DNA from: Pseudomonadota bacterium
GTDB taxonomy: Bacteria > Pseudomonadota > Gammaproteobacteria > Steroidobacterales > Woeseiaceae
NCBI GenBank assembly: GCA_022563255.1
Contig: JADFNS010000010.1
Location: forward strand, 1 to 64,000
Direction of reading: 5' to 3'
Length of the DNA: 64,000 bases
The translations under genes were made by a program, and so were the position numbers. This document shows, in pieces, positions 1 through 64,000 of the stretch (its first letter is position 1; each line of letters begins with the position of its first letter). Under the pieces are notes generated by a model, which searched no databases, was not told the DNA's origin, and saw only the letters and a list, made by a program, of their open reading frames with translations.

Positions 1-42
1 GCGGATCATCGGATAGGCACTTAGAATCTTGCGTTATATGGG

Positions 43-73
43 TTGGCGGGGGTCGACGGTCCTCGCGTATACT
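43..73 (+). promoter_or_regulatory. candidate sigma-70 promoter for rpoZ
   Basis: TATACT at 68-73 is a good -10 box. A weak -35 (TTGGCG, 43-48) lies 19 bp upstream, which is longer than ideal. It sits about 50 bp before the rpoZ start. The upstream gene, often gmk in relatives, is not visible in the first 120 bases. Confidence 0.3.
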
Positions 74-124
74 GCCACGCCGAGTTCCAGACGGGGCAAC
101 GCCCCAAAACACAGGATACGAAAC

Positions 125-406
125 ATGGCCAGGATTACGGTCGAAGACTGCGTCGATAACATCGAAAATATTTTTGAAATGGTGCTGGTTGCCGCCAAGC
201 GTGCTCGCCGCATCGCTCACGGCGCCGAGCCGATGGTAGATGCCGAGAACGACAAACCGACGGTCATTGCACTGCGTGAAATCGCCGCAGGTCTTGTCGG
301 ACCGTCAATCCTCGAAGAAATTGATGAGCCGCCCACTGAAGATCTCCTGCGGGCAGAAATTATCGAGGACGTACTTCCTATCCGCGGCATCTCCATCCGC
401 CGCTAG
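125..406 (+). CDS. rpoZ: RNA polymerase omega subunit
   Basis: A 93-residue protein that helps fold and assemble the RNA polymerase beta-prime subunit in the cytoplasm. It matches the family from the first residue (MARITVEDC), and the conserved segment [12 protein letters not shown] lies at residues 42-53. The ATG at 125 was chosen over the longer reading frame from 29 because family homology begins exactly there and an AGGA lies a few bases upstream. The acidic C-terminal tail (residues 61-93) is variable in the family. The following gene is spoT, 58 bp downstream, an arrangement common in gammaproteobacteria. Confidence 0.95.
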
Positions 407-464
407 CTCGCAAGCGGCAACGCACTTCCCGGCACGGCGCCCTGTCCGCGGGTATGATCGGGGC

Positions 465-2621
465 ATGGACTATGCGGCCACAATTTTGTCGAAACTCCCG
501 GGTGCGTCGAAGCGCGACCATGGATTGCGGCGCCTTATCGAAACGCTGGAAACCTATCTTCCGCCGGACCAGGTCGCCGACGTCAATGCAGCCTACGAAT
601 TTGGCGCAAAAGCCCACGCCGGCCAAACGCGCAAGACCGGCGAGCCTTACATTACGCATCCAGTCGCCGTCGCTCAGGAGCTGGCGGAGATGCATCTCGA
701 TTCTGAGGCGATTACGGCCGCTATTCTGCATGACACGGTCGAAGACACGCCGGCCTCGCTCGAGGATATCAAGGAAAAATTTGGTAGCGAAGTTGCTCTG
801 CTCGTAGACGGCGTCAGCAAACTCGATCAGATCCAGTTTCGCAACCGCGCCGAAGCGCAGGCGGAAAGTTTCCGCAAGATGATGTTGGCGATGATCGAAG
901 ACATTCGCGTCATCTTAGTGAAGCTCGCTGACCGTTTGCACAATATGCAGACGCTCGGGGCGATGCCGCCCGACAAGAAGAAGCGCATCGCGCGCGAAAC
1001 CCTCGATATCTATGCACCCATAGCCAATCGCCTCGGGATCAACCGGCTCAAGAATCAACTTGAAGAGCTGGGCTTCAAGCACCTGCATCCGTTTCGTTTT
1101 CGCGTCCTCGAAAACGCGCTGAAGAAAAACAAAGGCAGCCAGCGCCAGATCGTCAAAAAGATTTCGGAAGAAATCAGCAACACGATGAACGACGAAAATA
1201 TCGTGGGCGACGTAATTGGGCGTCAAAAGCACCTCTACAGCATTTATCGAAAAATGCTGGAGAAGAAGCTGCTGCTGTCCGACGTCGTTGACGTATACGG
1301 CTTTCGCATTGTGGTAGATGACGTTAACGACTGTTACAAGGTGCTGGGACTTGTGCACGGCCTGTACAAGCCGATGCCGGGACGGTTCAAGGATTACATC
1401 GCAATCCCGCGCATTAACGGTTACCAGTCCTTGCATACGACGCTGTTCGGGCCGAAAGGTTTGCCGCTTGAAGTGCAGATCCGCACGCGCGAAATGGATC
1501 GCGTTGCGGAGTCCGGCGTCGCCTCGCACTGGATTTACAAGGCCGAGGAAAAATCGGACGCGACACCACAGCGGCGCGCCCGCGAGTGGCTCGCAAATCT
1601 TGCCGAGATTCAGCAAACCGGCACGCCCGAGGAGTTTCTTGAAAGCGTCAAGGTCGATTTGTTCCCGGATAAAATTTACGTCTTCACGCCCAAGGGCGAC
1701 ATCATGCCGTTGCCAAAGGGTGCAACCACGGTCGACTTCGCCTACGCCGTGCACACCGACATCGGCAATCGCTGCGTCGCAGCGAAGATCAATCGCGGCC
1801 TGGTGCCGTTGCGGACCGAGCTTAAGAACGGCCAGACCGTGGAAGTCATAACGACGCGCGGCTCCAAACCGAACCCCAACTGGTTGACGTTCGTGCGCAC
1901 AGCCAAAGCGCGTACTGCTATTCGCAGCCACATGAAGAACCTGCGCTCCGCAGAATCCGTTGATCTTGGCAAGCGACTGCTCGATCGGTCCCTGAAGGAC
2001 CTCGGCTCTTCCCTGCGCAAGGTTGGCAAAGTTCGTATGGGCGCAGCGCTTGAGGAACTTGGTCTCGAAAGCATCACCGATCTGTTTGAACAAATAGGTC
2101 TCGGCGAACGGTTGGCTCCGCTGACGGCACGATTTCTCACTCGACGCGACGAAGACGGCGACGGTCAAGAGAGCGCCGCAAGCCTGGTCATCGCCGGCAC
2201 TGAAGGCATGGTCGTGAGCTACGCCAAATGTTGTTATCCGATTCCCGGCGATAGCGTAATGGGGTACCTGACGGCTGGCCGCGGCGTCGTCATCCATAGA
2301 AACCAATGCGGCAACCTGTCAAATTTCCGCAAACAACCCGACAAATGGATCGCTGTTACCTGGGAAAAAGATGTCGCACGAGAATTCTTTTGCCAGATTC
2401 AAACAGACACTCGTAACAAGCCAGGCGTCCTCGCAGAGGTCGCGGCAACCATTGGCGATTGTGGCTCAAATATCGAACAAGTCGAAGTCCTGGGGCGCCA
2501 CGAAGACTGTTCCGTAATATCTTTCCTGTTACAGGTTAGCAACCGCGTGCACCTCGCAAAAATCATGCGAAAAGTGCGTAACATGCCCAACGTTATTCGC
2601 GTATCACGCGACTGCGCTTAA
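465..2621 (+). CDS. spoT: bifunctional (p)ppGpp synthetase/hydrolase
   Basis: A 718-residue Rel/Spo homologue that makes and degrades the alarmone (p)ppGpp. Domains in order: HD hydrolase with His89-Asp90 and Glu93-Asp94 (HDTVED), synthetase with the RFKD motif at 307-310, TGS at about 395-460, a helical region, and a C-terminal ACT domain at about 640-715. An intact HD site together with the RxKD form, rather than the ExDD of monofunctional RelA, indicates a bifunctional enzyme. E. coli SpoT is 702 residues. The ATG at 465 (MDYAATIL) was chosen because the reading frame upstream of it overlaps rpoZ and has no family similarity. ridA follows 16 bp later, so spoT-ridA-recG are probably cotranscribed. 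Confidence 0.96.
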
Positions 2622-2637
2622 GCTTCGGGGAATACTT

Positions 2638-3018
2638 GTGATAAAGAAAGCCATCCACACAGACAAGGCGCCGGCCGCAATCGGCACCTACTCACAGGCG
2701 GTGCAAGCCGGTGATCTCGTTTTCCTGTCCGGGCAAATACCGCTGCACCCTGAAACGATGGAAGTCGTCGCTGGTGACTTTGAAGCGCGCGCGCGCCAGG
2801 TCTTTGAGAACATGCAAGCCGTTGCAGCGGCAGCTGGCGGTAACCTGAGCGATGTTGTCAAACTCACAATTTTCCTGACGGACCTCAACAATTTCGCAAC
2901 CGTGAATTCCGTCATGGAGAATTTCTTCGCACAACCCTACCCGGCGCGGGCCACAGTTGGCGTCGCGTCACTGCCCAAAGGCGTCGATATCGAAGCAGAC
3001 GCAATCCTTGCAATCTGA
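2638..3018 (+). CDS. ridA: RidA family 2-iminobutanoate/2-iminopropanoate deaminase
   Basis: A 126-residue member of the RidA/YjgF/UK114 family, which hydrolyses reactive enamine/imine intermediates released by PLP enzymes such as threonine dehydratase. The catalytic arginine is Arg104 in the PARATV motif, and the N-terminal IGTYSQAV and SGQIP signatures are present. Translation starts at GTG 2638, immediately before the family-typical [11 protein letters not shown]. It lies between spoT and recG, and the recG start overlaps its last codons, so the genes look translationally coupled. Confidence 0.95.
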
Positions 3019-5080
3019 TTCGGCACTCACTTCCCTGAAAGGCGTCGGTCCGGCGCTTGCCAAAAAACTCGAAAAATTAAACGTTTTTCGAGTAAGCGAT
3101 TTACTGTTCCTGCTGCCGTTGCGATACGAAGACAGAACACAGTTGGTGAAGATAGGCGCACTGATTGTGGGTAGTCGTTGCCTGGTAACCGGCGAGGTTT
3201 TGCTCGCGGAAACAGTCTATCGCGGTCGTCGCAATCTATTGATACGCATCGGCGATGGCAGCGGCCAGCTAACATTGCGTTTCTTTCATTTTTCGCGCGC
3301 GCAGCAAGCGCAATTCCAACCCGGAATTCGTGTGACTTGTTTTGGCGAAGCCCGCAGAGGTGCGAGCGGAATCGAAATGATTCATCCCGAATACCGTATT
3401 CTTCGCGAAGATCAGGACGCGGCGATTAACGACTCGTTGACCGCCATTTATCCGGCGACCGAGGGAATACAGCAGGGCCGCCTGCGCAGTCTCACGGATC
3501 AGGCTCTGCGGCAAATGGCGGATGATCCGCCGCCGGAACTGCTGCCCGCGGCGCTAACGAAAAAACTCGGCATGCCTTCACTTGCGAAAGCCATCGCCTA
3601 CCTGCACCGACCACCTCCCCACGCTGACACGCAGCAGTTGCTGGGCGGCACGCACGCCTGCCAGCGGCGGCTCGCTTTCGAGGAGTTATTGGCTCATTAC
3701 CTGAGTTTGCGAAATCTACGCGTGCTGGCCGCGTCAAAAGACGCCGTTGCACTCACCAACAACGGCGCTGCGGTCGACGACTTTATCGACAAGCTGCCCT
3801 TCAGGCTCACCGGCGCTCAGCAACGAGTGGTCGACGATATTTTGCGCGATCTCGCACAAGCGCATCCGATGATGCGACTCATTCAGGGGGACGTTGGCTC
3901 CGGCAAGACAGTTGTTGCCGCCATCGCGTGCGTTCAGGCAATCGCCTGCGGAGTTCAGGCGGCGGTCATGGCGCCCACTGAAATTCTGGCTGAGCAGCAT
4001 TGGCGCAGCTTCTCCGATTGGTTTCGACCTCTGGGCATCGAGTCTGCCTGGCTCAGCGGAAGCCAGCGAGTTGCCGCGCGGCGGGAGTCGCTTGAAGCCA
4101 TTGCCCAAGGTCGCGCACAACTGATCGTTGGCACTCACGCGCTGTTTCAGGAGGGCGTTGCGTTCAGGCGACTGGGTCTCGTGATTATCGACGAGCAGCA
4201 TCGCTTTGGCGTGCATCAACGCATGGCGTTGCGCGACAAGGGCGTCACTCGCGACGCACACCCGCATCAACTGGTCATGACAGCGACTCCCATTCCGCGC
4301 ACGCTGGCGATGGCCGCGTACGCTGATCTCGACACGTCAGTTATTGACGAATTACCGCCGGGCAGGCGACCGGTGTCGACAGTCGCATTACCGGAATCCA
4401 GACGGGCTGAAGTTGTAGAGCGGGTGCGTCAGGCGTGCGCATCAGGACAGCAGGCCTTCTGGGTGTGTCCTCTCATCGAGGAATCCGAAATCCTCGATTA
4501 CCAGGCCGCCGAAGCCAGCTACCGGATGCTGAGCGCGGCGCTTCCCGATCTGCGCGTTGGTCTCGTGCACGGTCGCATGCGGCAGGCGGAAAAAGAGCGC
4601 GGCATGCATGCCTTCAAAGAAGGACTTATTCAACTGCTGGTCGCAACCACGGTCATCGAGGTCGGTGTCGACGTTCCGAACGCGAATCTGATGATTATCG
4701 AAAACGCCGAGCGTATGGGACTGTCGCAACTGCACCAACTGCGTGGACGTGTTGGCCGTGGTTCCGTACAGAGTCACTGCGTCTTGTTATACAAGGCGCC
4801 ACTCGGTCGAATCGCGAAGCAAAGGCTCGGCGTCCTGCGCGACACCAACGACGGCTTTGTAGTGGCGCAGCGCGACCTTGAGCTACGCGGTCCCGGTGAG
4901 TTGCTCGGCACAAGACAAACCGGACTGCCCGACTACCGGATCGCGAATCTTGTGCGTGACGCGGAGCTGATGCCGCAGGTGCAAATCACGGCCGAGGCCT
5001 TGCTGAAGGATTCGGCAAGCCCCACAGCAGCCATAATTCGCCGCTGGCTCGGAGACGCCGGCCAATACGGGAAGGTGTAA
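3008..5080 (+). CDS. recG: ATP-dependent DNA helicase RecG
   Basis: A branch-migrating superfamily 2 helicase that remodels stalled replication forks and Holliday junctions. The N-terminal wedge region carries SLKGVGP, Walker A is GDVGSGKT at about residues 295-302, the DEQH box (IIDEQHRFG) is near residue 395, and the late helicase motif [10 protein letters not shown] and the C-terminal RecG TRG region follow. The TTG at 3008 is preferred because it leaves about eight residues before SLKGVGP, as in E. coli RecG. An alternative TTG at 2957 would overlap ridA by 62 bp. With the chosen start the overlap with ridA is 11 bp. Confidence 0.93.
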
Positions 5081-5090
5081 ACTCCGGGCC

Positions 5091-6002
5091 ATGAAAAAAC
5101 ACTTCGCCGACATCTTCGCGCCGGCGCTAATCAGTCAACTTCGCAACTACGCCAAGCTAATGCGCATAGACAAGCCCGTCGGTATTTGGCTGTTGCTGTG
5201 GCCAACGCTCTGGGGTCTGTGGCTGGCGGGCGAGGGCACGCCGGATCAGGGGTTGTTCATCGTGTTTGTTCTGGGCGTGATCGTAATGCGCTCTGCAGGG
5301 TGTGTCCTGAACGATTTTGTTGATCGCAAGATCGATCCTTACGTCGAACGTACCCGCACACGCCCCATTGCCTCGGGCGCCGTCACACCGCCGGAGGCCT
5401 TGACGCTGTTTGCAGCACTCAGCCTCGTCGCAATCGGTTTGGCGAGCATGCTGAATCGTCCAGCGCAATTACTGGCCATCGTTGCGGCTGGATTGACCGT
5501 CGTCTATCCGTTCATCAAGCGCTACGTTTCCATTCCGCAATTCATACTGGGCGCCGCTTTTGGGTGGGCGGTACCCATGGCATTCGCCGCTCAAACCGGC
5601 GAGACGCCGGCGCTTGCCTGGCTGGTTTTCGGCACCGCAATGATCTGGGCGGTCATTTACGACACGTTTTACGCCATGGTGGATCGCGAGGACGACCTGA
5701 AACTTGGCGTCAAATCGACGGCAATTTTGTTCGGCGAGGTCGACATTTTTGTGGTCGCCGGTTTGCAAATTTTAATGCTGGTCGCGTTGCTGTTAATCGG
5801 CTATCGCGCCGACCTGGGCGGCTGGTATTATGCGTCGGTCGCCGTTGTCGGGGCGTTGATGGCGTACCACCAGTGGCTTGCCCGTGATCGCCAGCCAGCC
5901 GGTTGCTTCTCGGCCTTTTTGCACAACCACTACATCGGCTTTGTTGTGTTCCTCGGCATTGCTCTGCACTACACTTTTAACCCGATCAGCAGCTCCAGTT
6001 AG
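5091..6002 (+). CDS. ubiA: 4-hydroxybenzoate polyprenyltransferase
   Basis: An integral membrane prenyltransferase of 303 residues that attaches the polyprenyl tail to 4-hydroxybenzoate in ubiquinone synthesis. Both aspartate-rich prenyl-diphosphate/Mg binding motifs are visible: NDFVDRKID at residues 74-82 and YDTFYAMVDREDD at about 190-202. The rest is a series of hydrophobic helices. The gene begins 10 bp after recG. Its TAG stop overlaps the stop of the convergent ComF gene (shared TTAG, 5999-6002). Confidence 0.95.
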   Translation: MKKHFADIFAPALISQLRNYAKLMRIDKPVGIWLLLWPTLWGLWLAGEGTPDQGLFIVFVLGVIVMRSAGCVLNDFVDRKIDPYVERTRTRPIASGAVTPPEALTLFAALSLVAIGLASMLNRPAQLLAIVAAGLTVVYPFIKRYVSIPQFILGAAFGWAVPMAFAAQTGETPALAWLVFGTAMIWAVIYDTFYAMVDREDDLKLGVKSTAILFGEVDIFVVAGLQILMLVALLLIGYRADLGGWYYASVAVVGALMAYHQWLARDRQPAGCFSAFLHNHYIGFVVFLGIALHYTFNPISSSS

Positions 6003-6646
6003 TCTGCGCCAGCGACCACCAGCACACTGACTTTCCTGACGCCGTTACTGACGAGGGTTCTCGCAAGCTGTTGCGTCGTCGCACCCGTTGTAATGACGTC
6101 ATCGACGATTAAAATGTGCTCGTGCACCAACGGCCTGCGCACAGAAAACGCGTGGCGTAAATTGCGTGCGCGCTCGACCGCTCCCAAACCGGATTGAAAT
6201 GGCGTCGCCTGCTTTCGATACACGCCTCTGACCAGGGGCACATTGAGCATTCGCGCTACCGGCTGCGCCAGTTCCAGCGCCTGATTGAAGCCTCGCAACG
6301 TCTTTCGTCGCCAGTGCAACGGCACCGGAAGAACTGCGTCGATGCCGACCGGCAGCAGCTCCCGCGCAGAGCAAAGCACCTGTGCCAATGCAGGTGCGTA
6401 ATAAAGTTTGCGATTGAATTTAAGCGCCTTGATCGCCGCGTCCACTGGAAAGGTGTATTGCAGCATCGCGATGGATCGCTCGAAAATACCGGAGTGCGAG
6501 AAGGACGCCGGCCGTTTCCAGGGTAGATCTGCATAACACCCGGTGCAGATATGGCCCTCATCCGCCGTGCTCGCTGTCCCGCAAAATACGCAGGTCCCGG
6601 GGATGACCAGGTCTCTGAGTGCGTGTACCAGCTGCCGTAGTGACAT
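5999..6646 (-). CDS. ComF family phosphoribosyltransferase-like protein
   Basis: A 215-residue protein with the two parts of the ComF family: an N-terminal zinc-finger-like cysteine cluster (Cys19, Cys22, Cys34, Cys37) and a C-terminal type I phosphoribosyltransferase fold with the PRPP-binding loop ILIVDDVITTGAT at residues 178-190. Family members are linked to DNA uptake or are annotated as amidophosphoribosyltransferase-like; the substrate is not established. The gene is divergent from bioC, and in many gammaproteobacteria this family sits beside the biotin genes. Confidence 0.88.
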   Translation of the reverse strand: MSLRQLVHALRDLVIPGTCVFCGTASTADEGHICTGCYADLPWKRPASFSHSGIFERSIAMLQYTFPVDAAIKALKFNRKLYYAPALAQVLCSARELLPVGIDAVLPVPLHWRRKTLRGFNQALELAQPVARMLNVPLVRGVYRKQATPFQSGLGAVERARNLRHAFSVRRPLVHEHILIVDDVITTGATTQQLARTLVSNGVRKVSVLVVAGAD

Positions 6647-6729
6647 GCCCGGAGCGTGGCAGGAACCGGGTCAACTCACACGCGTCCAATTGCGGCGATT
6701 GCTCATAAAAGCGTGATAACGTTCCGGCC

Positions 6730-7599
6730 GTGAGACACGCCGAAAAACCGACTTTGAATACGCGGCTGGTGCGGCGCCGCTTTGAGCGTGCCGCGGACAG
6801 TTTCGATGCAGCTGATTTCGTGCACGCATATACGCGTGAAGGGCTGCTCTCAAGGCTGCAGCCACTGCGTATAGATGCAAAGATCATCCTGGATCTCGGC
6901 TCCGCAACGGGGTCCGCGCAACGGGCTCTCGACAGACGTTTCGGCCGCTCTCATATAATTTCCGTTGACGTCGCCCACAAGATGCTGAAAAAAGCACGCA
7001 AGAAAAAGGCCTGGTTCGCGAAAGCGTCCTATGTTCAGGCAACCGCAGGAGCCTTGCCGTTTCCTGATGCAAGCATCGACGTGATTTTCTCGAATCTCCT
7101 GCTGCCTTGGGTAGATGACCCCAAGCCCGTATTTTCAGAGGTAGCTCGAGTACTGAGGCAGGGCGGCCTGTTCGTTTTTGCGACACTGGGTCCCGACAGC
7201 CTGCAGGAAATTCGTCGCGCGTGGCGTCAGGTTGATGATGAACCTCACACCCATCGCTTCCCGGACATGCACGACCTCGGTGACGAGCTCGTACACGCCG
7301 GGCTGCGGGACCCGGTCCTCGATGTGGACCATTTGACGATCACCTACAAGTCCAGCGCCCGCCTCTTCCAGGATCTCGCGGCGGCCGGCGGACGTAACGC
7401 CCTGCTCCAGCGCCGGCGTACTCTCACGGGAAAACACCGTTTCGCAACCATGGTTACTGAACTTGGAGGCGACGTCGCCGGCGCCGAAATTCGGCTGAAC
7501 CTGGAGCTCGTTTTTGGCCACTGCTGGGGCGGGGGACCGAAAGCGGATCCGGCAAACTACCGAATCGACGCCACTGAAATTCCGCTGCGGCGGCGCTGA
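6730..7599 (+). CDS. bioC: malonyl-ACP O-methyltransferase BioC
   Basis: A SAM-dependent methyltransferase of 289 residues. BioC methylates malonyl-ACP so that the fatty acid synthase can build the pimeloyl chain of biotin. The SAM-binding loop reads DLGSATG at residues 55-61, with Ser-Ala where DLGCGTG is usual. BioC-type features further on are LGPDSLQEIRRAW, HRFPDMHDLGD and a C-terminal LTGK-type block. The start is GTG at 6730. No other biotin gene is present in the window. A different small-molecule methyltransferase of the same fold cannot be fully excluded. Confidence 0.82.
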   Translation: MRHAEKPTLNTRLVRRRFERAADSFDAADFVHAYTREGLLSRLQPLRIDAKIILDLGSATGSAQRALDRRFGRSHIISVDVAHKMLKKARKKKAWFAKASYVQATAGALPFPDASIDVIFSNLLLPWVDDPKPVFSEVARVLRQGGLFVFATLGPDSLQEIRRAWRQVDDEPHTHRFPDMHDLGDELVHAGLRDPVLDVDHLTITYKSSARLFQDLAAAGGRNALLQRRRTLTGKHRFATMVTELGGDVAGAEIRLNLELVFGHCWGGGPKADPANYRIDATEIPLRRR

Positions 7600-7835
7600 T
7601 TTCTATCGAAATCGGACCTTCGTCCCAAGCCGTTGTAAAACAACGGATTGTACCCACATCCCTCGGCTTTTGACGATTGCATGGACGCCGCGATTTGAGT
7701 ACACTTCGCGAGCTTTTTGGTCGGGTCCGCCATTGAGCCGGCTGACAGATGAAACTCTGTGCTCTCAAGCCATGAAGAACCCGCCCGTTACTGAAGTAAT
7801 GCGACCGTTGGCGCGGCTCGCAAGGTGATCAATCA
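7600..7835 (+). promoter_or_regulatory. leader region of the cytochrome oxidase operon
   Basis: This 236 bp gap holds two short perfect hairpins just after bioC: GATTTC/GAAATC (7598-7613) and CCGTTGT/ACAACGG with an AAA loop (7630-7646). Neither is followed by a T-run. A TTGACG at 7670-7675 and a TACACT at 7700-7705 resemble promoter boxes, but their spacing (24 bp) is wrong for a single sigma-70 promoter. A weak ribosome-binding site (AAGGTGAT) precedes the coxB ATG. No convincing gene is seen here. Confidence 0.35.
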
Positions 7836-8624
7836 ATGATACGAAACGCGATTTTGAGCTTGCTGGGCTTGAGTCTGGCCGAAACGGCGACAGCCGATTG
7901 GGCGTTCAATATGCCCAAGGGCATTACTGACTTGAGTCTCGAGACTTACAGGCTCCACATGATGGTGTTCTGGTGGTGCGTTGCTATCGGCATCCTGGTG
8001 TTCGGCGTAATGATTATCTCGTTGATCAGGCACCGTAAAGCCGCGGGTGCAGAAGCCGCGACTTTCTCGCACAGCACGACGGCCGAAATAATCTGGACGT
8101 CCATTCCGGTGGTTATCCTGATCATGATAACGATCCCGACCGCAGAAACCATGGTGCGCCTGGAAGACTCCCGCAACCCTGACATCTCGATCGTCATCAC
8201 CGCGTATCAATGGAAGTGGCATTACAAATATCAGGACGAGGGCGTCGAGTTTTATTCGAGCCTCGCTCACCCCAGCCTGGCGGCGCGCCGCAAGCAATCC
8301 GGTATTGACCCGTTCAGCGTCGAGAATTACCTGCTGGAAGTCGATCATCCGCTGGTCGTGCCGCGCGACGCGAAAATTCGTTTGCTTTTCACGTCGAACG
8401 ACGTCGTGCATGCGTGGTGGGTGCCGGATCTCGCCATCAAGAAAGACGCGATTCCGGGAATCGTGAACGAAGCCTGGTTCCGCGCCAAAAAGAGCGGCAC
8501 CTTTCGCGGCCAATGTGCGGAATTGTGTGGCAAGGATCACGGCTACATGCCGATCGTTGTCGAGGTCGTCGAAGCAGATGCCTATGAGGCCTGGATCGAC
8601 AGCCATCGCACGAACACAGAGTAA
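7836..8624 (+). CDS. coxB: cytochrome c oxidase subunit II
   Basis: The CuA-carrying electron entry subunit of an aa3-type oxidase, 262 residues. It has a hydrophobic N-terminus, two transmembrane helices at about 40-62 and 85-105, then a periplasmic cupredoxin domain. CuA ligands are visible: His192 (VVHAWW), Cys227, Glu229, Cys231, His235 and Met238 in CAELCGKDHGYM. No C-terminal cytochrome c domain is fused, unlike caa3 oxidases. First gene of the cox operon; coxA starts 6 bp after its stop. Confidence 0.96.
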   Translation: MIRNAILSLLGLSLAETATADWAFNMPKGITDLSLETYRLHMMVFWWCVAIGILVFGVMIISLIRHRKAAGAEAATFSHSTTAEIIWTSIPVVILIMITIPTAETMVRLEDSRNPDISIVITAYQWKWHYKYQDEGVEFYSSLAHPSLAARRKQSGIDPFSVENYLLEVDHPLVVPRDAKIRLLFTSNDVVHAWWVPDLAIKKDAIPGIVNEAWFRAKKSGTFRGQCAELCGKDHGYMPIVVEVVEADAYEAWIDSHRTNTE

Positions 8625-8630
8625 AAATGC

Positions 8631-10229
8631 ATGACCGCAGTAGCCCAAGCTCACGACAGTCACGATGACCACGGCCCCGTGAAGGGCATCAGGCGTTGGC
8701 TGTTTTCAACAAATCACAAGGACATCGGCACGATGTACCTTGTTTTCAGCCTGACAATGTTCTTCGTTGGTGGCGCGATGGCGATGGTAATACGCTCCGA
8801 GCTGGCGATTCCGGGACTGCAATTCGTTCATCCTGAGTTCTTTAACCAGATGACGACAATGCACGCGCTCATCATGATCTTCGGCGCGATCATGCCCGCC
8901 TTCGTCGGTCTCGCGAACTGGATGATCCCGCTTATGATCGGCGCGCCTGACATGGCGCTGCCGCGAATGAACAACTGGTCCTTCTGGATTCTGCCGATCG
9001 CATTTAGCATGTTGCTCTCAACCCTGCTGATGCCGGGCGGCGCCCCGGCCGCCGGCTGGACCATGTATCCGCCGCTGGTATTGCAGACCGGCGACGCCTT
9101 TCCGTTCCTGATCTTCTCGATCCACCTGATGGGCATATCCTCGATCATGGGCGCGATCAACATCATCGTTACCATTATCAACATGCGTGCGCCGAACATG
9201 TCGCTTTTGAAAATGCCGATGTTCGTCTGGACGTGGCTGATCACGGCGTACCTGTTGATCGCAGTGATGCCGGTGCTCGCGGGCGCGGTAACCATGCTGC
9301 TGACGGACCAGTTCTTCGGCACCAGCTTTTTTCTGGCGGCAGGCGGCGGCGATCCGGTCATGTTCCAGCATATTTTCTGGTTCTTCGGCCACCCCGAGGT
9401 CTACATCATGATCTTGCCGGCCTTCGGCATTGTCTCCGAGATCATACCCGTGTTCTCGCGCAAGCCGCTGTTCGGCCACGACTCGATGGTTTACGCGGCG
9501 TCATCCATCGCGTTCCTGTCGTTCATCGTCTGGGCGCACCACATGTTTACGGTCGGCATGCCATTCACCGGTCAGTTGTTCTTCATGTTCACGACAATGA
9601 TGATCGCCGTGCCAACGGGCGTGAAGATCTTCAACTGGGTCGCTACGATGTGGCGCGGAGCGATGTCGTTCGAGACGCCGATGCTGTTCTCGCTGGCCTT
9701 TGTCTTCCTGTTCACGATTGGCGGTTTCTCCGGTTTGATGCTCGCCATCGCCCCGGCCGATATCCAGTATCACGACACTTACTTCGTCGTCGCTCATTTC
9801 CACTACGTTTTGGTGCCAGGCTCGGTGTTCGCCATTATGGCGGGCGCCTACTACTGGTTGCCGAAGTGGACGGGCCACATGTACAACGAGAAACTCGGCA
9901 AGTGGCATTTCTGGTTGTCGACCATTTTCGTCAACCTGACGTTCTTCCCAATGCACTTCCTGGGACTGGCCGGCATGCCACGCCGTATCCCCGACTACTC
10001 GACACAGTTCGCCGACTTCAACGCGATCGCGAGTATCGGTGCTTTCGGTTTCGGCCTGTCGCAACTGCTCTTCGTCTGGGTGATTCTTTCGGCGCGAAAG
10101 GGCAAACTGGCTACTGCCGAGGTTTGGGACAATCCGCCAGGACTTGAATGGACAGTGCCTTCTCCGGCGCCATACCATACTTTTGAGACACCGCCGAACA
10201 TTGGCGCCAACATCGGATTCGAGAAATAG
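8631..10229 (+). CDS. coxA: cytochrome c oxidase subunit I
   Basis: The catalytic haem-copper subunit, 532 residues with about twelve transmembrane helices, which reduces oxygen and pumps protons across the inner membrane. Ligands can be read directly: His78 (low-spin haem), His254 with Glu256 and Tyr258 in HPEVY (CuB site and the His-Tyr crosslink), His303-His304 (CuB), His389 (haem a3) and His391 (low-spin haem). Presence of the HPEVY glutamate and tyrosine places it in the A-type family. Its stop overlaps the start of the next small gene by one base. Confidence 0.97.
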   Translation: MTAVAQAHDSHDDHGPVKGIRRWLFSTNHKDIGTMYLVFSLTMFFVGGAMAMVIRSELAIPGLQFVHPEFFNQMTTMHALIMIFGAIMPAFVGLANWMIPLMIGAPDMALPRMNNWSFWILPIAFSMLLSTLLMPGGAPAAGWTMYPPLVLQTGDAFPFLIFSIHLMGISSIMGAINIIVTIINMRAPNMSLLKMPMFVWTWLITAYLLIAVMPVLAGAVTMLLTDQFFGTSFFLAAGGGDPVMFQHIFWFFGHPEVYIMILPAFGIVSEIIPVFSRKPLFGHDSMVYAASSIAFLSFIVWAHHMFTVGMPFTGQLFFMFTTMMIAVPTGVKIFNWVATMWRGAMSFETPMLFSLAFVFLFTIGGFSGLMLAIAPADIQYHDTYFVVAHFHYVLVPGSVFAIMAGAYYWLPKWTGHMYNEKLGKWHFWLSTIFVNLTFFPMHFLGLAGMPRRIPDYSTQFADFNAIASIGAFGFGLSQLLFVWVILSARKGKLATAEVWDNPPGLEWTVPSPAPYHTFETPPNIGANIGFEK

Positions 10230-10339
10230 TGACCAATGTCGATCGCAAGAAGGGCATTCTCCGCACAACAATAATCGTTGCGGCAATAGCCTTCGCCTTC
10301 TATGCTGGATTCATCATGATGGGTGTCAGCAATGCCTGA
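10229..10339 (+). CDS. small single-TM cytochrome oxidase assembly protein
   Basis: A 36-residue reading frame that starts at GTG 10229, overlapping the last base of coxA, and ends at TGA 10337-10339 inside the ctaG start region. It has a charged N-terminus (TNVDRKKG), a basic residue before the membrane and one hydrophobic helix (about residues 14-31). Very short proteins of this shape are found between coxA and ctaG in other proteobacteria and are annotated as small cytochrome oxidase assembly proteins. The tight overlap on both sides supports translation. The exact role is unknown. Confidence 0.7.
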
Positions 10340-10853
10340 GCACGATGACAATCGCTCCCTGGTCGCTCAGCTGCTCATTATGACCGTCGCAATGTTCGGC
10401 TTCGGATTTTTGCTGGTGCCGCTGTACGATGTGTTCTGTGAAATCACGGGTTTTGGCGGGCGCCCGAACGCTGCCGCCGCCGCTGCAGTCGAGATGCCCG
10501 ACCTCAAACGCGAGGTGCGCATCCAGTTCGTCACGACAGTGAATTCCAATGCCCGTTTTGAGTTCGCACCGGACGTCAGCAACATGACAGTGCATCCTGG
10601 CAAAATGTATTACGCAACCTTCACGGCCAAAAATCTGACCAGCCAGCACAAGGTCGCACAGGCCGTGCCCAGTATTGCACCGGTATCCGCTGCAGAGCAT
10701 TTCACCAAAATCGAATGCTTTTGTTTTACTACGCAGGACTTCCTGCCCAACGAAGAGCGGGCAATGCCGCTGCAGTTTATCGTCAACCCGGAGCTGCCGG
10801 AATATGTGGACACCATCACGTTGCAGTACACGTTTTTCGATTTAGAGACATGA
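10332..10853 (+). CDS. ctaG: cytochrome c oxidase assembly protein CtaG/Cox11
   Basis: A 173-residue copper chaperone that delivers copper to the CuB site of subunit I. It has one N-terminal transmembrane helix (about residues 12-32) and a periplasmic immunoglobulin-like domain with the copper-binding CFCF motif (Cys129, Cys131). The ATG at 10332 is preferred over GTG 10323, since it gives an 8 bp overlap with the preceding small gene and a normal N-terminus. Its stop overlaps the coxC start as ATGA. Confidence 0.93.
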
Positions 10854-11719
10854 CGACATATTCTGACGATCGCTACTACATCCCACACGGCAGTCACTGG
10901 CCTGCGGTCGGTTCGCTGGGCCTGCTGTTCCTGATGGTTGGCGCATCAACCTGGCTCAACGGTGCGGCCACCGGTTTCTATGTGATGCTGGCAGGCCTTG
11001 CGATTATTATCTTCATGCTCACGGGATGGTTTGCCACGGTCATCGGCGAGAGTGAAGGCGGTCGGTACAATGCGCAGGTCGACAAATCGTTCCGGCAGGG
11101 AATGTTCTGGTTCATTTTTTCCGAGGTCATGTTCTTCGCGTGCTTTTTCGGGGCGTTATTTTACGCGCGCAACATGGCCGTTCCCTGGCTCGGCGGCAGC
11201 GGCAACAGCTTCTTCACCAACATGCTGCTCTGGGAGGGTTTTGAGAGCACCTGGCCGACCAACGGCCCGGGTAATATCGGCGGTGAATATGAGGCGATGG
11301 CGCCGTTCGGTCTGCCGCTGATCAATACCGTCTTGTTGCTCAGCAGCAGCGTCACGCTAACGATTGCCCACCACGCTTTGATGGCAGGCAAGCGAGTTCA
11401 GCTTACAAGCTTGCTTGCCACGACCTTCCTGCTCGGCTTCGCCTTCGTGTACTTGCAAGGTGTCGAGTACATCGAGGCGTACCAGCATCTGAATCTGAAG
11501 CTGACTTCGGGCATCTACGGATCAACGTTTTTCATGCTAACCGGCTTCCACGGTATGCACGTTACCATCGGCGCAATTATGCTGACAATTATCTGGTTCC
11601 GCGTACTGAAGGGCCACTTTACGGCCGACAATCACTTCGCCTTCGAAGCGGTTGCCTGGTACTGGCATTTTGTCGACGTTGTCTGGGTGAGTCTGTATGT
11701 GTTTGTTTACTGGATGTAG
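10850..11719 (+). CDS. coxC: cytochrome c oxidase subunit III
   Basis: A 289-residue, seven-helix membrane protein that stabilises the oxidase core. Family signatures include [12 protein letters not shown] near residue 90, HALMAG and [10 protein letters not shown] in the middle, and the C-terminal [11 protein letters not shown]. The ATG at 10850 overlaps the ctaG stop (ATGA), indicating translational coupling. The 3-prime end overlaps the start of the SURF1 gene by 23 bp. Confidence 0.95.
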
Positions 11720-12410
11720 GCGCAGCTCCTGGCTGCCGTTCGTGCTTGGCGCGTTTTTGGTGGTCCAGTTTGCGGGTCTGGGCGTATGGCAGATCAGTCG
11801 CGGACTCGAGAAACGTGCGACTCAGCAGACGTACAAGAGCGAAACGGGATTCTCTGACTGGCAAAGCGGGGCAAACATTCGTTCGTATCAACGCCTGCGT
11901 GCAACCGGTCGCTACGATACCGAGCATCAGTTCTTGCTCGAAAACATCATTATCAACAGCCGCTATGGCTACTACGTCATCACGCCGTTGCTATTGGGTG
12001 ACGATGAACCCGTGCTGCTGGTGAATCGGGGCTGGCTTGAGAAAACGGGCAGAACCCTGGACATTAGCAAGCTGGCGCTTCCGGGCGGTAAACTGGCCGT
12101 TCGCGGACGCGCAGGATCGCTGCCCAGAGCGGGATACAAAATGGGCGATTCAATTGACCCCTCATCTCCATGGCCGAAAGCCGCGGTCTATCCGGCGCTC
12201 GATGAAGTATCGGCGGCGTTGGGCCGTGAAGTGCAGACGTTCGTATTGTTGATGGACCACGAGGAGCAACACGGCTTTTTGCGACATTGGGTCCCAAGCG
12301 AATTTGGGCCGAGCAAGCACTTCGCCTACGCTTTCCAATGGTTTGCAATGGGCGCCATGTTGTTCGGTCTGCTGGTCTGGCATTACCGCAAGAAGAGTTT
12401 CGAGTCGTGA
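11697..12410 (+). CDS. SURF1 family cytochrome oxidase biogenesis protein
   Basis: A 237-residue SURF1/Shy1 homologue with the family topology: one transmembrane helix at each end (about residues 12-32 and 208-228) and a periplasmic domain between. Recognisable family blocks are the FAGLGVWQISRG segment after the first helix, VNRGWL in the middle and YAFQWFAM near the C-terminus. SURF1 proteins help insert haem a into subunit I. A GGGTGAG sequence precedes the ATG. The stop overlaps the next gene's GTG. Confidence 0.9.
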   Translation: MCLFTGCRRSSWLPFVLGAFLVVQFAGLGVWQISRGLEKRATQQTYKSETGFSDWQSGANIRSYQRLRATGRYDTEHQFLLENIIINSRYGYYVITPLLLGDDEPVLLVNRGWLEKTGRTLDISKLALPGGKLAVRGRAGSLPRAGYKMGDSIDPSSPWPKAAVYPALDEVSAALGREVQTFVLLMDHEEQHGFLRHWVPSEFGPSKHFAYAFQWFAMGAMLFGLLVWHYRKKSFES

Positions 12411-12979
12411 CCGCGGCGAAGAAAACCTGGGTTCGCGTCCAGCTACTGCTGATCGCCGCCGTTTTTTTGGGGCCCCTCGCGATCGCGGCGCTAATGTACT
12501 TTAGCGGCGGCCTGCAACCCATAGGGCGCACCAATCACGGCGCATTGCTCGAACCTTTCGTAAATATCCCGGCAGCATTACCTGCTTCCCCGACCACCAC
12601 GCGCATAGACGGCTATTGGGCGCTGGTGTACCTGAATGACGGCGCTTGCGCTGCAACGTGCGTGCGTGCGCTCCACACAATCCGCCAGTCACGCCTCATG
12701 CTCGGCGGCGAAATGAAGCGTCTTTTACGGGTGTTCTTGCACGGCGAATCGTTGCCCGATACAGTGTTCCTCGATGCAGAGCACGCTGGTCTGATAAGCC
12801 TCAGAGATAGTGGTTTCTCGTCACTGCTTGCAAACAAGAAACCTGCAAGACTCTCAGGCGGTGGATACTTCCTGCTGGACCCACTCGGAAACCTGGTGAT
12901 GTATTTCGAGCCGGCGCTCGATCCAGCCCACATGGTCGAAGACATCAAGCGTCTCTTGAAACTGTCGCGGATAGGCTGA
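12407..12979 (+). CDS. Sco-like thioredoxin-fold membrane protein of the cox operon
   Basis: A 190-residue protein with an N-terminal transmembrane helix (about residues 10-32) and a periplasmic thioredoxin-like domain. A CX3C motif (Cys81, Cys85 in GACAATC) matches the copper/thiol motif of Sco proteins, and the C-terminal block YFLLDPLGNLVMYFEP resembles the Sco end. The histidine that normally precedes this block in Sco is not visible (SGGGYFLL). Proteins like this lie between surf1 and ctaA in gammaproteobacterial cox operons and are usually called hypothetical. A role in oxidase maturation is inferred. GTG start at 12407 overlaps the surf1 stop. Confidence 0.75.
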   Translation: MTAAKKTWVRVQLLLIAAVFLGPLAIAALMYFSGGLQPIGRTNHGALLEPFVNIPAALPASPTTTRIDGYWALVYLNDGACAATCVRALHTIRQSRLMLGGEMKRLLRVFLHGESLPDTVFLDAEHAGLISLRDSGFSSLLANKKPARLSGGGYFLLDPLGNLVMYFEPALDPAHMVEDIKRLLKLSRIG

Positions 12980-12992
12980 CTGAATTTCAGGC

Positions 12993-13892
12993 ATGAACAC
13001 GAATATCGAAACAATTACCGACTGGCGGGCCTACTACGAACTGACCAAGCCCCGTGTCGTCGTATTGATCATGTTCACGGTCATCGTCGGCATGTTCCTG
13101 TCCGTGCCCGGATGGCCGGGACTGGCGCCGGTTTTCTTTGGCACGCTCGGCATTGGCATGGCGTCGTCCGCCGCGGCTGTATTCAATCACGTTCTTGACG
13201 CCCGTACCGACATCCTGATGATGCGCACGCGTGGCCGGCCACTGCCGCAGGGCCGATTGACGGAAAAATCAGCGTTGACGTTTGCGTCCGCGCTCTGTGC
13301 GTTCTCGATGATCGTTCTCTGGTTCCTTGTTAATCCATTGACGGCAACACTGACGTTTATGTCCTTGATCGGCTACGCCGTGGTCTACACAGTCTGGCTC
13401 AAACGAGCGACGCCGCAGAACATCGTGATCGGCGGCGCCGCCGGCGCCGCACCGCCGATTCTCGGCTGGACGGCGGTCACCAACGAAGTCTCCAGCGGAG
13501 CGTTGTTGCTGTTCCTGATAATTTTCGTCTGGACGCCGCCGCATTTTTGGGCTCTCGCGATCGCCAGAAAGGAAGAATACGCGAAGGTCGATATTCCAAT
13601 GTTGCCCGTGACGCACGGTGAAGCGTATACGCGGCTGAATATTCTTCTCTATTCGATTCTGTTGCTGCTCGTGTCACTGATGCCGTATCTGATCGGCATG
13701 AGCGGACTGATATACCTGGGCGCGGCGGCTTTGCTCGGCGCATACTTTTTGGTCTACGCCATTCGAATGTACCGCGATCATGACGACAAAGAATTACCGA
13801 TGGCGATGTTCAAATATTCGATCAGCTACCTGGGGCTCCTGTTCACGGCCCTGCTTGTCGATCACTACCTGCTGTTCCAGCTCAATATATAA
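12993..13892 (+). CDS. ctaB: protohaem IX farnesyltransferase (haem O synthase)
   Basis: A UbiA-superfamily membrane enzyme of 299 residues that adds a farnesyl tail to haem b to give haem O. Visible motifs: YYELTKPRVV near residue 14, the first Asp-rich motif NHVLDARTD with nearby TRGRPLPQG, WTPPHFWALAI and the second-site sequence EEYAKVDIPMLPV. About nine hydrophobic helices. It is the last gene of the cox operon here. The haem A synthase gene ctaA, usually just before it, is absent from the window. Confidence 0.95.
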   Translation: MNTNIETITDWRAYYELTKPRVVVLIMFTVIVGMFLSVPGWPGLAPVFFGTLGIGMASSAAAVFNHVLDARTDILMMRTRGRPLPQGRLTEKSALTFASALCAFSMIVLWFLVNPLTATLTFMSLIGYAVVYTVWLKRATPQNIVIGGAAGAAPPILGWTAVTNEVSSGALLLFLIIFVWTPPHFWALAIARKEEYAKVDIPMLPVTHGEAYTRLNILLYSILLLLVSLMPYLIGMSGLIYLGAAALLGAYFLVYAIRMYRDHDDKELPMAMFKYSISYLGLLFTALLVDHYLLFQLNI

Positions 13893-13893
13893 T
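13888..13893 (+). promoter_or_regulatory. perfect -10 box before the FkbM-sigma cassette
   Basis: A TATAAT hexamer overlaps the final codons of ctaB, 28 bp before the FkbM gene ATG. The -35 region at normal spacing is weak, so activator help or read-through from the cox operon is possible. Confidence 0.35.
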
Positions 13894-13920
13894 GCGCGCC
13901 TGAATTGGGGCAAAGCGTTC

Positions 13921-14679
13921 ATGGCACTCAGCGCGTACGACAAATTCCACATGCTGCACCGCTGCTGGCGACTGCGATTCAAGTCCGAGGTTGCTTCGAT
14001 CCGCTACGTCCGCGAGGCGAACCTTCTCGGCACCACGGTGCTGGACATCGGGGCGAACAAGGGCGTCTTCTCCATTTACCTGTCGCGCGCCGCAGGTCCA
14101 AACGGCAAACTTGTGTCGTTCGAGGCACAGCCCGAACTTGGCAAACACCTCAGCGCAATGCGGGCAAGTTTCTCGCTCGACAATATGACGCTCGTGAATC
14201 TGGGTCTGTCTTCAAGCGCTGGCGTACTGACCATGCGGCGCACTGCAGCCGGTTCCGGCATGGCCAGCTTTCACATCGATGCAGCTGACGGGTTGGACGA
14301 GATTGAAATCACCGTCATCAGGCTTGATGATTATATCGACGAACACGATCTTGGCCCGGTCCGCTTCATCAAGTGCGACGTCGAAGGCCACGAGCTACCG
14401 GTCTTCCAGGGCGGTGCAGAAATGCTGCGGCGGGACCTCCCGAGCTTGTTGTTCGAGTGTCATGACGGGGAGGCTGAAAACGGCGAACTGTTTGCGTTCC
14501 TGATCGAGCTCGGCTACGACGGCTTTTTTTATCATGTCACTCCTGCAGATCACAGTAGCTGGACTCACAAGGGCCGCGGCACGTTCGTCCATTATTCCGA
14601 ATACACCGATCGCGAGTATGTGCATCCTGATGTACATCACCGCAATTATATTTTCGTCCAAAAAGGCGGCAAGCCATAG
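13921..14679 (+). CDS. FkbM family SAM-dependent methyltransferase
   Basis: A 252-residue methyltransferase of the FkbM family. The SAM-binding motif VLDIGANKGVFS lies at residues 40-51, the acidic residue of strand 2 is in SFEAQPE, and the family signature FIKCDVEGHE is near residues 148-157. Members methylate hydroxyl groups on sugars or polyketides, and many are linked to surface glycans. The substrate here is unknown. The ATG at 13921 was chosen because it lies just before the conserved region. Its TAG stop overlaps the proposed start of the ECF sigma gene as ATAG. Confidence 0.85.
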   Translation: MALSAYDKFHMLHRCWRLRFKSEVASIRYVREANLLGTTVLDIGANKGVFSIYLSRAAGPNGKLVSFEAQPELGKHLSAMRASFSLDNMTLVNLGLSSSAGVLTMRRTAAGSGMASFHIDAADGLDEIEITVIRLDDYIDEHDLGPVRFIKCDVEGHELPVFQGGAEMLRRDLPSLLFECHDGEAENGELFAFLIELGYDGFFYHVTPADHSSWTHKGRGTFVHYSEYTDREYVHPDVHHRNYIFVQKGGKP

Positions 14680-15209
14680 ACAGCCCGGCAGACAGGTTCG
14701 AAAAACTCGTACGACCGCATTTTGACCGCTTGTACCGTCTCGCGTGGCGTCTGGCCGGGCAGAAGGCCGAGGCAGAGGATCTTTTTCAGGAACTCCTTAT
14801 CAAGGCATACGGCAAACTCGACGACCTCGTGAAGATCGAAGAACCCGGATCCTGGCTGTGCCGGGTTATGTACAATCTTTTCATTGATGAACGGCGGCGC
14901 TTCGCTCGCCGGCGCATGCACACCGTCGAGGAAGGCGAATTGGCCGGTGACGGCCTCGCGGGCCTGCCAGGATCCGACGATCCGCTCTGGAATACCGAGC
15001 GGCGGGAGCGCATGGAAAAGCTTGACGCCGCGCTTTTTCGTCTCAGCGATGAACACCGGGTAATCGTACTGTTGCACGACACAGAGGGATATAAACTTTC
15101 AGAAATACATGAGCTTACGGGATGGCCGATCGGCACGATCAAGTCCAGGCTGCACCGTGCCCGGGCGCGACTACGGGAAATTCTTAACGCAGACGGAACC
15201 TTTTTCTGA
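14676..15209 (+). CDS. ECF-type RNA polymerase sigma factor
   Basis: A sigma-70 family factor of the extracytoplasmic function type, with region 2 (RLYRLAWRLAGQKAEAEDLF followed by the helix with ERRR) and region 4 (LSDEHRVIVLLHDTEGYKL, then GWPIGTIKSRLHRARARL). The first helix of region 2 begins at FEKLVRPHFDRL, upstream of the only ordinary start, TTG 14730. No ATG, GTG or TTG exists in frame between the stop at 14628 and 14730. An ATA at 14676, 9 bp after AAAGG and overlapping the FkbM stop as ATAG, is my best candidate start (177 residues). The start is uncertain; the family is not. It is followed by a putative anti-sigma gene. Confidence 0.85.
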   Translation: MDSPADRFEKLVRPHFDRLYRLAWRLAGQKAEAEDLFQELLIKAYGKLDDLVKIEEPGSWLCRVMYNLFIDERRRFARRRMHTVEEGELAGDGLAGLPGSDDPLWNTERRERMEKLDAALFRLSDEHRVIVLLHDTEGYKLSEIHELTGWPIGTIKSRLHRARARLREILNADGTFF

Positions 15210-15243
15210 CCCTCGTCGTGTAAGGGATCAGGCGGGACACACT

Positions 15244-15780
15244 ATGCCAGACAAAGACACCGATCCGCAGGATCGCGGTATCCAGGCGTTGCTAAAGGAT
15301 TATCCGATGCCAGCAGTTGCAGCCACCTACTTCGACCACGCGCTCGTGCAAGCGACGCACGAGGGTTCACGGCGACAGCGCAATCGCTGGATGATAACCG
15401 GGTTCGGCTCAGCCGTTGCTGCCGGTCTGGCGCTGTGGATGATTGGCGGCTTTTTCCTTACGTCACCCGATCTTCCCACGGCAGATGCGGCGATTCCCGG
15501 CATTACGATGACACTGGCCAAGCCGCAAACTGTAAACCTGATCTTTGCGACCGTCGAAGCGCTGCCCTCGGCGACCCTGACCGTAAGATTGCCCGAGGGT
15601 ATAGAGCTCGTCGGATTTCCCGGACTGCGTGAAATTTCCTGGGAGACGAGCCTCAGTGTCGGCAAAAACCTGTTGCCGCTCACTCTGATCGCCACATCGC
15701 CCTTTGGCGGTGAGGTGTACGCAACACTCGAACACGACAACCGTGGCCGGACGTTTCGGCTGCGCGTAGAAGTCAGTTAA
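15244..15780 (+). CDS. putative membrane anti-sigma factor
   Basis: A 178-residue protein with a short cytoplasmic N-terminus (residues 1-48, rich in charged residues), one transmembrane helix (about 50-72) and a periplasmic domain of predicted beta structure (about 80-178). It starts 34 bp after the ECF sigma gene, and this position plus topology is the standard arrangement for an anti-sigma factor. No zinc-binding HxxxCxxC motif of the ZAS type is present. I do not recognise a named family; the anti-sigma role is inferred from context. Confidence 0.6.
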   Translation: MPDKDTDPQDRGIQALLKDYPMPAVAATYFDHALVQATHEGSRRQRNRWMITGFGSAVAAGLALWMIGGFFLTSPDLPTADAAIPGITMTLAKPQTVNLIFATVEALPSATLTVRLPEGIELVGFPGLREISWETSLSVGKNLLPLTLIATSPFGGEVYATLEHDNRGRTFRLRVEVS

Positions 15781-15792
15781 GGGAGTACGACG

Positions 15793-16218
15793 ATGAAACA
15801 GTTGAGTATATTTTTAGCAATTGGGGGTTGGACCTGTATTGCCTTCTTCCCGGCGGCGACACGCGCCGATGAAACGCTGGAAGACCTTGACGTCACCATG
15901 GTGGTCGTCGACAGTCCGGGCGACCTTGACGACCTCGTCTCCGAAATGAGGGGTCCCGATGCTGGCGGCGTCGATGACGACGACTGGGACGATGAAGAAG
16001 GGGACGAGTCGGACGACGCAGCCGATGAAGAGTCAGAAGACGAAATGGAAGACGGTTTTGAAGATGATGACGACGACGGTTTCTCAAGTGACGAGGTCGA
16101 CGAAGACGACGCGATGGAAGATGAGGACGACTTCGAAGAAGGTGAAGATGTCGACGACGACGTATTCGACGATGAGGGCGGCGACGACACCGGTGAAGAT
16201 GGTGACGACGACGAATAA
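15793..16218 (+). CDS. exported hyperacidic Asp/Glu-rich protein
   Basis: A 141-residue protein with an N-terminal signal peptide (hydrophobic residues 5-22, likely cleavage after Ala-Thr-Arg-Ala near residue 25). The last basic residue is Arg53. From residue 61 to the end 55 of 81 residues are Asp or Glu, with short aromatic and hydrophobic interruptions (DDW, DGF, DVF). The segment is probably disordered and may bind divalent cations. It begins 12 bp after the anti-sigma gene and a strong terminator follows, so it is the last gene of that transcript. No homologous family is recognised. Confidence 0.7.
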   Translation: MKQLSIFLAIGGWTCIAFFPAATRADETLEDLDVTMVVVDSPGDLDDLVSEMRGPDAGGVDDDDWDDEEGDESDDAADEESEDEMEDGFEDDDDDGFSSDEVDEDDAMEDEDDFEEGEDVDDDVFDDEGGDDTGEDGDDDE

Positions 16219-16242
16219 TCGCTCATTTACTGGCTAAAGCGG

Positions 16243-16279
16243 AAAAAACCTCCGATTGCGACCCACTCGGAGGTTTTTT
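16243..16279. terminator. intrinsic terminator, bidirectional
   Basis: A perfect 13 bp inverted repeat (16243-16255 with 16267-16279) around an 11-base loop. The GC core CCTCCGA/TCGGAGG is flanked by six A on the left and six T on the right, so it can end transcription from either side. It closes the sigma/anti-sigma/acidic-protein transcript. Confidence 0.9.
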
Positions 16280-16357
16280 CTTGCACTACGTCATAGTTTT
16301 GCCGGCTATAAAGTCGTTACCCTTGAATCTGACATAACGCGGACGAACTCGATTTAC

Positions 16358-17965
16358 ATGCACAGACAGATTTCTCTTTCCGGTTGGCTCGTTCTGCTGA
16401 CCGCTTGCGCCTGCTTCATGCCGGTGCGACCCGTCTATGCGATGACGGCTGAGCAGTACTTTGCTGACGGCAACCGGCTGTTCCGCGACGACCTGTACTG
16501 GGCCGCTTTGCTGCGCTACAGACAGGCGTCCGATGAGGGCATGGAGTCTGCATTGCTGCATTACAACCGCGGGGTCGCCCACTACCGCGCCGGCCAGCAC
16601 ATTCGCGCCCGCGAGTCGCTCCTGCGTGCGCTTGCAGAGCCGGGCTTGCGAATCGTTGCGCATTACAATCTTGGACTTAACGCGTATCGCCTGGGCGATA
16701 GGGAAGGAGCGCTGCGCTGGTTTCGTCTGGCCCGCGATCAGAGTCAGAACGAGAAGCTTCGCGATTTCGCCGTCATCGCCATTTCACGGCTGCGCGACGA
16801 GCAGGCACAGCCCGACGCTTTTGACAATCGCGCTGCAGCACGCGCCAGGAAGCGGGACTTCGCCAGCCTCAAGCTGCATGCCCGCGTGAGTTTTGCAAAT
16901 GACAGCAACGTATTCCGGTCGCCGGATCAGCCTTACGTCGATTTCTCCAATCCAACGCTTCCGATTGTCGTGCCGCAAGTGCAAAGCGGTGTATTTCTGC
17001 CGGTCAGTCTTAGCGCCAAGTACAAAATCAACAGTTTCAAATTTGAAGGTTTTTTCGTCGCCTACCGGCTTACAGGCCGCTATTACCAGGATAAAGATCT
17101 CGAGAGCGGCAACGAATACCAGCACGAGGCAAGCTTTGGCAGCGAATACCGTCGCGAAGAAAACGGCCGTGTGCGCAAAGTGTACAGCGCCTTCAAGGTC
17201 GCCCAGCATGACGAGACCTACTACGACCCCGACGACGGCAGCGTCAGAAACGTCGCCGGTATCGACATCGATAACCGCATGGACTATCTCCGTTACGGCC
17301 CCGAGGTAACGTTCCGCCAAGCTCATGAACGGCTGTCATTCGGCGTGCACATCACGGGCCAGCTCTGGAATTACAAGGAACAACTGGTTGTTCCGGAATA
17401 CGACCACGAATACTTTCTTGTCAGTCTGTTCGGCCAGTACAAATTCACGCCGTCCTCACTGTTGCGACTCACTATGAAGAGTTACAGCCGACGATTTGGT
17501 GACCGACCGGCCTATGACCTCGACGGCCAGCAGCACCTCGGCAACCCGAATATACGCTACGATTATGTGTCGCTCGCCTTGACCGCCAGGCAAAAACTTT
17601 TAGGCAATGTCTGGATTGGATTCGACATCGAACGCACAGTGCGGCGCGACCAGTATGTCGGCTACAACGACTACACACGCGACAGTTTTGGCTTCGAGGC
17701 TCACTGGACGCCCGGAGATCGAGTTGACCTCGAAGTTAGCGGGCGCTATCAACTCTATAAATATCCGCATGCTTTCGCATTCCACAATCCTCTCGCCGGG
17801 GACAAAACGCAGGAGTCTGCCAGAATCACCGTCCTCGGCAGCTACCAGCTGACGCGCCGCCTGAGCCTGATTGGCGAAGCGCGTTTCCGCGAAACCGTTT
17901 CAAACGACACGCGCATCCAATATGAGCGCACTCAGTTCATTATTGGGGTACGCTGGGACCAGTAG
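16358..17965 (+). CDS. TPR-containing outer-membrane beta-barrel protein
   Basis: A 535-residue exported protein. It has a signal peptide (about residues 1-27, VYA before MTAEQYF), then TPR-like helical repeats to about residue 160 (AEQYFADGNRLF, LLHYNRGVAHYRAG, VAHYNLGLNAYRLGD), a short charged linker, and a long region of alternating strands rich in Tyr, Phe and Arg that looks like an outer-membrane barrel. The ATG at 16358 was chosen over a longer frame because the signal peptide begins there. It follows the terminator at 16243-16279, so it needs its own promoter. Function is unknown; barrels with a periplasmic TPR part are often involved in export of polymers or proteins. Confidence 0.72.
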   Translation: MHRQISLSGWLVLLTACACFMPVRPVYAMTAEQYFADGNRLFRDDLYWAALLRYRQASDEGMESALLHYNRGVAHYRAGQHIRARESLLRALAEPGLRIVAHYNLGLNAYRLGDREGALRWFRLARDQSQNEKLRDFAVIAISRLRDEQAQPDAFDNRAAARARKRDFASLKLHARVSFANDSNVFRSPDQPYVDFSNPTLPIVVPQVQSGVFLPVSLSAKYKINSFKFEGFFVAYRLTGRYYQDKDLESGNEYQHEASFGSEYRREENGRVRKVYSAFKVAQHDETYYDPDDGSVRNVAGIDIDNRMDYLRYGPEVTFRQAHERLSFGVHITGQLWNYKEQLVVPEYDHEYFLVSLFGQYKFTPSSLLRLTMKSYSRRFGDRPAYDLDGQQHLGNPNIRYDYVSLALTARQKLLGNVWIGFDIERTVRRDQYVGYNDYTRDSFGFEAHWTPGDRVDLEVSGRYQLYKYPHAFAFHNPLAGDKTQESARITVLGSYQLTRRLSLIGEARFRETVSNDTRIQYERTQFIIGVRWDQ

Positions 17966-17970
17966 TTCTC

Positions 17971-17979
17971 TGCTACACT
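17971..17979 (+). promoter_or_regulatory. extended -10 element before uvrD
   Basis: TGCTACACT at 17971-17979 matches an extended -10 (TGn plus TACACT), 44 bp before the uvrD ATG. No clear -35 is seen, as is usual for extended -10 promoters. Confidence 0.35.
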
Positions 17980-18022
17980 TGCGCGCTTTCGATTTTCGAC
18001 AATTGTCGCGACTGCAGGCCCG

Positions 18023-20194
18023 ATGGACGTCACCCCAATCCTCGCCAACTTAAACGATGCGCAGCGTCAGGCAGTCACTTCGCCCGCCGAACCTGCCTTG
18101 ATCATTGCCGGCGCGGGCAGCGGCAAGACGCGCGTCCTGGTGCATCGCGCCGCCTGGTTAATCGACGTGAAAGGCGTTTCGCCGCAAAGCTTGCTTGCCG
18201 TTACGTTCACCAACAAGGCCGCCGCCGAAATGCGCAGTCGCATTGAGGCACTGCTCAAAATTCCTGTGCAACATCTGTGGATCGGCACCTTTCATGGCCT
18301 CGCCCACCGCATGTTGCGCCGGCACTGGCGAGAGGCCGGGCTGCCGCAGAACTTTCAGATTATCGATTCTGACGACCAACTGCGGCTGATCAAGCGCATG
18401 TTTAAAAGCCTGAAAATTGACGACAGCCAATGGACGCCAAAAGAGATTCAGTGGTTCATCAACGGGCAGAAAGACGAGGGCCTGCGGCCGCAGCACATCG
18501 ACGATGACGGTGACCCCAACCGCCGGCAGATGATCGCTTTGTATCGGTCTTACGAGGAGATTTGCCAGCGCGGTGGCCTGGTCGATTTCGCTGAGCTGTT
18601 GCTGCGTGCTCACGAAGTTTTGCGAGACAACTCAGCGTTGCTCGATCATTATCGGCGGCGCTTCAAACATCTGCTGATTGACGAATTTCAGGACACCAAC
18701 GCCATCCAGTACGCCTGGCTGCGGCTGCTGGCCGGGGATAAGGGCGTGCCGTTCGCCGTTGGCGACGACGATCAGTCGATCTATGGCTGGCGCGGTGCGC
18801 GCGTGGAGCATATTCAACAGTTCCAGAAAGATTTTCCGGGCACCCATGTCGTGAAACTGGAGCAAAACTACCGCTCAACGGCGACGATCCTGAATGCGGC
18901 GAATGCGGTCATCGCCAACAACAACATGCGCATCGGCAAGAACTTGTGGACCGACGGCTCACCGGGCGAAGCCATCAAAGTCTATTCCGCCTACGACGAA
19001 CGTGACGAGGCGGATTTCGTTATCGGCCGCCTTCGCGACTGGATCACGCAAGGGAACGCCCGCGCTGACGCGGCCATACTGTATCGCTCCAATGCGCAAT
19101 CCAGAGTACTGGAAGAAAGCTTGATCAATGCGCGAATTCCCTACCGCGTGTACGGCGGCTTGCGATTTTTTGAGCGCGCGGAAATCAAGGATGCGCTGGC
19201 GTATCTGCGCTTGATCGCAAATCGCAATGATGACAACTCCTTCGAGCGCATCGTCAACAAGCCGACCCGGGGCATCGGCGCTCGCACCGTGGAGATAATG
19301 CGCTCGTACGCGAAAGCTAATGCGTGCTCGATGTGGCGGGCGGCAAGGACGATCGTCAGGAACGATCTCAGCGGTCGCGCCGCGAATGCCGTGGATGCGT
19401 TCATGTCCCTGATCGAGCGCCTGGCACGCGAAACCGCAGGCATGACTCTGCACGATCAGGTCGATCACACTATTCACCTGAGCGGGCTGATCGAGTTTTT
19501 CAAGAAAGACAAGGGCGAAAAGGGCGAAATGCGCGTCGAAAATCTGGCCGAGCTGGTCAGCGCCGCCAAGAGCTTCACGCCGGACCCGGCCGAGGAAATG
19601 TTGCCACTGGACGAGTTTCTGTCGCACGCCGCACTCGAGGCCGGCGAGGGGCAGGCCGATGCCTGGGAAGATTGCGTACAACTAATGACCATGCACTCGG
19701 CGAAGGGTCTCGAATTTCCGCTGGTCTTCATGTGCGGCATGGAAGACGGCCTGTTTCCGCATCAACGATCACTCGCAGACCCACGCGGCCTGGAGGAAGA
19801 GCGGCGCCTTTGTTACGTCGGTATCACGCGCGCAAAGCAGTTGCTCTACATCACTTATGCCGAGCAGCGCCGCTTGCACGGCATGGATAATTTTTCGCAG
19901 CCGTCACGCTTCATCGCCGAAATACCGGACGAGCACATTGAAGAAATACGCCCGCGTGTACAAGTCTCGCGACCGCTGCACGCGTCTCGGGCGGCGCAGC
20001 AAAAAAGGACGCCGATAGTCCCGGGAAGGGATATGGGCATACGGCTGGGACAACGCGTTCGACACAAAAAATTCGGTGAGGGGATAATTCTCAATTGCGA
20101 GGGCCAGGGAACGCATGCCCGTGTCGAAGTGAATTTTGAGACGGTCGGCACGAAATGGCTGGTTCTAAGCTATGCAAATCTCGATCTGATGTAA
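18023..20194 (+). CDS. uvrD: DNA helicase II (UvrD)
   Basis: A superfamily 1A 3-prime to 5-prime helicase of 723 residues, the size of E. coli UvrD (720), used in nucleotide excision repair and mismatch repair. Visible motifs: Walker A GAGSGKT at residues 30-36, motif Ia TFTNKAAAEM, motif II DEFQDT near 219-224, motif III VGDDDQSIYGWRG near 245-257, motif IV QNYRST, the UvrD-typical FFERAEIKDALAYLRL, motif V TMHSAKGLEF and motif VI YVGITRAK. The C-terminal Tudor-like domain (from about 670) is present. A Rep or PcrA name is possible, but the C-terminal domain favours UvrD. Confidence 0.95.
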   Translation: MDVTPILANLNDAQRQAVTSPAEPALIIAGAGSGKTRVLVHRAAWLIDVKGVSPQSLLAVTFTNKAAAEMRSRIEALLKIPVQHLWIGTFHGLAHRMLRRHWREAGLPQNFQIIDSDDQLRLIKRMFKSLKIDDSQWTPKEIQWFINGQKDEGLRPQHIDDDGDPNRRQMIALYRSYEEICQRGGLVDFAELLLRAHEVLRDNSALLDHYRRRFKHLLIDEFQDTNAIQYAWLRLLAGDKGVPFAVGDDDQSIYGWRGARVEHIQQFQKDFPGTHVVKLEQNYRSTATILNAANAVIANNNMRIGKNLWTDGSPGEAIKVYSAYDERDEADFVIGRLRDWITQGNARADAAILYRSNAQSRVLEESLINARIPYRVYGGLRFFERAEIKDALAYLRLIANRNDDNSFERIVNKPTRGIGARTVEIMRSYAKANACSMWRAARTIVRNDLSGRAANAVDAFMSLIERLARETAGMTLHDQVDHTIHLSGLIEFFKKDKGEKGEMRVENLAELVSAAKSFTPDPAEEMLPLDEFLSHAALEAGEGQADAWEDCVQLMTMHSAKGLEFPLVFMCGMEDGLFPHQRSLADPRGLEEERRLCYVGITRAKQLLYITYAEQRRLHGMDNFSQPSRFIAEIPDEHIEEIRPRVQVSRPLHASRAAQQKRTPIVPGRDMGIRLGQRVRHKKFGEGIILNCEGQGTHARVEVNFETVGTKWLVLSYANLDLM

Positions 20195-20204
20195 ACTAGG
20201 CACA

Positions 20205-21581
20205 ATGAAAATTCTTATACTCGGCGCAGGCCAGGTTGGTTCATCTGCGGCGTACCACTTGTCGCGCGAGGAGGCCAACGAAGTCACGGTTGTCGACCGG
20301 CGCGCGGACGTCTTGCGCGAATTGCAGGACCGCCTCGATATTCGAACGGTGGTTGGCCACGCCGCTTATCCCGAAGTTCTGGAGCGCGCTGGCGCCCGGG
20401 ATGCCGACATCGTCGTCGCCCTGACCGATACCGACGAAATCAACATGGTCGCGTGCCAGATCGCCTACACCGAATTTCATACACCGACCAAGATCGCACG
20501 CATTCGCGCCGCCGAATACATGAATGCGGACAAGTTGTTCACGCAGGACGCCATTCCCATTGATGTGCGCATCAGCCCGGAACAGCTCGTGTGTTCTCAC
20601 ATTGAGCAACTTATCCTCTATCCGGGTTCATCCCAGGTGCTGGACTTTGCCGATGGCCGCGTGCGTCTTGTCGGCGTGAAAGCGGACCGCGACGGATTGC
20701 TCGTCGGCCAGCGCATAGCAACCCTGAAAGAGCATATTCCGAATACCGAAGGTCGCATCGCGGCGATCTATCGCCACGGCAAGGCGTTGCTGCCCGACGG
20801 CGCGACGGTCATTCAGGAGGGCGACGAAGTTTTCTTTATCACCGACCGCAAGGACATTCGCGTTTTCATGAGCGAGATGCGCGGCCTCGAAGATCCCGTT
20901 CGACGCGTCATCATTGCGGGCGGCGGAAATATCGGCGTGCGCCTCGCGCTGGCGCTCGAACAAACCAATCAAGTCAAGATCATCGAGCGCGACCCGCAAC
21001 GCGCGCGACAAATTTCGGAACAACTGAACAAGGCGATCGTGCTGGTCGGCGATGCTGCGGACGAGGAACTGTTGCTTGAGGAAAATATCGACAGCGTCGA
21101 CGTATTCTGTGCGCTGACGAATTCCGAGGAAGCAAACATTCTGAGTTCGATGCTTTCCAAACGACTGGGCGCACACAAAGTAATGGCGCTGATCAATCGC
21201 GCCTCGTATGTAGACCTCGTCGAGTCGAGCAGCATCGATGTCGCGATATCGCCGCAACAGATTACGATCGGCTCGTTACTTGCCCACGTGCGGCGCGGCG
21301 ACGTCGTCAAAGTGCATTCGCTACGTCGTGGCGCGGCCGAGGCAATGGAGGCGATCGCACATGGCACGAAAGAAAACTCCAGGGTCGTCGGCCGCAAGAT
21401 CGAAGACATAGGACTGCCTGAGGGCACGGCGATCATCGCTGTCGTTCGCGGCGATCAAGTCCTCATCGCGCACCATGACACAGTGATCGAAACGGACGAC
21501 CACGTGATTCTCTTTATGACCGACCGGCGCAAGATCGAGCAGCTGGAAAGCCTGTTCCAGGTCCGTGTGAACTTCTTCTAA
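20205..21581 (+). CDS. trkA: Trk potassium system regulatory subunit TrkA
   Basis: A 458-residue cytoplasmic regulator of the TrkH potassium channel-like transporter, made of two RCK halves. Each half begins with a Rossmann NAD-binding motif: GAGQVGSSAA at residues 7-16 and AGGGNIGVRLA near 237-247. Each half also has a C-terminal TrkA_C subdomain. The gene starts 10 bp after uvrD and its stop codon directly abuts the trkH ATG, so trkA and trkH form one unit. Confidence 0.96.
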   Translation: MKILILGAGQVGSSAAYHLSREEANEVTVVDRRADVLRELQDRLDIRTVVGHAAYPEVLERAGARDADIVVALTDTDEINMVACQIAYTEFHTPTKIARIRAAEYMNADKLFTQDAIPIDVRISPEQLVCSHIEQLILYPGSSQVLDFADGRVRLVGVKADRDGLLVGQRIATLKEHIPNTEGRIAAIYRHGKALLPDGATVIQEGDEVFFITDRKDIRVFMSEMRGLEDPVRRVIIAGGGNIGVRLALALEQTNQVKIIERDPQRARQISEQLNKAIVLVGDAADEELLLEENIDSVDVFCALTNSEEANILSSMLSKRLGAHKVMALINRASYVDLVESSSIDVAISPQQITIGSLLAHVRRGDVVKVHSLRRGAAEAMEAIAHGTKENSRVVGRKIEDIGLPEGTAIIAVVRGDQVLIAHHDTVIETDDHVILFMTDRRKIEQLESLFQVRVNFF

Positions 21582-23033
21582 ATGAACTGGACGGTTGTAC
21601 AGCGGGTTCTCGGGCTGTTGCTGATGATGTTCAGCGTAACCATGCTGCCACCGATCATCTTCAGCGTTTATTACGACGATCATTCCTGGCTGCCTTTCGT
21701 CAAAGGTTTTCTCCTGAGCGTGACGGCGGGCTTCTTCGTCTGGTTGCCGGTGCACAACTCGCGCAAGGATTTGCGTTTGCGCGACGGTTTCCTCGTGGTG
21801 GCGGCCTTTTGGACGGTACTGGGCACCTTCGGCGCGGCGCCGTTGTACTTCGCTGACAGTTTGTCGCTCTCTTTTACGGACGCCGTATTTGAATCCATGT
21901 CGGGCCTGACCACGACTGGCGCGACAATCCTTGCCGGAATCGACGAACTTCCGGTCTCCGTGTTGTACTACCGGCAGCAATTGCAGTGGCTCGGTGGCAT
22001 GGGAATCATTGTCCTGGCAGTCGCCATTCTGCCAATGCTTGGTGTCGGCGGCATGCAGCTGTATCGCGCCGAAACTCCGGGGCCGGTAAAAGACACCAAG
22101 CTAACGCCGCGTATCACCGAAACGGCCAAGGCGCTCTGGTATGTATATGCGGCCTTCACAATCGCGTGCATGGTCAGTTACCGGATCGCGGGTATGGGCT
22201 GGTTTGATGCGTTATGCCACGCTTTTTCGACGGTCGCGATTGGCGGTTTTTCAACGCACGACGCCAGCATTGGCTACTTCAACAACGGCGCCATCGATGC
22301 TGTTGCGATTGTTTTCATGTTTGTCGCCGGCATCAATTTCTCGCTGCATTTTTTCGCTTGGCGCTATGTGTCGTTCAAGCACTATATCCAGGATCCGGAA
22401 TTCAGGGCGTACTGTTTCGTTCTTTTCTCTGTGTCGGCCCTTGTCGTATTCGGTCTGTACCAATACCGCGGCTTCGACAATCCTGGACAGACTTTGTTAA
22501 GTGGCATTTTCCAGGCCGTGTCCATCGCGACAACAACCGGTTTCACGACTGAGAAATTCGCGGCCTGGCCCGCGGTGCTGCCCGTGCTGCTGATATTTTC
22601 GAGTTTTATTGGCGGTTCGGCGGGCTCTACCGCGGGCGGGATCAAGGTTATTCGCTGGTTGCTCATCTACAAGCAAGGGGTCCGTGAGGTTGTCCGGCTG
22701 GTTCACCCGAGCGCAGAGATCCCTGTCAAGCTCGGTAACAAAGCGGTTCCGTATCGCGTTGTCGATGCCGTGTGGGGATTCTTCTCGGTTTACGTCGTGG
22801 TATTCAGCATCATGCTGCTGGCGATGATGGCGACCGGCCTTGATCAGGTGACGGCTTTCTCCGCCGTCGCCGCGACGCTTAATAATCTCGGTCCCGGACT
22901 GGGCGACGTGAGTTCGGGGTTCATGTCGCTGAGCGATACGGCGAAGTGGATTGCCATCGTCGGCATGCTCCTTGGCCGCCTTGAAATCTTCACCCTGCTG
23001 GTGCTCATAACCCCGACGTTCTGGCGGCACTAA
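21582..23033 (+). CDS. trkH: Trk potassium uptake protein TrkH
   Basis: The ion-conducting membrane subunit of the Trk system, 483 residues with eight main transmembrane helices in four M1-P-M2 repeats. Filter glycines of the four pore loops are visible in TTTGATIL, TVAIGGFS, TTTGFTTE and NNLGPGLGD. It takes up potassium with TrkA bound on the cytoplasmic side. The ATG follows the trkA stop with no intervening base. Confidence 0.95.
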   Translation: MNWTVVQRVLGLLLMMFSVTMLPPIIFSVYYDDHSWLPFVKGFLLSVTAGFFVWLPVHNSRKDLRLRDGFLVVAAFWTVLGTFGAAPLYFADSLSLSFTDAVFESMSGLTTTGATILAGIDELPVSVLYYRQQLQWLGGMGIIVLAVAILPMLGVGGMQLYRAETPGPVKDTKLTPRITETAKALWYVYAAFTIACMVSYRIAGMGWFDALCHAFSTVAIGGFSTHDASIGYFNNGAIDAVAIVFMFVAGINFSLHFFAWRYVSFKHYIQDPEFRAYCFVLFSVSALVVFGLYQYRGFDNPGQTLLSGIFQAVSIATTTGFTTEKFAAWPAVLPVLLIFSSFIGGSAGSTAGGIKVIRWLLIYKQGVREVVRLVHPSAEIPVKLGNKAVPYRVVDAVWGFFSVYVVVFSIMLLAMMATGLDQVTAFSAVAATLNNLGPGLGDVSSGFMSLSDTAKWIAIVGMLLGRLEIFTLLVLITPTFWRH

Positions 23034-23051
23034 TGGTCCGCGCGCCTTATT

Positions 23052-23549
23052 TTGCCCGCTGAGGTGATCGACCAAATCAGCATTCGCCTCGGCAAGGCGG
23101 CTTCCTGGCTAACCCTCTTCATGGTGATCGTTACATTCATCATCGTCGTCATGCGCTACGTTTTCGATGCCGGATTGATCTGGTTGCAGGAATCGGTCGT
23201 GTGGATGCACGCCGTCGTATTCATGATCGGTGCGGCTTACACGATGCAACAAGAGGGGCATGTCCGCGTCGATATTTTCTACCGGGACATGAGCCCCAGG
23301 GGCAGGGCATGGGTTGACCTTTGCGGCGTCGTCGTATTTCTCCTGCCGCTGTGCATTTTTCTGGCGTGGAAGTCGATGGATTTCGTCGCTGTTTCGTGGC
23401 GATTGCGGGAAGCGTCACGTGAAGCCGGCGGCTTGCCTTACCCGTTCGTACCGCTGCTTAAATCGATTCTGGTTGTCATGCCGGTCGCCGTTGGCTTGCA
23501 GGGCTTTGCGCTGCTGTCACGAAGCGTTCGGACCCTGAGGCGCCACTGA
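23052..23549 (+). CDS. TRAP transporter small permease (DctQ family)
   Basis: A 165-residue protein with four predicted transmembrane helices. The family signature is clear: VVMRYVFDAGLIWLQE in the first half and HVRVDIFYRDMSPRGRAW after helix 2. It forms the inner-membrane part of a sodium-driven TRAP transporter with the large permease that follows. The start is uncertain: TTG 23052 or GTG 23064, neither with a strong ribosome-binding site, lying 18-30 bp after trkH. The matching periplasmic binding protein is not next to it but at 30730-31824. Confidence 0.88.
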   Translation: MPAEVIDQISIRLGKAASWLTLFMVIVTFIIVVMRYVFDAGLIWLQESVVWMHAVVFMIGAAYTMQQEGHVRVDIFYRDMSPRGRAWVDLCGVVVFLLPLCIFLAWKSMDFVAVSWRLREASREAGGLPYPFVPLLKSILVVMPVAVGLQGFALLSRSVRTLRRH

Positions 23550-23550
23550 C

Positions 23551-24924
23551 GTGGAGTGGGTAGCCGCATTGCTTTTTCTCGCGGTTATCGTGATTTTGCT
23601 CGCGGGATTTCCGGTTGCCTTTACGTTGGGCGGGACTGCGCTGCTGTTTGCGGGTGCAGGCGTGCTTGGCGGCAGCTTCAACGAAGCGCTGCTGTCGAGC
23701 CTGCCGAATCGTTTGTTCGGCATCATGAACAACGAAACACTGGTCGCCGTACCGCTGTTTGTATTCATGGGCGTAACCCTGGAGCGCGCGCGCATCGCGG
23801 AGGAACTGCTGGAAGCGCTGGCGGCGTTGTTTGGATCGCTTCGCGGTGGCCTGGGCATCTCGGTGATGCTCGTCGGCATGCTGCTCGCCGCCAGCACCGG
23901 CATTGTTGGCGCCACGGTCGTCACGATGGGGTTGTTGTCATTACCGACCATGCTCAAGCACGGCTACTCCCCGGAAATTTCAGCCGGCACCGTTTGCGCG
24001 TCTGGAACGCTGGGTCAGATCATTCCGCCTTCGATCGTGCTGGTGATGCTCGGGGACGTCATGACATCAGCGTACCAGCAAGCGCAACTTGATATGGGCA
24101 TCTTTGCACCTAAGACCGTATCCGTCGGCGATTTGTTCGCTGGCGCACTAATTCCCGGCCTGCTGCTCGTTTTTCTGTACGTTTTGTACCTGCTCGGCGT
24201 CGCGTTGCTCAAGCCCGACGCCATGCCGGTTTATGATCGCGGACCGAACGAGCGCATTTCGCTTGCTCAGGTATTGCGCGCATTGTTGCCACCGTTGTTG
24301 CTGATTTTCGCGGTACTGGGCTCGATAATTCGTGGCGTCGCAACGCCCACCGAGGCGGCAGGCGTGGGCGGCATGGGCGCCTTGCTGATCGCCCTCGCCA
24401 AACGGGAACTCAATCTTGATCGCCTCAGAGAAATCATGGCAAGCACAATGCGAATCAGCAGCATGGTGTTCCTGATTTTGATTGGCGCCTCGATTTTCTC
24501 GCTGGTGTTTCGGGGCTACGGCGGCGATGACGGGATTCGGGCAATACTCGAGTCGCTTCCCGGCGGCGTGGTCGGCGCCGTCGTCGTCGTTATGCTGGTG
24601 ATGTTTCTGCTGGGGTTTGTGCTCGACTTCATCGAGATCACGTTCGTAGTCGTACCGATCGTAGGGCCCGTGCTGCTGGCGATGGGCGTTGATCCCATCT
24701 GGCTGGGTATCATGATCGCCGTTAATTTACAGACTTCGTTTCTAACCCCGCCATTTGGTTTCGCGTTGTTTTATTTGCGTGGCGTGGCGCCCGCCTCGAT
24801 CACCACGGCGCAAATCTACCGCGGGGCAATTCCGTTCGTTGCGATTCAGCTGCTGGCGTTGTTGCTGCTCGCGGCATTCCCGCAGCTCGTAACCTGGTTG
24901 CCCGGAGTAATTTACGGCAGCTAA
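23551..24924 (+). CDS. TRAP transporter large permease (DctM family)
   Basis: A 457-residue, roughly twelve-helix membrane protein of the DctM family. Recognisable blocks include VPLFVFMGVTLERA, GILGATVVT-like ASTGIVGATVVTMG, GTLGQIIPPSIVLVMLGD and LTPPFGFALFYLRGV. It forms the sodium/substrate pathway. GTG start at 23551, one base after the small permease stop. Its TAA stop shares CTAA (24921-24924) with the TAG stop of the convergent aminotransferase gene. Confidence 0.93.
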   Translation: MEWVAALLFLAVIVILLAGFPVAFTLGGTALLFAGAGVLGGSFNEALLSSLPNRLFGIMNNETLVAVPLFVFMGVTLERARIAEELLEALAALFGSLRGGLGISVMLVGMLLAASTGIVGATVVTMGLLSLPTMLKHGYSPEISAGTVCASGTLGQIIPPSIVLVMLGDVMTSAYQQAQLDMGIFAPKTVSVGDLFAGALIPGLLLVFLYVLYLLGVALLKPDAMPVYDRGPNERISLAQVLRALLPPLLLIFAVLGSIIRGVATPTEAAGVGGMGALLIALAKRELNLDRLREIMASTMRISSMVFLILIGASIFSLVFRGYGGDDGIRAILESLPGGVVGAVVVVMLVMFLLGFVLDFIEITFVVVPIVGPVLLAMGVDPIWLGIMIAVNLQTSFLTPPFGFALFYLRGVAPASITTAQIYRGAIPFVAIQLLALLLLAAFPQLVTWLPGVIYGS

Positions 24925-26243
24925 GCGGGCAACGCCTGCCTGACGGCGCCGACGAATTTATCGACCAACTCCTGTTCCTCCGCGTCGCCGATATTGTAGG
25001 GCGGCGCGAGCAGTATGTGGTCGCCTCGCCGTCCGTCGATCGTGCCGCCCATGCCGTAACAGAGCAGGCCGTTTTCCATCGCCACGGTCTGAATTCGCTG
25101 GTGCGTTTTCAGTCTCGCGTCAAACGGTTCCTTCGTGTCGCGATCCGCGACCAATTCGACACCGATGAACAGTCCCCGGCCCCGAATGTCACCCACGTAT
25201 TCATGCCCGGCCAATGCCTTGCGCAATTTAGCGCGCAGCGTCTTGCCACGCGCTACGACATTTTCCAGCAGCTTCTCCTCTGCAATCGCCCTGAGCGTGG
25301 CCAGCGCCGCTGCGGCCGCGATTGCATGGCCCATAAATGTGTGGCCATGCTGAAAAAAGCCGCTGCCGTTTTTGATGACGTCGGTTATGCGCTCTTTGCA
25401 CAGCAGCGCACCTACAGGTTGATAGCCTGCCGCCAGGCCCTTCGCCATTGTGACTATATCCGGGACAATTTTTTCCTGCTCATAAGCCATCATTGTCCCG
25501 GTGCGTCCTGTGCCACACATGACTTCGTCGAGGATCAGGTGGATGCCGTACTGATCACAAATTTCACGTATGCGGCGAAAGTATCCGGGCGCCGCGACCA
25601 CGGCGCCGGTGGTTGCGCCGACGACCGTTTCGGCCAGAAATCCGGCCACTTTTTCAGGGCCAAGCTCAATGATCTTAGCCTCGAGCTCTGTGGCAACGCG
25701 TTCGCCGTACTCCTCCAGAGTCTCCTCTTGCTGGCGCTCCCGGTATGCATAACAGGGTGCAATATGATGTCCTGCAAGCAATAACGGACGAAACGGTTCG
25801 CGTCGCCATTCGTTGCCGCCGACTGCGAGCGCGCCCAAGGTATTGCCGTGGTAACTTTGTCGGCGCGCGATGAACAAATGCCGATTCGCCTGCCCGGCCT
25901 CGATAAAGTACTGGCGCGACAGTTTCAGTGCGGCCTCTATCGCCTCCGAGCCGCCACAGAGCAGCATTAGCTTGCCCATGCCGGGCGCAGCGGCTACCAA
26001 TGTTTCCGCAAGCGATTCGAGGACCTCCGTGGAGAAGAACGAGGTATGCGCATAGGGCAGTTCCGCCACTTGTTTTTGAATCGCGTCGATTACGGCCGGG
26101 TGACTGTGTCCCAGGCAAGAGACCGCGGCTCCACCACAGGCGTCGAGATAGCGCTTGCCCTGAGCGTCGATAATGTAGGCGCCTTCGCCGCGAACCGCTC
26201 GTGGCGGGCTGCGCATTAAACTTCGGTGCAACGCTTTGCTCAT
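24921..26243 (-). CDS. class III PLP-dependent aminotransferase
   Basis: A 440-residue fold-type I aminotransferase of subgroup III (the omega-amino-acid, ornithine and DAPA aminotransferase group). The PLP lysine is Lys268 in TMAKGLAAGYQPVGA. The preceding acidic motif is LILDEVMCGTGRTG, and CGGSEAIEAALKL is the phosphate-binding block. It probably moves an amino group from an amine or omega-amino acid to pyruvate or 2-oxoglutarate; the substrate cannot be read from sequence. The ATG at 26243 was chosen because the family N-terminus (HRSLMRSPPRAVRGEG) begins there. It starts 2 bp after the small upstream gene, so the two are probably one operon. Confidence 0.88.
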   Translation of the reverse strand: MSKALHRSLMRSPPRAVRGEGAYIIDAQGKRYLDACGGAAVSCLGHSHPAVIDAIQKQVAELPYAHTSFFSTEVLESLAETLVAAAPGMGKLMLLCGGSEAIEAALKLSRQYFIEAGQANRHLFIARRQSYHGNTLGALAVGGNEWRREPFRPLLLAGHHIAPCYAYRERQQEETLEEYGERVATELEAKIIELGPEKVAGFLAETVVGATTGAVVAAPGYFRRIREICDQYGIHLILDEVMCGTGRTGTMMAYEQEKIVPDIVTMAKGLAAGYQPVGALLCKERITDVIKNGSGFFQHGHTFMGHAIAAAAALATLRAIAEEKLLENVVARGKTLRAKLRKALAGHEYVGDIRGRGLFIGVELVADRDTKEPFDARLKTHQRIQTVAMENGLLCYGMGGTIDGRRGDHILLAPPYNIGDAEEQELVDKFVGAVRQALPA

Positions 26244-26245
26244 GA

Positions 26246-26650
26246 CTACCAGTACGCGCTGATCCGCGATAACGGTTCCTCGGCTGCCTCGATAATCTTT
26301 ACTGCATCGCCGCCTGTTTTTGTCACGACCAGCGTTAGCAACGCCTGTACGACGGCGACGAAGTTCTGATAATAATGGTGTGAGCGGCGAAAAATTCGGC
26401 CCGCGTATCGAGAAGCTGACTGTTGTGCACGGTTTCCGCAGCAGCATGGATCCGCCGGGTAATTCGCTGCCGAAAGCGCGCTTTCAATGTTGGCTATTTC
26501 ATGCTCGCGCAGATCCGAAAAGATAGCCTCATCCCCGAATTCACTGCGTTCCTGTACGGTCTGCAATTTTGCCGCTTTTTGCAGCTCGGGCGTCAGACCC
26601 CGGTACGCGCGGACAAGTCGTCGAACGGTTTCTGAATAAAGCTTGTCCAT
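26246..26650 (-). CDS. hypothetical protein, partner of the aminotransferase
   Basis: A 134-residue soluble protein of no family I recognise. The N-terminal half is helical and charged (DKLYSETVRRLVRAY, ELQKAAKLQTVQERSE). The middle has an unusual CCCG cluster (about residues 69-72) and a basic, aromatic stretch (RIFRRSHHYYQNF). The C-terminal half has a short hydrophobic run (VVQALLTLVV). It ends 2 bp before the aminotransferase ATG, which supports translation as a coupled pair. A frameshift within the cysteine region cannot be excluded. Confidence 0.5.
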   Translation of the reverse strand: MDKLYSETVRRLVRAYRGLTPELQKAAKLQTVQERSEFGDEAIFSDLREHEIANIESALSAANYPADPCCCGNRAQQSASRYAGRIFRRSHHYYQNFVAVVQALLTLVVTKTGGDAVKIIEAAEEPLSRISAYW

Positions 26651-26712
26651 TGGAGCCTGCTTAAATCTGCCCTGACCGTGTCAAAGCCTTAGCGGGCAAG
26701 GGATGAAACGAT

Positions 26713-26743
26713 TGAGTGATTAATTTTTATATTGAATCATTCA
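26713..26743. promoter_or_regulatory. candidate operator upstream of the TonB receptor gene
   Basis: The AT-rich region holds an 11 bp perfect dyad TGAATCATTCA (26733-26743) and a related sequence TGAGTGATTAA (26713-26723) exactly 20 bp upstream, with 8 of 11 positions identical. The spacing of two helical turns suggests binding of a regulator to one face of the DNA. The regulator is unknown. Confidence 0.3.
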
Positions 26744-26858
26744 TTGCATTAATGGAAGGGATCGGCTACTTTTATTCGGATTCGTTAATGTGATAAGAGT
26801 ACGATGACGCGTTCTGTGTCATATAAGAAGTTACGTATTTTCAAGGGGGAACATCCGA

Positions 26859-29390
26859 ATGAGCAAGAAAACTTTTTCCTATGGCGCGCTAGCGCTCGTG
26901 CTTTGTTGCTCGGGCCTGTCGTTCCAGAGCGCTCTGGCGCAAGACGAGGAGATCGAAGAAATTGTCACGATCGGCTCGCGTAATGCCGCGAAACCACGCT
27001 CCGCAGCGGATTCGACCGTACCTATTGACGTCATTGATGGCGATCAACTCAATGCGCTTGGCGGCACGGCCGATCTAACCGATAACCTCAGGGCTCTCAT
27101 ACCATCCTACACCGCAACACCCGCGACCGGCGATGGCAGTGCTTTTGTGCGGCCGACGTCACTTCGTGGCACGGCACCGGATCAAATGTTGGTGATGATC
27201 AACGGCAAGCGTCGTCATCGTTCGGCACTCGTTCAGTTCTTCGCGCCAGCAGCCGGCAACGGTGCTCATGGTCCGGACATTGGAATGATTCCCGGCCTGG
27301 CGGTTAAGCGTGTCGAAGTTCTGCGCGACGGCGCCTCATCGCAGTATGGCTCGGACGCCATCGCTGGCGTCATCAACTTCGTTATGAAAGATGCCTCTGA
27401 GGGTGGCCTGGTGCAGCTGCAATACGGCGAGCACTTTGACGGTGAGCAAAGCCTGAAAGTCGGCGCCAATATTGGCCTGGCCGTTGGCGACAGTGGTTTC
27501 GTCAATGCGACGATCGAGTACACGGACAACGATGCGTTGTCACGTGGCCTTCAACGCCCGGATGGCCAGGCATTGATCGATTCCGGTGTACAGGGCGTTG
27601 GCGCCGATTCTCCATTCGGCGACACCCCGTTATTACAAACCTGGGGTCGCCCACAGACGGAAGGCGTTCGGTTCTTCCTGAATTCCGGCTTTGAGATCAG
27701 TGGTTCCGCCGAGTTGTATGCGCGCTTCAGCCTTGCCGAGACGGACGGGCGTTATCGCTTCTTCTATCGGCACCCGACGACTAATGCAGTCTTCACCTCG
27801 CAGCTGGGATTTGGTGCAGGATGCCCTGCCTGTGACCAGACCCCGGATGACCCGATATTGGACGACCCGCTCATTCCGAACACGATGAATCTGCGTGAGC
27901 AAGGCTTTGTTGGATTGCCCGCCGGCTTCACCCCGTTTCTCGACGGTGCGCAGAACGATTCAAGCTTCGTCGTTGGTGTCACAGGTGAGTTCGACAGCGG
28001 CATGTTCTACGACGTCAGCTACGGCTACGGCAAGAGTGAGCTCGACTATTTCCTGAACAACACGGCCAATCCATCGCTGGGTCCGGGTGACTTCCAGACG
28101 CTGCCGCAGAGGGGCTTCGATGTCGGCGGTTACGCGCAGGAAGAGAACACGATCAACGCCGATTTCTCTTTGCCGATGAGCGACGCGGTGAATCTCGCGT
28201 TCGGGTTTGAGGCACGCGAAGAGACCTTTACAGCGTTTGCGGGCGAGCCCAGTTCCTACTTCGGTGACGGATCCAGCGGCTTCCGCGGCATAGAGCCAAA
28301 GAACGCTGGGGACTTCAAGCGCGACAACATTGCGGTCTATGCGGATGTCGAGCACGATGTTTCGGATCAGCTCCTCGTTCAGTACGCGGTACGCTACGAG
28401 AACTACTCGGACTTCGGCGGCACACTGAACGGCAAGCTCGCTGCTCGATTCAGGGTCAATGACGGCTTCGCGTTTCGCGGTGCCGTATCGACCGGCTTCC
28501 ACGCCCCGACACCGGGTCAGTCGAATGTCAGCACCATCATTACGACATTTGACGGCGTAACCGGCTTGCAGGTCGAGGAAGGTCTGTTCCCGGTCAGCAA
28601 CCCCGATGCACAGGCAGCTGGCGCAACGGCTTTGACCGAAGAGAAGTCACTCAACTTCAGCGCGGGTTTCACTGCAGAGTTCGGTGACAACCTGTCGTTG
28701 ACAGTAGACGTTTATAAGATTGAGGTCGATGATCGTATCTACCGTACGGGCGATATCCCGGTTCCGGATGATCCCAACCAGCCTCCGCCTCCGCCGGGAA
28801 CTCCGCAGCGCACTTTGTCGTTCTACACGAACTCACTTGATGTAGAGCACACGGGTGTCGATGTCGTTGCTTCCTCATCATTCGATATGGGTGCAGGCAG
28901 CATTGATCTTTCACTGGCCTACTCCTTTAACAAGATCGACGTCACCGGGCAAAAGTTCATCCAGAGTGCTATCGATCCCACCGTCTTCATTCAGCCGGTT
29001 AACGACGGACTCGTTGAAGACATTGAGAACAATTATCCGGAGCACCGCTTTGTGCTGACGGGTAATTGGCTGATCAACGACCGCTTCAACATCATGGCTC
29101 GTGCGAACTTCTACGGCGAACACTACGATGAGCGTGGCAGGATAGGCGCTGCCGTTGATCCGAGCGCGTTAATTGGCTCGACGATATACTTCGACCTCGA
29201 GGCCGGCTATCAGGTCAGCGACAACCTGCGAATTGTTCTCGGTGGAGTTAACGTATTCGATGAGTTCATCGATACGATTGGGCCGCCGAACTCAAACCGT
29301 TTGAGCGTAGGCTTGCAGTACCCACGCCGTACCGTCGCTAACTACGAGGGTGGTTCATGGTATCTGAAGGGCATTTACTCCTGGCAATAA
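26859..29390 (+). CDS. TonB-dependent outer-membrane receptor
   Basis: An 843-residue outer-membrane receptor for active uptake. Signal peptide at about residues 1-27 (SALA before QDEEIEE). A TonB-box-like segment (EEIVTIGSR) follows at about 33-41, then the plug domain (about 45-170) with VLRDGASSQYGSDAIAGVIN and the 22-strand barrel. The C-terminus ends in SWQ, with the aromatic at the penultimate position instead of last. AAGGGGGA precedes the ATG. The ligand is unknown; the neighbouring aminotransferase, oxidase and TRAP genes suggest an amine, amino acid or organic acid, but siderophore uptake cannot be excluded. Confidence 0.93.
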   Translation: MSKKTFSYGALALVLCCSGLSFQSALAQDEEIEEIVTIGSRNAAKPRSAADSTVPIDVIDGDQLNALGGTADLTDNLRALIPSYTATPATGDGSAFVRPTSLRGTAPDQMLVMINGKRRHRSALVQFFAPAAGNGAHGPDIGMIPGLAVKRVEVLRDGASSQYGSDAIAGVINFVMKDASEGGLVQLQYGEHFDGEQSLKVGANIGLAVGDSGFVNATIEYTDNDALSRGLQRPDGQALIDSGVQGVGADSPFGDTPLLQTWGRPQTEGVRFFLNSGFEISGSAELYARFSLAETDGRYRFFYRHPTTNAVFTSQLGFGAGCPACDQTPDDPILDDPLIPNTMNLREQGFVGLPAGFTPFLDGAQNDSSFVVGVTGEFDSGMFYDVSYGYGKSELDYFLNNTANPSLGPGDFQTLPQRGFDVGGYAQEENTINADFSLPMSDAVNLAFGFEAREETFTAFAGEPSSYFGDGSSGFRGIEPKNAGDFKRDNIAVYADVEHDVSDQLLVQYAVRYENYSDFGGTLNGKLAARFRVNDGFAFRGAVSTGFHAPTPGQSNVSTIITTFDGVTGLQVEEGLFPVSNPDAQAAGATALTEEKSLNFSAGFTAEFGDNLSLTVDVYKIEVDDRIYRTGDIPVPDDPNQPPPPPGTPQRTLSFYTNSLDVEHTGVDVVASSSFDMGAGSIDLSLAYSFNKIDVTGQKFIQSAIDPTVFIQPVNDGLVEDIENNYPEHRFVLTGNWLINDRFNIMARANFYGEHYDERGRIGAAVDPSALIGSTIYFDLEAGYQVSDNLRIVLGGVNVFDEFIDTIGPPNSNRLSVGLQYPRRTVANYEGGSWYLKGIYSWQ

Positions 29391-29426
29391 GCGCTTCGAG
29401 TAAACCGGACGCATAGCGTCACGAGA

Positions 29427-29458
29427 GGCCGGTCACCGCAAGGTGGCCGGCCTTTTTT
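29427..29458 (+). terminator. intrinsic terminator after the TonB receptor gene
   Basis: An 11 bp GC-rich stem with one G-U pair (29427-29437 with 29442-29452), a GCAA tetraloop and a run of six T (29453-29458). It lies 36 bp after the receptor stop, and its T-run ends at the stop of the convergent oxidase gene. Confidence 0.9.
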
Positions 29459-30716
29459 AAAGCAGCCCTTTATTCGGGGCAGCGACAAGCTCCGCCATGA
29501 GCTCGACGTTGTCGAGTCTGGCCATGCTCAGATCTGTGGCGTAATCGGGCAGGACGCCGCCGCAGATATGCGCGGCACAAAGCTTCCCCGCCGCGCAAGC
29601 CGCCATGCTGCCGAAGCCTGACAATGCCCCGACAATGAATGCACCCGTGTTATCCAGTGGGCCGATGAGTGGCCAGTTTTCTTCGGTCATCGTGTAGTAG
29701 CCGCCGTAATGACTAAAGCGGGCGGGCGGGGCATCAACGTATGCTTGCAACGCGGGAATGAACGCGGCTGCGCCACGAAAGACGATTTCCGGAAACTGGG
29801 CGTCGATCACCGCTTCGTTGGCCATATCGTCCCTCGGCTCGCTGACCCTTTTGTTATACGCCCAGCCAAGCTTGACCCATGTGCCTTGCGGGCCGCCTTC
29901 CGGCCGGCAGTGCGTACCACCCGGCATCTTCTCCGCAAGCCATGCCAGGTCGCGATCTTCTGCCAGCAGGTCCAGCTCTTCTTCTGACCAGTTCAGGTGT
30001 TTCGGATCCAGATCAACGCAAAAGGGCAGGTCGCGGGGTATCGCGCCCAGATGATCTTCGAAAGCAATTTTTTGCTGATATATGTTTTTGACCGGCAGCT
30101 CGATGCCCAGCATGCGAGCTACTCGGGCCGCAAACGGCCCGGCGGCGTTGACCACAACATCGGCGTTAACCACCCGCACTCCTTCGGCGGTATTGACCTC
30201 AAGGCAATAGCCGGGCCCTATTCCGGTGACCTCTCCTTGCAATCGCCGCCCGCCTGCCGAGCGAAGCTGTTCAAGCATGTACTGACCAAGCTGCTGGCCG
30301 CTGATATCGCCGCCTCTGCGAATATGAATAACGTTGTTGATCGCCGCACTCAACGCAGGAAATTTTTTCCGAACCTCTCTCTGGCCGCTCAAGAGTTCTG
30401 CGTCTACCTCGCCCTGAATCGCCGTGATGAGATCGTCAACATCGGTACGCCGCGTGGCCAGCACATAGCCACCGTGCGTCATATTGAATACATTGGACGT
30501 GTCCCGCGCCAACCTGTCGAGTTCGTCTATGCTGTCGTTGACGAAGGCCGTCATCGTTGGGTGCGGCCACCAATTGCGGTAATTATCTCCGGACTGCGCG
30601 CTGGTGTAGCTCATTGGCTGTCGGCAGTCGATCAAAAGTACCGATGCGTTCTTTCTCGCCTGACAAAGGTAGTACGCGGTTGCGATGCCGGCAATACCGG
30701 AACCAACGATCGCCAC
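29457..30716 (-). CDS. FAD-dependent amino acid/amine oxidoreductase (DAO family)
   Basis: A 419-residue flavoprotein of the DAO superfamily (glycine oxidase, D-amino acid dehydrogenase, sarcosine oxidase). The dinucleotide-binding motif AIVGSGIAGIATAYYL starts at residue 2, the second FAD contact is VVVNAAGPFA in the middle, and the C-terminal FAD motif is GALSGFGSMAACAAGK. GTG 30716 is the only ordinary start near the motif and leaves no N-terminal extension. It follows dctP by 13 bp in the same direction, so the two are one operon and the transported solute or a derivative is a likely substrate. The exact substrate is not readable. Confidence 0.85.
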   Translation of the reverse strand: MAIVGSGIAGIATAYYLCQARKNASVLLIDCRQPMSYTSAQSGDNYRNWWPHPTMTAFVNDSIDELDRLARDTSNVFNMTHGGYVLATRRTDVDDLITAIQGEVDAELLSGQREVRKKFPALSAAINNVIHIRRGGDISGQQLGQYMLEQLRSAGGRRLQGEVTGIGPGYCLEVNTAEGVRVVNADVVVNAAGPFAARVARMLGIELPVKNIYQQKIAFEDHLGAIPRDLPFCVDLDPKHLNWSEEELDLLAEDRDLAWLAEKMPGGTHCRPEGGPQGTWVKLGWAYNKRVSEPRDDMANEAVIDAQFPEIVFRGAAAFIPALQAYVDAPPARFSHYGGYYTMTEENWPLIGPLDNTGAFIVGALSGFGSMAACAAGKLCAAHICGGVLPDYATDLSMARLDNVELMAELVAAPNKGLL

Positions 30717-30729
30717 GTCAACGCTTTGC

Positions 30730-31824
30730 TTAGTTTTTGCGGGTATGGAAATATGCCTGCTCTGAAATGCGGGAGTTCACCTCGGCTCTCTCAAGGTATT
30801 CGTAATACGCCTTGCCGATCTTCGCCGCGGCAGGGTCTCTTGCCATCAGCTCTGCAACAACCTCAGTCGTAATTTCCTTCAGGTGCCTGATGACTTGCTC
30901 CGGAAACGCCCGGACTTCGATCGACGGATTGTTCAGTAACTGCTGTAACGCAATTGCGTTGCCGTTGGTGTATTCCGCAGCCATGTCCGTCGTAATCGAC
31001 TGACATGTGATCTCGACAATCGCCTGTAAATCGGCCGGCAGTGAGTCCCACGCCGTTCGATTGATGATGCATTCAAGGCCCGGCCCCGGCTCCTGCCAAC
31101 CCGGGTAATAGTAATATTTTGCGGCTTTGTGCAAACCGATGGTGACGTCGTTGTACGGACCAACCCACTCGGTCGCATCTATCGCGCCGGTTTGCAACGA
31201 CGTGAATATTTCAGCGCCGGGCAAAATGACCGGCGTGCCTCCAGCGCGCCGCAATACTTCGCCGCCCATCCCCGGAATACGCATCTTCAGTCCCTTCAGG
31301 TCGTCAATGCTGTTGATTTCTTTGTTAAACCAACCGCCCATCTGTACGCCGGTATTCCCGCAGGGAAACGGCATCAGGTTGAACGGTTCGTAGAGTTCGC
31401 GCCATAACTCGAGACCGCCACCGTAGTAGAGCCAACCTTCCAGTTCCGCCCTGTTCAGACCGAAGGGCATCGCCGTGAAGAACTGGGCCGCGTCGACTTT
31501 GCCGCGGTGGTAATACGACGCACCGTGGCCCATTTCCACGGCGCCGCGACTGACGGCATCAAACACCTCAAACGCCGGGACCAGCTCGCCGCCGCCATAG
31601 ATCTTGATTTTCAGGCGACCAGCGGAGGCACGCTCGATACGCTCGGCGAGATTTTCAACCGCCATGCCCAGACCAGGAAATTTTGGTGGCCACGAAGTAA
31701 CGCAAGACCATGCGAAGGTTTGCACCGATTCGCCACCTTGTGCGGCGCAATCGGCTTGCGGTTTGGCGCAGCCAGCCAGACCTGTCGCAGCCGCAAGGCC
31801 GCCGACGAATTCTCTTCTTTTCAT
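30730..31824 (-). CDS. TRAP transporter substrate-binding protein (DctP/TakP type)
   Basis: A 364-residue periplasmic solute receptor. The N-terminus MKRREFVGG has a twin-arginine character and a lipobox LAGC with Cys19, so it is probably a Tat- or Sec-exported lipoprotein. Family blocks: MRIPGMGGEVLRRAGGTP, AIDATEWVGPYND and KYYYYPGWQEPG. These resemble the TakP subgroup that binds 2-oxo acids through a metal ion, so an organic oxo-acid or hydroxy-acid ligand is likely. The permease genes are about 6 kb away at 23052-24924. The gene is preceded by a 397 bp structured intergenic region. Confidence 0.9.
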   Translation of the reverse strand: MKRREFVGGLAAATGLAGCAKPQADCAAQGGESVQTFAWSCVTSWPPKFPGLGMAVENLAERIERASAGRLKIKIYGGGELVPAFEVFDAVSRGAVEMGHGASYYHRGKVDAAQFFTAMPFGLNRAELEGWLYYGGGLELWRELYEPFNLMPFPCGNTGVQMGGWFNKEINSIDDLKGLKMRIPGMGGEVLRRAGGTPVILPGAEIFTSLQTGAIDATEWVGPYNDVTIGLHKAAKYYYYPGWQEPGPGLECIINRTAWDSLPADLQAIVEITCQSITTDMAAEYTNGNAIALQQLLNNPSIEVRAFPEQVIRHLKEITTEVVAELMARDPAAAKIGKAYYEYLERAEVNSRISEQAYFHTRKN

Positions 31825-31992
31825 TTTGGACCCGCCACTTGTGATTGATCGTTAGTCTATGCGGTCGCTCAGGGCTTCTCAATGCCTGACCTTTCGGTAA
31901 CCTTCAGGAAAAGTGGGGTTAATATGTTGTATATTATCGCCACTTTAATTGCATTTAGTCGTCGTTTATTGTGGCTTTGCGCCACCTTTTCC

Positions 31993-32024
31993 GAAAAATG
32001 GGCCCCGACTGAACGTCGGGGCCC
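31993..32024 (-). terminator. intrinsic terminator facing dctP
   Basis: A perfect 10 bp stem (GGGCCCCGAC, 32000-32009, with 32015-32024) and a five-base loop. On the minus strand it is followed by ATTTTTC. On the plus strand no T-run follows, so it works for leftward transcription only. No protein gene lies immediately upstream of it on that strand. Confidence 0.75.
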
Positions 32025-32148
32025 TCCTTCCCTGGTCCGGTCGGATGGTTGGACCCCTGTCGCACCCTCCGTGGCGCTTGAGGGGGCGCTGCTGGTGAAC
32101 ACCTTCCCACCCACCGGTGCGATCAGTGTCACAAACAGTGCCATCCGA
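31993..32148 (-). ncRNA. candidate structured RNA or attenuator upstream of dctP
   Basis: Read on the minus strand, two perfectly complementary segments are nested in order: an 8 bp outer stem (32141-32148 with 32041-32048) and a 7 bp inner stem (32116-32122 with 32060-32066). The enclosed 49 bases can form further hairpins, for example GGTG/CACC (32094-32103). An intrinsic terminator follows 16 bases after the outer stem. This layout fits either a riboswitch/attenuator controlling dctP and the FAD oxidase, or a free-standing small RNA. I do not recognise it as 6S, SRP, tmRNA, RNase P, or a TPP, cobalamin, glycine or SAM riboswitch. Confidence 0.5.
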
Positions 32149-32221
32149 TGTAGCTATTCGTATTTGCCTGATGCATTAATAAAAGGCCAAAACACGGCGA
32201 ATCGGGACACCTGAGGCAAAA

Positions 32222-32659
32222 ATGATTGGACTACTGCAACGCGTCAACACAGCCAGCGTCAGCGTAGCCGGGAAGATTGTCGGTCAAATTGAACGGGGCT
32301 TGCTCGTATTCGTTGCCGTGCATCGAGACGACGAGGAGCGTGATATCGCACGGCTTGCGAAAAGAATTCTTGGCTACCGGGTATTTCCAGACGCTAAAGG
32401 CCGTATGAATCGCAGTCTTCTCGAGATTTCCGGCAGCTTGCTATTGGTACCTCAGTTCACCCTGACTGCCGATACAAAAAAGGGCACTCGGGCAAGCTTC
32501 ACCAAAGGCGCTGACCCTAAGAAGGCGTCGGCTTATTTCGATGGCCTGGTTGACGCTGCTCGCAGTCAGCTGAAAACGGTCGAAACCGGCCCTTTCGGCG
32601 CTGACATGCAAGTGAGCCTGGTGAACGACGGCCCGGTGACGTTCTGGCTTGAATCCTGA
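32222..32659 (+). CDS. dtd: D-aminoacyl-tRNA deacylase
   Basis: A 145-residue enzyme that hydrolyses D-amino acids (and mischarged glycine) from tRNA. The two active-site motifs of the family are present: LLVPQFTLTAD (usually SQFTL) near residues 77-87 and the C-terminal NDGPVTFWLES (the Gly-cisPro motif). Length is standard for the family. It is divergent from dctP across the structured intergenic region. Confidence 0.95.
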   Translation: MIGLLQRVNTASVSVAGKIVGQIERGLLVFVAVHRDDEERDIARLAKRILGYRVFPDAKGRMNRSLLEISGSLLLVPQFTLTADTKKGTRASFTKGADPKKASAYFDGLVDAARSQLKTVETGPFGADMQVSLVNDGPVTFWLES

Positions 32660-32777
32660 AACCGTGTGACACAGATGCGGTTTTGTTGCGCTCACAGGGG
32701 TATCATGAACATAATTCGCGCCCGGCCTTTGCCGGCGCATAATAACTGAACGGGGGCCAAACCCCAGGAGTAACAAA

Positions 32778-33011
32778 ATGTTTGCCAACATGGGTCCGTG
32801 GCAGTTGCTGATCATACTCGTCATTGTGTTGGCCATTTTCGGCACAAAGCGCTTGCGCACACTCGGTTCCGACCTCGGCAGCGCCATAAAGGGCTTCCGC
32901 TCGGCCATGACCGAGGCCGAAGAGACGAAAGCGCAGCTCGACGACTCATCGTCGGATGCAGACTTCGATAACACGCCGGTTGAAGAGAACCGCGAACACA
33001 AAGACGCGTAA
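32778..33011 (+). CDS. tatA: twin-arginine translocase subunit TatA
   Basis: A 77-residue protein with an N-terminal transmembrane helix (about residues 6-20), the [20 protein letters not shown] amphipathic helix typical of TatA, and an acidic C-terminal tail. It oligomerises to form the Tat translocation path for folded proteins. CAGGAG precedes the ATG. Followed by tatB and tatC in one operon; the window also encodes likely Tat substrates (dctP product, the FAD oxidoreductase at 47250). Confidence 0.93.
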
Positions 33012-33026
33012 CGTCGCGGCAAATTT

Positions 33027-33332
33027 ATGTCCGGTATTGGCGGTTCGGAATTTTTTCTCCTTTGTTTGATCGGCCTCCTCATATTGGGGCCCGAGAGACT
33101 GCCGCGCGTCGCCAGGCAAATTGGCGGCTGGCTCGGCAAGGCGCGACAAATGACTCGCACCCTGCAGCGTCAGCTCGAAGAAGAAGTTGATCTCGAAAAA
33201 AATCTCGGCATCAACCCGAAGGATTTTGACCCGAACGAATTACTCAGGCCGCGAGAAGACGATACTTTTTCGCCATTGCACGACAAAAAAGATGAGGCCC
33301 ACGATCCAGCTGAGAAGAAGCCGGATTCATGA
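33027..33332 (+). CDS. tatB: twin-arginine translocase subunit TatB
   Basis: A 101-residue protein with the TatB start pattern (GGSEFFLLCLIGLLILGPERLP): a glutamate in the membrane helix, then the GPERLPRVARQIGGW hinge and amphipathic helix. The charged tail (residues 55-101) is rich in Asp, Glu and Lys. TatB and TatC form the receptor for twin-arginine signal peptides. Its stop overlaps the tatC ATG. Confidence 0.92.
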   Translation: MSGIGGSEFFLLCLIGLLILGPERLPRVARQIGGWLGKARQMTRTLQRQLEEEVDLEKNLGINPKDFDPNELLRPREDDTFSPLHDKKDEAHDPAEKKPDS

Positions 33333-34078
33333 CCGATTCGGCATCAGGTGAATCCGAGGGGCTCGCCGAAGGCACGCTATTATCGCACCTTGTTGAATTG
33401 CGCAGCCGGCTCTTCAAGATATTCGGTAGCGTCCTCGCGATGTTTGTCGTGATGCTGCCGTTTGCGCGTAAAATCTTCAACTTCGTCGCAGAACCGCTGA
33501 TCAACGTCGTGCCGGGCGGGCAGCTGATTGCTTTGAGCCCTGTCGCCCCGTTGACGGCGACTATAGCGCTGTGTTTTTACCTGTCCCTGTTTGCCGCGAT
33601 GCCCGTCATTCTGTACCAGGTCTGGGCATTTGTTGCGCCGGGACTGTATAAGAAAGAGAAGCACTTCGCTTTTCCGATGCTCGCCACGAGCATCGTGCTT
33701 TTCTATCTGGGTCTCGCGTTCGCCTATTTCATCGTGTTTCCCATGATTTTTGGTTTCGTTGCAGGCTTTACGCCCGAGGGTGTTGAATACCAGCCGGATA
33801 TGGCTGAATACGTCAGCTTCGTGATGATGGTAGCGCTGGTGTTCGGGCTGGCTTTCGAGACGCCGATCGCGACCGTTCTCCTGGTCTGGACCGGCTTGAC
33901 GACGACCGATAAATTGCGCAAAGCGCGCCCCTACGTATTTCTGGGTGCGTTCGTCGTCGGTATGCTGTTAACGCCGCCTGACATCATCAGTCAAACCGTG
34001 CTGGCGATCCCGGTCTACCTGCTTTTCGAACTGGGGCTCATCATGTCAAGAGTACTCAAGAAGCGCTCTGTCAAGTAG
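33329..34078 (+). CDS. tatC: twin-arginine translocase subunit TatC
   Basis: A 249-residue, six-helix membrane protein that binds the twin-arginine signal peptide. Family blocks: SHLVELRSRLFK near residues 19-30, YQVWAFVAPGLYKKEK near 95-110, and the C-terminal RPYVFLGAFVVGMLLTPPDIISQ. The ATG at 33329 overlaps the tatB TGA (ATGA). Confidence 0.96.
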   Translation: MTDSASGESEGLAEGTLLSHLVELRSRLFKIFGSVLAMFVVMLPFARKIFNFVAEPLINVVPGGQLIALSPVAPLTATIALCFYLSLFAAMPVILYQVWAFVAPGLYKKEKHFAFPMLATSIVLFYLGLAFAYFIVFPMIFGFVAGFTPEGVEYQPDMAEYVSFVMMVALVFGLAFETPIATVLLVWTGLTTTDKLRKARPYVFLGAFVVGMLLTPPDIISQTVLAIPVYLLFELGLIMSRVLKKRSVK

Positions 34079-34142
34079 CGAACCTGCACACATATAGTGT
34101 TTAATGCAAGGCCTTAGCGCTTAGAGCCTACCGGGGGAAACA

Positions 34143-35954
34143 ATGACGGATTCTGTTGCCGCAACTGCGGATGACCAATCAAGGGACAGAGATTTCCTGG
34201 GCCATCCGATCGGCCTTTACGTCTGTTTTACAACTGAACTCTGGGAGCGCTTTTCATTCTACGGAATGAAATATCTGCTCCTGTTATATCTCACGAAATA
34301 TCATTTGTTTTCCGATGGCGCGGGACTTGATGTACTGGGTTCTTACGCGGGTCTCGTCTACGCGCTCCCGTTGATCGGCGGCATGATCGCGGATCGTTAT
34401 CTTGGCATGCGCAAGTCCGTCTTGTTTGGCGGCATTTTGCTGTCGCTCGGGCACCTACTCATGGCCGTCGAGGGGCACCAGGCGATCAACTACGCCGCGG
34501 GCACCATACTCGCAAACGACCTCACGCTGGCCAGCGGAGAAGTGCTTGCCGCCGGCACGATGCTGTCCGAGGCAATAACTTTCCGCGATACCGCCTCACT
34601 CAAGGTTTTCTACTTTGCGCTGGCGCTTATCGTGATGGGCGTTGGTTATCTGAAGCCGAACATTTCCACAATCGTGGGCAAGCTCTACTCGAAGGACGAT
34701 CCACGGCGTGACGGTGGCTTCACGATTTTCTACATGGGCATCAACATCGGCTCCTTCGCCGCCACGCTGCTATGCGGCTGGCTGGGAGAGACCTTCGGCT
34801 GGCGGTACGGTTTCGGCGCCGCTGGTATCGGCATGATCATCGGGCTGATCACATTCACTTACGGCCAGAAATACCTGATGGGTCATGCCGAACCATCGGA
34901 TCCCGGGAAGCTAAAGAAAAAGTTCCTCGGACCGATCAATGTGGAATGGTCTATATATTTGCTGAGCTTGCCGTTCCTCGGTGTTTTCTGGCTTTTGGTG
35001 CAACACGAGCCGGTCGTACTGCTCACGCAAAACGTATTCCTGATTTGTTCGGTCGTCGGCCTCGTTCTTTATTCGATGGTCCACAACAAAACGGGCAGCA
35101 ACACCGTCGCCTACTCCATCGCCGGATTGGCCGTGGTGTCGGGTATATACGCCATCGGCGTCAACCTGCACTTTATTCCCGGCAGCGAGACTTTGGCTGA
35201 GTACGTCTTGTATGGATCGATTGCGTTGATCATCGGCTTTGTTGTGTACGGCTTCATGACCCATAATTCGCCGGAGTTTGGTCGCACTGTCGTGTTGATG
35301 ATTCTTATTTTATCGACCGTCGTTTTCTGGGCGCTTTTTGAGCAATCCGCCGGCTCGATGACTTTGTTTGCGGATCGCGTTGTCGATCGTTCCATTGGTG
35401 ATACAACCTTCACCGCATCGCAGTTCGGGTCATTGAACGCCGGGTTCATCATGCTGCTCGCGATTCCGTTCGCAATGCTCTGGACCTGGCTGGCCAAGCG
35501 CGATATCGAACCCAGTACGCCGCTCAAGTTCGGCCTCGGCATATTGCAGGTCGGCATCGGCTTCGGCGCGCTGGTCTTCGGTGCGCAATTCCCGAATGAG
35601 GCGGGGCAGATCGGAATGATCTGGCTGGTGCTGGCCTACCTGCTGCACACGACGGGAGAATTGTGTCTGTCGCCGGTCGGACTTTCGGCCGTTACCAAGC
35701 TATCGATCGGCAACGTCGTCGGCGTCAGCATGGGAACCTGGTTCCTCGCGACCGCGTTGTCGGAGACCGTCGCAACACGCATCGGCAAAATGGCCGCGAT
35801 AGACACCTCGGTCGGTGAAACAGCCGACATCGCCACGACGGTGGCAACGTATACGGCGCTGTTCTCGTTCCTGATGTGGTTTGGTATCGCCATGGGCATC
35901 TTCATGATCGTTATTTCGCCGATCCTGAGACGCTGGATGCACGGTATTCACTAG
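34143..35954 (+). CDS. POT/PTR family proton-coupled peptide transporter
   Basis: A 603-residue major-facilitator-type transporter that imports di- and tripeptides with protons. The POT signature ELWERFSFYGM (ExxERFxYYG) is at residues 32-42, and the second PTR2 signature FYMGINIGSFAA is near 196-207. Fourteen hydrophobic segments are expected for bacterial POTs of this length. GGGGGA lies just before the ATG. It is followed 30 bp later by a peptidase lipoprotein and then an AbgT transporter, which suggests joint use of peptides. Confidence 0.92.
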   Translation: MTDSVAATADDQSRDRDFLGHPIGLYVCFTTELWERFSFYGMKYLLLLYLTKYHLFSDGAGLDVLGSYAGLVYALPLIGGMIADRYLGMRKSVLFGGILLSLGHLLMAVEGHQAINYAAGTILANDLTLASGEVLAAGTMLSEAITFRDTASLKVFYFALALIVMGVGYLKPNISTIVGKLYSKDDPRRDGGFTIFYMGINIGSFAATLLCGWLGETFGWRYGFGAAGIGMIIGLITFTYGQKYLMGHAEPSDPGKLKKKFLGPINVEWSIYLLSLPFLGVFWLLVQHEPVVLLTQNVFLICSVVGLVLYSMVHNKTGSNTVAYSIAGLAVVSGIYAIGVNLHFIPGSETLAEYVLYGSIALIIGFVVYGFMTHNSPEFGRTVVLMILILSTVVFWALFEQSAGSMTLFADRVVDRSIGDTTFTASQFGSLNAGFIMLLAIPFAMLWTWLAKRDIEPSTPLKFGLGILQVGIGFGALVFGAQFPNEAGQIGMIWLVLAYLLHTTGELCLSPVGLSAVTKLSIGNVVGVSMGTWFLATALSETVATRIGKMAAIDTSVGETADIATTVATYTALFSFLMWFGIAMGIFMIVISPILRRWMHGIH

Positions 35955-35984
35955 GCGAATATTCAAGAATTAACGGAAGACAAA

Positions 35985-37775
35985 ATGAAAAAACTGATAA
36001 CCATGGTCGCTGGCATAGTGATCGTACTTTCTGCGTGCTCGGACAGGGCCGCTACTGATGAAACCGCCAAGGAATTCGTTGCTCGAGCCAACGTAGAACT
36101 CGCGGAGCTTAGCATTGAGACAGATGCTGCCTCGTGGGTGCGCGCCACCTATATAACCCGGGACACGGCGATTATTGCGGCAGCAGCCAGAGAAAAATAC
36201 GCAAAGTGGCACAGCAACATGGTGCGACAGGCCCTGCAGTACGAGGGCCTGGAACTCGCGCCGGAAACACGGCGCGCGATCGATCTGCTAAAACTCGGCA
36301 CCTCGCTGCCGACGCCCAGCGATCCCGCGAAACGCAAAGAGCTGACGATGATCGCCACGGAGCTTACGGGCATGTACGGGGCCGGCCGATACTGCAAAGG
36401 TACCGACTGCCGCGGTCTGGACGAATTGGAAGACGTCCTCTTCAACAGCCGCGATTTTGACGAGCTGGAAGACGCCTGGATTGGCTGGCGCACGATCTCG
36501 CCACCGATGCGCGAGAAGTACGAACGCTATGTCGAACTCGTCAATGAGGGCGCGAACGAACTCGGCTACAGCGATCTTGGCGAGATGTGGCGCGCCGGCT
36601 TTGATATGAGCCCGGCGGAATTTACGGACGAGGCGAGTCGCCTCTGGGAGCAAGTGAAACCGCTTTACAGCGAACTGCACTGCGCCGTCCGCGCCAGGCT
36701 TGGTGAATATTACGGGGCCGACAAAGTGCCTCAAGACGGTCTTATTCCGGCGCACATTCTCGGCAACATGTGGGCGCAGGAGTGGTCGTTCATCTACGAC
36801 ATCATGGAGCCGTATCCTGGCGTTGCCGATCTCGACGTCGACAGCGCGCTGCGAACCAAAAACTATTCCCCGCAGGAAATGGTCCGCTCGGCAGAAAACT
36901 TTTATGTGTCGCTCGGAATGGAGCGACTGCCGGACACGTTCTGGGAGCGCTCGCAGTTTTCGAAGCCGCGTGATCGTGACGTCGTTTGTCACGCGAGCGC
37001 CTGGGGCCTGGATGGCGGTAACGATCTGCGCATCAAAATGTGCATCAAGCAAACCTATGACGAGCTGCGCGTGATCTACCACGAGCTGGGGCACAATTAC
37101 TATCAGTCCGCGTACAAGGATCAGGCGCCGCTATTTCGGGGCGGGGCGCAATCCGGTTTCCATGAGGCAATCGGCGATACGATTACATTATCGATGACGC
37201 CACAATACTTGCAGGACGTTGGCCTGATCGGCTCTGCTGCAGAAAGCGAGCAGGCCGTCATTAACGGACAAATGCAGCTCGCGCTCGACAAGATCGCCTT
37301 CCTGCCATTTGCCAAGCTCATTGACGAATGGCGCTGGGGCGTTTTTTCCGGTGAGATTGCGCCACAGGACTACAACAAGGCCTGGTGGGAGCTGCGTACC
37401 CGCTACCAGGGAATCGCACCACCGGTAGAGCGATCTGAGGCCAATTTTGACCCCGGCGCAAAATATCACATTCCGGCGAACGTCTCCTACACGCGTTATT
37501 TCCTGGCGCGCATACTGCAGTTTCAGTTTCAGCGAGCGCTGTGCGAGACCGCAGGCCACGAAGGCGACCTTGCCTCTTGCTCAATTTATGGCAACAAGGA
37601 GGCCGGCGACAAATTCCTCGCCATGATGGCCTCCGGTCAGAGCGAGCCCTGGCAGGACGCACTCGAAAAGCTGACGGGTACGCGGGAAATGGACGCGACC
37701 GCGATCATCGACTACTTCGCGCCGTTGATGAGCTATCTCAAAGAACAAAACGCCGGCCGCGAATGCGGCTGGTAA
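35985..37775 (+). CDS. M2 family peptidyl-dipeptidase (ACE-like) lipoprotein
   Basis: A 596-residue zinc metallopeptidase homologous to angiotensin-converting enzyme, which removes dipeptides from peptide C-termini. The zinc site is HELGH (His366, Glu367, His370) with the third ligand Glu394 in GFHEAIGD. ACE-like blocks downstream are KYHIPANVSYTRYFLA and FQFQRALC. The lipobox LSAC (Cys18) indicates membrane anchoring in the periplasm. Placed between a peptide importer and AbgT, it probably trims oligopeptides to transportable dipeptides. Confidence 0.93.
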   Translation: MKKLITMVAGIVIVLSACSDRAATDETAKEFVARANVELAELSIETDAASWVRATYITRDTAIIAAAAREKYAKWHSNMVRQALQYEGLELAPETRRAIDLLKLGTSLPTPSDPAKRKELTMIATELTGMYGAGRYCKGTDCRGLDELEDVLFNSRDFDELEDAWIGWRTISPPMREKYERYVELVNEGANELGYSDLGEMWRAGFDMSPAEFTDEASRLWEQVKPLYSELHCAVRARLGEYYGADKVPQDGLIPAHILGNMWAQEWSFIYDIMEPYPGVADLDVDSALRTKNYSPQEMVRSAENFYVSLGMERLPDTFWERSQFSKPRDRDVVCHASAWGLDGGNDLRIKMCIKQTYDELRVIYHELGHNYYQSAYKDQAPLFRGGAQSGFHEAIGDTITLSMTPQYLQDVGLIGSAAESEQAVINGQMQLALDKIAFLPFAKLIDEWRWGVFSGEIAPQDYNKAWWELRTRYQGIAPPVERSEANFDPGAKYHIPANVSYTRYFLARILQFQFQRALCETAGHEGDLASCSIYGNKEAGDKFLAMMASGQSEPWQDALEKLTGTREMDATAIIDYFAPLMSYLKEQNAGRECGW

Positions 37776-37837
37776 CGCCATCACAGGAACGGGTCGCGCG
37801 GGTGCCATAAATTGCCGGTAAACCACAAAGGATCAAC

Positions 37838-39373
37838 ATGCCACAGCCGAATCAAGACACCAGCAGCGGCGGATTTCTCGCTACCGTAGAGCGCATTGGC
37901 AACAAACTGCCAGACCCGGCAGTCCTGTTTATCGCCCTGCTGTTTATTGTCTGGATTCTGTCCTGGCTGCTGTCGTACCTGACGTTCGAGGTTGTGGATC
38001 CGCGAACGAGCGAAGCGCTGGTCGTCAACAACCTGTTATCGGGATCCGCCCTGACCGAGTTCCTTTCGGTGATGGTGACCAACTTCTCGCACTTCCATCC
38101 GGTCGGTGTTGTGTTGGTCGCGATGCTGGGCATCGGCGTTGCCGAGCACACTGGATTTATCAACGCTGCATTGCGCGCGTTGCTCAACGTAACTCCTGCT
38201 CGCCTGTTGACGCCGATGGTTGTCGCCGTCGGCATCGTCAGCCACACCGCGGCCGACGCCGGGTATGTGTTGGTCATTCCATTGGGGGGCGTCATCTTTT
38301 ACGCTGCCGGCCGTCATCCGCTTGCTGGCCTTGCGGCGGCGTTCGCCGGTGTATCCGGCGGTTTTTCAGCAAGCTTCGTCCCCTCTGCAATCGACCCCTT
38401 GCTGCAGGGCCTCACCCAGGCCGGTGCGCAAATTCTCGACCCGAACATAGTGATCAACCCTCTCAACAACTATTTCTTTACAACGGCCTCGTCCGTATTG
38501 ATCATTCTCGTGAGCTGGTACATCACCGATAAAATCATCGAGCCGCGGCTGCAAAGCCAGAAAATTGACGGCGACAAAGACGATTTACCGGAAATGCACG
38601 ACCTTCAGGACGCGGAACGCAAGGGCTTGCGTTGGGCGCTGTTGTCAATGGGGCTTTGCGTCGTGTTGCTCGTTGCAACTTCTTTGCCCTCCGATTCCGC
38701 ATGGCGCGATGCCAGTGGCGAGATCGCCAGTTTCCAGTCCCCGCTGATGCGTTCCATCGTATCGCTGATTTTTCTGTTCTTCCTGATACCCGGCATCGTT
38801 TACGGAATCGTGGCCGGCACCATGAAGAGCTCCAGGGACGTGATTGTCGGCATGACCAAATCGATGAACTTAATGGCGTATTACCTGGTCATCATGTTTT
38901 TTATCGCTCAATTCGTTTACGCGTTTGGTCAGTCCAATCTCGGCGTCCTCCTTGCGCTGCAAGGTGCGGCGTTTCTCAAGGCGCTGGCTATGCCGGCCGC
39001 CATAACGATCGTCGGCATTATTCTTCTGACGGCCTTAATCAACATCTTTGTCGGCTCGGCAAGCGGCAAGTGGGGCTTGCTCGCGCCGATATTCGTGCCG
39101 ATGTTGATGTCCCTTGGAATCTCGCCCGATCTCACTCAGGCTGCGTATCGCGTCGGCGACTCAAGCACCAACATCATCACGCCGTTGATGCCGTACTTTC
39201 CTCTCGTGGTCGTTTACTGTCAGCGCTACGTAAAATCGACCGGGATAGGTACTTTAACCGCTATGATGCTGCCGTATTCGGTAACGTTCCTTATCGCGTG
39301 GACCGGCTTCTTGCTCCTCTACATGTGGATCGGCCTGCCGCTGGGTATTCAGGCGAGCTATACGTACCCGTAA
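37838..39373 (+). CDS. AbgT family transporter
   Basis: A 511-residue membrane transporter of the AbgT family (p-aminobenzoyl-glutamate transport; some homologues export sulfonamides). Family blocks: FHPVGVVLVAMLGIGVAEHTG, SHTAADAGYVLVIPLGG, SGGFSASFVPSAIDPLLQG, and near the C-terminus AYRVGDSSTNIITPLMPYFP. About eleven to thirteen hydrophobic helices. Substrate not readable; the association with peptide genes suggests an amino-acyl or peptide-like solute. Confidence 0.88.
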   Translation: MPQPNQDTSSGGFLATVERIGNKLPDPAVLFIALLFIVWILSWLLSYLTFEVVDPRTSEALVVNNLLSGSALTEFLSVMVTNFSHFHPVGVVLVAMLGIGVAEHTGFINAALRALLNVTPARLLTPMVVAVGIVSHTAADAGYVLVIPLGGVIFYAAGRHPLAGLAAAFAGVSGGFSASFVPSAIDPLLQGLTQAGAQILDPNIVINPLNNYFFTTASSVLIILVSWYITDKIIEPRLQSQKIDGDKDDLPEMHDLQDAERKGLRWALLSMGLCVVLLVATSLPSDSAWRDASGEIASFQSPLMRSIVSLIFLFFLIPGIVYGIVAGTMKSSRDVIVGMTKSMNLMAYYLVIMFFIAQFVYAFGQSNLGVLLALQGAAFLKALAMPAAITIVGIILLTALINIFVGSASGKWGLLAPIFVPMLMSLGISPDLTQAAYRVGDSSTNIITPLMPYFPLVVVYCQRYVKSTGIGTLTAMMLPYSVTFLIAWTGFLLLYMWIGLPLGIQASYTYP

Positions 39374-39386
39374 GGACGAACGGCGT

Positions 39387-40175
39387 TTAATCGCCCACGC
39401 ACGAGCCCGCATAGAGTTTCTGCACGCCCGCATTGTCAAGCTGGCATTCGTTATCATAAGTCACATGGTCCGAACCGCAAACCGGCAGATAGTCGCGCGG
39501 ACAGTTTTCACCCAGGCTTTCGCATACGCCGGCATACTCGATCGATGCGCCGCGACGTTCCGCAAAACAGGCGTTGCCGTACGTCGTGCCATCGACTCCA
39601 CACACGGGCACGAAAAGCCGAGGACAACTGCGAACGTTGCACAGCCCTTCGGTGAAACTGGTCTCTCCGGACTTTTCACCAAAGCATGCGTTGTCGTAAC
39701 TAACGTCGTTCGCGCCGCAAACCGGTGCGAACACTTTTGGACAGTTGTCGATATCACAAGCGCCCTTGCGCTGTACCAGCACGCGCTCCGCATCTGCCTC
39801 GCAGCGATTGATGAAAGTGCGGCCATTCATTCCACAGACGGGCTCCTCGTAGCTGGGGCAGCCGTTTAGCGTACATGCACCAAGTCCCGCGATATCAACC
39901 TGGGATTTTTGCGCAAAGCATTCATTAATATACGTGTTGCCGTCTACACCGCATACCGGATCGAATATCTCCGGGCAACCGTTGCTGTCCCCATCGAGGC
40001 AAATACCCACATTGACGATCTCTATGCCGGCCGCATCCGCCACGCATTCATTGCTATACGTCTGGCCGTTGGCGCCGCACACCGGACTGTATTGCATCGT
40101 GCAGGCAACCTCCAACTCGGCCGCCCCGCTGAGCAAAACGATCATCAAAAGTCCGCTTTGAATTGGCATCATCAT
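39387..40175 (-). CDS. secreted protein with six Kazal-type protease-inhibitor domains
   Basis: A 262-residue exported protein. A signal peptide (about residues 1-24) is followed by six tandem Kazal-like domains, each starting C-x5-PVCG, then a GxTYxNxC-type core (SY or TF in some copies) and ending with a cysteine about 35 residues after the first. Kazal domains act as rigid inhibitors of serine proteases. The six copies differ in the P1-loop region, so specificity may differ. The ATG cluster at 40175/40172/40169 was chosen over an upstream ATG at 40232, since the signal peptide begins there. It may be cotranscribed with the genes to its right, including a serine protease. Confidence 0.85.
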   Translation of the reverse strand: MMMPIQSGLLMIVLLSGAAELEVACTMQYSPVCGANGQTYSNECVADAAGIEIVNVGICLDGDSNGCPEIFDPVCGVDGNTYINECFAQKSQVDIAGLGACTLNGCPSYEEPVCGMNGRTFINRCEADAERVLVQRKGACDIDNCPKVFAPVCGANDVSYDNACFGEKSGETSFTEGLCNVRSCPRLFVPVCGVDGTTYGNACFAERRGASIEYAGVCESLGENCPRDYLPVCGSDHVTYDNECQLDNAGVQKLYAGSCVGD

Positions 40176-40228
40176 TCTTATCTGCGTCGCAATTCCAGTT
40201 ATCTTAGAACACAAAAACGTTCCGTGGT

Positions 40229-40846
40229 TCAACGAATTCTCGCTGCTCCCCAGTAGTTGTAACTCAACGCCCGGATGCCCGGGATGTACATTCGATTGTC
40301 ATCTTCAATTTCAAAGCCAGCCGTGGCAAGCAATAGGGGGATGTCGCGATTCATGTTGCAACCCCCGGCGATTTTCCCCCAGACGGAGTTTGCGCGGTCC
40401 TGCCATTGAGCGACGCTTCGGTCCGGCGCCCTGCCATGTTCGCAGAACAGCAATTGTCCGTCGGGCCTGAGGACGCGGCGCATGCCCGCCAACGCGCTCA
40501 TCACGTCAGGAATTGTGCACAATGTATACGTCATCAACACCGTATCGACGCTGTTGTCAGCCAGCGGAATTTCCTCGCCCGGCAAGTCGATCAGCTCGAC
40601 GTCCAGGCCAGAGCACGCGATGGGTCCGGCAGCGATGTCTCGCATGCCGGCCGCCGGTTCCAGTCCCCAGATGCGGCGCACCTTGCTGCGATCGTAATAC
40701 GGTAAATTCAGTCCACTGCCAAATCCTATTTCAAGAATGTCGCCGGTAGCGCGCGGCACGATTTTCTCTCTTTGCTTTCGTATCGGTTTGACGCCGCAAG
40801 CAATGTTGATTAATCGTGGCAAAATCCTGTCTTCGTACCAACTCAT
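40229..40846 (-). CDS. class I SAM-dependent methyltransferase
   Basis: A 205-residue methyltransferase with the SAM-binding motif ILEIGFGSGLNLPYY near residues 37-51, a strand-2 acidic residue in GLEPAAGM, and the post-motif LPLADNS-like EEIPLADNSVDTVLMTY. It resembles the UbiE/PMT family of phospholipid- or quinone-type methyltransferases, but no substrate can be assigned. Its ATG overlaps the TGA of the upstream protease/deacetylase gene (ATGA), so the two are translationally coupled. Confidence 0.82.
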   Translation of the reverse strand: MSWYEDRILPRLINIACGVKPIRKQREKIVPRATGDILEIGFGSGLNLPYYDRSKVRRIWGLEPAAGMRDIAAGPIACSGLDVELIDLPGEEIPLADNSVDTVLMTYTLCTIPDVMSALAGMRRVLRPDGQLLFCEHGRAPDRSVAQWQDRANSVWGKIAGGCNMNRDIPLLLATAGFEIEDDNRMYIPGIRALSYNYWGAARIR

Positions 40847-42696
40847 TTACCGTTGACCAGATCACTGATTGTCACCAGTTCGAACCCCTCCGCCTCGAGT
40901 TTCGGCAGCTCGCGCTCCAGCAGGGCCAGTGTCGCTGCATAGGGGTGGCCGATCGCGATGACGGAACCGTGCCGGAGCGCGAACTTTTTCATGCGTTCGA
41001 ATTCGCGGACGACGGTTTCCGGCGCCCGATCCGGATCGAGGAAAATATCGCGTTTGCGTGCGCTGACCCCGACCTCTTCGGCCAGTTGCAGCGCGACACT
41101 TTCGTGCGTTGTGTAACTGTCAACGAAAAACAGTTCGTCACGCGCATGGATTTCCTCCATCAGCCACAGCATGTGGCCGGGAAGGCGGGTTAACAGGCTG
41201 CCCCGGTGGCTGTTTACGCCAATAGCGTGCGGGACGGACATCAATGCCTGTGCAAACACGTCGCCAAACTCCCGGCGGCTCATATCCAGAACAATGCCGA
41301 CGGGGTCCCGGGCCGCGCTATCCGCCGCCGCCTGTAGCGGCAGGTGCAACAAGACCTCCTTGCCGCGTTCGTGAGCGCGCTCGGCAAGCACCGCTGTGCG
41401 CGGTGCGCCCGGAAGAACCGCAAGCGCGATCGGGCCCGGCAAATCTATCGCTCGTTGTCCGGCCGCAAGCCCATAACCAAGGTCATCGATAATGATTGCT
41501 ATTCGCGGCTGCAACAGCCCCATCGCCGCAACCAGCTGCGCGTCGGCTTCGCGATCGACGATGCCGGACAAACTCAGGTCGGGAAACCCTGGCGTATCGT
41601 CGACAACAACGTCCGGCGCAATACCAACATTATGAATGGAGTCTCCCGACGGTGTGTAATATCGCGACGTCGTTAACTTGATCGCCCGTCCTTTCGACAA
41701 CGGTATAACCGTTTGCACGAGCCCCTTGCCAAAGGTGGACGTGCCAACGATGATTGCGCGACCGTGGTCTTGCAGCGCACCGGCAACGATTTCGGACGCT
41801 GATGCGGAACCGCTGTTTACGAGTACGATCAGTGCGGCGCCGTCGAGTATGTCCCCGGGTTGCGCGGTGCGTGTAAATTGGGATTCCGGCGACCGGCCGC
41901 TCGCTGTAACAATGATGCCGGAATCCATAAACAAATCGGCAACCTCCACCGCAGATTCGAGCACGCCACCGGGATTATTCCGCAAGTCGAGAATCAGGCC
42001 TTTTATCGTTCCGCTGCTCATCTCCTGCAATTCATCGACGGCGCCGCTCAGCTCACGTGCTGTGCCTTCGTTAAACTGGCTGACGCGAACGTAGCCAGTC
42101 CACGGATTGAGAAGTTCCCTGTGTACGCTGGCCACGCGAATAATCTGGCGCCGCATTTCGTGGTCGATCGCAACTGAGTCACGCAGCACGGTTAAAGTCA
42201 CAGTCGAGCCGGCGTAACCTCGCAGCTGCCCCAACGCCTCCCGCAACCGGTTTGCTTTGATCGATCGCCCGTCAACTGCAATGAGTTCGTCACCGCTGCG
42301 AATGCCGGACCGAGCCGCGGGCGACCCGGCGATCGGCGTAATTACGCGAATGACGCCGTCGATCATGGCGACCTCCAGGCCGACGCCGGTGTAGCTGCCA
42401 GTCGTGCTGCTACGAATATCCCGATATTCACTCGCATCGAGATATTCGGAATGAACGTCCAGGTGGCTGATCATGCCGCGAAGCGCGCTCTCAAGAAGCT
42501 CGGCATCGTCGACAACGTCGACATAATCACGCTTCACCCGCTCCAGGACTTCCGCGAATAACTGCGCCTGCTCCCGCGTCAGTGCCGAGTTAATTTCTGG
42601 CCCGCTCCCGCCAAGCAGCCCGCCGCCGACTGACAGGCTCAAGCCCATGACGACACCGATTACGACAACGAGAATTGCGCGGACTTTCAATGACAT
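40843..42696 (-). CDS. fused S41 C-terminal processing peptidase and divergent polysaccharide deacetylase
   Basis: A 617-residue two-part protein. Residues 1-395 are a CtpA-type S41 peptidase: N-terminal membrane anchor or signal (about 5-28), PDZ domain around 90-175, and the Ser-Lys dyad Ser297 (NSGSASASE) and Lys324 (STFGKGL). Residues about 398-617 are a divergent polysaccharide deacetylase (YibQ/DUF610 type) starting IAIIIDDLGYG, with LLHLPLQ, FFVDSYTT and VIAIGHPYAATL. In other gammaproteobacteria these are two neighbouring genes after envC. Here no stop or start separates them. It probably acts in the periplasm on envelope proteins and peptidoglycan-related substrates. Confidence 0.9.
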   Translation of the reverse strand: MSLKVRAILVVVIGVVMGLSLSVGGGLLGGSGPEINSALTREQAQLFAEVLERVKRDYVDVVDDAELLESALRGMISHLDVHSEYLDASEYRDIRSSTTGSYTGVGLEVAMIDGVIRVITPIAGSPAARSGIRSGDELIAVDGRSIKANRLREALGQLRGYAGSTVTLTVLRDSVAIDHEMRRQIIRVASVHRELLNPWTGYVRVSQFNEGTARELSGAVDELQEMSSGTIKGLILDLRNNPGGVLESAVEVADLFMDSGIIVTASGRSPESQFTRTAQPGDILDGAALIVLVNSGSASASEIVAGALQDHGRAIIVGTSTFGKGLVQTVIPLSKGRAIKLTTSRYYTPSGDSIHNVGIAPDVVVDDTPGFPDLSLSGIVDREADAQLVAAMGLLQPRIAIIIDDLGYGLAAGQRAIDLPGPIALAVLPGAPRTAVLAERAHERGKEVLLHLPLQAAADSAARDPVGIVLDMSRREFGDVFAQALMSVPHAIGVNSHRGSLLTRLPGHMLWLMEEIHARDELFFVDSYTTHESVALQLAEEVGVSARKRDIFLDPDRAPETVVREFERMKKFALRHGSVIAIGHPYAATLALLERELPKLEAEGFELVTISDLVNGK

Positions 42697-42756
42697 ACAA
42701 ACACCCTTATGCCCCGGCCTTTGGCTCTTATGACACCGTCTTTGACCTTAGCACAA

Positions 42757-43914
42757 CTAACCACCGGGTCGGCGCGTCACCCAATGCCCCGGATTAACCG
42801 GTTTCGTACCCCGGCGCAGCTCGAAATACAGGCCGGTGTCCGGCTGACCGCCGCTGTCGCCAACCGTGGCGATCACATCACCCGGTGCGACCCAGTCCCC
42901 CGTGTTCTTGAGAATCGTCTCGTTGTACCCGTACAGGGTCATGTAGCCCCCGCCGTGATCGACGATGACCAACAAGCCCATGCCCGCAAGCCAGTCCGCG
43001 AACGCGATGCGGCCATGGTAAATGGCGCGTACCTCCCGGCCGCGAGGCGCCTTGAGAACGACGCCGTTCCATTTGATTCTGCCACCGACCCGCGGTTGAC
43101 CGAAGTCGTGTATTACGGTCCCGGCGACCGGCCAGGTAAGACGGCCCTTGTGTTCGCTGAACGGCTGTTCGGAACTAATCGGGTAATCCGAAAGTATGCT
43201 CGTCAACTCACCGATCAGCCGGGTAAGATCTCCTTCCTGCGCTGCCAGGCGCTCAACTTCCTGTCCCTCGTTCGCAATTTTTTTCCGAAGGCCGGCCAGC
43301 AGCGCTTGGCGGCTGTTCAGCGAGATGTGCAGCTTGCTCAGTTGCTCGTAGCGCCTTTTCGCGAGCGCTGCGAGGCGCGCCGCTTCGGCCGCTATTTTGC
43401 TTCGCAGCTCATCCAACTCGCGAATTTCGTCCATAACCGCGGCGATGTTGGCGGCTCGATAGTCGTTGAGATAGCGGTAATAAGCCATCAATCGACCCAA
43501 TGTTGCCGGGTCGCGCTGGTTCAGGAGCAGTTTGATCTTCTCCTGGCGTCCGCTCATGTAAGCGGCCCGGATTTGGGCGGCAAGCTCTTTTGATTCTTTG
43601 TCCAGGTGCGCTTCACGATTTTCCAGGTCGGCATCAAGCGAGCGCTTTTTCTTTTCGGTATAGCGCTGCTCCCGCTCGATATCCGTGATCCGCATGCGCT
43701 GCTCGGCTATCGCTATCTCTATGTCCTGCAGTTCGCCAGTCAACCGATCCCTTTCGGTCGCGCTGCGGTCCATGCTGTGTTTGAGGCTACTGATCCGCTC
43801 GCGGACCTGTTCGAGTTCGCGTTCCTTGACCGTCGCCAGCTCCCCACCAGAGTCCTGGGCCGATGTGGCGCCTGCGGCTATCAGAAGCGCAAAGAAGGTG
43901 ATACGCGTAATCAT
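42757..43914 (-). CDS. envC: murein hydrolase activator, EnvC/M23 family
   Basis: A 385-residue periplasmic protein with a signal peptide (about 1-19), a long coiled coil (about 24-250) and a C-terminal LytM/M23 domain (about 275-375). Zinc-binding positions of active LytM enzymes are lost: GGRIKWNGVVLKA replaces the H-x-GxD motif, and LYFELR replaces HxHFE. A degenerate LytM domain is the mark of EnvC-type proteins, which activate amidases during septum splitting instead of cutting peptidoglycan themselves. The protease/deacetylase fusion follows 60 bp downstream. Confidence 0.92.
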   Translation of the reverse strand: MITRITFFALLIAAGATSAQDSGGELATVKERELEQVRERISSLKHSMDRSATERDRLTGELQDIEIAIAEQRMRITDIEREQRYTEKKKRSLDADLENREAHLDKESKELAAQIRAAYMSGRQEKIKLLLNQRDPATLGRLMAYYRYLNDYRAANIAAVMDEIRELDELRSKIAAEAARLAALAKRRYEQLSKLHISLNSRQALLAGLRKKIANEGQEVERLAAQEGDLTRLIGELTSILSDYPISSEQPFSEHKGRLTWPVAGTVIHDFGQPRVGGRIKWNGVVLKAPRGREVRAIYHGRIAFADWLAGMGLLVIVDHGGGYMTLYGYNETILKNTGDWVAPGDVIATVGDSGGQPDTGLYFELRRGTKPVNPGHWVTRRPGG

Positions 43915-43965
43915 GCGGGCACAGTGTAGAGCCTTAAGCGGGGTATTTCCTCTCGCTTAAACAGG

Positions 43966-43971
43966 TATAAT
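43966..43971 (+). promoter_or_regulatory. -10 box for the rhodanese-grxC-secB-gpsA operon
   Basis: A perfect TATAAT in the 106 bp divergent region between envC and the rhodanese gene, 50 bp before the rhodanese ATG. The -35 region is weak (no TTGACA-like hexamer at 16-18 bp). Confidence 0.45.
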
Positions 43972-44020
43972 CCCGCGCCTTGCAGTCTTCCCCGCGCAGC
44001 CCTCTGCGCCTGAGTAATCC

Positions 44021-44479
44021 ATGGACCAAATTCTTGAATTCACAGGCAACAATACGTTGCTCGTACTGGCGCTGTTGATCAGCTTTTTCGTAGTCGTCTT
44101 CACGGAGATGCGCCGCAAGGCGGGCGAGCTGTCGAATGTCGGTCCGGGCGAGGCGGTAAAGCTGATCAACAACAACGCGATCGTTATCGACTTGCGCAGC
44201 GTGGAAATGTTCTCCGGTGGCCATATCGCTAACGCGAAGAACATCCCCTCCGACGAGCTTAACGGCAGGATGGACGGCCTTGCGCAGGACAAATCGAAAC
44301 CCGTCCTCGCGGTCTGTAACGCGGGAATTACTTCGGCGAAAGCCGCGAAAACCCTCCGGACTGCGGGCTTTGAAAACGTCTACAGCCTGAAAGGCGGAAT
44401 GACCGCCTGGGCCCAGGCCGGCTTTCCCGTTGTGACGGGCAAGAAAACGAAAGCCAAAAAATCGAAGAACAAGACCTGA
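44021..44479 (+). CDS. membrane-anchored rhodanese-like protein (YibN type)
   Basis: A 152-residue protein with an N-terminal transmembrane helix (about 12-28) and a single cytoplasmic rhodanese domain. The active-site cysteine is in CNAGITSAKAA and the substrate-loop acidic motif is IDLRSVEMFSGGHI. The C-terminal tail is lysine-rich. Position before grxC-secB-gpsA matches YibN in other gammaproteobacteria. The sulfur acceptor is not known. Confidence 0.9.
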   Translation: MDQILEFTGNNTLLVLALLISFFVVVFTEMRRKAGELSNVGPGEAVKLINNNAIVIDLRSVEMFSGGHIANAKNIPSDELNGRMDGLAQDKSKPVLAVCNAGITSAKAAKTLRTAGFENVYSLKGGMTAWAQAGFPVVTGKKTKAKKSKNKT

Positions 44480-44495
44480 TTTTCCTGGGGCCAGC

Positions 44496-44759
44496 ATGAA
44501 AGTAAATAAAAAAGTTGTCATCTACGGCAATACCAGCTGCCCGTTCTGCGGGGCTGCCCGGATGCTGCTGACGAAAAAGGCAATTGAATTTGAGGAAATC
44601 ATCGTCACAGACGATTCCGGGAAATTCGAAGAAATGCAGAAACGAAGCGGCCGCCGCTCGGTGCCACAAATATTTATTGGCGAAACCCACATCGGTGGTT
44701 TCGACGAACTGTGCGCCCTGGATATGGATGGGGAGCTGGACGAGTTGCTCGCCGGTTAA
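44496..44759 (+). CDS. grxC: glutaredoxin 3
   Basis: An 87-residue glutaredoxin with the dithiol active site CPFC at residues 15-18, the cis-proline motif SVPQIFIG near 55-62 and the GGFDEL glutathione-binding block. It reduces protein disulfides and glutathione mixed disulfides in the cytoplasm. It begins 16 bp after the rhodanese gene and precedes secB. Confidence 0.94.
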   Translation: MKVNKKVVIYGNTSCPFCGAARMLLTKKAIEFEEIIVTDDSGKFEEMQKRSGRRSVPQIFIGETHIGGFDELCALDMDGELDELLAG

Positions 44760-44792
44760 GCCGGCGGACCTTAACAAGGGACAGGAAAGACA

Positions 44793-45263
44793 ATGGCAGA
44801 AGAAAAAGCCGCTGAAAAGCGTTTATCGATTAGCAAAATCTACATGAAAGATTTTTCTTTTGAATCTCCGCAGGCGCCAGGTGTGTTTCGTCAGGCCGAC
44901 TGGAAACCGAAGACGGACTTAAATCTTCGCAGCAGCCACACGGCACTGGAAGACGATCGCCACGAAATTATCTTAACGATTACAGTCGAGGCAAAAACGG
45001 AAGACAAAACACTCTTCCTCATCGAGCTGCAGCAGGCCGGAATATTCGAAATTTCGGGTTACGAAGGCGATGAATTCAACGCCATCATCGGCAGCTTCTG
45101 TCCGAACATTCTTTTCCCCTACGCGCGCGAATCGATCGCCTCCTTGATTCAAAAGGGCGGGTTCCCGGAATTCGTTCTGCAGCCCATTAACTTCGATGCC
45201 CTGTACTTTCAGGCCAAGCAACAACAGGCGGCGGTACAGTCCGGCGAAGCGGAGACACACTGA
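44793..45263 (+). CDS. secB: protein-export chaperone SecB
   Basis: A 156-residue tetrameric chaperone that holds preproteins unfolded for SecA. Family features include the ISKIYMKDFSFESP start region, VFRQADWKPKTDLNL in the N-terminal half, and the conserved CPNILFPYARE-type block. The highly acidic surface is typical. Located between grxC and gpsA, as in other gammaproteobacteria. Confidence 0.95.
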   Translation: MAEEKAAEKRLSISKIYMKDFSFESPQAPGVFRQADWKPKTDLNLRSSHTALEDDRHEIILTITVEAKTEDKTLFLIELQQAGIFEISGYEGDEFNAIIGSFCPNILFPYARESIASLIQKGGFPEFVLQPINFDALYFQAKQQQAAVQSGEAETH

Positions 45264-45274
45264 TAGACGATGCG

Positions 45275-46282
45275 ATGCCCACCATTGCCGTTGTCGGCGC
45301 CGGCTCCTGGGGAACGGCGCTGGCGCTACAGCTCGCGCGTTCCGGCAGAAACGTCCGGCTCGGAGGTGTCGTTGAGCTGGATCTGCTTGAATCCATGGTA
45401 TCGGACTGCGAAAACGTTCGTTACCTGCCTGGCATCAAATTTCCGCCGAACCTTGTAGCTTGCCCGGAACTGCGTGATTGCCTTGCCGGCGTGCGCGATC
45501 TGCTGGTGGTCGTTCCCAGCCACGGACTGCGTGATACGTTAACGACGATCCTGCCATTTCTCGGTCCGGATTCCCGGGTCTGCTGGGCGACCAAGGGCTT
45601 CGAACTGCACAGCGGCAAACTGCCGCATCAGGTCGCCGCCGAGGTGCTCGGCGAAAATCGCCCTGTCGCGGTGTTGTCGGGCCCAACGTTCGCCAAGGAG
45701 GTTGCCGAAGGCTTGCCGACGGCGATGACGATCGCCTCGAATGATAAGTCGTTTGGGCAGGCGCTCGCTGCCGCGATCTCCGGCGACAATTTTCGCGCCT
45801 ATACCTCCGATGACTTTATCGGCGTCGAAGTTGGCGGCGCCGTTAAGAACGTCCTCGCGATCGGCGCCGGCATGTGCGACGGACTCGGTTTTGGCGCCAA
45901 TGCCAGGGTCGCGTTGATCACGCGCGGTCTCGTTGAGTTGACGCGCCTTGGTGTGGCGCTCGGCGGCAACAAAGAAACCTTCATGGGGCTCGCCGGAATG
46001 GGCGACCTGGTTCTGACCTGCACCGATAACCTGTCCCGCAATCGGCGCATGGGCCTCGCGCTGGCAAGCGGCATGACGGTAAAAGCGGCGCAGGAGGAAA
46101 TTCAACAAGTCGTTGAAGGCGTACTCGCGGCTGAGGCAGTTAACGAGGTCGCGGGCGAACTGAAAATCGAAATGCCCATTTGCCATCAGGTTTATCGCAT
46201 CCTTTATGAGGGCGTATCACCCAGAGAGGCTGTCGGCGCGCTGATGGGGCGGGAGTTGAAATCCGAACACGAACAATCATAG
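45275..46282 (+). CDS. gpsA: NAD(P)-dependent glycerol-3-phosphate dehydrogenase
   Basis: A 335-residue enzyme that makes sn-glycerol-3-phosphate from dihydroxyacetone phosphate for phospholipid synthesis. The N-terminal Rossmann motif is VVGAGSWGTALALQLA at residues 5-20. Substrate-binding and catalytic blocks are VLSGPTFAKEVAEGLPTA and EVGGAVKNVLAIGAG (catalytic lysine in VKN). GMGDLVLTC near 243-251 completes the family pattern. It follows secB by 11 bp. Confidence 0.95.
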   Translation: MPTIAVVGAGSWGTALALQLARSGRNVRLGGVVELDLLESMVSDCENVRYLPGIKFPPNLVACPELRDCLAGVRDLLVVVPSHGLRDTLTTILPFLGPDSRVCWATKGFELHSGKLPHQVAAEVLGENRPVAVLSGPTFAKEVAEGLPTAMTIASNDKSFGQALAAAISGDNFRAYTSDDFIGVEVGGAVKNVLAIGAGMCDGLGFGANARVALITRGLVELTRLGVALGGNKETFMGLAGMGDLVLTCTDNLSRNRRMGLALASGMTVKAAQEEIQQVVEGVLAAEAVNEVAGELKIEMPICHQVYRILYEGVSPREAVGALMGRELKSEHEQS

Positions 46283-46293
46283 GAGCTGACGCC

Positions 46294-47238
46294 ATGAGGC
46301 TGGTCTTCTGGGCGGCGTGCGCCGCCTTTCTTGTGCCCGGCGCCGACGCCTTCGCACAACGAAATTTTGACCTCGATATTCTCAGGGAAACCTTCGGCTT
46401 CGACGACGCGACTAAAAAGTCCGTAGAGCTGGATCAACTTACGCAGGGCTGCCAGGCTCGCGACTGCATTCCGGCCATCGACCACCCTGAATTTGTGACT
46501 GCCGGGGAGGCCGACCACATCACGGATGATGCAATGGTCATAACGATCGCCTACCGGGGTGAATACCGGGCCTACCCGGCACGCATTCTCGATCACCATG
46601 AAATCGTCAACGACACCATCGCCGGTGATCCGCTGGCGATTACCTGGTGCCCGTTATGCGGCTCCGCCGTCGGCATTCGGCGCATTGTTGCTGGCGAGGT
46701 AACAACGTTCGGCGTGTCGGGCGTCTTGTACAACAGCGACCTGGTTCTCTATGACCGGGTAAGCGAAACATTATGGGATCAGATCAAGGCGCAAGGCATC
46801 GTGGGTCAACTGACCGGCGAACAACTGCAATTGGTGCCCGTTTCAATGTCCCGGTGGTCAGTCTGGCGCAACAAACACCCCGACACGCTGGTGTTGTCAC
46901 CGAACACGGGCTTTGATTACGACTATACGCTGGACCGGTACGCCAGTTATCGTGACTCCTCCTCGCTGATGTTCCCGGTGGCAAGAACGGATGATCGGGT
47001 ACAGGCAAAGACCGTCGTATTCGGTTTCGCGCTGGACTCCGGCGCAATTGCCTATCCCGAATCGCTGTTGCAGGAGACCGGCGCATACCGCCATGATCTC
47101 GACGGCGAAGAGGCCATTATCACGCTGCACGACGACGGCGCTGTAACCATGCGCCGCGCCGGACAAACCCACCATCCGGTGCGTCTGTTTTGGTTCGCGT
47201 GGTATAATTTTCATCCTGCAACTGATTTGATTCACTAA
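46294..47238 (+). CDS. exported DUF3179 domain protein
   Basis: A 314-residue protein with a signal peptide (about 1-21, DAFA before QRN) and one DUF3179 domain. Family blocks: AYPARILDHHEIVND, ITWCPLCGSAVG with a CxxC pair, and LYNSDLVLYDR followed by SETLWDQ. The CPLCG motif suggests metal or disulfide chemistry, but the function of DUF3179 is not established. It starts 11 bp after gpsA and ends 11 bp before the FAD oxidoreductase, so the three genes may be cotranscribed. Confidence 0.85.
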   Translation: MRLVFWAACAAFLVPGADAFAQRNFDLDILRETFGFDDATKKSVELDQLTQGCQARDCIPAIDHPEFVTAGEADHITDDAMVITIAYRGEYRAYPARILDHHEIVNDTIAGDPLAITWCPLCGSAVGIRRIVAGEVTTFGVSGVLYNSDLVLYDRVSETLWDQIKAQGIVGQLTGEQLQLVPVSMSRWSVWRNKHPDTLVLSPNTGFDYDYTLDRYASYRDSSSLMFPVARTDDRVQAKTVVFGFALDSGAIAYPESLLQETGAYRHDLDGEEAIITLHDDGAVTMRRAGQTHHPVRLFWFAWYNFHPATDLIH

Positions 47239-47249
47239 AGGATCGCACC

Positions 47250-48731
47250 ATGAACAGACGCAATTTTTGCAGGACTGCTGTCGCGGCCGGAGTCGCCGCC
47301 GCATATCCTTTGCTGGGCGGCTGCAGTCGCTCCGAACCACCGGTTGCCACATCGGCAGACACGAGCATTCGCGGAATCTCGTTGGGCGGCTTGGAGATCG
47401 AGCTTGAAAGAGCGGCGATTCGTGAGCTTGGCGACGCAATGACGGGCCCGGTGATCCTGTCAGGTCATCCAGACTACGATGGCGCCAGGATGATCTGGAA
47501 CGGCATGCACGACAAGCGGCCCGCGTTGATCGCCCGTTGCATGAACAGCAGAGACGTATCCTCCGCCGTGACCTTTGCAGCGGAGAGAAACCTGTTGGTA
47601 GCCGTACGTGGCGGTGGCCACAGCTGGCCCGGAAAATCGGTTTGTGACGACGGCCTGATGATCGACCTGTCGCAAATGCACGACGTTGATATCGACATCG
47701 ACAAACAGCGCGCCCATGTTGGCGGTGGCGCCCTGTTGGCCCACGTCGATACGGCCTCCCTCGAAAAAGGGCTGGTCACAACCGCGGGCGTCGTATCGCA
47801 TACCGGCGTCGGAGGCTTCACGCTGGGCGGCGGCTTTGGTCGCCTGAATCGCAAATACGGGCTGGCCATCGACAACTTGCGTTCCGCTGAAATCGTCACC
47901 GCCGATGGCCAGATACGAACCGTCAGCGACGAGCAGAATTCGGATCTCTTCTGGGCCATTCGTGGCGGTGGCGGCAACTTCGGCGTCGTTACAAGTTTCG
48001 AGTATCAGTTGCATCCGTTCGACCGCAATGTTCTGTCCGGCAGTATCGTCTGGCCGATTGATCAGGTAAGAGACGTGCTGGAATTTTACGCGGAATGGTC
48101 GGCGGGGCTCTCCGACGAATTGTACGTCGGCCCAACGATTGCGACGACACCGGAAGGCGCGCGCGTCATCATGATGGACGTTGTCTACAACGGTGATCCC
48201 GCCACCGGTGAGAAGGAGCTCGAAGCGCTGCGCAAGGTCGGAACACCGATGGCAGATGGCGTTATTGTCCAGGACTACGTTGTCATGCAAACCAATCTCG
48301 ACGCCGCGTTCGCCCACGGCGTCCGCTCGTATGCCAAAAACGGCATGGTAAAGGAGTGGTCTCAAGGGCTCATCGACGCCATCATCGACGCCGATGATCC
48401 ACGCATATTCCTGGCGAACCATGTCGCCGGTGGCGCCGTTAAACGCGTCGGCGAACTGGACACGGCGTTCCCGCATCGCAATGCAGAAATCATGCTCGTT
48501 GTCGTCTCGGGATGGATGGATCCGGCGCAGGATGAAGAACTCATTGCGGCATCGCGCGCCGTCTATAAAGCGATCGAACCGCACGTTGGCGGCTATTACG
48601 ACAATATTGATTTCGACGGCAGTGGCGCCGCGCGTAACTACGGCCCCGCCTACGATCGTTTGACTAAAATCAAAGCTCAATACGACGCCGGTAATCTGTT
48701 CCGGCTAAACAGCAACATCGAGCCGGCGTAA
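47250..48731 (+). CDS. exported FAD-linked oxidoreductase (PCMH/BBE type)
   Basis: A 493-residue flavoprotein of the berberine-bridge-enzyme-like family: PCMH-type FAD domain (about 85-265), substrate domain, and C-terminal BBE motif (YDRLTKIKAQYDAGNLFRLN). His124 in RGGGHSWPG is the usual site of covalent FAD attachment. The second, cysteinyl attachment site is absent (the SHTGVGG segment has no Cys), so linkage is probably single. The N-terminus MNRRNFCRTAV looks like a Tat signal, and LLGGC (Cys25) may be a lipobox. Substrate unknown; relatives oxidise sugars or phenolics. Confidence 0.85.
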   Translation: MNRRNFCRTAVAAGVAAAYPLLGGCSRSEPPVATSADTSIRGISLGGLEIELERAAIRELGDAMTGPVILSGHPDYDGARMIWNGMHDKRPALIARCMNSRDVSSAVTFAAERNLLVAVRGGGHSWPGKSVCDDGLMIDLSQMHDVDIDIDKQRAHVGGGALLAHVDTASLEKGLVTTAGVVSHTGVGGFTLGGGFGRLNRKYGLAIDNLRSAEIVTADGQIRTVSDEQNSDLFWAIRGGGGNFGVVTSFEYQLHPFDRNVLSGSIVWPIDQVRDVLEFYAEWSAGLSDELYVGPTIATTPEGARVIMMDVVYNGDPATGEKELEALRKVGTPMADGVIVQDYVVMQTNLDAAFAHGVRSYAKNGMVKEWSQGLIDAIIDADDPRIFLANHVAGGAVKRVGELDTAFPHRNAEIMLVVVSGWMDPAQDEELIAASRAVYKAIEPHVGGYYDNIDFDGSGAARNYGPAYDRLTKIKAQYDAGNLFRLNSNIEPA

Positions 48732-48735
48732 GCGG

Positions 48736-49200
48736 TCAGCTGCCGCCGGCAAAATCCAGTTGGCGCCATGCTTCGTAGATAACCACGGCCGCTGAATTCG
48801 ACAGATTCAGGCTGCGGCTGTTTTCTTTCATGGGCAGTCGCAGCCGTCGCTCTGGCGGGACCGACTCGAGCACCTGTTGCGGCAGGCCGCGCGTTTCCGG
48901 TCCGAACAGGAATGCGTCGCCTTCTTGATAGCGTGGCGAATCATGTCGCGCAGCGCCACGCGTGCTCAGTGCGAAAACGCGCGGCTCATTCAGCGCTTGC
49001 AAACAGGCGGCCAGCGACGCATGCGTCGCCACAGTCGCAAACTCCCGGTAATCGAGCCCGGCTCTTTTCAATCTTGGTTCATCGAGTTCAAACCCGAGGG
49101 GCCCTACAAGGTGCAAGGCCACCCCGGTGTTCGCACACAGACGAATGATATTGCCCGTGTTGGGCGGAATTTCCGGCTCGTAAAGAATAAGGCTAAACAT
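48736..49200 (-). CDS. trmL: tRNA (cytidine/uridine(34)-2-prime-O)-methyltransferase
   Basis: A 154-residue SPOUT-class enzyme (E. coli TrmL is 157) that methylates the wobble nucleotide of some leucine tRNAs. Motifs: [21 protein letters not shown] at the N-terminus, [10 protein letters not shown] in the middle, and the knot sequence [15 protein letters not shown] near the C-terminus. The ATG at 49200 was chosen because the family N-terminus ([12 protein letters not shown]) begins there. It is divergent from pyrD. Confidence 0.94.
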
Positions 49201-49226
49201 CCGAAACCCTGTAGAATGCCGCTCCG

Positions 49227-50156
49227 ATGAGCAGCGACCCATTACACACCACGCTCTGCGGTATCGCGATGGCGTCTCCCATCGTATTGCTCTCCGGTTG
49301 CGTTGGCTTTGGCGAAGAATACACACGTGTCGAGGGATACTCGAACAGCGATGTCGGCGCGGTCGTCCTCAAGGGTACAACTGGCGACGCGCGTCTGGGC
49401 AATCCCGCGCATCGTATATACGAGACGCCGGCGGGAATGCTGAACTCCATCGGCCTGCAAAACCCCGGCGTCGACAAGGTCGTTGACGAGATCCTGCCGG
49501 GACTCGATTTTTCGGAAACGCGCTTCTTTGCAAACGTGTCCGGCTCCACGATTGAAGAATACGAACGCGTGACCCGGCGCTTCGACGATTCCGACATCGA
49601 CGCGATCGAAATCAACATTTCCTGCCCGAACGTGCGCGAGGGCGGCGTCGCTTTCGGCAATGATCCGCAGATGTCGGCTCGCGTTGTGGCCGCATGTCGC
49701 GCGCAAACCTCGAAACCGATCATCACCAAACTCTCCCCGAATCAGACTGACATTCAGGAAAACGCCCGCCTGTGTATCGAAGCCGGCACCGACGGTTTCG
49801 CCGTGATCAATACGGTCACGGGAATGGCGATCGACAGCGAGACGAGAAGGCCGGTCATTGGCAACCTTCGCGGCGGCTTATCCGGTCCTGCCATCAAGCC
49901 GATTGCACTGCTGAAAGTGCATCAGGTATACCAGGTCGCCAGGGAACACAACGTACCCATCATCGGCCAGGGCGGTATTACGACAGCCAAAGACGCAATC
50001 GAGTTCTTGATCGCCGGCGCAACGGCCGTTGGTGTGGGCACCGCGCTTTTTTACGACCCACTGGTCTGCAAGAAGATCAATGCGGGTCTGCTAGACTACT
50101 GCGAACGAAACGGCATGCTTTCCGTTGGCGATCTCGTGGGATCTTTGCAAGCCTAA
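49227..50156 (+). CDS. pyrD: dihydroorotate dehydrogenase, class 1B type
   Basis: A 309-residue FMN-binding TIM-barrel enzyme that oxidises dihydroorotate to orotate in pyrimidine synthesis. The catalytic base is Cys133 in [11 protein letters not shown], which is diagnostic of class 1; class 2 enzymes carry serine and an N-terminal membrane helix, absent here. The [11 protein letters not shown] continuation is class 1B-like. Class 1B enzymes normally need a PyrK electron-transfer subunit, and no pyrK is in the window. A TAGAAT at 49212-49217 may be its -10 box. Confidence 0.88.
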
Positions 50157-50193
50157 TAGCCGCTCCGCAGTTGCCGTAGTTGGAGGATATGCT

Positions 50194-51936
50194 TTGGCTA
50201 TACTGAAAGAACTGCAGCGCCGCAAGGTCGTCCGCGCTGCTGCCGTATATCTGGTCATGGCGTGGCTGTTGATACAGGTCGCCGCAACGATCGCGCCGGT
50301 TCTCGCCTTGCCCGATTGGTTCCAGGGAACCGTGCTGGCGCTACTCGGCCTCGGCTTTCCGGTCGCCATGGTCCTTGCGTGGTCCCGCGAACTTACGCCT
50401 GATGGCGCCCGGCCGGAGTCGTCGCCGGCATCATCTCAATTGGCTCGCATCACCGACTATTCCATCCTCGCGGCCCTTGCGACCGGGCTGGTCTGGTTTG
50501 CTGCTGATCGCCTTGGACAAAAGACCGATACAAGGCTGTCACCGCTTGACAAGTCCGTCGCCGTTTTGCCGTTTATCAACTTGAATGGAGACGATGCAAC
50601 CGCACCGTTCACGTCTGGCATCCACGCTGATTTACTGACACAGCTGGCTCAAATCAAGTCCGTGCGCACGATCTCCCGCACGACTGTTCTGAAATATCGT
50701 GACAGCAACAAAACCATTCCGGAGATCGCCAGGGAGCTCGGCGTCGCAACTATCGTTGAGGGCGGCGTGCAGCGCGCCGGCGATTCTATTCGCGTAAATG
50801 TACGGCTTATCGATGCCGCTGCCGATCGGCCGCTTTGGAGTCAGGTATTCGACCGCGATTTGACCGCCGCCAGCGTGTTCGCGATTCAGGGTGAAATCGC
50901 ACGAGCCGTCGTTGCGCAGCTTCAGGCAAGTTTGTCGCCTGAGGATCACCGGCGCCTGAACGCGGTGCCAACACAGGACATCGCGGCTCTCGACGCGTAT
51001 TTCTTCGGGAAGAGCTTGCTTGAGAAGCGGACACGTGAATCGTTAGCCATTGCTGCCGAGTACTTCGAAAATGCCGTTGCGTTGGACCCCGCCTTTACTC
51101 TGGGCTGGTCCGGTCTCGCCGATGCCTACATGCTGTTGCCCGAATATTCCTACAACATTGACAGAAACATGACCAAACGGCGGTCGCGCGAGGCCTTGCT
51201 TCGGGCTCTAGAGCTGGACCCGTCATTACCCGAGGTCCGCAGTACGGAGGCCTGGTATCAGCTGACCCGTAATTACGACTGGGCTGGTGCAGAGAAAATC
51301 TTTCAGGAGTCGCTCGCTTCCTTTCCTGACAACGTCAATTTATTGCACTGGATGTCACACACGCTGTCCTGGCAAGGCAAACAAGAAGAAGGCCTGGCGC
51401 TGGCGCGACGTGCTGTAGAGGTGGCGCCCGACTCACGGCTTATGCGGGTGAACCTTGCCTACATACTGACCGATGCCGGCGAATTCGAGCTCGCTCTGCA
51501 AATCGTGCATCGGGTGCTCGAAAACCACCCGGCCTTTTTGGGGCTGCGGCGCAACTCGTTCCTGCATGAGCTTAGGGCCGGTGAGATCGTGCGCGGCGCA
51601 AACGCTTTCGTTTCCTATACAACGGTTGTCGGTGGCGATTCGATGGCCGCCCGGACGATTGGCGATATGTTCATCGCGTATGCGAGTGAGGGCATAATCG
51701 GTAACGTCACGGATGAGCTGATTAGGGACACTCTTCTTGGCACCGAAGATCTCGCACAGGTGCTCGCGTTCGTCGGCGACGCTGAGGGGGTGCTGGCCGC
51801 GCTCGAGGTGGCCGTAAACGAGCGATCCGGTTCGCGTAGCGCGCTGAGCATGAAAGTCAATCCGGCTTATGACTTTGTCCGCGATGATCCTCGGTTCGAT
51901 GCGCTTCTAAAGAAAGTTGGCCTGTCTGGGCGCTAG
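50194..51936 (+). CDS. membrane protein with TolB-like (FlgO-type) domain and TPR repeats
   Basis: A 580-residue protein of a type frequent in environmental gammaproteobacteria. Order: cytoplasmic start LKELQRRKVVRAAA, two hydrophobic segments (about 15-35 and 45-65), a third (about 90-108), then a TolB/FlgO-like domain starting KSVAVLPFINL (about 125-240), and TPR repeats over the rest. TTG 50194 was chosen over the ATG 50125 frame because a strong GGAGG lies 7 bp before it and family similarity begins there. Its TAG stop shares CTAG with the convergent ntrC stop. Role unknown, possibly regulatory. Confidence 0.75.
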   Translation: MAILKELQRRKVVRAAAVYLVMAWLLIQVAATIAPVLALPDWFQGTVLALLGLGFPVAMVLAWSRELTPDGARPESSPASSQLARITDYSILAALATGLVWFAADRLGQKTDTRLSPLDKSVAVLPFINLNGDDATAPFTSGIHADLLTQLAQIKSVRTISRTTVLKYRDSNKTIPEIARELGVATIVEGGVQRAGDSIRVNVRLIDAAADRPLWSQVFDRDLTAASVFAIQGEIARAVVAQLQASLSPEDHRRLNAVPTQDIAALDAYFFGKSLLEKRTRESLAIAAEYFENAVALDPAFTLGWSGLADAYMLLPEYSYNIDRNMTKRRSREALLRALELDPSLPEVRSTEAWYQLTRNYDWAGAEKIFQESLASFPDNVNLLHWMSHTLSWQGKQEEGLALARRAVEVAPDSRLMRVNLAYILTDAGEFELALQIVHRVLENHPAFLGLRRNSFLHELRAGEIVRGANAFVSYTTVVGGDSMAARTIGDMFIAYASEGIIGNVTDELIRDTLLGTEDLAQVLAFVGDAEGVLAALEVAVNERSGSRSALSMKVNPAYDFVRDDPRFDALLKKVGLSGR

Positions 51937-53333
51937 TCCAGATGCAGCGCCTTCATTTTGCGCGCGAGCGTGTTGCGCCCCCACCCCAACAATTTAGCCG
52001 CTTCCTGCCGATGCCCGTTGGTCCGGGATATCGCGATCTCGATCAGCGTCTTTTCAAACTCGGGCAGTGCCGTTTCGAGCAGGGGCGCATCGCTGTCGTG
52101 AAGCTGCCGCTCAGCCCAGGTAGCCAGGGTTCGCGTCCATTCCTCCGTCATGCTCTGTCCGGTCTCGTTGCCACCGAGATCGGCCGGTATGTCCCGTGCC
52201 GTGATGACGCCGCCGGGCGCTGTAACGGTCAGCCGCCGGGTCGCATTGACGAGCTGTCTTACATTGCCGGGCCAGCTGTAGCCCTGCAATACGTCAAGCG
52301 CTTCCGCATCGATCAGTTTCGGCGGTCCACCCGTCTCTTTTGCGGCCGCCGCAAAATAGTGTTTTAGCAATGACGGAATATCCTCACGCCGGTGGCGTAG
52401 CGGTGGCGTGTTAATGCGTATTACATTGAGGCGATGAAACAGGTCTTCACGAAACCGCGCTTCTTTAACGGCTCTCGCGAGATCCTGGTTGGTTGCAGCG
52501 ATAACTCGCACGTCAACTTTGATGGGCGTTTGTCCGCCGACGCGGTAAAACTCCCCTTCCGCAAGGACTCGCAGCAACCGCGTTTGCAGGGCCACCGACA
52601 TGTCACCGATCTCGTCGAGAAACAGCGTGCCACCGTCTGCTTGTTCAAAACGACCGATGCGCCGCGAATCGGCGCCCATGAACGCGCCTTTTTCGTGGCC
52701 GAAGAGCTCCGTCTCGAGAAGCTCTGCCGCAATTGCCGACGTATTGAGTGCAACGAAAGCCTTGCCGGCTCTCGGGCTGTGATCGTGCAGCGCTTTCGCG
52801 ACCAGCTCCTTGCCGGTCCCTGATTCCCCGGTAATCAGGACCGTCATGCTGGAGCCGGAAAGGCGCCCTATGGCACGGAAGACGTCTTGCATGGCCGGCG
52901 CCTGACCAATCATTGCGGCGATAGGCCTTGACCTGGCAATGTCTTTGGCGATGGCCCTGTCGTTGGTGCTGGCGGCCTTGCGAACCAGCTCAACCGCCTC
53001 ATCGATGTCGAACGGCTTTGGCAAATATTCGAACGCGCCGCCCTTGTATGCCGCAACTGCGTTTTCAAGATCTGCGTGTGCGGTAATCACTATGATTGGC
53101 AGGTCGGGACAGGTGCTGCGCAGGCGCTCGAGAAGCGTGAGGCCGCTCATCCCCGGCATGCGAATGTCGGTGATCAGGACATCCGGCGCGTGGTCGTCGA
53201 TCGCTTCGAGCAGATGTTCTGCGCGCTCAAAGCTGCGCGTCTCCATATCCGCCTGTGCAAGCGCCTTTTCGAGCACCCAGCGCACCGATTTATCGTCGTC
53301 GACAATCCAAACCATTAATGCGCGCTTACTCAC
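51933..53333 (-). CDS. ntrC: nitrogen regulation response regulator NtrC
   Basis: A 466-residue sigma-54 activator. Receiver domain with phosphoacceptor Asp56 (LITDIRMPG), AAA+ domain with Walker A GESGTGKE (169-176) and Walker [10 protein letters not shown] (Asp240, Glu241), and a C-terminal Fis-type helix-turn-helix (about 425-466). The sigma-54 contact loop reads GAFMGA (216-221, positions 52671-52688) instead of the family's GAFTGA. It follows ntrB with an 8 bp overlap and lies downstream of glnA, the usual glnA-ntrB-ntrC order. It should activate nitrogen genes under nitrogen limitation, if the altered loop still works. Confidence 0.93.
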
Positions 53334-54372
53334 CCTTGTTTTCCGTTGCCTGCTGCAGAGGGATACGCACGAAAAATACGGTCCGTCCGGGCCGGCTTTC
53401 GAACTCGATCAATCCGCCGTGCCGACTGACCAATTCCTGCGCTGTGGGAAGGCCCAACCCGGTGCCCTCTGGCCGGCCCGTAACCAATGGATAGAAAATC
53501 GTGTCCTGCAGGTCCGGTGGAATCCCCGGCCCGTCATCCTCGATTTCGATTGAAACGATGACACGATGTCGGACATTGCCGATCGTGAAGTTGGTGACCG
53601 CACGACTGCGCAATGTCAGTACTCCCTGCCCGTCAAGCGCTGTGGTTGCATTGCGCACAAGATTCAATAACGCCTGCACTATTTGGTCGCGATCCAGATC
53701 GATCAACGGCAGGCCCGGGTCGTAGTCCCGCCGGATGATCAATTTCCTTTGGTCTTCGGCCTCGATGAGGCGGGCGACGTGCTCGAGCAGCTCGTGCACA
53801 TTCGCTGGCCGTTTATTCGGCGGCCCTCCCGGCCCCAGCAGCGTGTCGACGAGCCCGACGAGCCGGTCCGTTTCACTGATAACGACGTTGGTGTACTCAC
53901 GAAGTTCGGGATCGTCGAGCTGGCGTTCGAGTAATTGCGCTGCCCCACGGATTCCGCCCAGGGGATTCTTTATTTCGTGCGCGAGCTGGCGAATCATCTG
54001 CCGACCAGCGCCGTGCTGAATCAGCAGCGCGTTTTCGCGGCTGATTTGCGAGCGTCGCGTAACGTCTCTGATTTCAACAAGGAGGCGGGCGTCGTCAATT
54101 GAGATTGGAGATACGTGGCAGACCACGATGCGCTCCTCGCTGTGCACCTCGGTTGGAGCAAGGCGCATTTCGTTCGCGTAATGATCGCCCGTGGCGCTGA
54201 CACGGCTCAGTACGTCTCGCATCTCGGGGTCGTCATCGACGAGCTTTAGCAACGGCTGTCCCTGCGCGCGCTTCTCGCTGATGCCGAGGATGTTTTCGGC
54301 TGCTGGATTTAAGCCGACAATAAGCAGGTGCGCGTCGAGCAGGATAACGCCGGAGCTCAGGGCGTCGAGAAT
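53326..54372 (-). CDS. ntrB: nitrogen regulation sensor kinase NtrB
   Basis: The two-component kinase/phosphatase partner of NtrC. It has an N-terminal PAS domain (starting ILDALSSGVILLD), the H-box RQLAHEIKNPLGG with the phosphorylated histidine near position 53981, the N-box NLVRNATTAL, and the G1/G2 ATP boxes DDGPGIP and GTGLGL. The start is a problem: between the DUF4124 stop (54441-54443) and the PAS domain there is no in-frame ATG, GTG or TTG. ATT 54372 is a possible start and is used here provisionally. The next ordinary start upstream, GTG 54681, would overlap the DUF4124 gene by 241 bp. Confidence 0.85.
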   Translation of the reverse strand: MLDALSSGVILLDAHLLIVGLNPAAENILGISEKRAQGQPLLKLVDDDPEMRDVLSRVSATGDHYANEMRLAPTEVHSEERIVVCHVSPISIDDARLLVEIRDVTRRSQISRENALLIQHGAGRQMIRQLAHEIKNPLGGIRGAAQLLERQLDDPELREYTNVVISETDRLVGLVDTLLGPGGPPNKRPANVHELLEHVARLIEAEDQRKLIIRRDYDPGLPLIDLDRDQIVQALLNLVRNATTALDGQGVLTLRSRAVTNFTIGNVRHRVIVSIEIEDDGPGIPPDLQDTIFYPLVTGRPEGTGLGLPTAQELVSRHGGLIEFESRPGRTVFFVRIPLQQATENKGE

Positions 54373-54440
54373 CGTCTGCGTATTTCTGTGCCCGGTTCCG
54401 CCGTCGCCGGATCCCGACGAGCCGGATTTGCCCGCGTCGC

Positions 54441-54965
54441 CTAAAGTACGGAGCTCTGTTGCACGTAGAACCGGTTCGGCCGGCTGCGAATCATTAGCGT
54501 ACCCGTTTCGTCGATCACCTCCGCCTGCAGATTGTGGACGCCACGATATACGTTTTCCAGCTGGAAGTTTGTGCTGCTTACCATCTGTGGCTTGCCGTCG
54601 AAATACACCCGAACCTGATGTCCCGGTTGCAGCCCCGGAGACAGCGTCAGCGACACCCTGAGTGTGCCGCCTATATTCCACAGCGTTTCCTCCGCGCTCG
54701 GACTGGCAACATCGAGGCTGTCGTAACTAAACGCTGCCTCCGTTGCGGGGCTTTCTGCCGCCAACGGCTGTACGGACAACCGTTTGCGCGATGTTGGTTG
54801 TGGCCTTGAGCCTTTGAAGGTATCCAACGTGATTCGCTTCGCGCCCGGATGCGGGAGATCTGAGTAATGGACAATGCCATTCTCGTCCGTCCACGTGTAG
54901 GCGTCTGCAGAAACGCCGGCGGCGGCCAGCAATCCCAGCAAAACGAAAATCGGTCGTATTTCCAT
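54441..54965 (-). CDS. DUF4124 domain exported protein
   Basis: A 174-residue protein with a signal peptide (about 1-20, GVSA before DAY) followed by a DUF4124 domain (YTWTDENGIVHYSDLPHPGA), a low-complexity linker, and a C-terminal beta-rich domain (about 95-174). The DUF4124 family has no established function. ATG 54965 begins the signal peptide. It sits between glnA and ntrB, where this family is often found in gammaproteobacteria, so it is probably cotranscribed with ntrBC. Confidence 0.85.
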   Translation of the reverse strand: MEIRPIFVLLGLLAAAGVSADAYTWTDENGIVHYSDLPHPGAKRITLDTFKGSRPQPTSRKRLSVQPLAAESPATEAAFSYDSLDVASPSAEETLWNIGGTLRVSLTLSPGLQPGHQVRVYFDGKPQMVSSTNFQLENVYRGVHNLQAEVIDETGTLMIRSRPNRFYVQQSSVL

Positions 54966-55005
54966 GCTCTGAGCATAACAGTGTCGTCGGGATTTGGGCC
55001 AGTAG

Positions 55006-55028
55006 CCGGGCGGCAAAATGCCGCCCGG
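55006..55028 (-). terminator. stem-loop between glnA and the DUF4124-ntrBC genes
   Basis: A perfect 10 bp GC-rich stem (CCGGGCGGCA with its complement) around three bases, 17 bp after the glnA stop. No T-run follows on the minus strand, so complete Rho-independent termination is unlikely. It may act as partial attenuator or as an mRNA-stabilising end for glnA. Confidence 0.4.
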
Positions 55029-55044
55029 TTCACACTTTTGAGCG

Positions 55045-56454
55045 TTACAGGCTGTAATACATGTCAAATTCGACCGGATGAGTGGTTATTCTGAGCCGTG
55101 TAACGTTTTCCATCTTCAAGTCGATGTAGGCGTCAATAAGGTCATCGCTGAAAACGCCTCCGGCTTTCAGGAAATCGCGATCCTCGTCCAGAGCGCCGAG
55201 CGCCTCATCAAGGGAGAGCGCTACGAGCTTGAGTTCCTTTTCTTCCTCCGGTGGCAAATCGTATAGATCCTTGTCCATGGCGTCACCCGGGTGAATCTTG
55301 TTCTGGATGCCGTCCAGACCCGCCATCATCATTGCCGCAAACGCAAGGTACGGATTCGCCATCGAATCCGGAAAGCGCACTTCAATGCGCCGCCCCTTTG
55401 GATTCGAAATGTAAGGAATGCGAATCGACGCCGACCGGTTGCGTGCGGAGTAGGCAAGTATCGTTGGCGCCTCAAAACCTGGCACCAGGCGCTTGTAGCT
55501 GTTGGTCGACGGATTTGTGAATGCATTGATCGCCCTGGCGTGTTTGATTATGCCGCCGATGTAATACAGCGCTGTATCGGACAGCCCACCATAAGCCTCG
55601 CCGGAGAAAAGGTTTTCACCGTCTTTGAACAGCGACTGATGCACATGCATGCCGTTGCCGTTGTCGTTGACGAGTGGCTTGGGCATGAACGTCGCCGTCT
55701 TGCCGTATACATGCGCAACGTTATGGACCACGTATTTCATGATCTGCACTTCGTCGGCCTTGCGTACCAACGTATTGAATTTAGTGCCTATTTCGCACTG
55801 TCCGGCCGTTGCAACCTCGTGGTGATGGACCTCCGTTTCGACGCCCATGTCTTCGATCGCGAGACACATTGCGGAACGCAGGTCGTGCAACGAGTCAACT
55901 GGCGGAACCGGAAAGTAGCCGCCCTTTACTGTGGGGCGGTGACCGGTGTTGCCTCCCCCGGAGCTGCGGCCACTGTTCCACGCGCCTTCTTCAGAATCCA
56001 CTTTGTAGAACGCGCCCTGCATGTTGTCGTCCCAGGCGACATGGTCGAAGACAAAAAATTCGTTTTCCGGACCGAAGTAGGCTGCATCGGCTATGCCGGT
56101 CGACTCAAGGTACGCCTGCGCACGAAATGCAAGTGCGCGCGGACAGCGATCATAGCCCTGCATGGTCGCGGGCTCGACCACATGACAGCGAAGATTCATC
56201 GTTGTTTCGTCGGTGAAGACGTCGAGCACCGCCGACGCCGCGTCCGGCATCAGAATCATGTCGGATTCGTTGATGCCCTTCCAGCCGGCGATTGACGAAC
56301 CATCGAACATTTTACCGTCTTCGAACAGGTCTTCGTCAACCGTGTGCGCAGGGACGGTGACATGGTGTTCTTTACCGATCGTGTCGGTGAAACGAAAATC
56401 AACGAATTTGACGTCTTCATCTTTGATAAAGGCAAGTACCTCTGCGGGCGTCAT
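55045..56454 (-). CDS. glnA: glutamine synthetase type I
   Basis: A 469-residue GSI-beta enzyme that makes glutamine from glutamate and ammonia. Visible: FDGSSIAGW near the N-terminus, the metal-binding ENEFFVFD block, the [19 protein letters not shown]/metal region, NRSASIRIP, and the adenylylation tyrosine Tyr398 in DLYDLPPEE. The ATG at 56454 was chosen because of the strong GGAGGAAAG ahead of it and because the protein then has standard length; the longer frame from 56610 covers the promoter. A sigma-54 promoter and two NtrC-type sites lie upstream. Confidence 0.97.
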
Positions 56455-56527
56455 GAATCTTTCCTCCGGGTCGTCGTGGTGCGTAAAGTCTAAAAGGCCG
56501 CGAAACGCAGTCCGATAGTGTCTCTTC

Positions 56528-56543
56528 TGCAGGAAGCGTGCCA
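56528..56543 (-). promoter_or_regulatory. sigma-54 promoter of glnA
   Basis: On the minus strand the sequence is TGGCACGCTTCCTGCA, which matches the sigma-54 consensus TGGCACGnnnnTTGCW at every fixed position but one (C for the first T of the -12 element). The -24 GG and -12 GC have correct spacing. Predicted transcription starts near 56517, giving a leader of about 63 bases before the glnA ATG. Confidence 0.85.
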
Positions 56544-56605
56544 AAATAAAGCTTGATTTAACTCGTTGTTTTTCATAATAATCCGGCAGCAACGCCGGCC
56601 AAGCC

Positions 56606-56622
56606 TGCACCGCTTCGGTGCA
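56606..56622. promoter_or_regulatory. NtrC-binding site 1 upstream of glnA
   Basis: TGCACC-N5-GGTGCA, a perfect 17 bp dyad matching the NtrC enhancer consensus. Its centre is about 97 bp upstream of the predicted glnA start, close to the position of the proximal enhancer at E. coli glnAp2. Confidence 0.8.
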
Positions 56623-56636
56623 ATGCGGAAAATGTC

Positions 56637-56653
56637 TGCACCATCATAGTGCG
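56637..56653. promoter_or_regulatory. NtrC-binding site 2 upstream of glnA
   Basis: TGCACC-N5-AGTGCG, a weaker dyad (four of six bases of the right half match). It begins 31 bp, three helical turns, from site 1. The pair would allow two NtrC dimers to assemble on the same DNA face. Confidence 0.65.
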
Positions 56654-56735
56654 CCGCACCGAATGACGCATCTTTTTAGCATGAGGCAACGGCCGGCGAG
56701 CATTCGTTCAACCGCACTTTTGTGCATGAAGCCGT

Positions 56736-56741
56736 TATACT
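56736..56741 (+). promoter_or_regulatory. candidate -10 box for glyQS
   Basis: TATACT 30 bp before the glyQ ATG. The -35 at normal spacing (CGCACT) is weak. Confidence 0.35.
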
Positions 56742-56770
56742 TCGGGCCTTTGGGCCGCCACGACACCTGC

Positions 56771-57703
56771 ATGAACATCGACATACAGTCCGCGCCACAG
56801 AGTTTTCAGGGCCTGATTCTCCGCTTGCAGGAATATTGGGCCGCGCACGGCTGCGCAATCCTGCAGCCATACGACATGCCGATGGGCGCGGGCACTTTTC
56901 ACCCGGCCACCTTTTTGCGCGCGGTTGGCCCCGAGCCGTGGAGCGCCGCCTATGTCCAGCCCAGTCGTCGCCCAACGGACGGCCGTTACGGCGACAACCC
57001 CTTCCGCCTGCAACACTACTACCAGTATCAGGTCGTGCTAAAGCCCTCGCCCGATGACATACAAGACCTGTATCTTGGCTCGCTGCGCACCATCGGCATC
57101 GATCTCGGCGTGCACGATGTCCGCTTTGTCGAGGACAACTGGGAGTCACCGACGCTCGGCGCCTGGGGGCTGGGTTGGGAGGTGTGGCTCAACGGAATGG
57201 AGGTGACGCAATTCACCTACTTCCAGCAAGTCGGCGGTCTTGAATGCCGGCCGGTCACGGGCGAGATTACATACGGTCTCGAGCGTCTGGCGATGTACCT
57301 GCAAAATGTCGAGAGCATCTTCGCTCTGGTCTGGACGGACGGCCCGCTGGGCCGCATCACCTACGGCGATGTTTACCAGCAAAATGAGCGCGAGCAATCC
57401 AGGTACAATTTTGAAGAGGCTGATATTGATGCTCTGTTTGTTGCTTTTGACCACGCAGAGCACGAGGTCGAGCGACTTATCGGGCTAAACCTCACTTTGC
57501 CCGCCTACGAGCAAATGCTGACTGCGTCGCACACGTTCAATCTGCTGGATGCGCGTCAGGCCATCTCCGTCACGGAGCGCCAGCGATTCATTTTGCGCGT
57601 TCGCGACATGTCCCGCGCCATTTGCGAAGCCTATCTCGCCAGTCGCGAGGCGCTCGGCTTTCCGATGGTCGCCTCCGTCACGACCGGACAATCGTCTGCA
57701 TGA
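56771..57703 (+). CDS. glyQ: glycyl-tRNA synthetase alpha subunit
   Basis: A 310-residue catalytic subunit of the heterotetrameric bacterial glycyl-tRNA synthetase. Family blocks: [17 protein letters not shown] at residues 11-27, [37 protein letters not shown], and [23 protein letters not shown] 56771 was chosen because the family N-terminus begins about ten residues before the first block; the longer frame from 56618 crosses the regulatory region. Its stop overlaps the glyS ATG (ATGA). Confidence 0.95.
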
Positions 57704-59787
57704 ACAAAGCGGACGATTTTCTTGTGGAGATCGGCACCGAAGAGTTGCCGCCAAAAGCGCTGCGCGCGCTGATGGAGGCGTTTGGCGAAAACCTGGCGCG
57801 TGAGCTCGACAACGCGCGGCTCGAACATGGCGACGTACAGGTTTATGCGAGCCCGCGCCGTCTCAGCGTCATCGTTAACGATCTTGCTTACTGCCAGGAA
57901 GACCGCAAGACGGAACAAAAGGGCCCGCCCGTCAACGTTGCGTTTGGCGCCGACGGCGAACCGTCACCCGCAGCGACCGCCTTCGCCGAAAAGTGCGGCG
58001 TCGCCGTATCGGACCTGCGCCGGCGCAAATCAGACAAGGGCGAGTGGCTAACGTGGGAGACGCTCGAAAAAGGCAAAACGACTGCCGAGCTGATTCCCGC
58101 GCTGGTCGACCTGTCGCTCGCCGCGCTGCCCATCCCGCGGCGCATGCGTTGGGGCGCTGGCGAGGTGGAATTTGTCCGGCCCATTCACTGGGTGGTCTTG
58201 CTGCACGGCAAGAACACGATCGCGGGCACCGTAATGGGGGTTGTCGCCGGCAACCAGTCCCGCGGTCATCGCGTCCATTCGTCCGGCACAATCACGATCG
58301 CGGCGCCAGCAAATTATCTGGAAACTCTCGAGAAAAAAGGCCACGTCATTGCCGACTTCGCGCGGCGTCGGAAAATGATTCTCGATGGCGTCGCCGCGAC
58401 CGCGGCCGATGCTGGTGGCCGCGTTGTCGAGGGCGACTTGCTCTATGACGAGGTCACGGCGCTGGTGGAATGGCCCGTGCCGATGCTTGGCCGCTTTGAC
58501 GACCAGTATCTTGAGCTGCCCCGCGAGGTAGTAATCACAACGCTCACCAGGCATCAGCGCTATTTTCCTGTCGCCAATGACGCCGGTGAGCTGTTGCCGA
58601 TTTTTATAACCGTCGCAAACCTCGAAAGCGCGGACCCAACTCAGGTGCGCGACGGCAACGAGCGCGTCATCCGGCCGCGGCTCGCGGACGCCGCGTTTTT
58701 CTGGGACAACGACCGGCGCAGAACGCTGGCCAGCCGCCAGGACGACCTGCGCGAAGTCGTTTACCAACGCGGTTTGGGAAGCCTGTTCGAAAAATCACAG
58801 CGCGTCACCGGGCTGGTTAAATGGATGGCGGCGTCTTTGGATCACAGCGGCGAGCACGTCGCACGCGCTGCCGCGCTGGCAAAGTGCGACCTTCTAACCG
58901 GCATGGTCGGCGAGTTCCCTGACTTGCAGGGCACAATGGGTCGTTACTACGCTGCGTCGGACGGCGAGCCAGGACCTGTCGCCGCGGCGATTGGCGAACA
59001 CTACCAGCCACGCTTTGCCGGCGACGAACTTCCGGCTTCGATAGACGGGCAAATACTGGCCGTCGCCGACAAGGTCGATACGCTGGCTGGTATCTTTTCG
59101 ATCGACAAGAAACCCAGCGGCAATCGTGACCCTTTCGGCCTGCGCCGGGCAGCGCTGGGCATCGTCCGCATCCTGGTTGAGCGCGGTCTCGATGTCGACC
59201 TCAAGGCGCTGCTCGCAAGGGCCCTGGACGCCCAACCGGATGGCCAGACGGACAAGTCCGAGCTTGCTGCGGATTTGTACGCGTATATTACCGACCGGTT
59301 GCGGCGTTATTTCCTCGACCGGGACCCCGGGCTGTCGGCGGAAACCTTCGAGTCCGTCATGGTTCGGGAGCCCTCGTCCCTGCTTGACTTCGACCGCCGG
59401 CTCGCGGCGGTGCAGACCTTTGCGCGCCTCGACCAGGCCGGGAGTCTCGCCGCCGCTAACAAGCGCATCGCAAACATACTTCGCAAGGCCGGCGATACGG
59501 GCGACGTCAGCATCAAGGAAAAGCTGTTGCTGGAAGACGCGGAGCTCGCGCTGTTCAGCGCGCTCGTGAGCGCCCGGGAAAAGGTCGCTCCGCTGCTCGC
59601 GCTGCGCAGCTATGCGGAAGCGTTAAATGAACTCGCGGACCTGCGCGACCCCGTGGATAAATTCTTTGACACCGTTCTTGTGATGGCCGATGACGAAGCC
59701 GTAAGAAGCAACCGCCTCGCGCTGCTTGGCGAGCTTCGCGCACTGTTTCTTGAGGTCGCCGATATTTCGCGGCTCTCGATTGGCTAG
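57700..59787 (+). CDS. glyS: glycyl-tRNA synthetase beta subunit
   Basis: A 695-residue tRNA-binding subunit (E. coli GlyS is 689). The N-terminus [16 protein letters not shown], the [12 protein letters not shown]-like block, [20 protein letters not shown] and [19 protein letters not shown] are typical, and an HD-like region and the anticodon-binding domain follow. ATG 57700 overlaps the glyQ stop. Confidence 0.95.
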
Positions 59788-60331
59788 ACGGCTGATCATT
59801 CTCGATCGCGACGGGGTCATCAACAAGGACTCCAGCGCCTTCGTGAAGTCGGCCGATGAGTGGCTGCCGCTTCCCGGTAGCATTGCGGCGATCGCGGCGC
59901 TTAGCCGAGCCGGCTTCACGGTTACGGTTGCCAGCAATCAGTCGGGCCTGGCGCGGAAACTACTCGATCGCGACGCTTTGCGGGCCATCCACCGGAAACT
60001 TCGCCGGCTTGTTGCTGCAGATGGCGGCCATATCGCTCGCATTGTCGTCTGTCCCCACGGCCCCGGCGATGGCTGCGCTTGCCGCAAGCCAGAGCCGGGC
60101 TTGCTGCATCGTCTGGCTCGCTTTTATGACGTAACGCTTGATGGCGTTCCAGTGATCGGGGACTCGTTACGAGACCTGCAGGCGGCCGCGCGCGCCGGCG
60201 CACGACCGATACTGGTCCGCACCGGGAACGGCGTCAAGACAGTGACGACCCTGCCCGATGAACTGCGCGCTGTCGAAGTGTTTTCCGATCTCGCCGCGGC
60301 CGCTACCGAATTGCTTGGAGAGCACCCTTGA
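59780..60331 (+). CDS. gmhB: D-glycero-beta-D-manno-heptose 1,7-bisphosphate 7-phosphatase
   Basis: A 183-residue HAD-family phosphatase in the ADP-heptose pathway for LPS inner core. The nucleophile motif is DRDGVIN (Asp9, Asp11). The zinc ligands diagnostic of GmhB are present: Cys91, His93, Cys99 and Cys101 in CPHGPGDGCACRKP. TTG 59780 was chosen because it overlaps the glyS stop by 8 bp and gives a normal N-terminus. The stop overlaps the next gene. Confidence 0.9.
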   Translation: MARRLIILDRDGVINKDSSAFVKSADEWLPLPGSIAAIAALSRAGFTVTVASNQSGLARKLLDRDALRAIHRKLRRLVAADGGHIARIVVCPHGPGDGCACRKPEPGLLHRLARFYDVTLDGVPVIGDSLRDLQAAARAGARPILVRTGNGVKTVTTLPDELRAVEVFSDLAAAATELLGEHP

Positions 60332-61068
60332 TTCGGTGGGTTTTGTCGCTGGTGTTTATCGTGTTTGCGTACGTGACCGCCATTCTCTACGGCGCGCTCG
60401 CGTTGCTGTTTTTTTGGGCGCCAGCAAACTGGTTATGGGCGTTCGTAGACAATTACTGTCGCCTGCTGCTTTGGGCCGGCAACTTTTTTTGCGGCCTGAA
60501 GGTCGTGGTCGAGGGACAGGAAAACCTGCCCGAGACGGCGAGCGTTATCATGATCAAGCACACATCCGCCCTGGAAACTTATGGCCACGTGCCCTTTTTT
60601 CCGCGCACGTCGTGGGTGCTGAAGCGAGGCTTGTTGTGGATTCCCTTTTTCGGCTGGGCCCTCGTGCTCTTGTTCCGGCCAATCGCGATCAATCGCGGCG
60701 CCGGCAGTCAGGCGGTTAAACAGGTGATTCGTCAGGGCACGGAAAAACTTCTGGCCGGTACCTGGGTGACGGTGTTCCCGGAAGGCACTCGAGTGCCGCC
60801 AGGGGAAACCCGGATATACGGAATCAGCGGCGCAGCGCTTGCCCGGGAAGCCCGTGTAAAAATCGTTCCCGTCGCCCACAATGCCGGCGATTTCTGGCGG
60901 CGCCGGGAGTTTGCAAAGCGGCCGGGAACCATTCGCTTTTGTATCGGCCCGCCTATCGACGCCTCAGCGCAGCCGCCGAAGGAAACCAACCTGCTCGTAC
61001 AGAAGTGGATCGAAAACAAAATGTGCGAGATTAGCAGCGCCTATCGCAACAAAGGCAACACACAATGA
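60328..61068 (+). CDS. 1-acylglycerol-3-phosphate acyltransferase family protein
   Basis: A 246-residue PlsC-like membrane enzyme that transfers an acyl chain to lysophospholipid. Two N-terminal hydrophobic segments (about 4-32, 44-60) are followed by the catalytic block KHTSALETYG (His78, Glu83: HX4E in place of the common HX4D) and the substrate block FPEGTRVPPGE. TTG 60328 overlaps the gmhB TGA. Position after glyS-gmhB is common in gammaproteobacteria. Confidence 0.88.
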   Translation: MIRWVLSLVFIVFAYVTAILYGALALLFFWAPANWLWAFVDNYCRLLLWAGNFFCGLKVVVEGQENLPETASVIMIKHTSALETYGHVPFFPRTSWVLKRGLLWIPFFGWALVLLFRPIAINRGAGSQAVKQVIRQGTEKLLAGTWVTVFPEGTRVPPGETRIYGISGAALAREARVKIVPVAHNAGDFWRRREFAKRPGTIRFCIGPPIDASAQPPKETNLLVQKWIENKMCEISSAYRNKGNTQ

Positions 61069-61097
61069 GGGTGCCTTTTAACGCCCGCTTCGTCAGT

Positions 61098-63569
<2,472 letters not shown>

Positions 63570-63662
63570 TCAAAACAGGACCCACAAGGGGGGCCCAAAG
63601 CTTTCTTTTTTAAGGTGTTTTAGTGCTTTCAGGCCGCTTATATTGTCCGCGCCGGAAAGAAA

Positions 63663-64000
63663 TTATCGGTGCCGGATAACGACACCGTGTTCCACGTGGA
63701 ACAACGTTGGTTTCTCCGCGAACCTTAGTGCGGCGGAATCCAGGCTCGTGGCAACGACCTGACACTTGATAGCGGTTACGGCTGCCATCAACCGCGATAT
63801 TGATCCTTCGTCCAGCTCGGCGGCCGGGTCGTCCAGCAGTAGCAACAGCGGCGCTCCCAGGGCGGCCTGCGCCGTCGCCGTTGCCGCAAGAATCATGGCG
63901 CTCGCCAGTAGTTTCTGTTGCCCTCTGGATACTAATTTGCGCGCCAGGCGCTCATCATAGCTGACCTTGATGTCTGCGCGGTGCGGTCCGTGCTGCGTGC
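63663..64000 (-). CDS. recF: DNA replication and repair protein RecF, C-terminal part
   Basis: The last 111 codons or so of recF; the gene continues past the right edge. The frame shows HGPHRADIKV near the edge, then RGQQKLLASAMILA, the Walker B/D-loop LLLLLDDPAAELDE and a QVVATSLDS block. RecF helps load RecA at gapped DNA. gyrB follows 126 bp downstream, the order typical of the dnaA-dnaN-recF-gyrB region. Confidence 0.93.
   Translation of the reverse strand, partial: TQHGPHRADIKVSYDERLARKLVSRGQQKLLASAMILAATATAQAALGAPLLLLLDDPAAELDEGSISRLMAAVTAIKCQVVATSLDSAALRFAEKPTLFHVEHGVVIRHR

What the first reader, a model, noticed from the sequence alone, without database searches (positions are those of the whole stretch)
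31993..32148. Candidate structured RNA with its own terminator upstream of dctP
The 397 bp dctP-dtd gap has no credible protein gene, yet carries two nested perfect complementarities (32141-32148/32041-32048 and 32116-32122/32060-32066) around a branched interior, then a 10 bp terminator with a T-run on the minus strand only. A stem-organised sensor region followed by a terminator ahead of a transporter/oxidase operon is riboswitch-like; a free small RNA ending at that terminator is the alternative. It does not match a family I remember.
Basis: partly seen in the sequence, partly recalled or inferred. Interest (0 to 1): 0.7.

Follow-up and report, generated by a model that had tools for sequence, protein, structure and literature searches.

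The report
Two-site CsrA-binding small RNA candidate
Between two genes of a marine-sediment bacterium lies a conserved, folded small RNA that carries two copies of the landing site of the global regulator CsrA, so it probably soaks up or is governed by CsrA and is not a metabolite switch for the neighbouring transporter gene.

Summary
Relatives support another fold: a 12-bp helix (P1), two hairpins with ANGGAN hexaloops (CANGGANG, the CsrA/RsmE recognition site) and the terminator. In 48 selected loci 19 of 26 pairs have compensatory changes; 0 of 500 shuffles reach that. The RNA is matched in 59 of 73 genus genomes and 19 of other genera of its family (Woeseiaceae by record titles), and occurs in 4 genomes of a second family. 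dtd is its constant neighbour; dctP is not. dctP usually has its own promoter-like site below the terminator (57 of 70 regions), and other genes separate the two in four loci, so a dctP riboswitch is unlikely. The own genome encodes CsrA with L4 and R44. No Rfam family matches. Most likely: an independent sRNA that binds one CsrA dimer and antagonises it. Transcription, binding and antagonism are untested; only two sites, and lineages with one, weigh against.

The parts
31993..32155 (-). conserved RNA (extent of the model R1 match; 5' end not mapped)
   Evidence: 163 nt aligned
32106..32117 (-). helix P1, 5' strand (weakened in this genome by three mismatches)
32037..32048 (-). helix P1, 3' strand
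32062..32077 (-). hairpin 1: GCGCC-ACGGAG-GGUGC, ANGGAN hexaloop (CsrA-type site 1, CANGGANG at 32073-32066)
32026..32035 (-). hairpin 2: CC-AGGGAA-GG, ANGGAN hexaloop (CsrA-type site 2, CANGGANG at 32034-32027)
31994..32024 (-). intrinsic terminator: 10-bp stem-loop 32024-32000, then T-run
32152..32185 (-). conserved AT-rich block upstream of the RNA (TTTATTAATGCATC...TACGAATAGC), possible promoter or regulator site for the RNA and/or dtd; role not shown
   Evidence: alignment
31854..31882 (-). dctP promoter-like element TTGAGA-17-TAGACT, below the RNA terminator and 29 nt before the dctP start
30730..31824 (-). dctP (TRAP solute-binding protein), downstream neighbour, judged a separate transcription unit
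32222..32659 (+). dtd (D-aminoacyl-tRNA deacylase), divergent neighbour, the constant syntenic partner

Best explanation
It is an independently transcribed small RNA of about 150 nt, begun between dtd and the RNA on the strand opposite to dtd and ended by its own terminator. It presents two ANGGAN hexaloops 39 nt apart (37-41 nt in 45 of 55 two-site loci), one on each side of helix P1, which is about one helical turn long. One CsrA dimer is likely held on these two loops, so the RNA, when made, takes CsrA away from mRNAs like a minimal CsrB/RsmZ-type antagonist. Shown here by comparison: the fold, the two sites, the terminator, the synteny, a csrA gene in this genome. Inferred: transcription, CsrA binding, bridging by one dimer, and the antagonist role.
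For: Fold: searches (24 loci; 48 loci, chosen mostly for having two sites): 19 of 26 pairs with compensatory changes, 0 of 500 shuffles as high, slid controls at most 55.9% paired against 91.8%. P1 strands against re-dealt partners: 1 of 5000 permutations as high (12 loci of other genera), 0 of 5000 (43 loci of the genus). Sites: of the 25 loci found by BLASTN, 24 carry both CANGGANG sites; the one without (L029) was left out of alignment A1. In A1 the fixed letters of both copies are invariant while the N columns vary. Of 74 dtd- or dctP-linked model hits 55 have two or more sites, 16 one, 3 none (false hits L087 and L088 dropped). Loci fetched last, used for no model and not chosen for sites: 4 of 4 further genomes of other genera, and 4 of 4 of the second family, have two sites beside dtd. 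The window holds no other CANGGANG pair 22-45 nt apart on either strand. Of 9 family genomes searched, chosen from those with the RNA, 8 hold exactly one CCANGGANGG pair, each at this RNA, and 1 none; the reversed pattern occurs in none. CsrA of the own genome has L4 and R44; csrA was found in 56 of 73 genus genomes. Recognition of an ANGGAN hexaloop by RsmE, importance of L4 and R44, and dual-site bridging at 10-63 nt: passages of PMC7652899. Independence from dctP.
Against: Only two sites: the classical antagonists in the paper seen carry 9-25 GGA motifs, and sRNAs with one or two are said there to bind much less well (PMC11882849, passages). Sixteen of 74 loci keep one site and three none; some of these also lack the terminator (sequences). 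The reduced genomes G011 and G051 have decayed RNA but keep csrA. RNA detection does not track csrA detection over the 73 genus genomes (Fisher p 0.73), though many are incomplete MAGs. Unguided folds of six sequences give P1 in all six but both hexaloop hairpins in only two (L197 and the window segment); in L075 and L019 hairpin 1 closes to a four-base loop and site 2 is paired elsewhere, and in L008 and L194 the best fold opens both. No GacA-type upstream site was recognised, and gacA was not found beside uvrC in the two genomes read. The T-run is weak in several relatives. In this genome P1 has three mismatches and a competing 8-bp stem. No transcript data.
Confidence: 0.62

Rival explanations
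1. A base-pairing or otherwise acting sRNA that CsrA binds and protects (as PMC11882849 says of Spot42), so that CsrA is its partner rather than its target.
For: Two sites only, like the weaker CsrA-binding sRNAs named in PMC11882849 (passages). A further conserved 5' motif (GGCANNCUGG and its variants; sequences) is not explained by CsrA binding. One-site loci persist.
Against: No long conserved unpaired stretch stands out apart from the sites and the 5' motif; most of the loop between P1 and hairpin 1 varies. No targets were predicted here.
Confidence: 0.2
2. A CsrA-controlled leader (attenuator) of dctP: CsrA on site 2, next to the terminator, alters read-through into dctP.
For: dctP lies downstream on the same strand in most family loci fetched, and site 2 lies a few nt before the terminator stem.
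Against: dctP has its own promoter-like element (57 of 70 distinct upstream regions score at least 8 of 12, against 10% of mononucleotide shuffles). Genes lie between the two in L089, L090, L075 and L103. No dctP in the fetched stretch in 3 of 4 loci of the second family or in L104.
Confidence: 0.1
3. A metabolite riboswitch for the dctP-FAD oxidoreductase operon.
For: A structured region followed by a terminator upstream of a transporter gene.
Confidence: 0.03
4. A DNA element or chance conservation between two divergent promoters.
For: An AT-rich block beside dtd is also conserved.
Against: Compensatory changes in P1, hairpin 1 and the terminator.
Confidence: 0.03

Closest known systems
CsrB/CsrC and RsmX/Y/Z antagonist sRNAs (Csr/Rsm system)
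   Same: Intergenic RNA, ANGGAN sites in hairpin loops, own terminator, host with CsrA.
   Different: Two sites instead of many; a covarying architecture with a 12-bp P1 between the sites; fixed place beside dtd; no recognised GacA site; no Rfam match.
sRNAs with one or two GGA motifs that bind CsrA (McaS, GadY, Spot42)
   Same: About two sites in a short RNA.
   Different: In the passages seen McaS and GadY are called base-pairing and Spot42 an antisense sRNA (PMC7652899, PMC11882849); no pairing region is known here, and here the two sites are among the most conserved letters.
Pf1-Pf3 Csr sRNAs of Pseudoalteromonas fuliginea (PMC11882849, passages seen)
   Same: Marine gammaproteobacterium; intergenic RNAs recognised by GGA motifs, promoter and terminator.
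   Different: They carry 25, 21 and 9 GGA motifs; CsrA binding of Pf2 and Pf3 was shown by gel shift. Ours has two CANGGANG sites and is untested.

Membership tests
Csr/Rsm antagonist sRNA (CsrB/RsmZ kind) | ANGGAN sites in hairpin loops | tested here: met
   Two hexaloop hairpins in the comparative fold; hairpin 1 stem with compensatory changes, hairpin 2 stem invariant or nearly so; unguided folds show both in 2 of 6 sequences
Csr/Rsm antagonist sRNA (CsrB/RsmZ kind) | many sites (9 or more GGA in the examples seen) | tested here: not met
   Two CANGGANG sites; 3-8 GGA in all in the 25 loci counted; hence not filed as a member
Csr/Rsm antagonist sRNA (CsrB/RsmZ kind) | separate transcription unit with intrinsic terminator | tested here: inconclusive
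   Terminator stem paired in 97.5% of cells in the 48 loci of A4 and dctP has its own promoter-like site; the RNA's promoter is not identified and no transcript was seen
Csr/Rsm antagonist sRNA (CsrB/RsmZ kind) | host encodes CsrA with RNA-binding residues | tested here: met
   Own genome. csrA in 56 of 73 genus genomes
Csr/Rsm antagonist sRNA (CsrB/RsmZ kind) | GacA-dependent transcription | tested here: inconclusive
   No gacA in the uvrC stretches read for two genomes; no upstream site recognised by eye; gacA not searched elsewhere
Csr/Rsm antagonist sRNA (CsrB/RsmZ kind) | binds CsrA and relieves its targets | not testable with these tools
   needs gel shift and reporter assays
any Rfam 15 family | score at or above the family's gathering cut-off | tested here: not met
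   0 matches in the window; best match in 31820-32230 is 22.3 bits, on the plus strand, against a cut-off of 90; in 17 other loci only two tRNAs
riboswitch of dctP | cis position with the regulated gene in one transcript | tested here: not met
   (indirect; no transcript data)

The most novel reading that the evidence does not exclude
A new class of minimal, rigid CsrA trap: P1, about one helical turn long, fixes two hexaloops at the spacing of the two faces of one CsrA dimer. It would be the one tandem two-site CsrA element in most genomes of this widespread, nearly uncultured marine-sediment family, and be kept beside dtd across two families.
Probability: 0.35. Interest if true: 0.72.

Novelty: new variant of a known kind. 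Interest (0 to 1): 0.6.

Why it matters
Antagonist RNAs of CsrA usually lack sequence conservation and are recognised by repeated GGA motifs (PMC11882849, passage), which would pass over a two-site RNA. This one has a covariance model that finds it across genera, so CsrA control becomes testable in a widespread group of marine-sediment bacteria whose RNA regulation I found no paper on, and a one-dimer trap would be a simple object for structural work.

Tried and rejected
Rfam at the gathering score and down to E 10: only chance matches. Model hits dropped: L087 and L088 (G297, G265) have no dtd and no site. Ten weak R1 hits in families f4, f10, f12 and f15 (L198-L207) had no dtd in the fetched stretch. 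Six R2 hits in f8 and f10 (L208-L213) had no dtd and at most one site. None of 18 class-level R2 loci had dtd. All are treated as false or unrelated, though several carry ANGGAN pairs. Three of the 16 pattern hits (Rhodospira, Oscillibacter, Pseudomonas fluorescens; L132, L142, L143) have no dtd and reach at most 14.2 bits with R2: chance. Clusters of three or more sites: none in the own genome; 5 of 11 genomes had matches against 4 of 11 with a reversed-pattern match. gacA through uvrC: not found there. csrA absence as a natural experiment: no correlation. A first duplex test ended in a script error after printing and was replaced. Alignment A5 placed the second family's hairpins badly, and no model was built from it. 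dtd loci without any site: G051, G161, G279, G282, G149 of the family and G069, G074, G063, G071 of other families (in G279 one CANGGANG lies inside the dctP gene).

Selection to keep in mind: A4 and model R2 were built mostly from loci chosen for two sites, so site invariance in A4 is partly by choice. Figures free of that choice: 24 of 25, 4 of 4 (second family), 4 of 4 (further genera).

Literature: five searches on this question and one on Woeseiales transcriptomes. 'Woeseia' with 'CsrA' and 'Woeseiaceae' with 'small RNA' each gave one paper, seen only in the listing and judged unrelated by title. One search asked for two of five terms; none of its ten listed papers, of 10,582, holds JTB255. 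In the main text of PMC7451513 the find tool counts no CsrA, dctP or 'small RNA' (passages seen). So I know of no description in print, within that library and those searches only.

Full report
WHAT WAS CHECKED. No Rfam 15 family matches in the window, nor beyond chance in 31820-32230 down to E 10. The neighbours are dtd (TIGR00256) and dctP (PF03480, NF037995), followed by a DAO-type FAD oxidoreductase.

RELATIVES. BLASTN of the 191-nt stretch against 99 genomes, own included, gave hits with E below 0.001 only in the same genus. Twenty-five loci were taken: in 24 dtd was found beside the RNA; in the other (L030), cut by a contig end, only dctP was. A covariance model (R1) matched 62 of 73 genus genomes at E 1 or better, the weakest probably chance. 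A second model (R2) matched 59 of 73 genus genomes at E 0.001, 19 genomes of other genera of the family and 3 of a second family f2 (genus and family rows counted). All 59 genus loci were fetched: 58 show dtd, and L030 shows dctP. All 19 loci of other genera show dtd, and 16 of the 19 have two sites. A fourth f2 genome came from a weak R1 hit.

GENOMES WITHOUT A MATCH. Of the 14 genus genomes without an R2 match, seven gave no dtd match (G002, G012, G048, G100, G004, G108, G026). One is cut by a contig end just after the P1 5' strand (G018), and three keep P1 and/or one site (G044, G056, G022). G040 keeps one site. Two reduced genomes have decayed copies (G011; G051). In other genera of the family, G209 has two sites and a terminator though the genome scan missed it; G149, G161, G279 and G282 show no site between dtd and dctP. 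Four genomes of other families (G069, G074, G063, G071) show none at dtd.

NAMES. Of 16 pattern hits in named genomes, 8 are titled Woeseiaceae and 5 broadly (Gammaproteobacteria or Proteobacteria MAGs); these 13 have contig lengths equal to those of G-handle contigs of the genus. The other 3 are chance. The window's own record was not named; its genus is Woeseiaceae by these kin. That G132 is Woeseia oceani is a guess from its size (recalled).

STRUCTURE. A different fold does: helix P1 (window 32106-32117 with 32037-32048), hairpin 1 (32062-32077), hairpin 2 (32026-32035) and the terminator. On 24 loci, P1 and the hairpins pair in 94.3% of cells and 9 of 17 pairs have changes on both sides, 0 of 500 shuffles as high. 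On 48 loci the full fold pairs in 91.8% of cells with 19 of 26 pairs compensated, 0 of 500. P1 strands fit their own partner better than re-dealt partners: 1 of 5000 permutations as high for 12 loci of other genera, 0 of 5000 for 43 genus loci. In the second family P1 has an unrelated sequence (GCGAAGCATGTC with GACATGCTTCGC in L194). Unguided folds of six sequences form P1 in all six. L197 forms P1, two six-pair ANGGAN hairpins and the terminator, and the window segment without its 5' end forms P1, both hairpins and the terminator. The other four (L075, L008, L019, L194) pair parts of the sites otherwise in the best fold.

TWO CsrA-TYPE SITES. Both hairpin loops read A-N-G-G-A-N closed by C-G, that is CANGGANG. 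In A1 the fixed letters of both copies are invariant while the N columns vary. 24 of the first 25 loci have both. Over 76 model hits, two false ones aside, 55 of 74 have two or more sites, 16 have one and 3 none. Loci used for no model and not chosen for sites all have two: 4 of 4 further genomes of other genera and 4 of 4 of f2. Spacing between sites is 37-41 nt in 45 of 55 two-site loci and 39 nt in the window, which holds no other pair 22-45 nt apart. Genome-wide, a CCANGGANGG pair occurs once in 8 of 9 family genomes searched (chosen from those with the RNA), each time at this RNA, and not in the ninth (G185); the reversed pattern occurs in none. In the review seen, NMR structures show RsmE bound to a hairpin with an ANGGAN hexaloop, L4 and R44 are critical residues of CsrA, and one dimer can bridge sites 10-63 nt apart (PMC7652899, passages). 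The own genome's CsrA has L4 and R44.

INDEPENDENCE FROM dctP. Upstream of dctP, 57 of 70 distinct 90-nt regions hold a promoter-like pair scoring at least 8 of 12 against 10% of mononucleotide shuffles, and 24 of 70 score at least 9 against 1.8%. The common form is TTGGCA or TTGAGT, 17 nt, then TAGACT or TACACT, about 30 nt before the start; in the window this lies below the RNA's terminator. An IS1595 transposase gene (L089), an FG-GAP gene (L090), an FkbM methyltransferase gene on the other strand (L075) and a PIN gene on the other strand (L103) lie between RNA and dctP. In f2, dctP is absent from the 1-1.5 kb fetched downstream in 3 of 4 genomes, while dtd is beside the RNA in all four.

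MECHANISM. Shown by comparison: a conserved, covarying RNA with two CsrA-type hexaloops and a terminator, kept beside dtd. Inferred: it is transcribed alone, binds one CsrA dimer across P1, and by doing so frees CsrA targets. The alternative that CsrA serves the RNA as a partner cannot be excluded, and a conserved 5' motif (GGCANNCUGG and variants) remains unexplained. Against: only two sites, lineages with one site and no terminator, decay in reduced genomes that keep csrA, no correlation with csrA detection (p 0.73), mixed unguided folds, and no promoter or GacA site identified.

VERDICT. A new conserved RNA, working most likely like a minimal Csr/Rsm antagonist, but not filed as a member because the many-site feature is not met and CsrA binding is untested.

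Noticed in passing
G458 contig C61:44594-44764 and other contigs: Tandem arrays of CCANGGANGG hairpins in another genome of the class (12 forward and 2 reverse matches of the two-site pattern); they look like multi-site CsrA-binding arrays or intergenic repeats.
   Followed up: no
L146 and L150 (1501 onwards): Two-hairpin elements with ANGGAN loops (in L146 GGCAGC-AUGGAU-GCUGCC, then CACAGGGAUGUG) in other families of the class, without dtd nearby.
   Followed up: partly
L158 and L159 (around 1501-1651): Pairs of CANGGANG sites close to tRNA genes in two other genomes.
   Followed up: no
window 32152-32185 (minus strand): Near-palindromic block TTTATTAATGCATC conserved upstream of the RNA and dtd in most of the first 25 loci, changed in some (L020, L026) and not seen in the second family.
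   Followed up: partly
window 32124-32132 (minus strand) and A4 columns 1-10: Conserved 5' motif GGCANNCUGG and variants (here GUGACACUG) before P1 in two families; unexplained.
   Followed up: partly
L096, L098, L108, L119, L120: Lineages of the genus that keep P1-like strands, and in L098, L119 and L120 one site, but lack site 2 and the terminator.
   Followed up: partly
genus genomes: Several genomes carry a second, diverged CsrA homologue (mostly about 29-41 bits).
   Followed up: no
L127 (G011) and L171 (G051): Two reduced genomes (1.4-1.5 Mb) with decayed RNA at the dtd-dctP locus although csrA is kept.
   Followed up: partly
L218 (G243 contig C152): A second contig end of G243 carries the 3' part of the same RNA followed by dctP, probably the same locus split or duplicated in the assembly.
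   Followed up: partly
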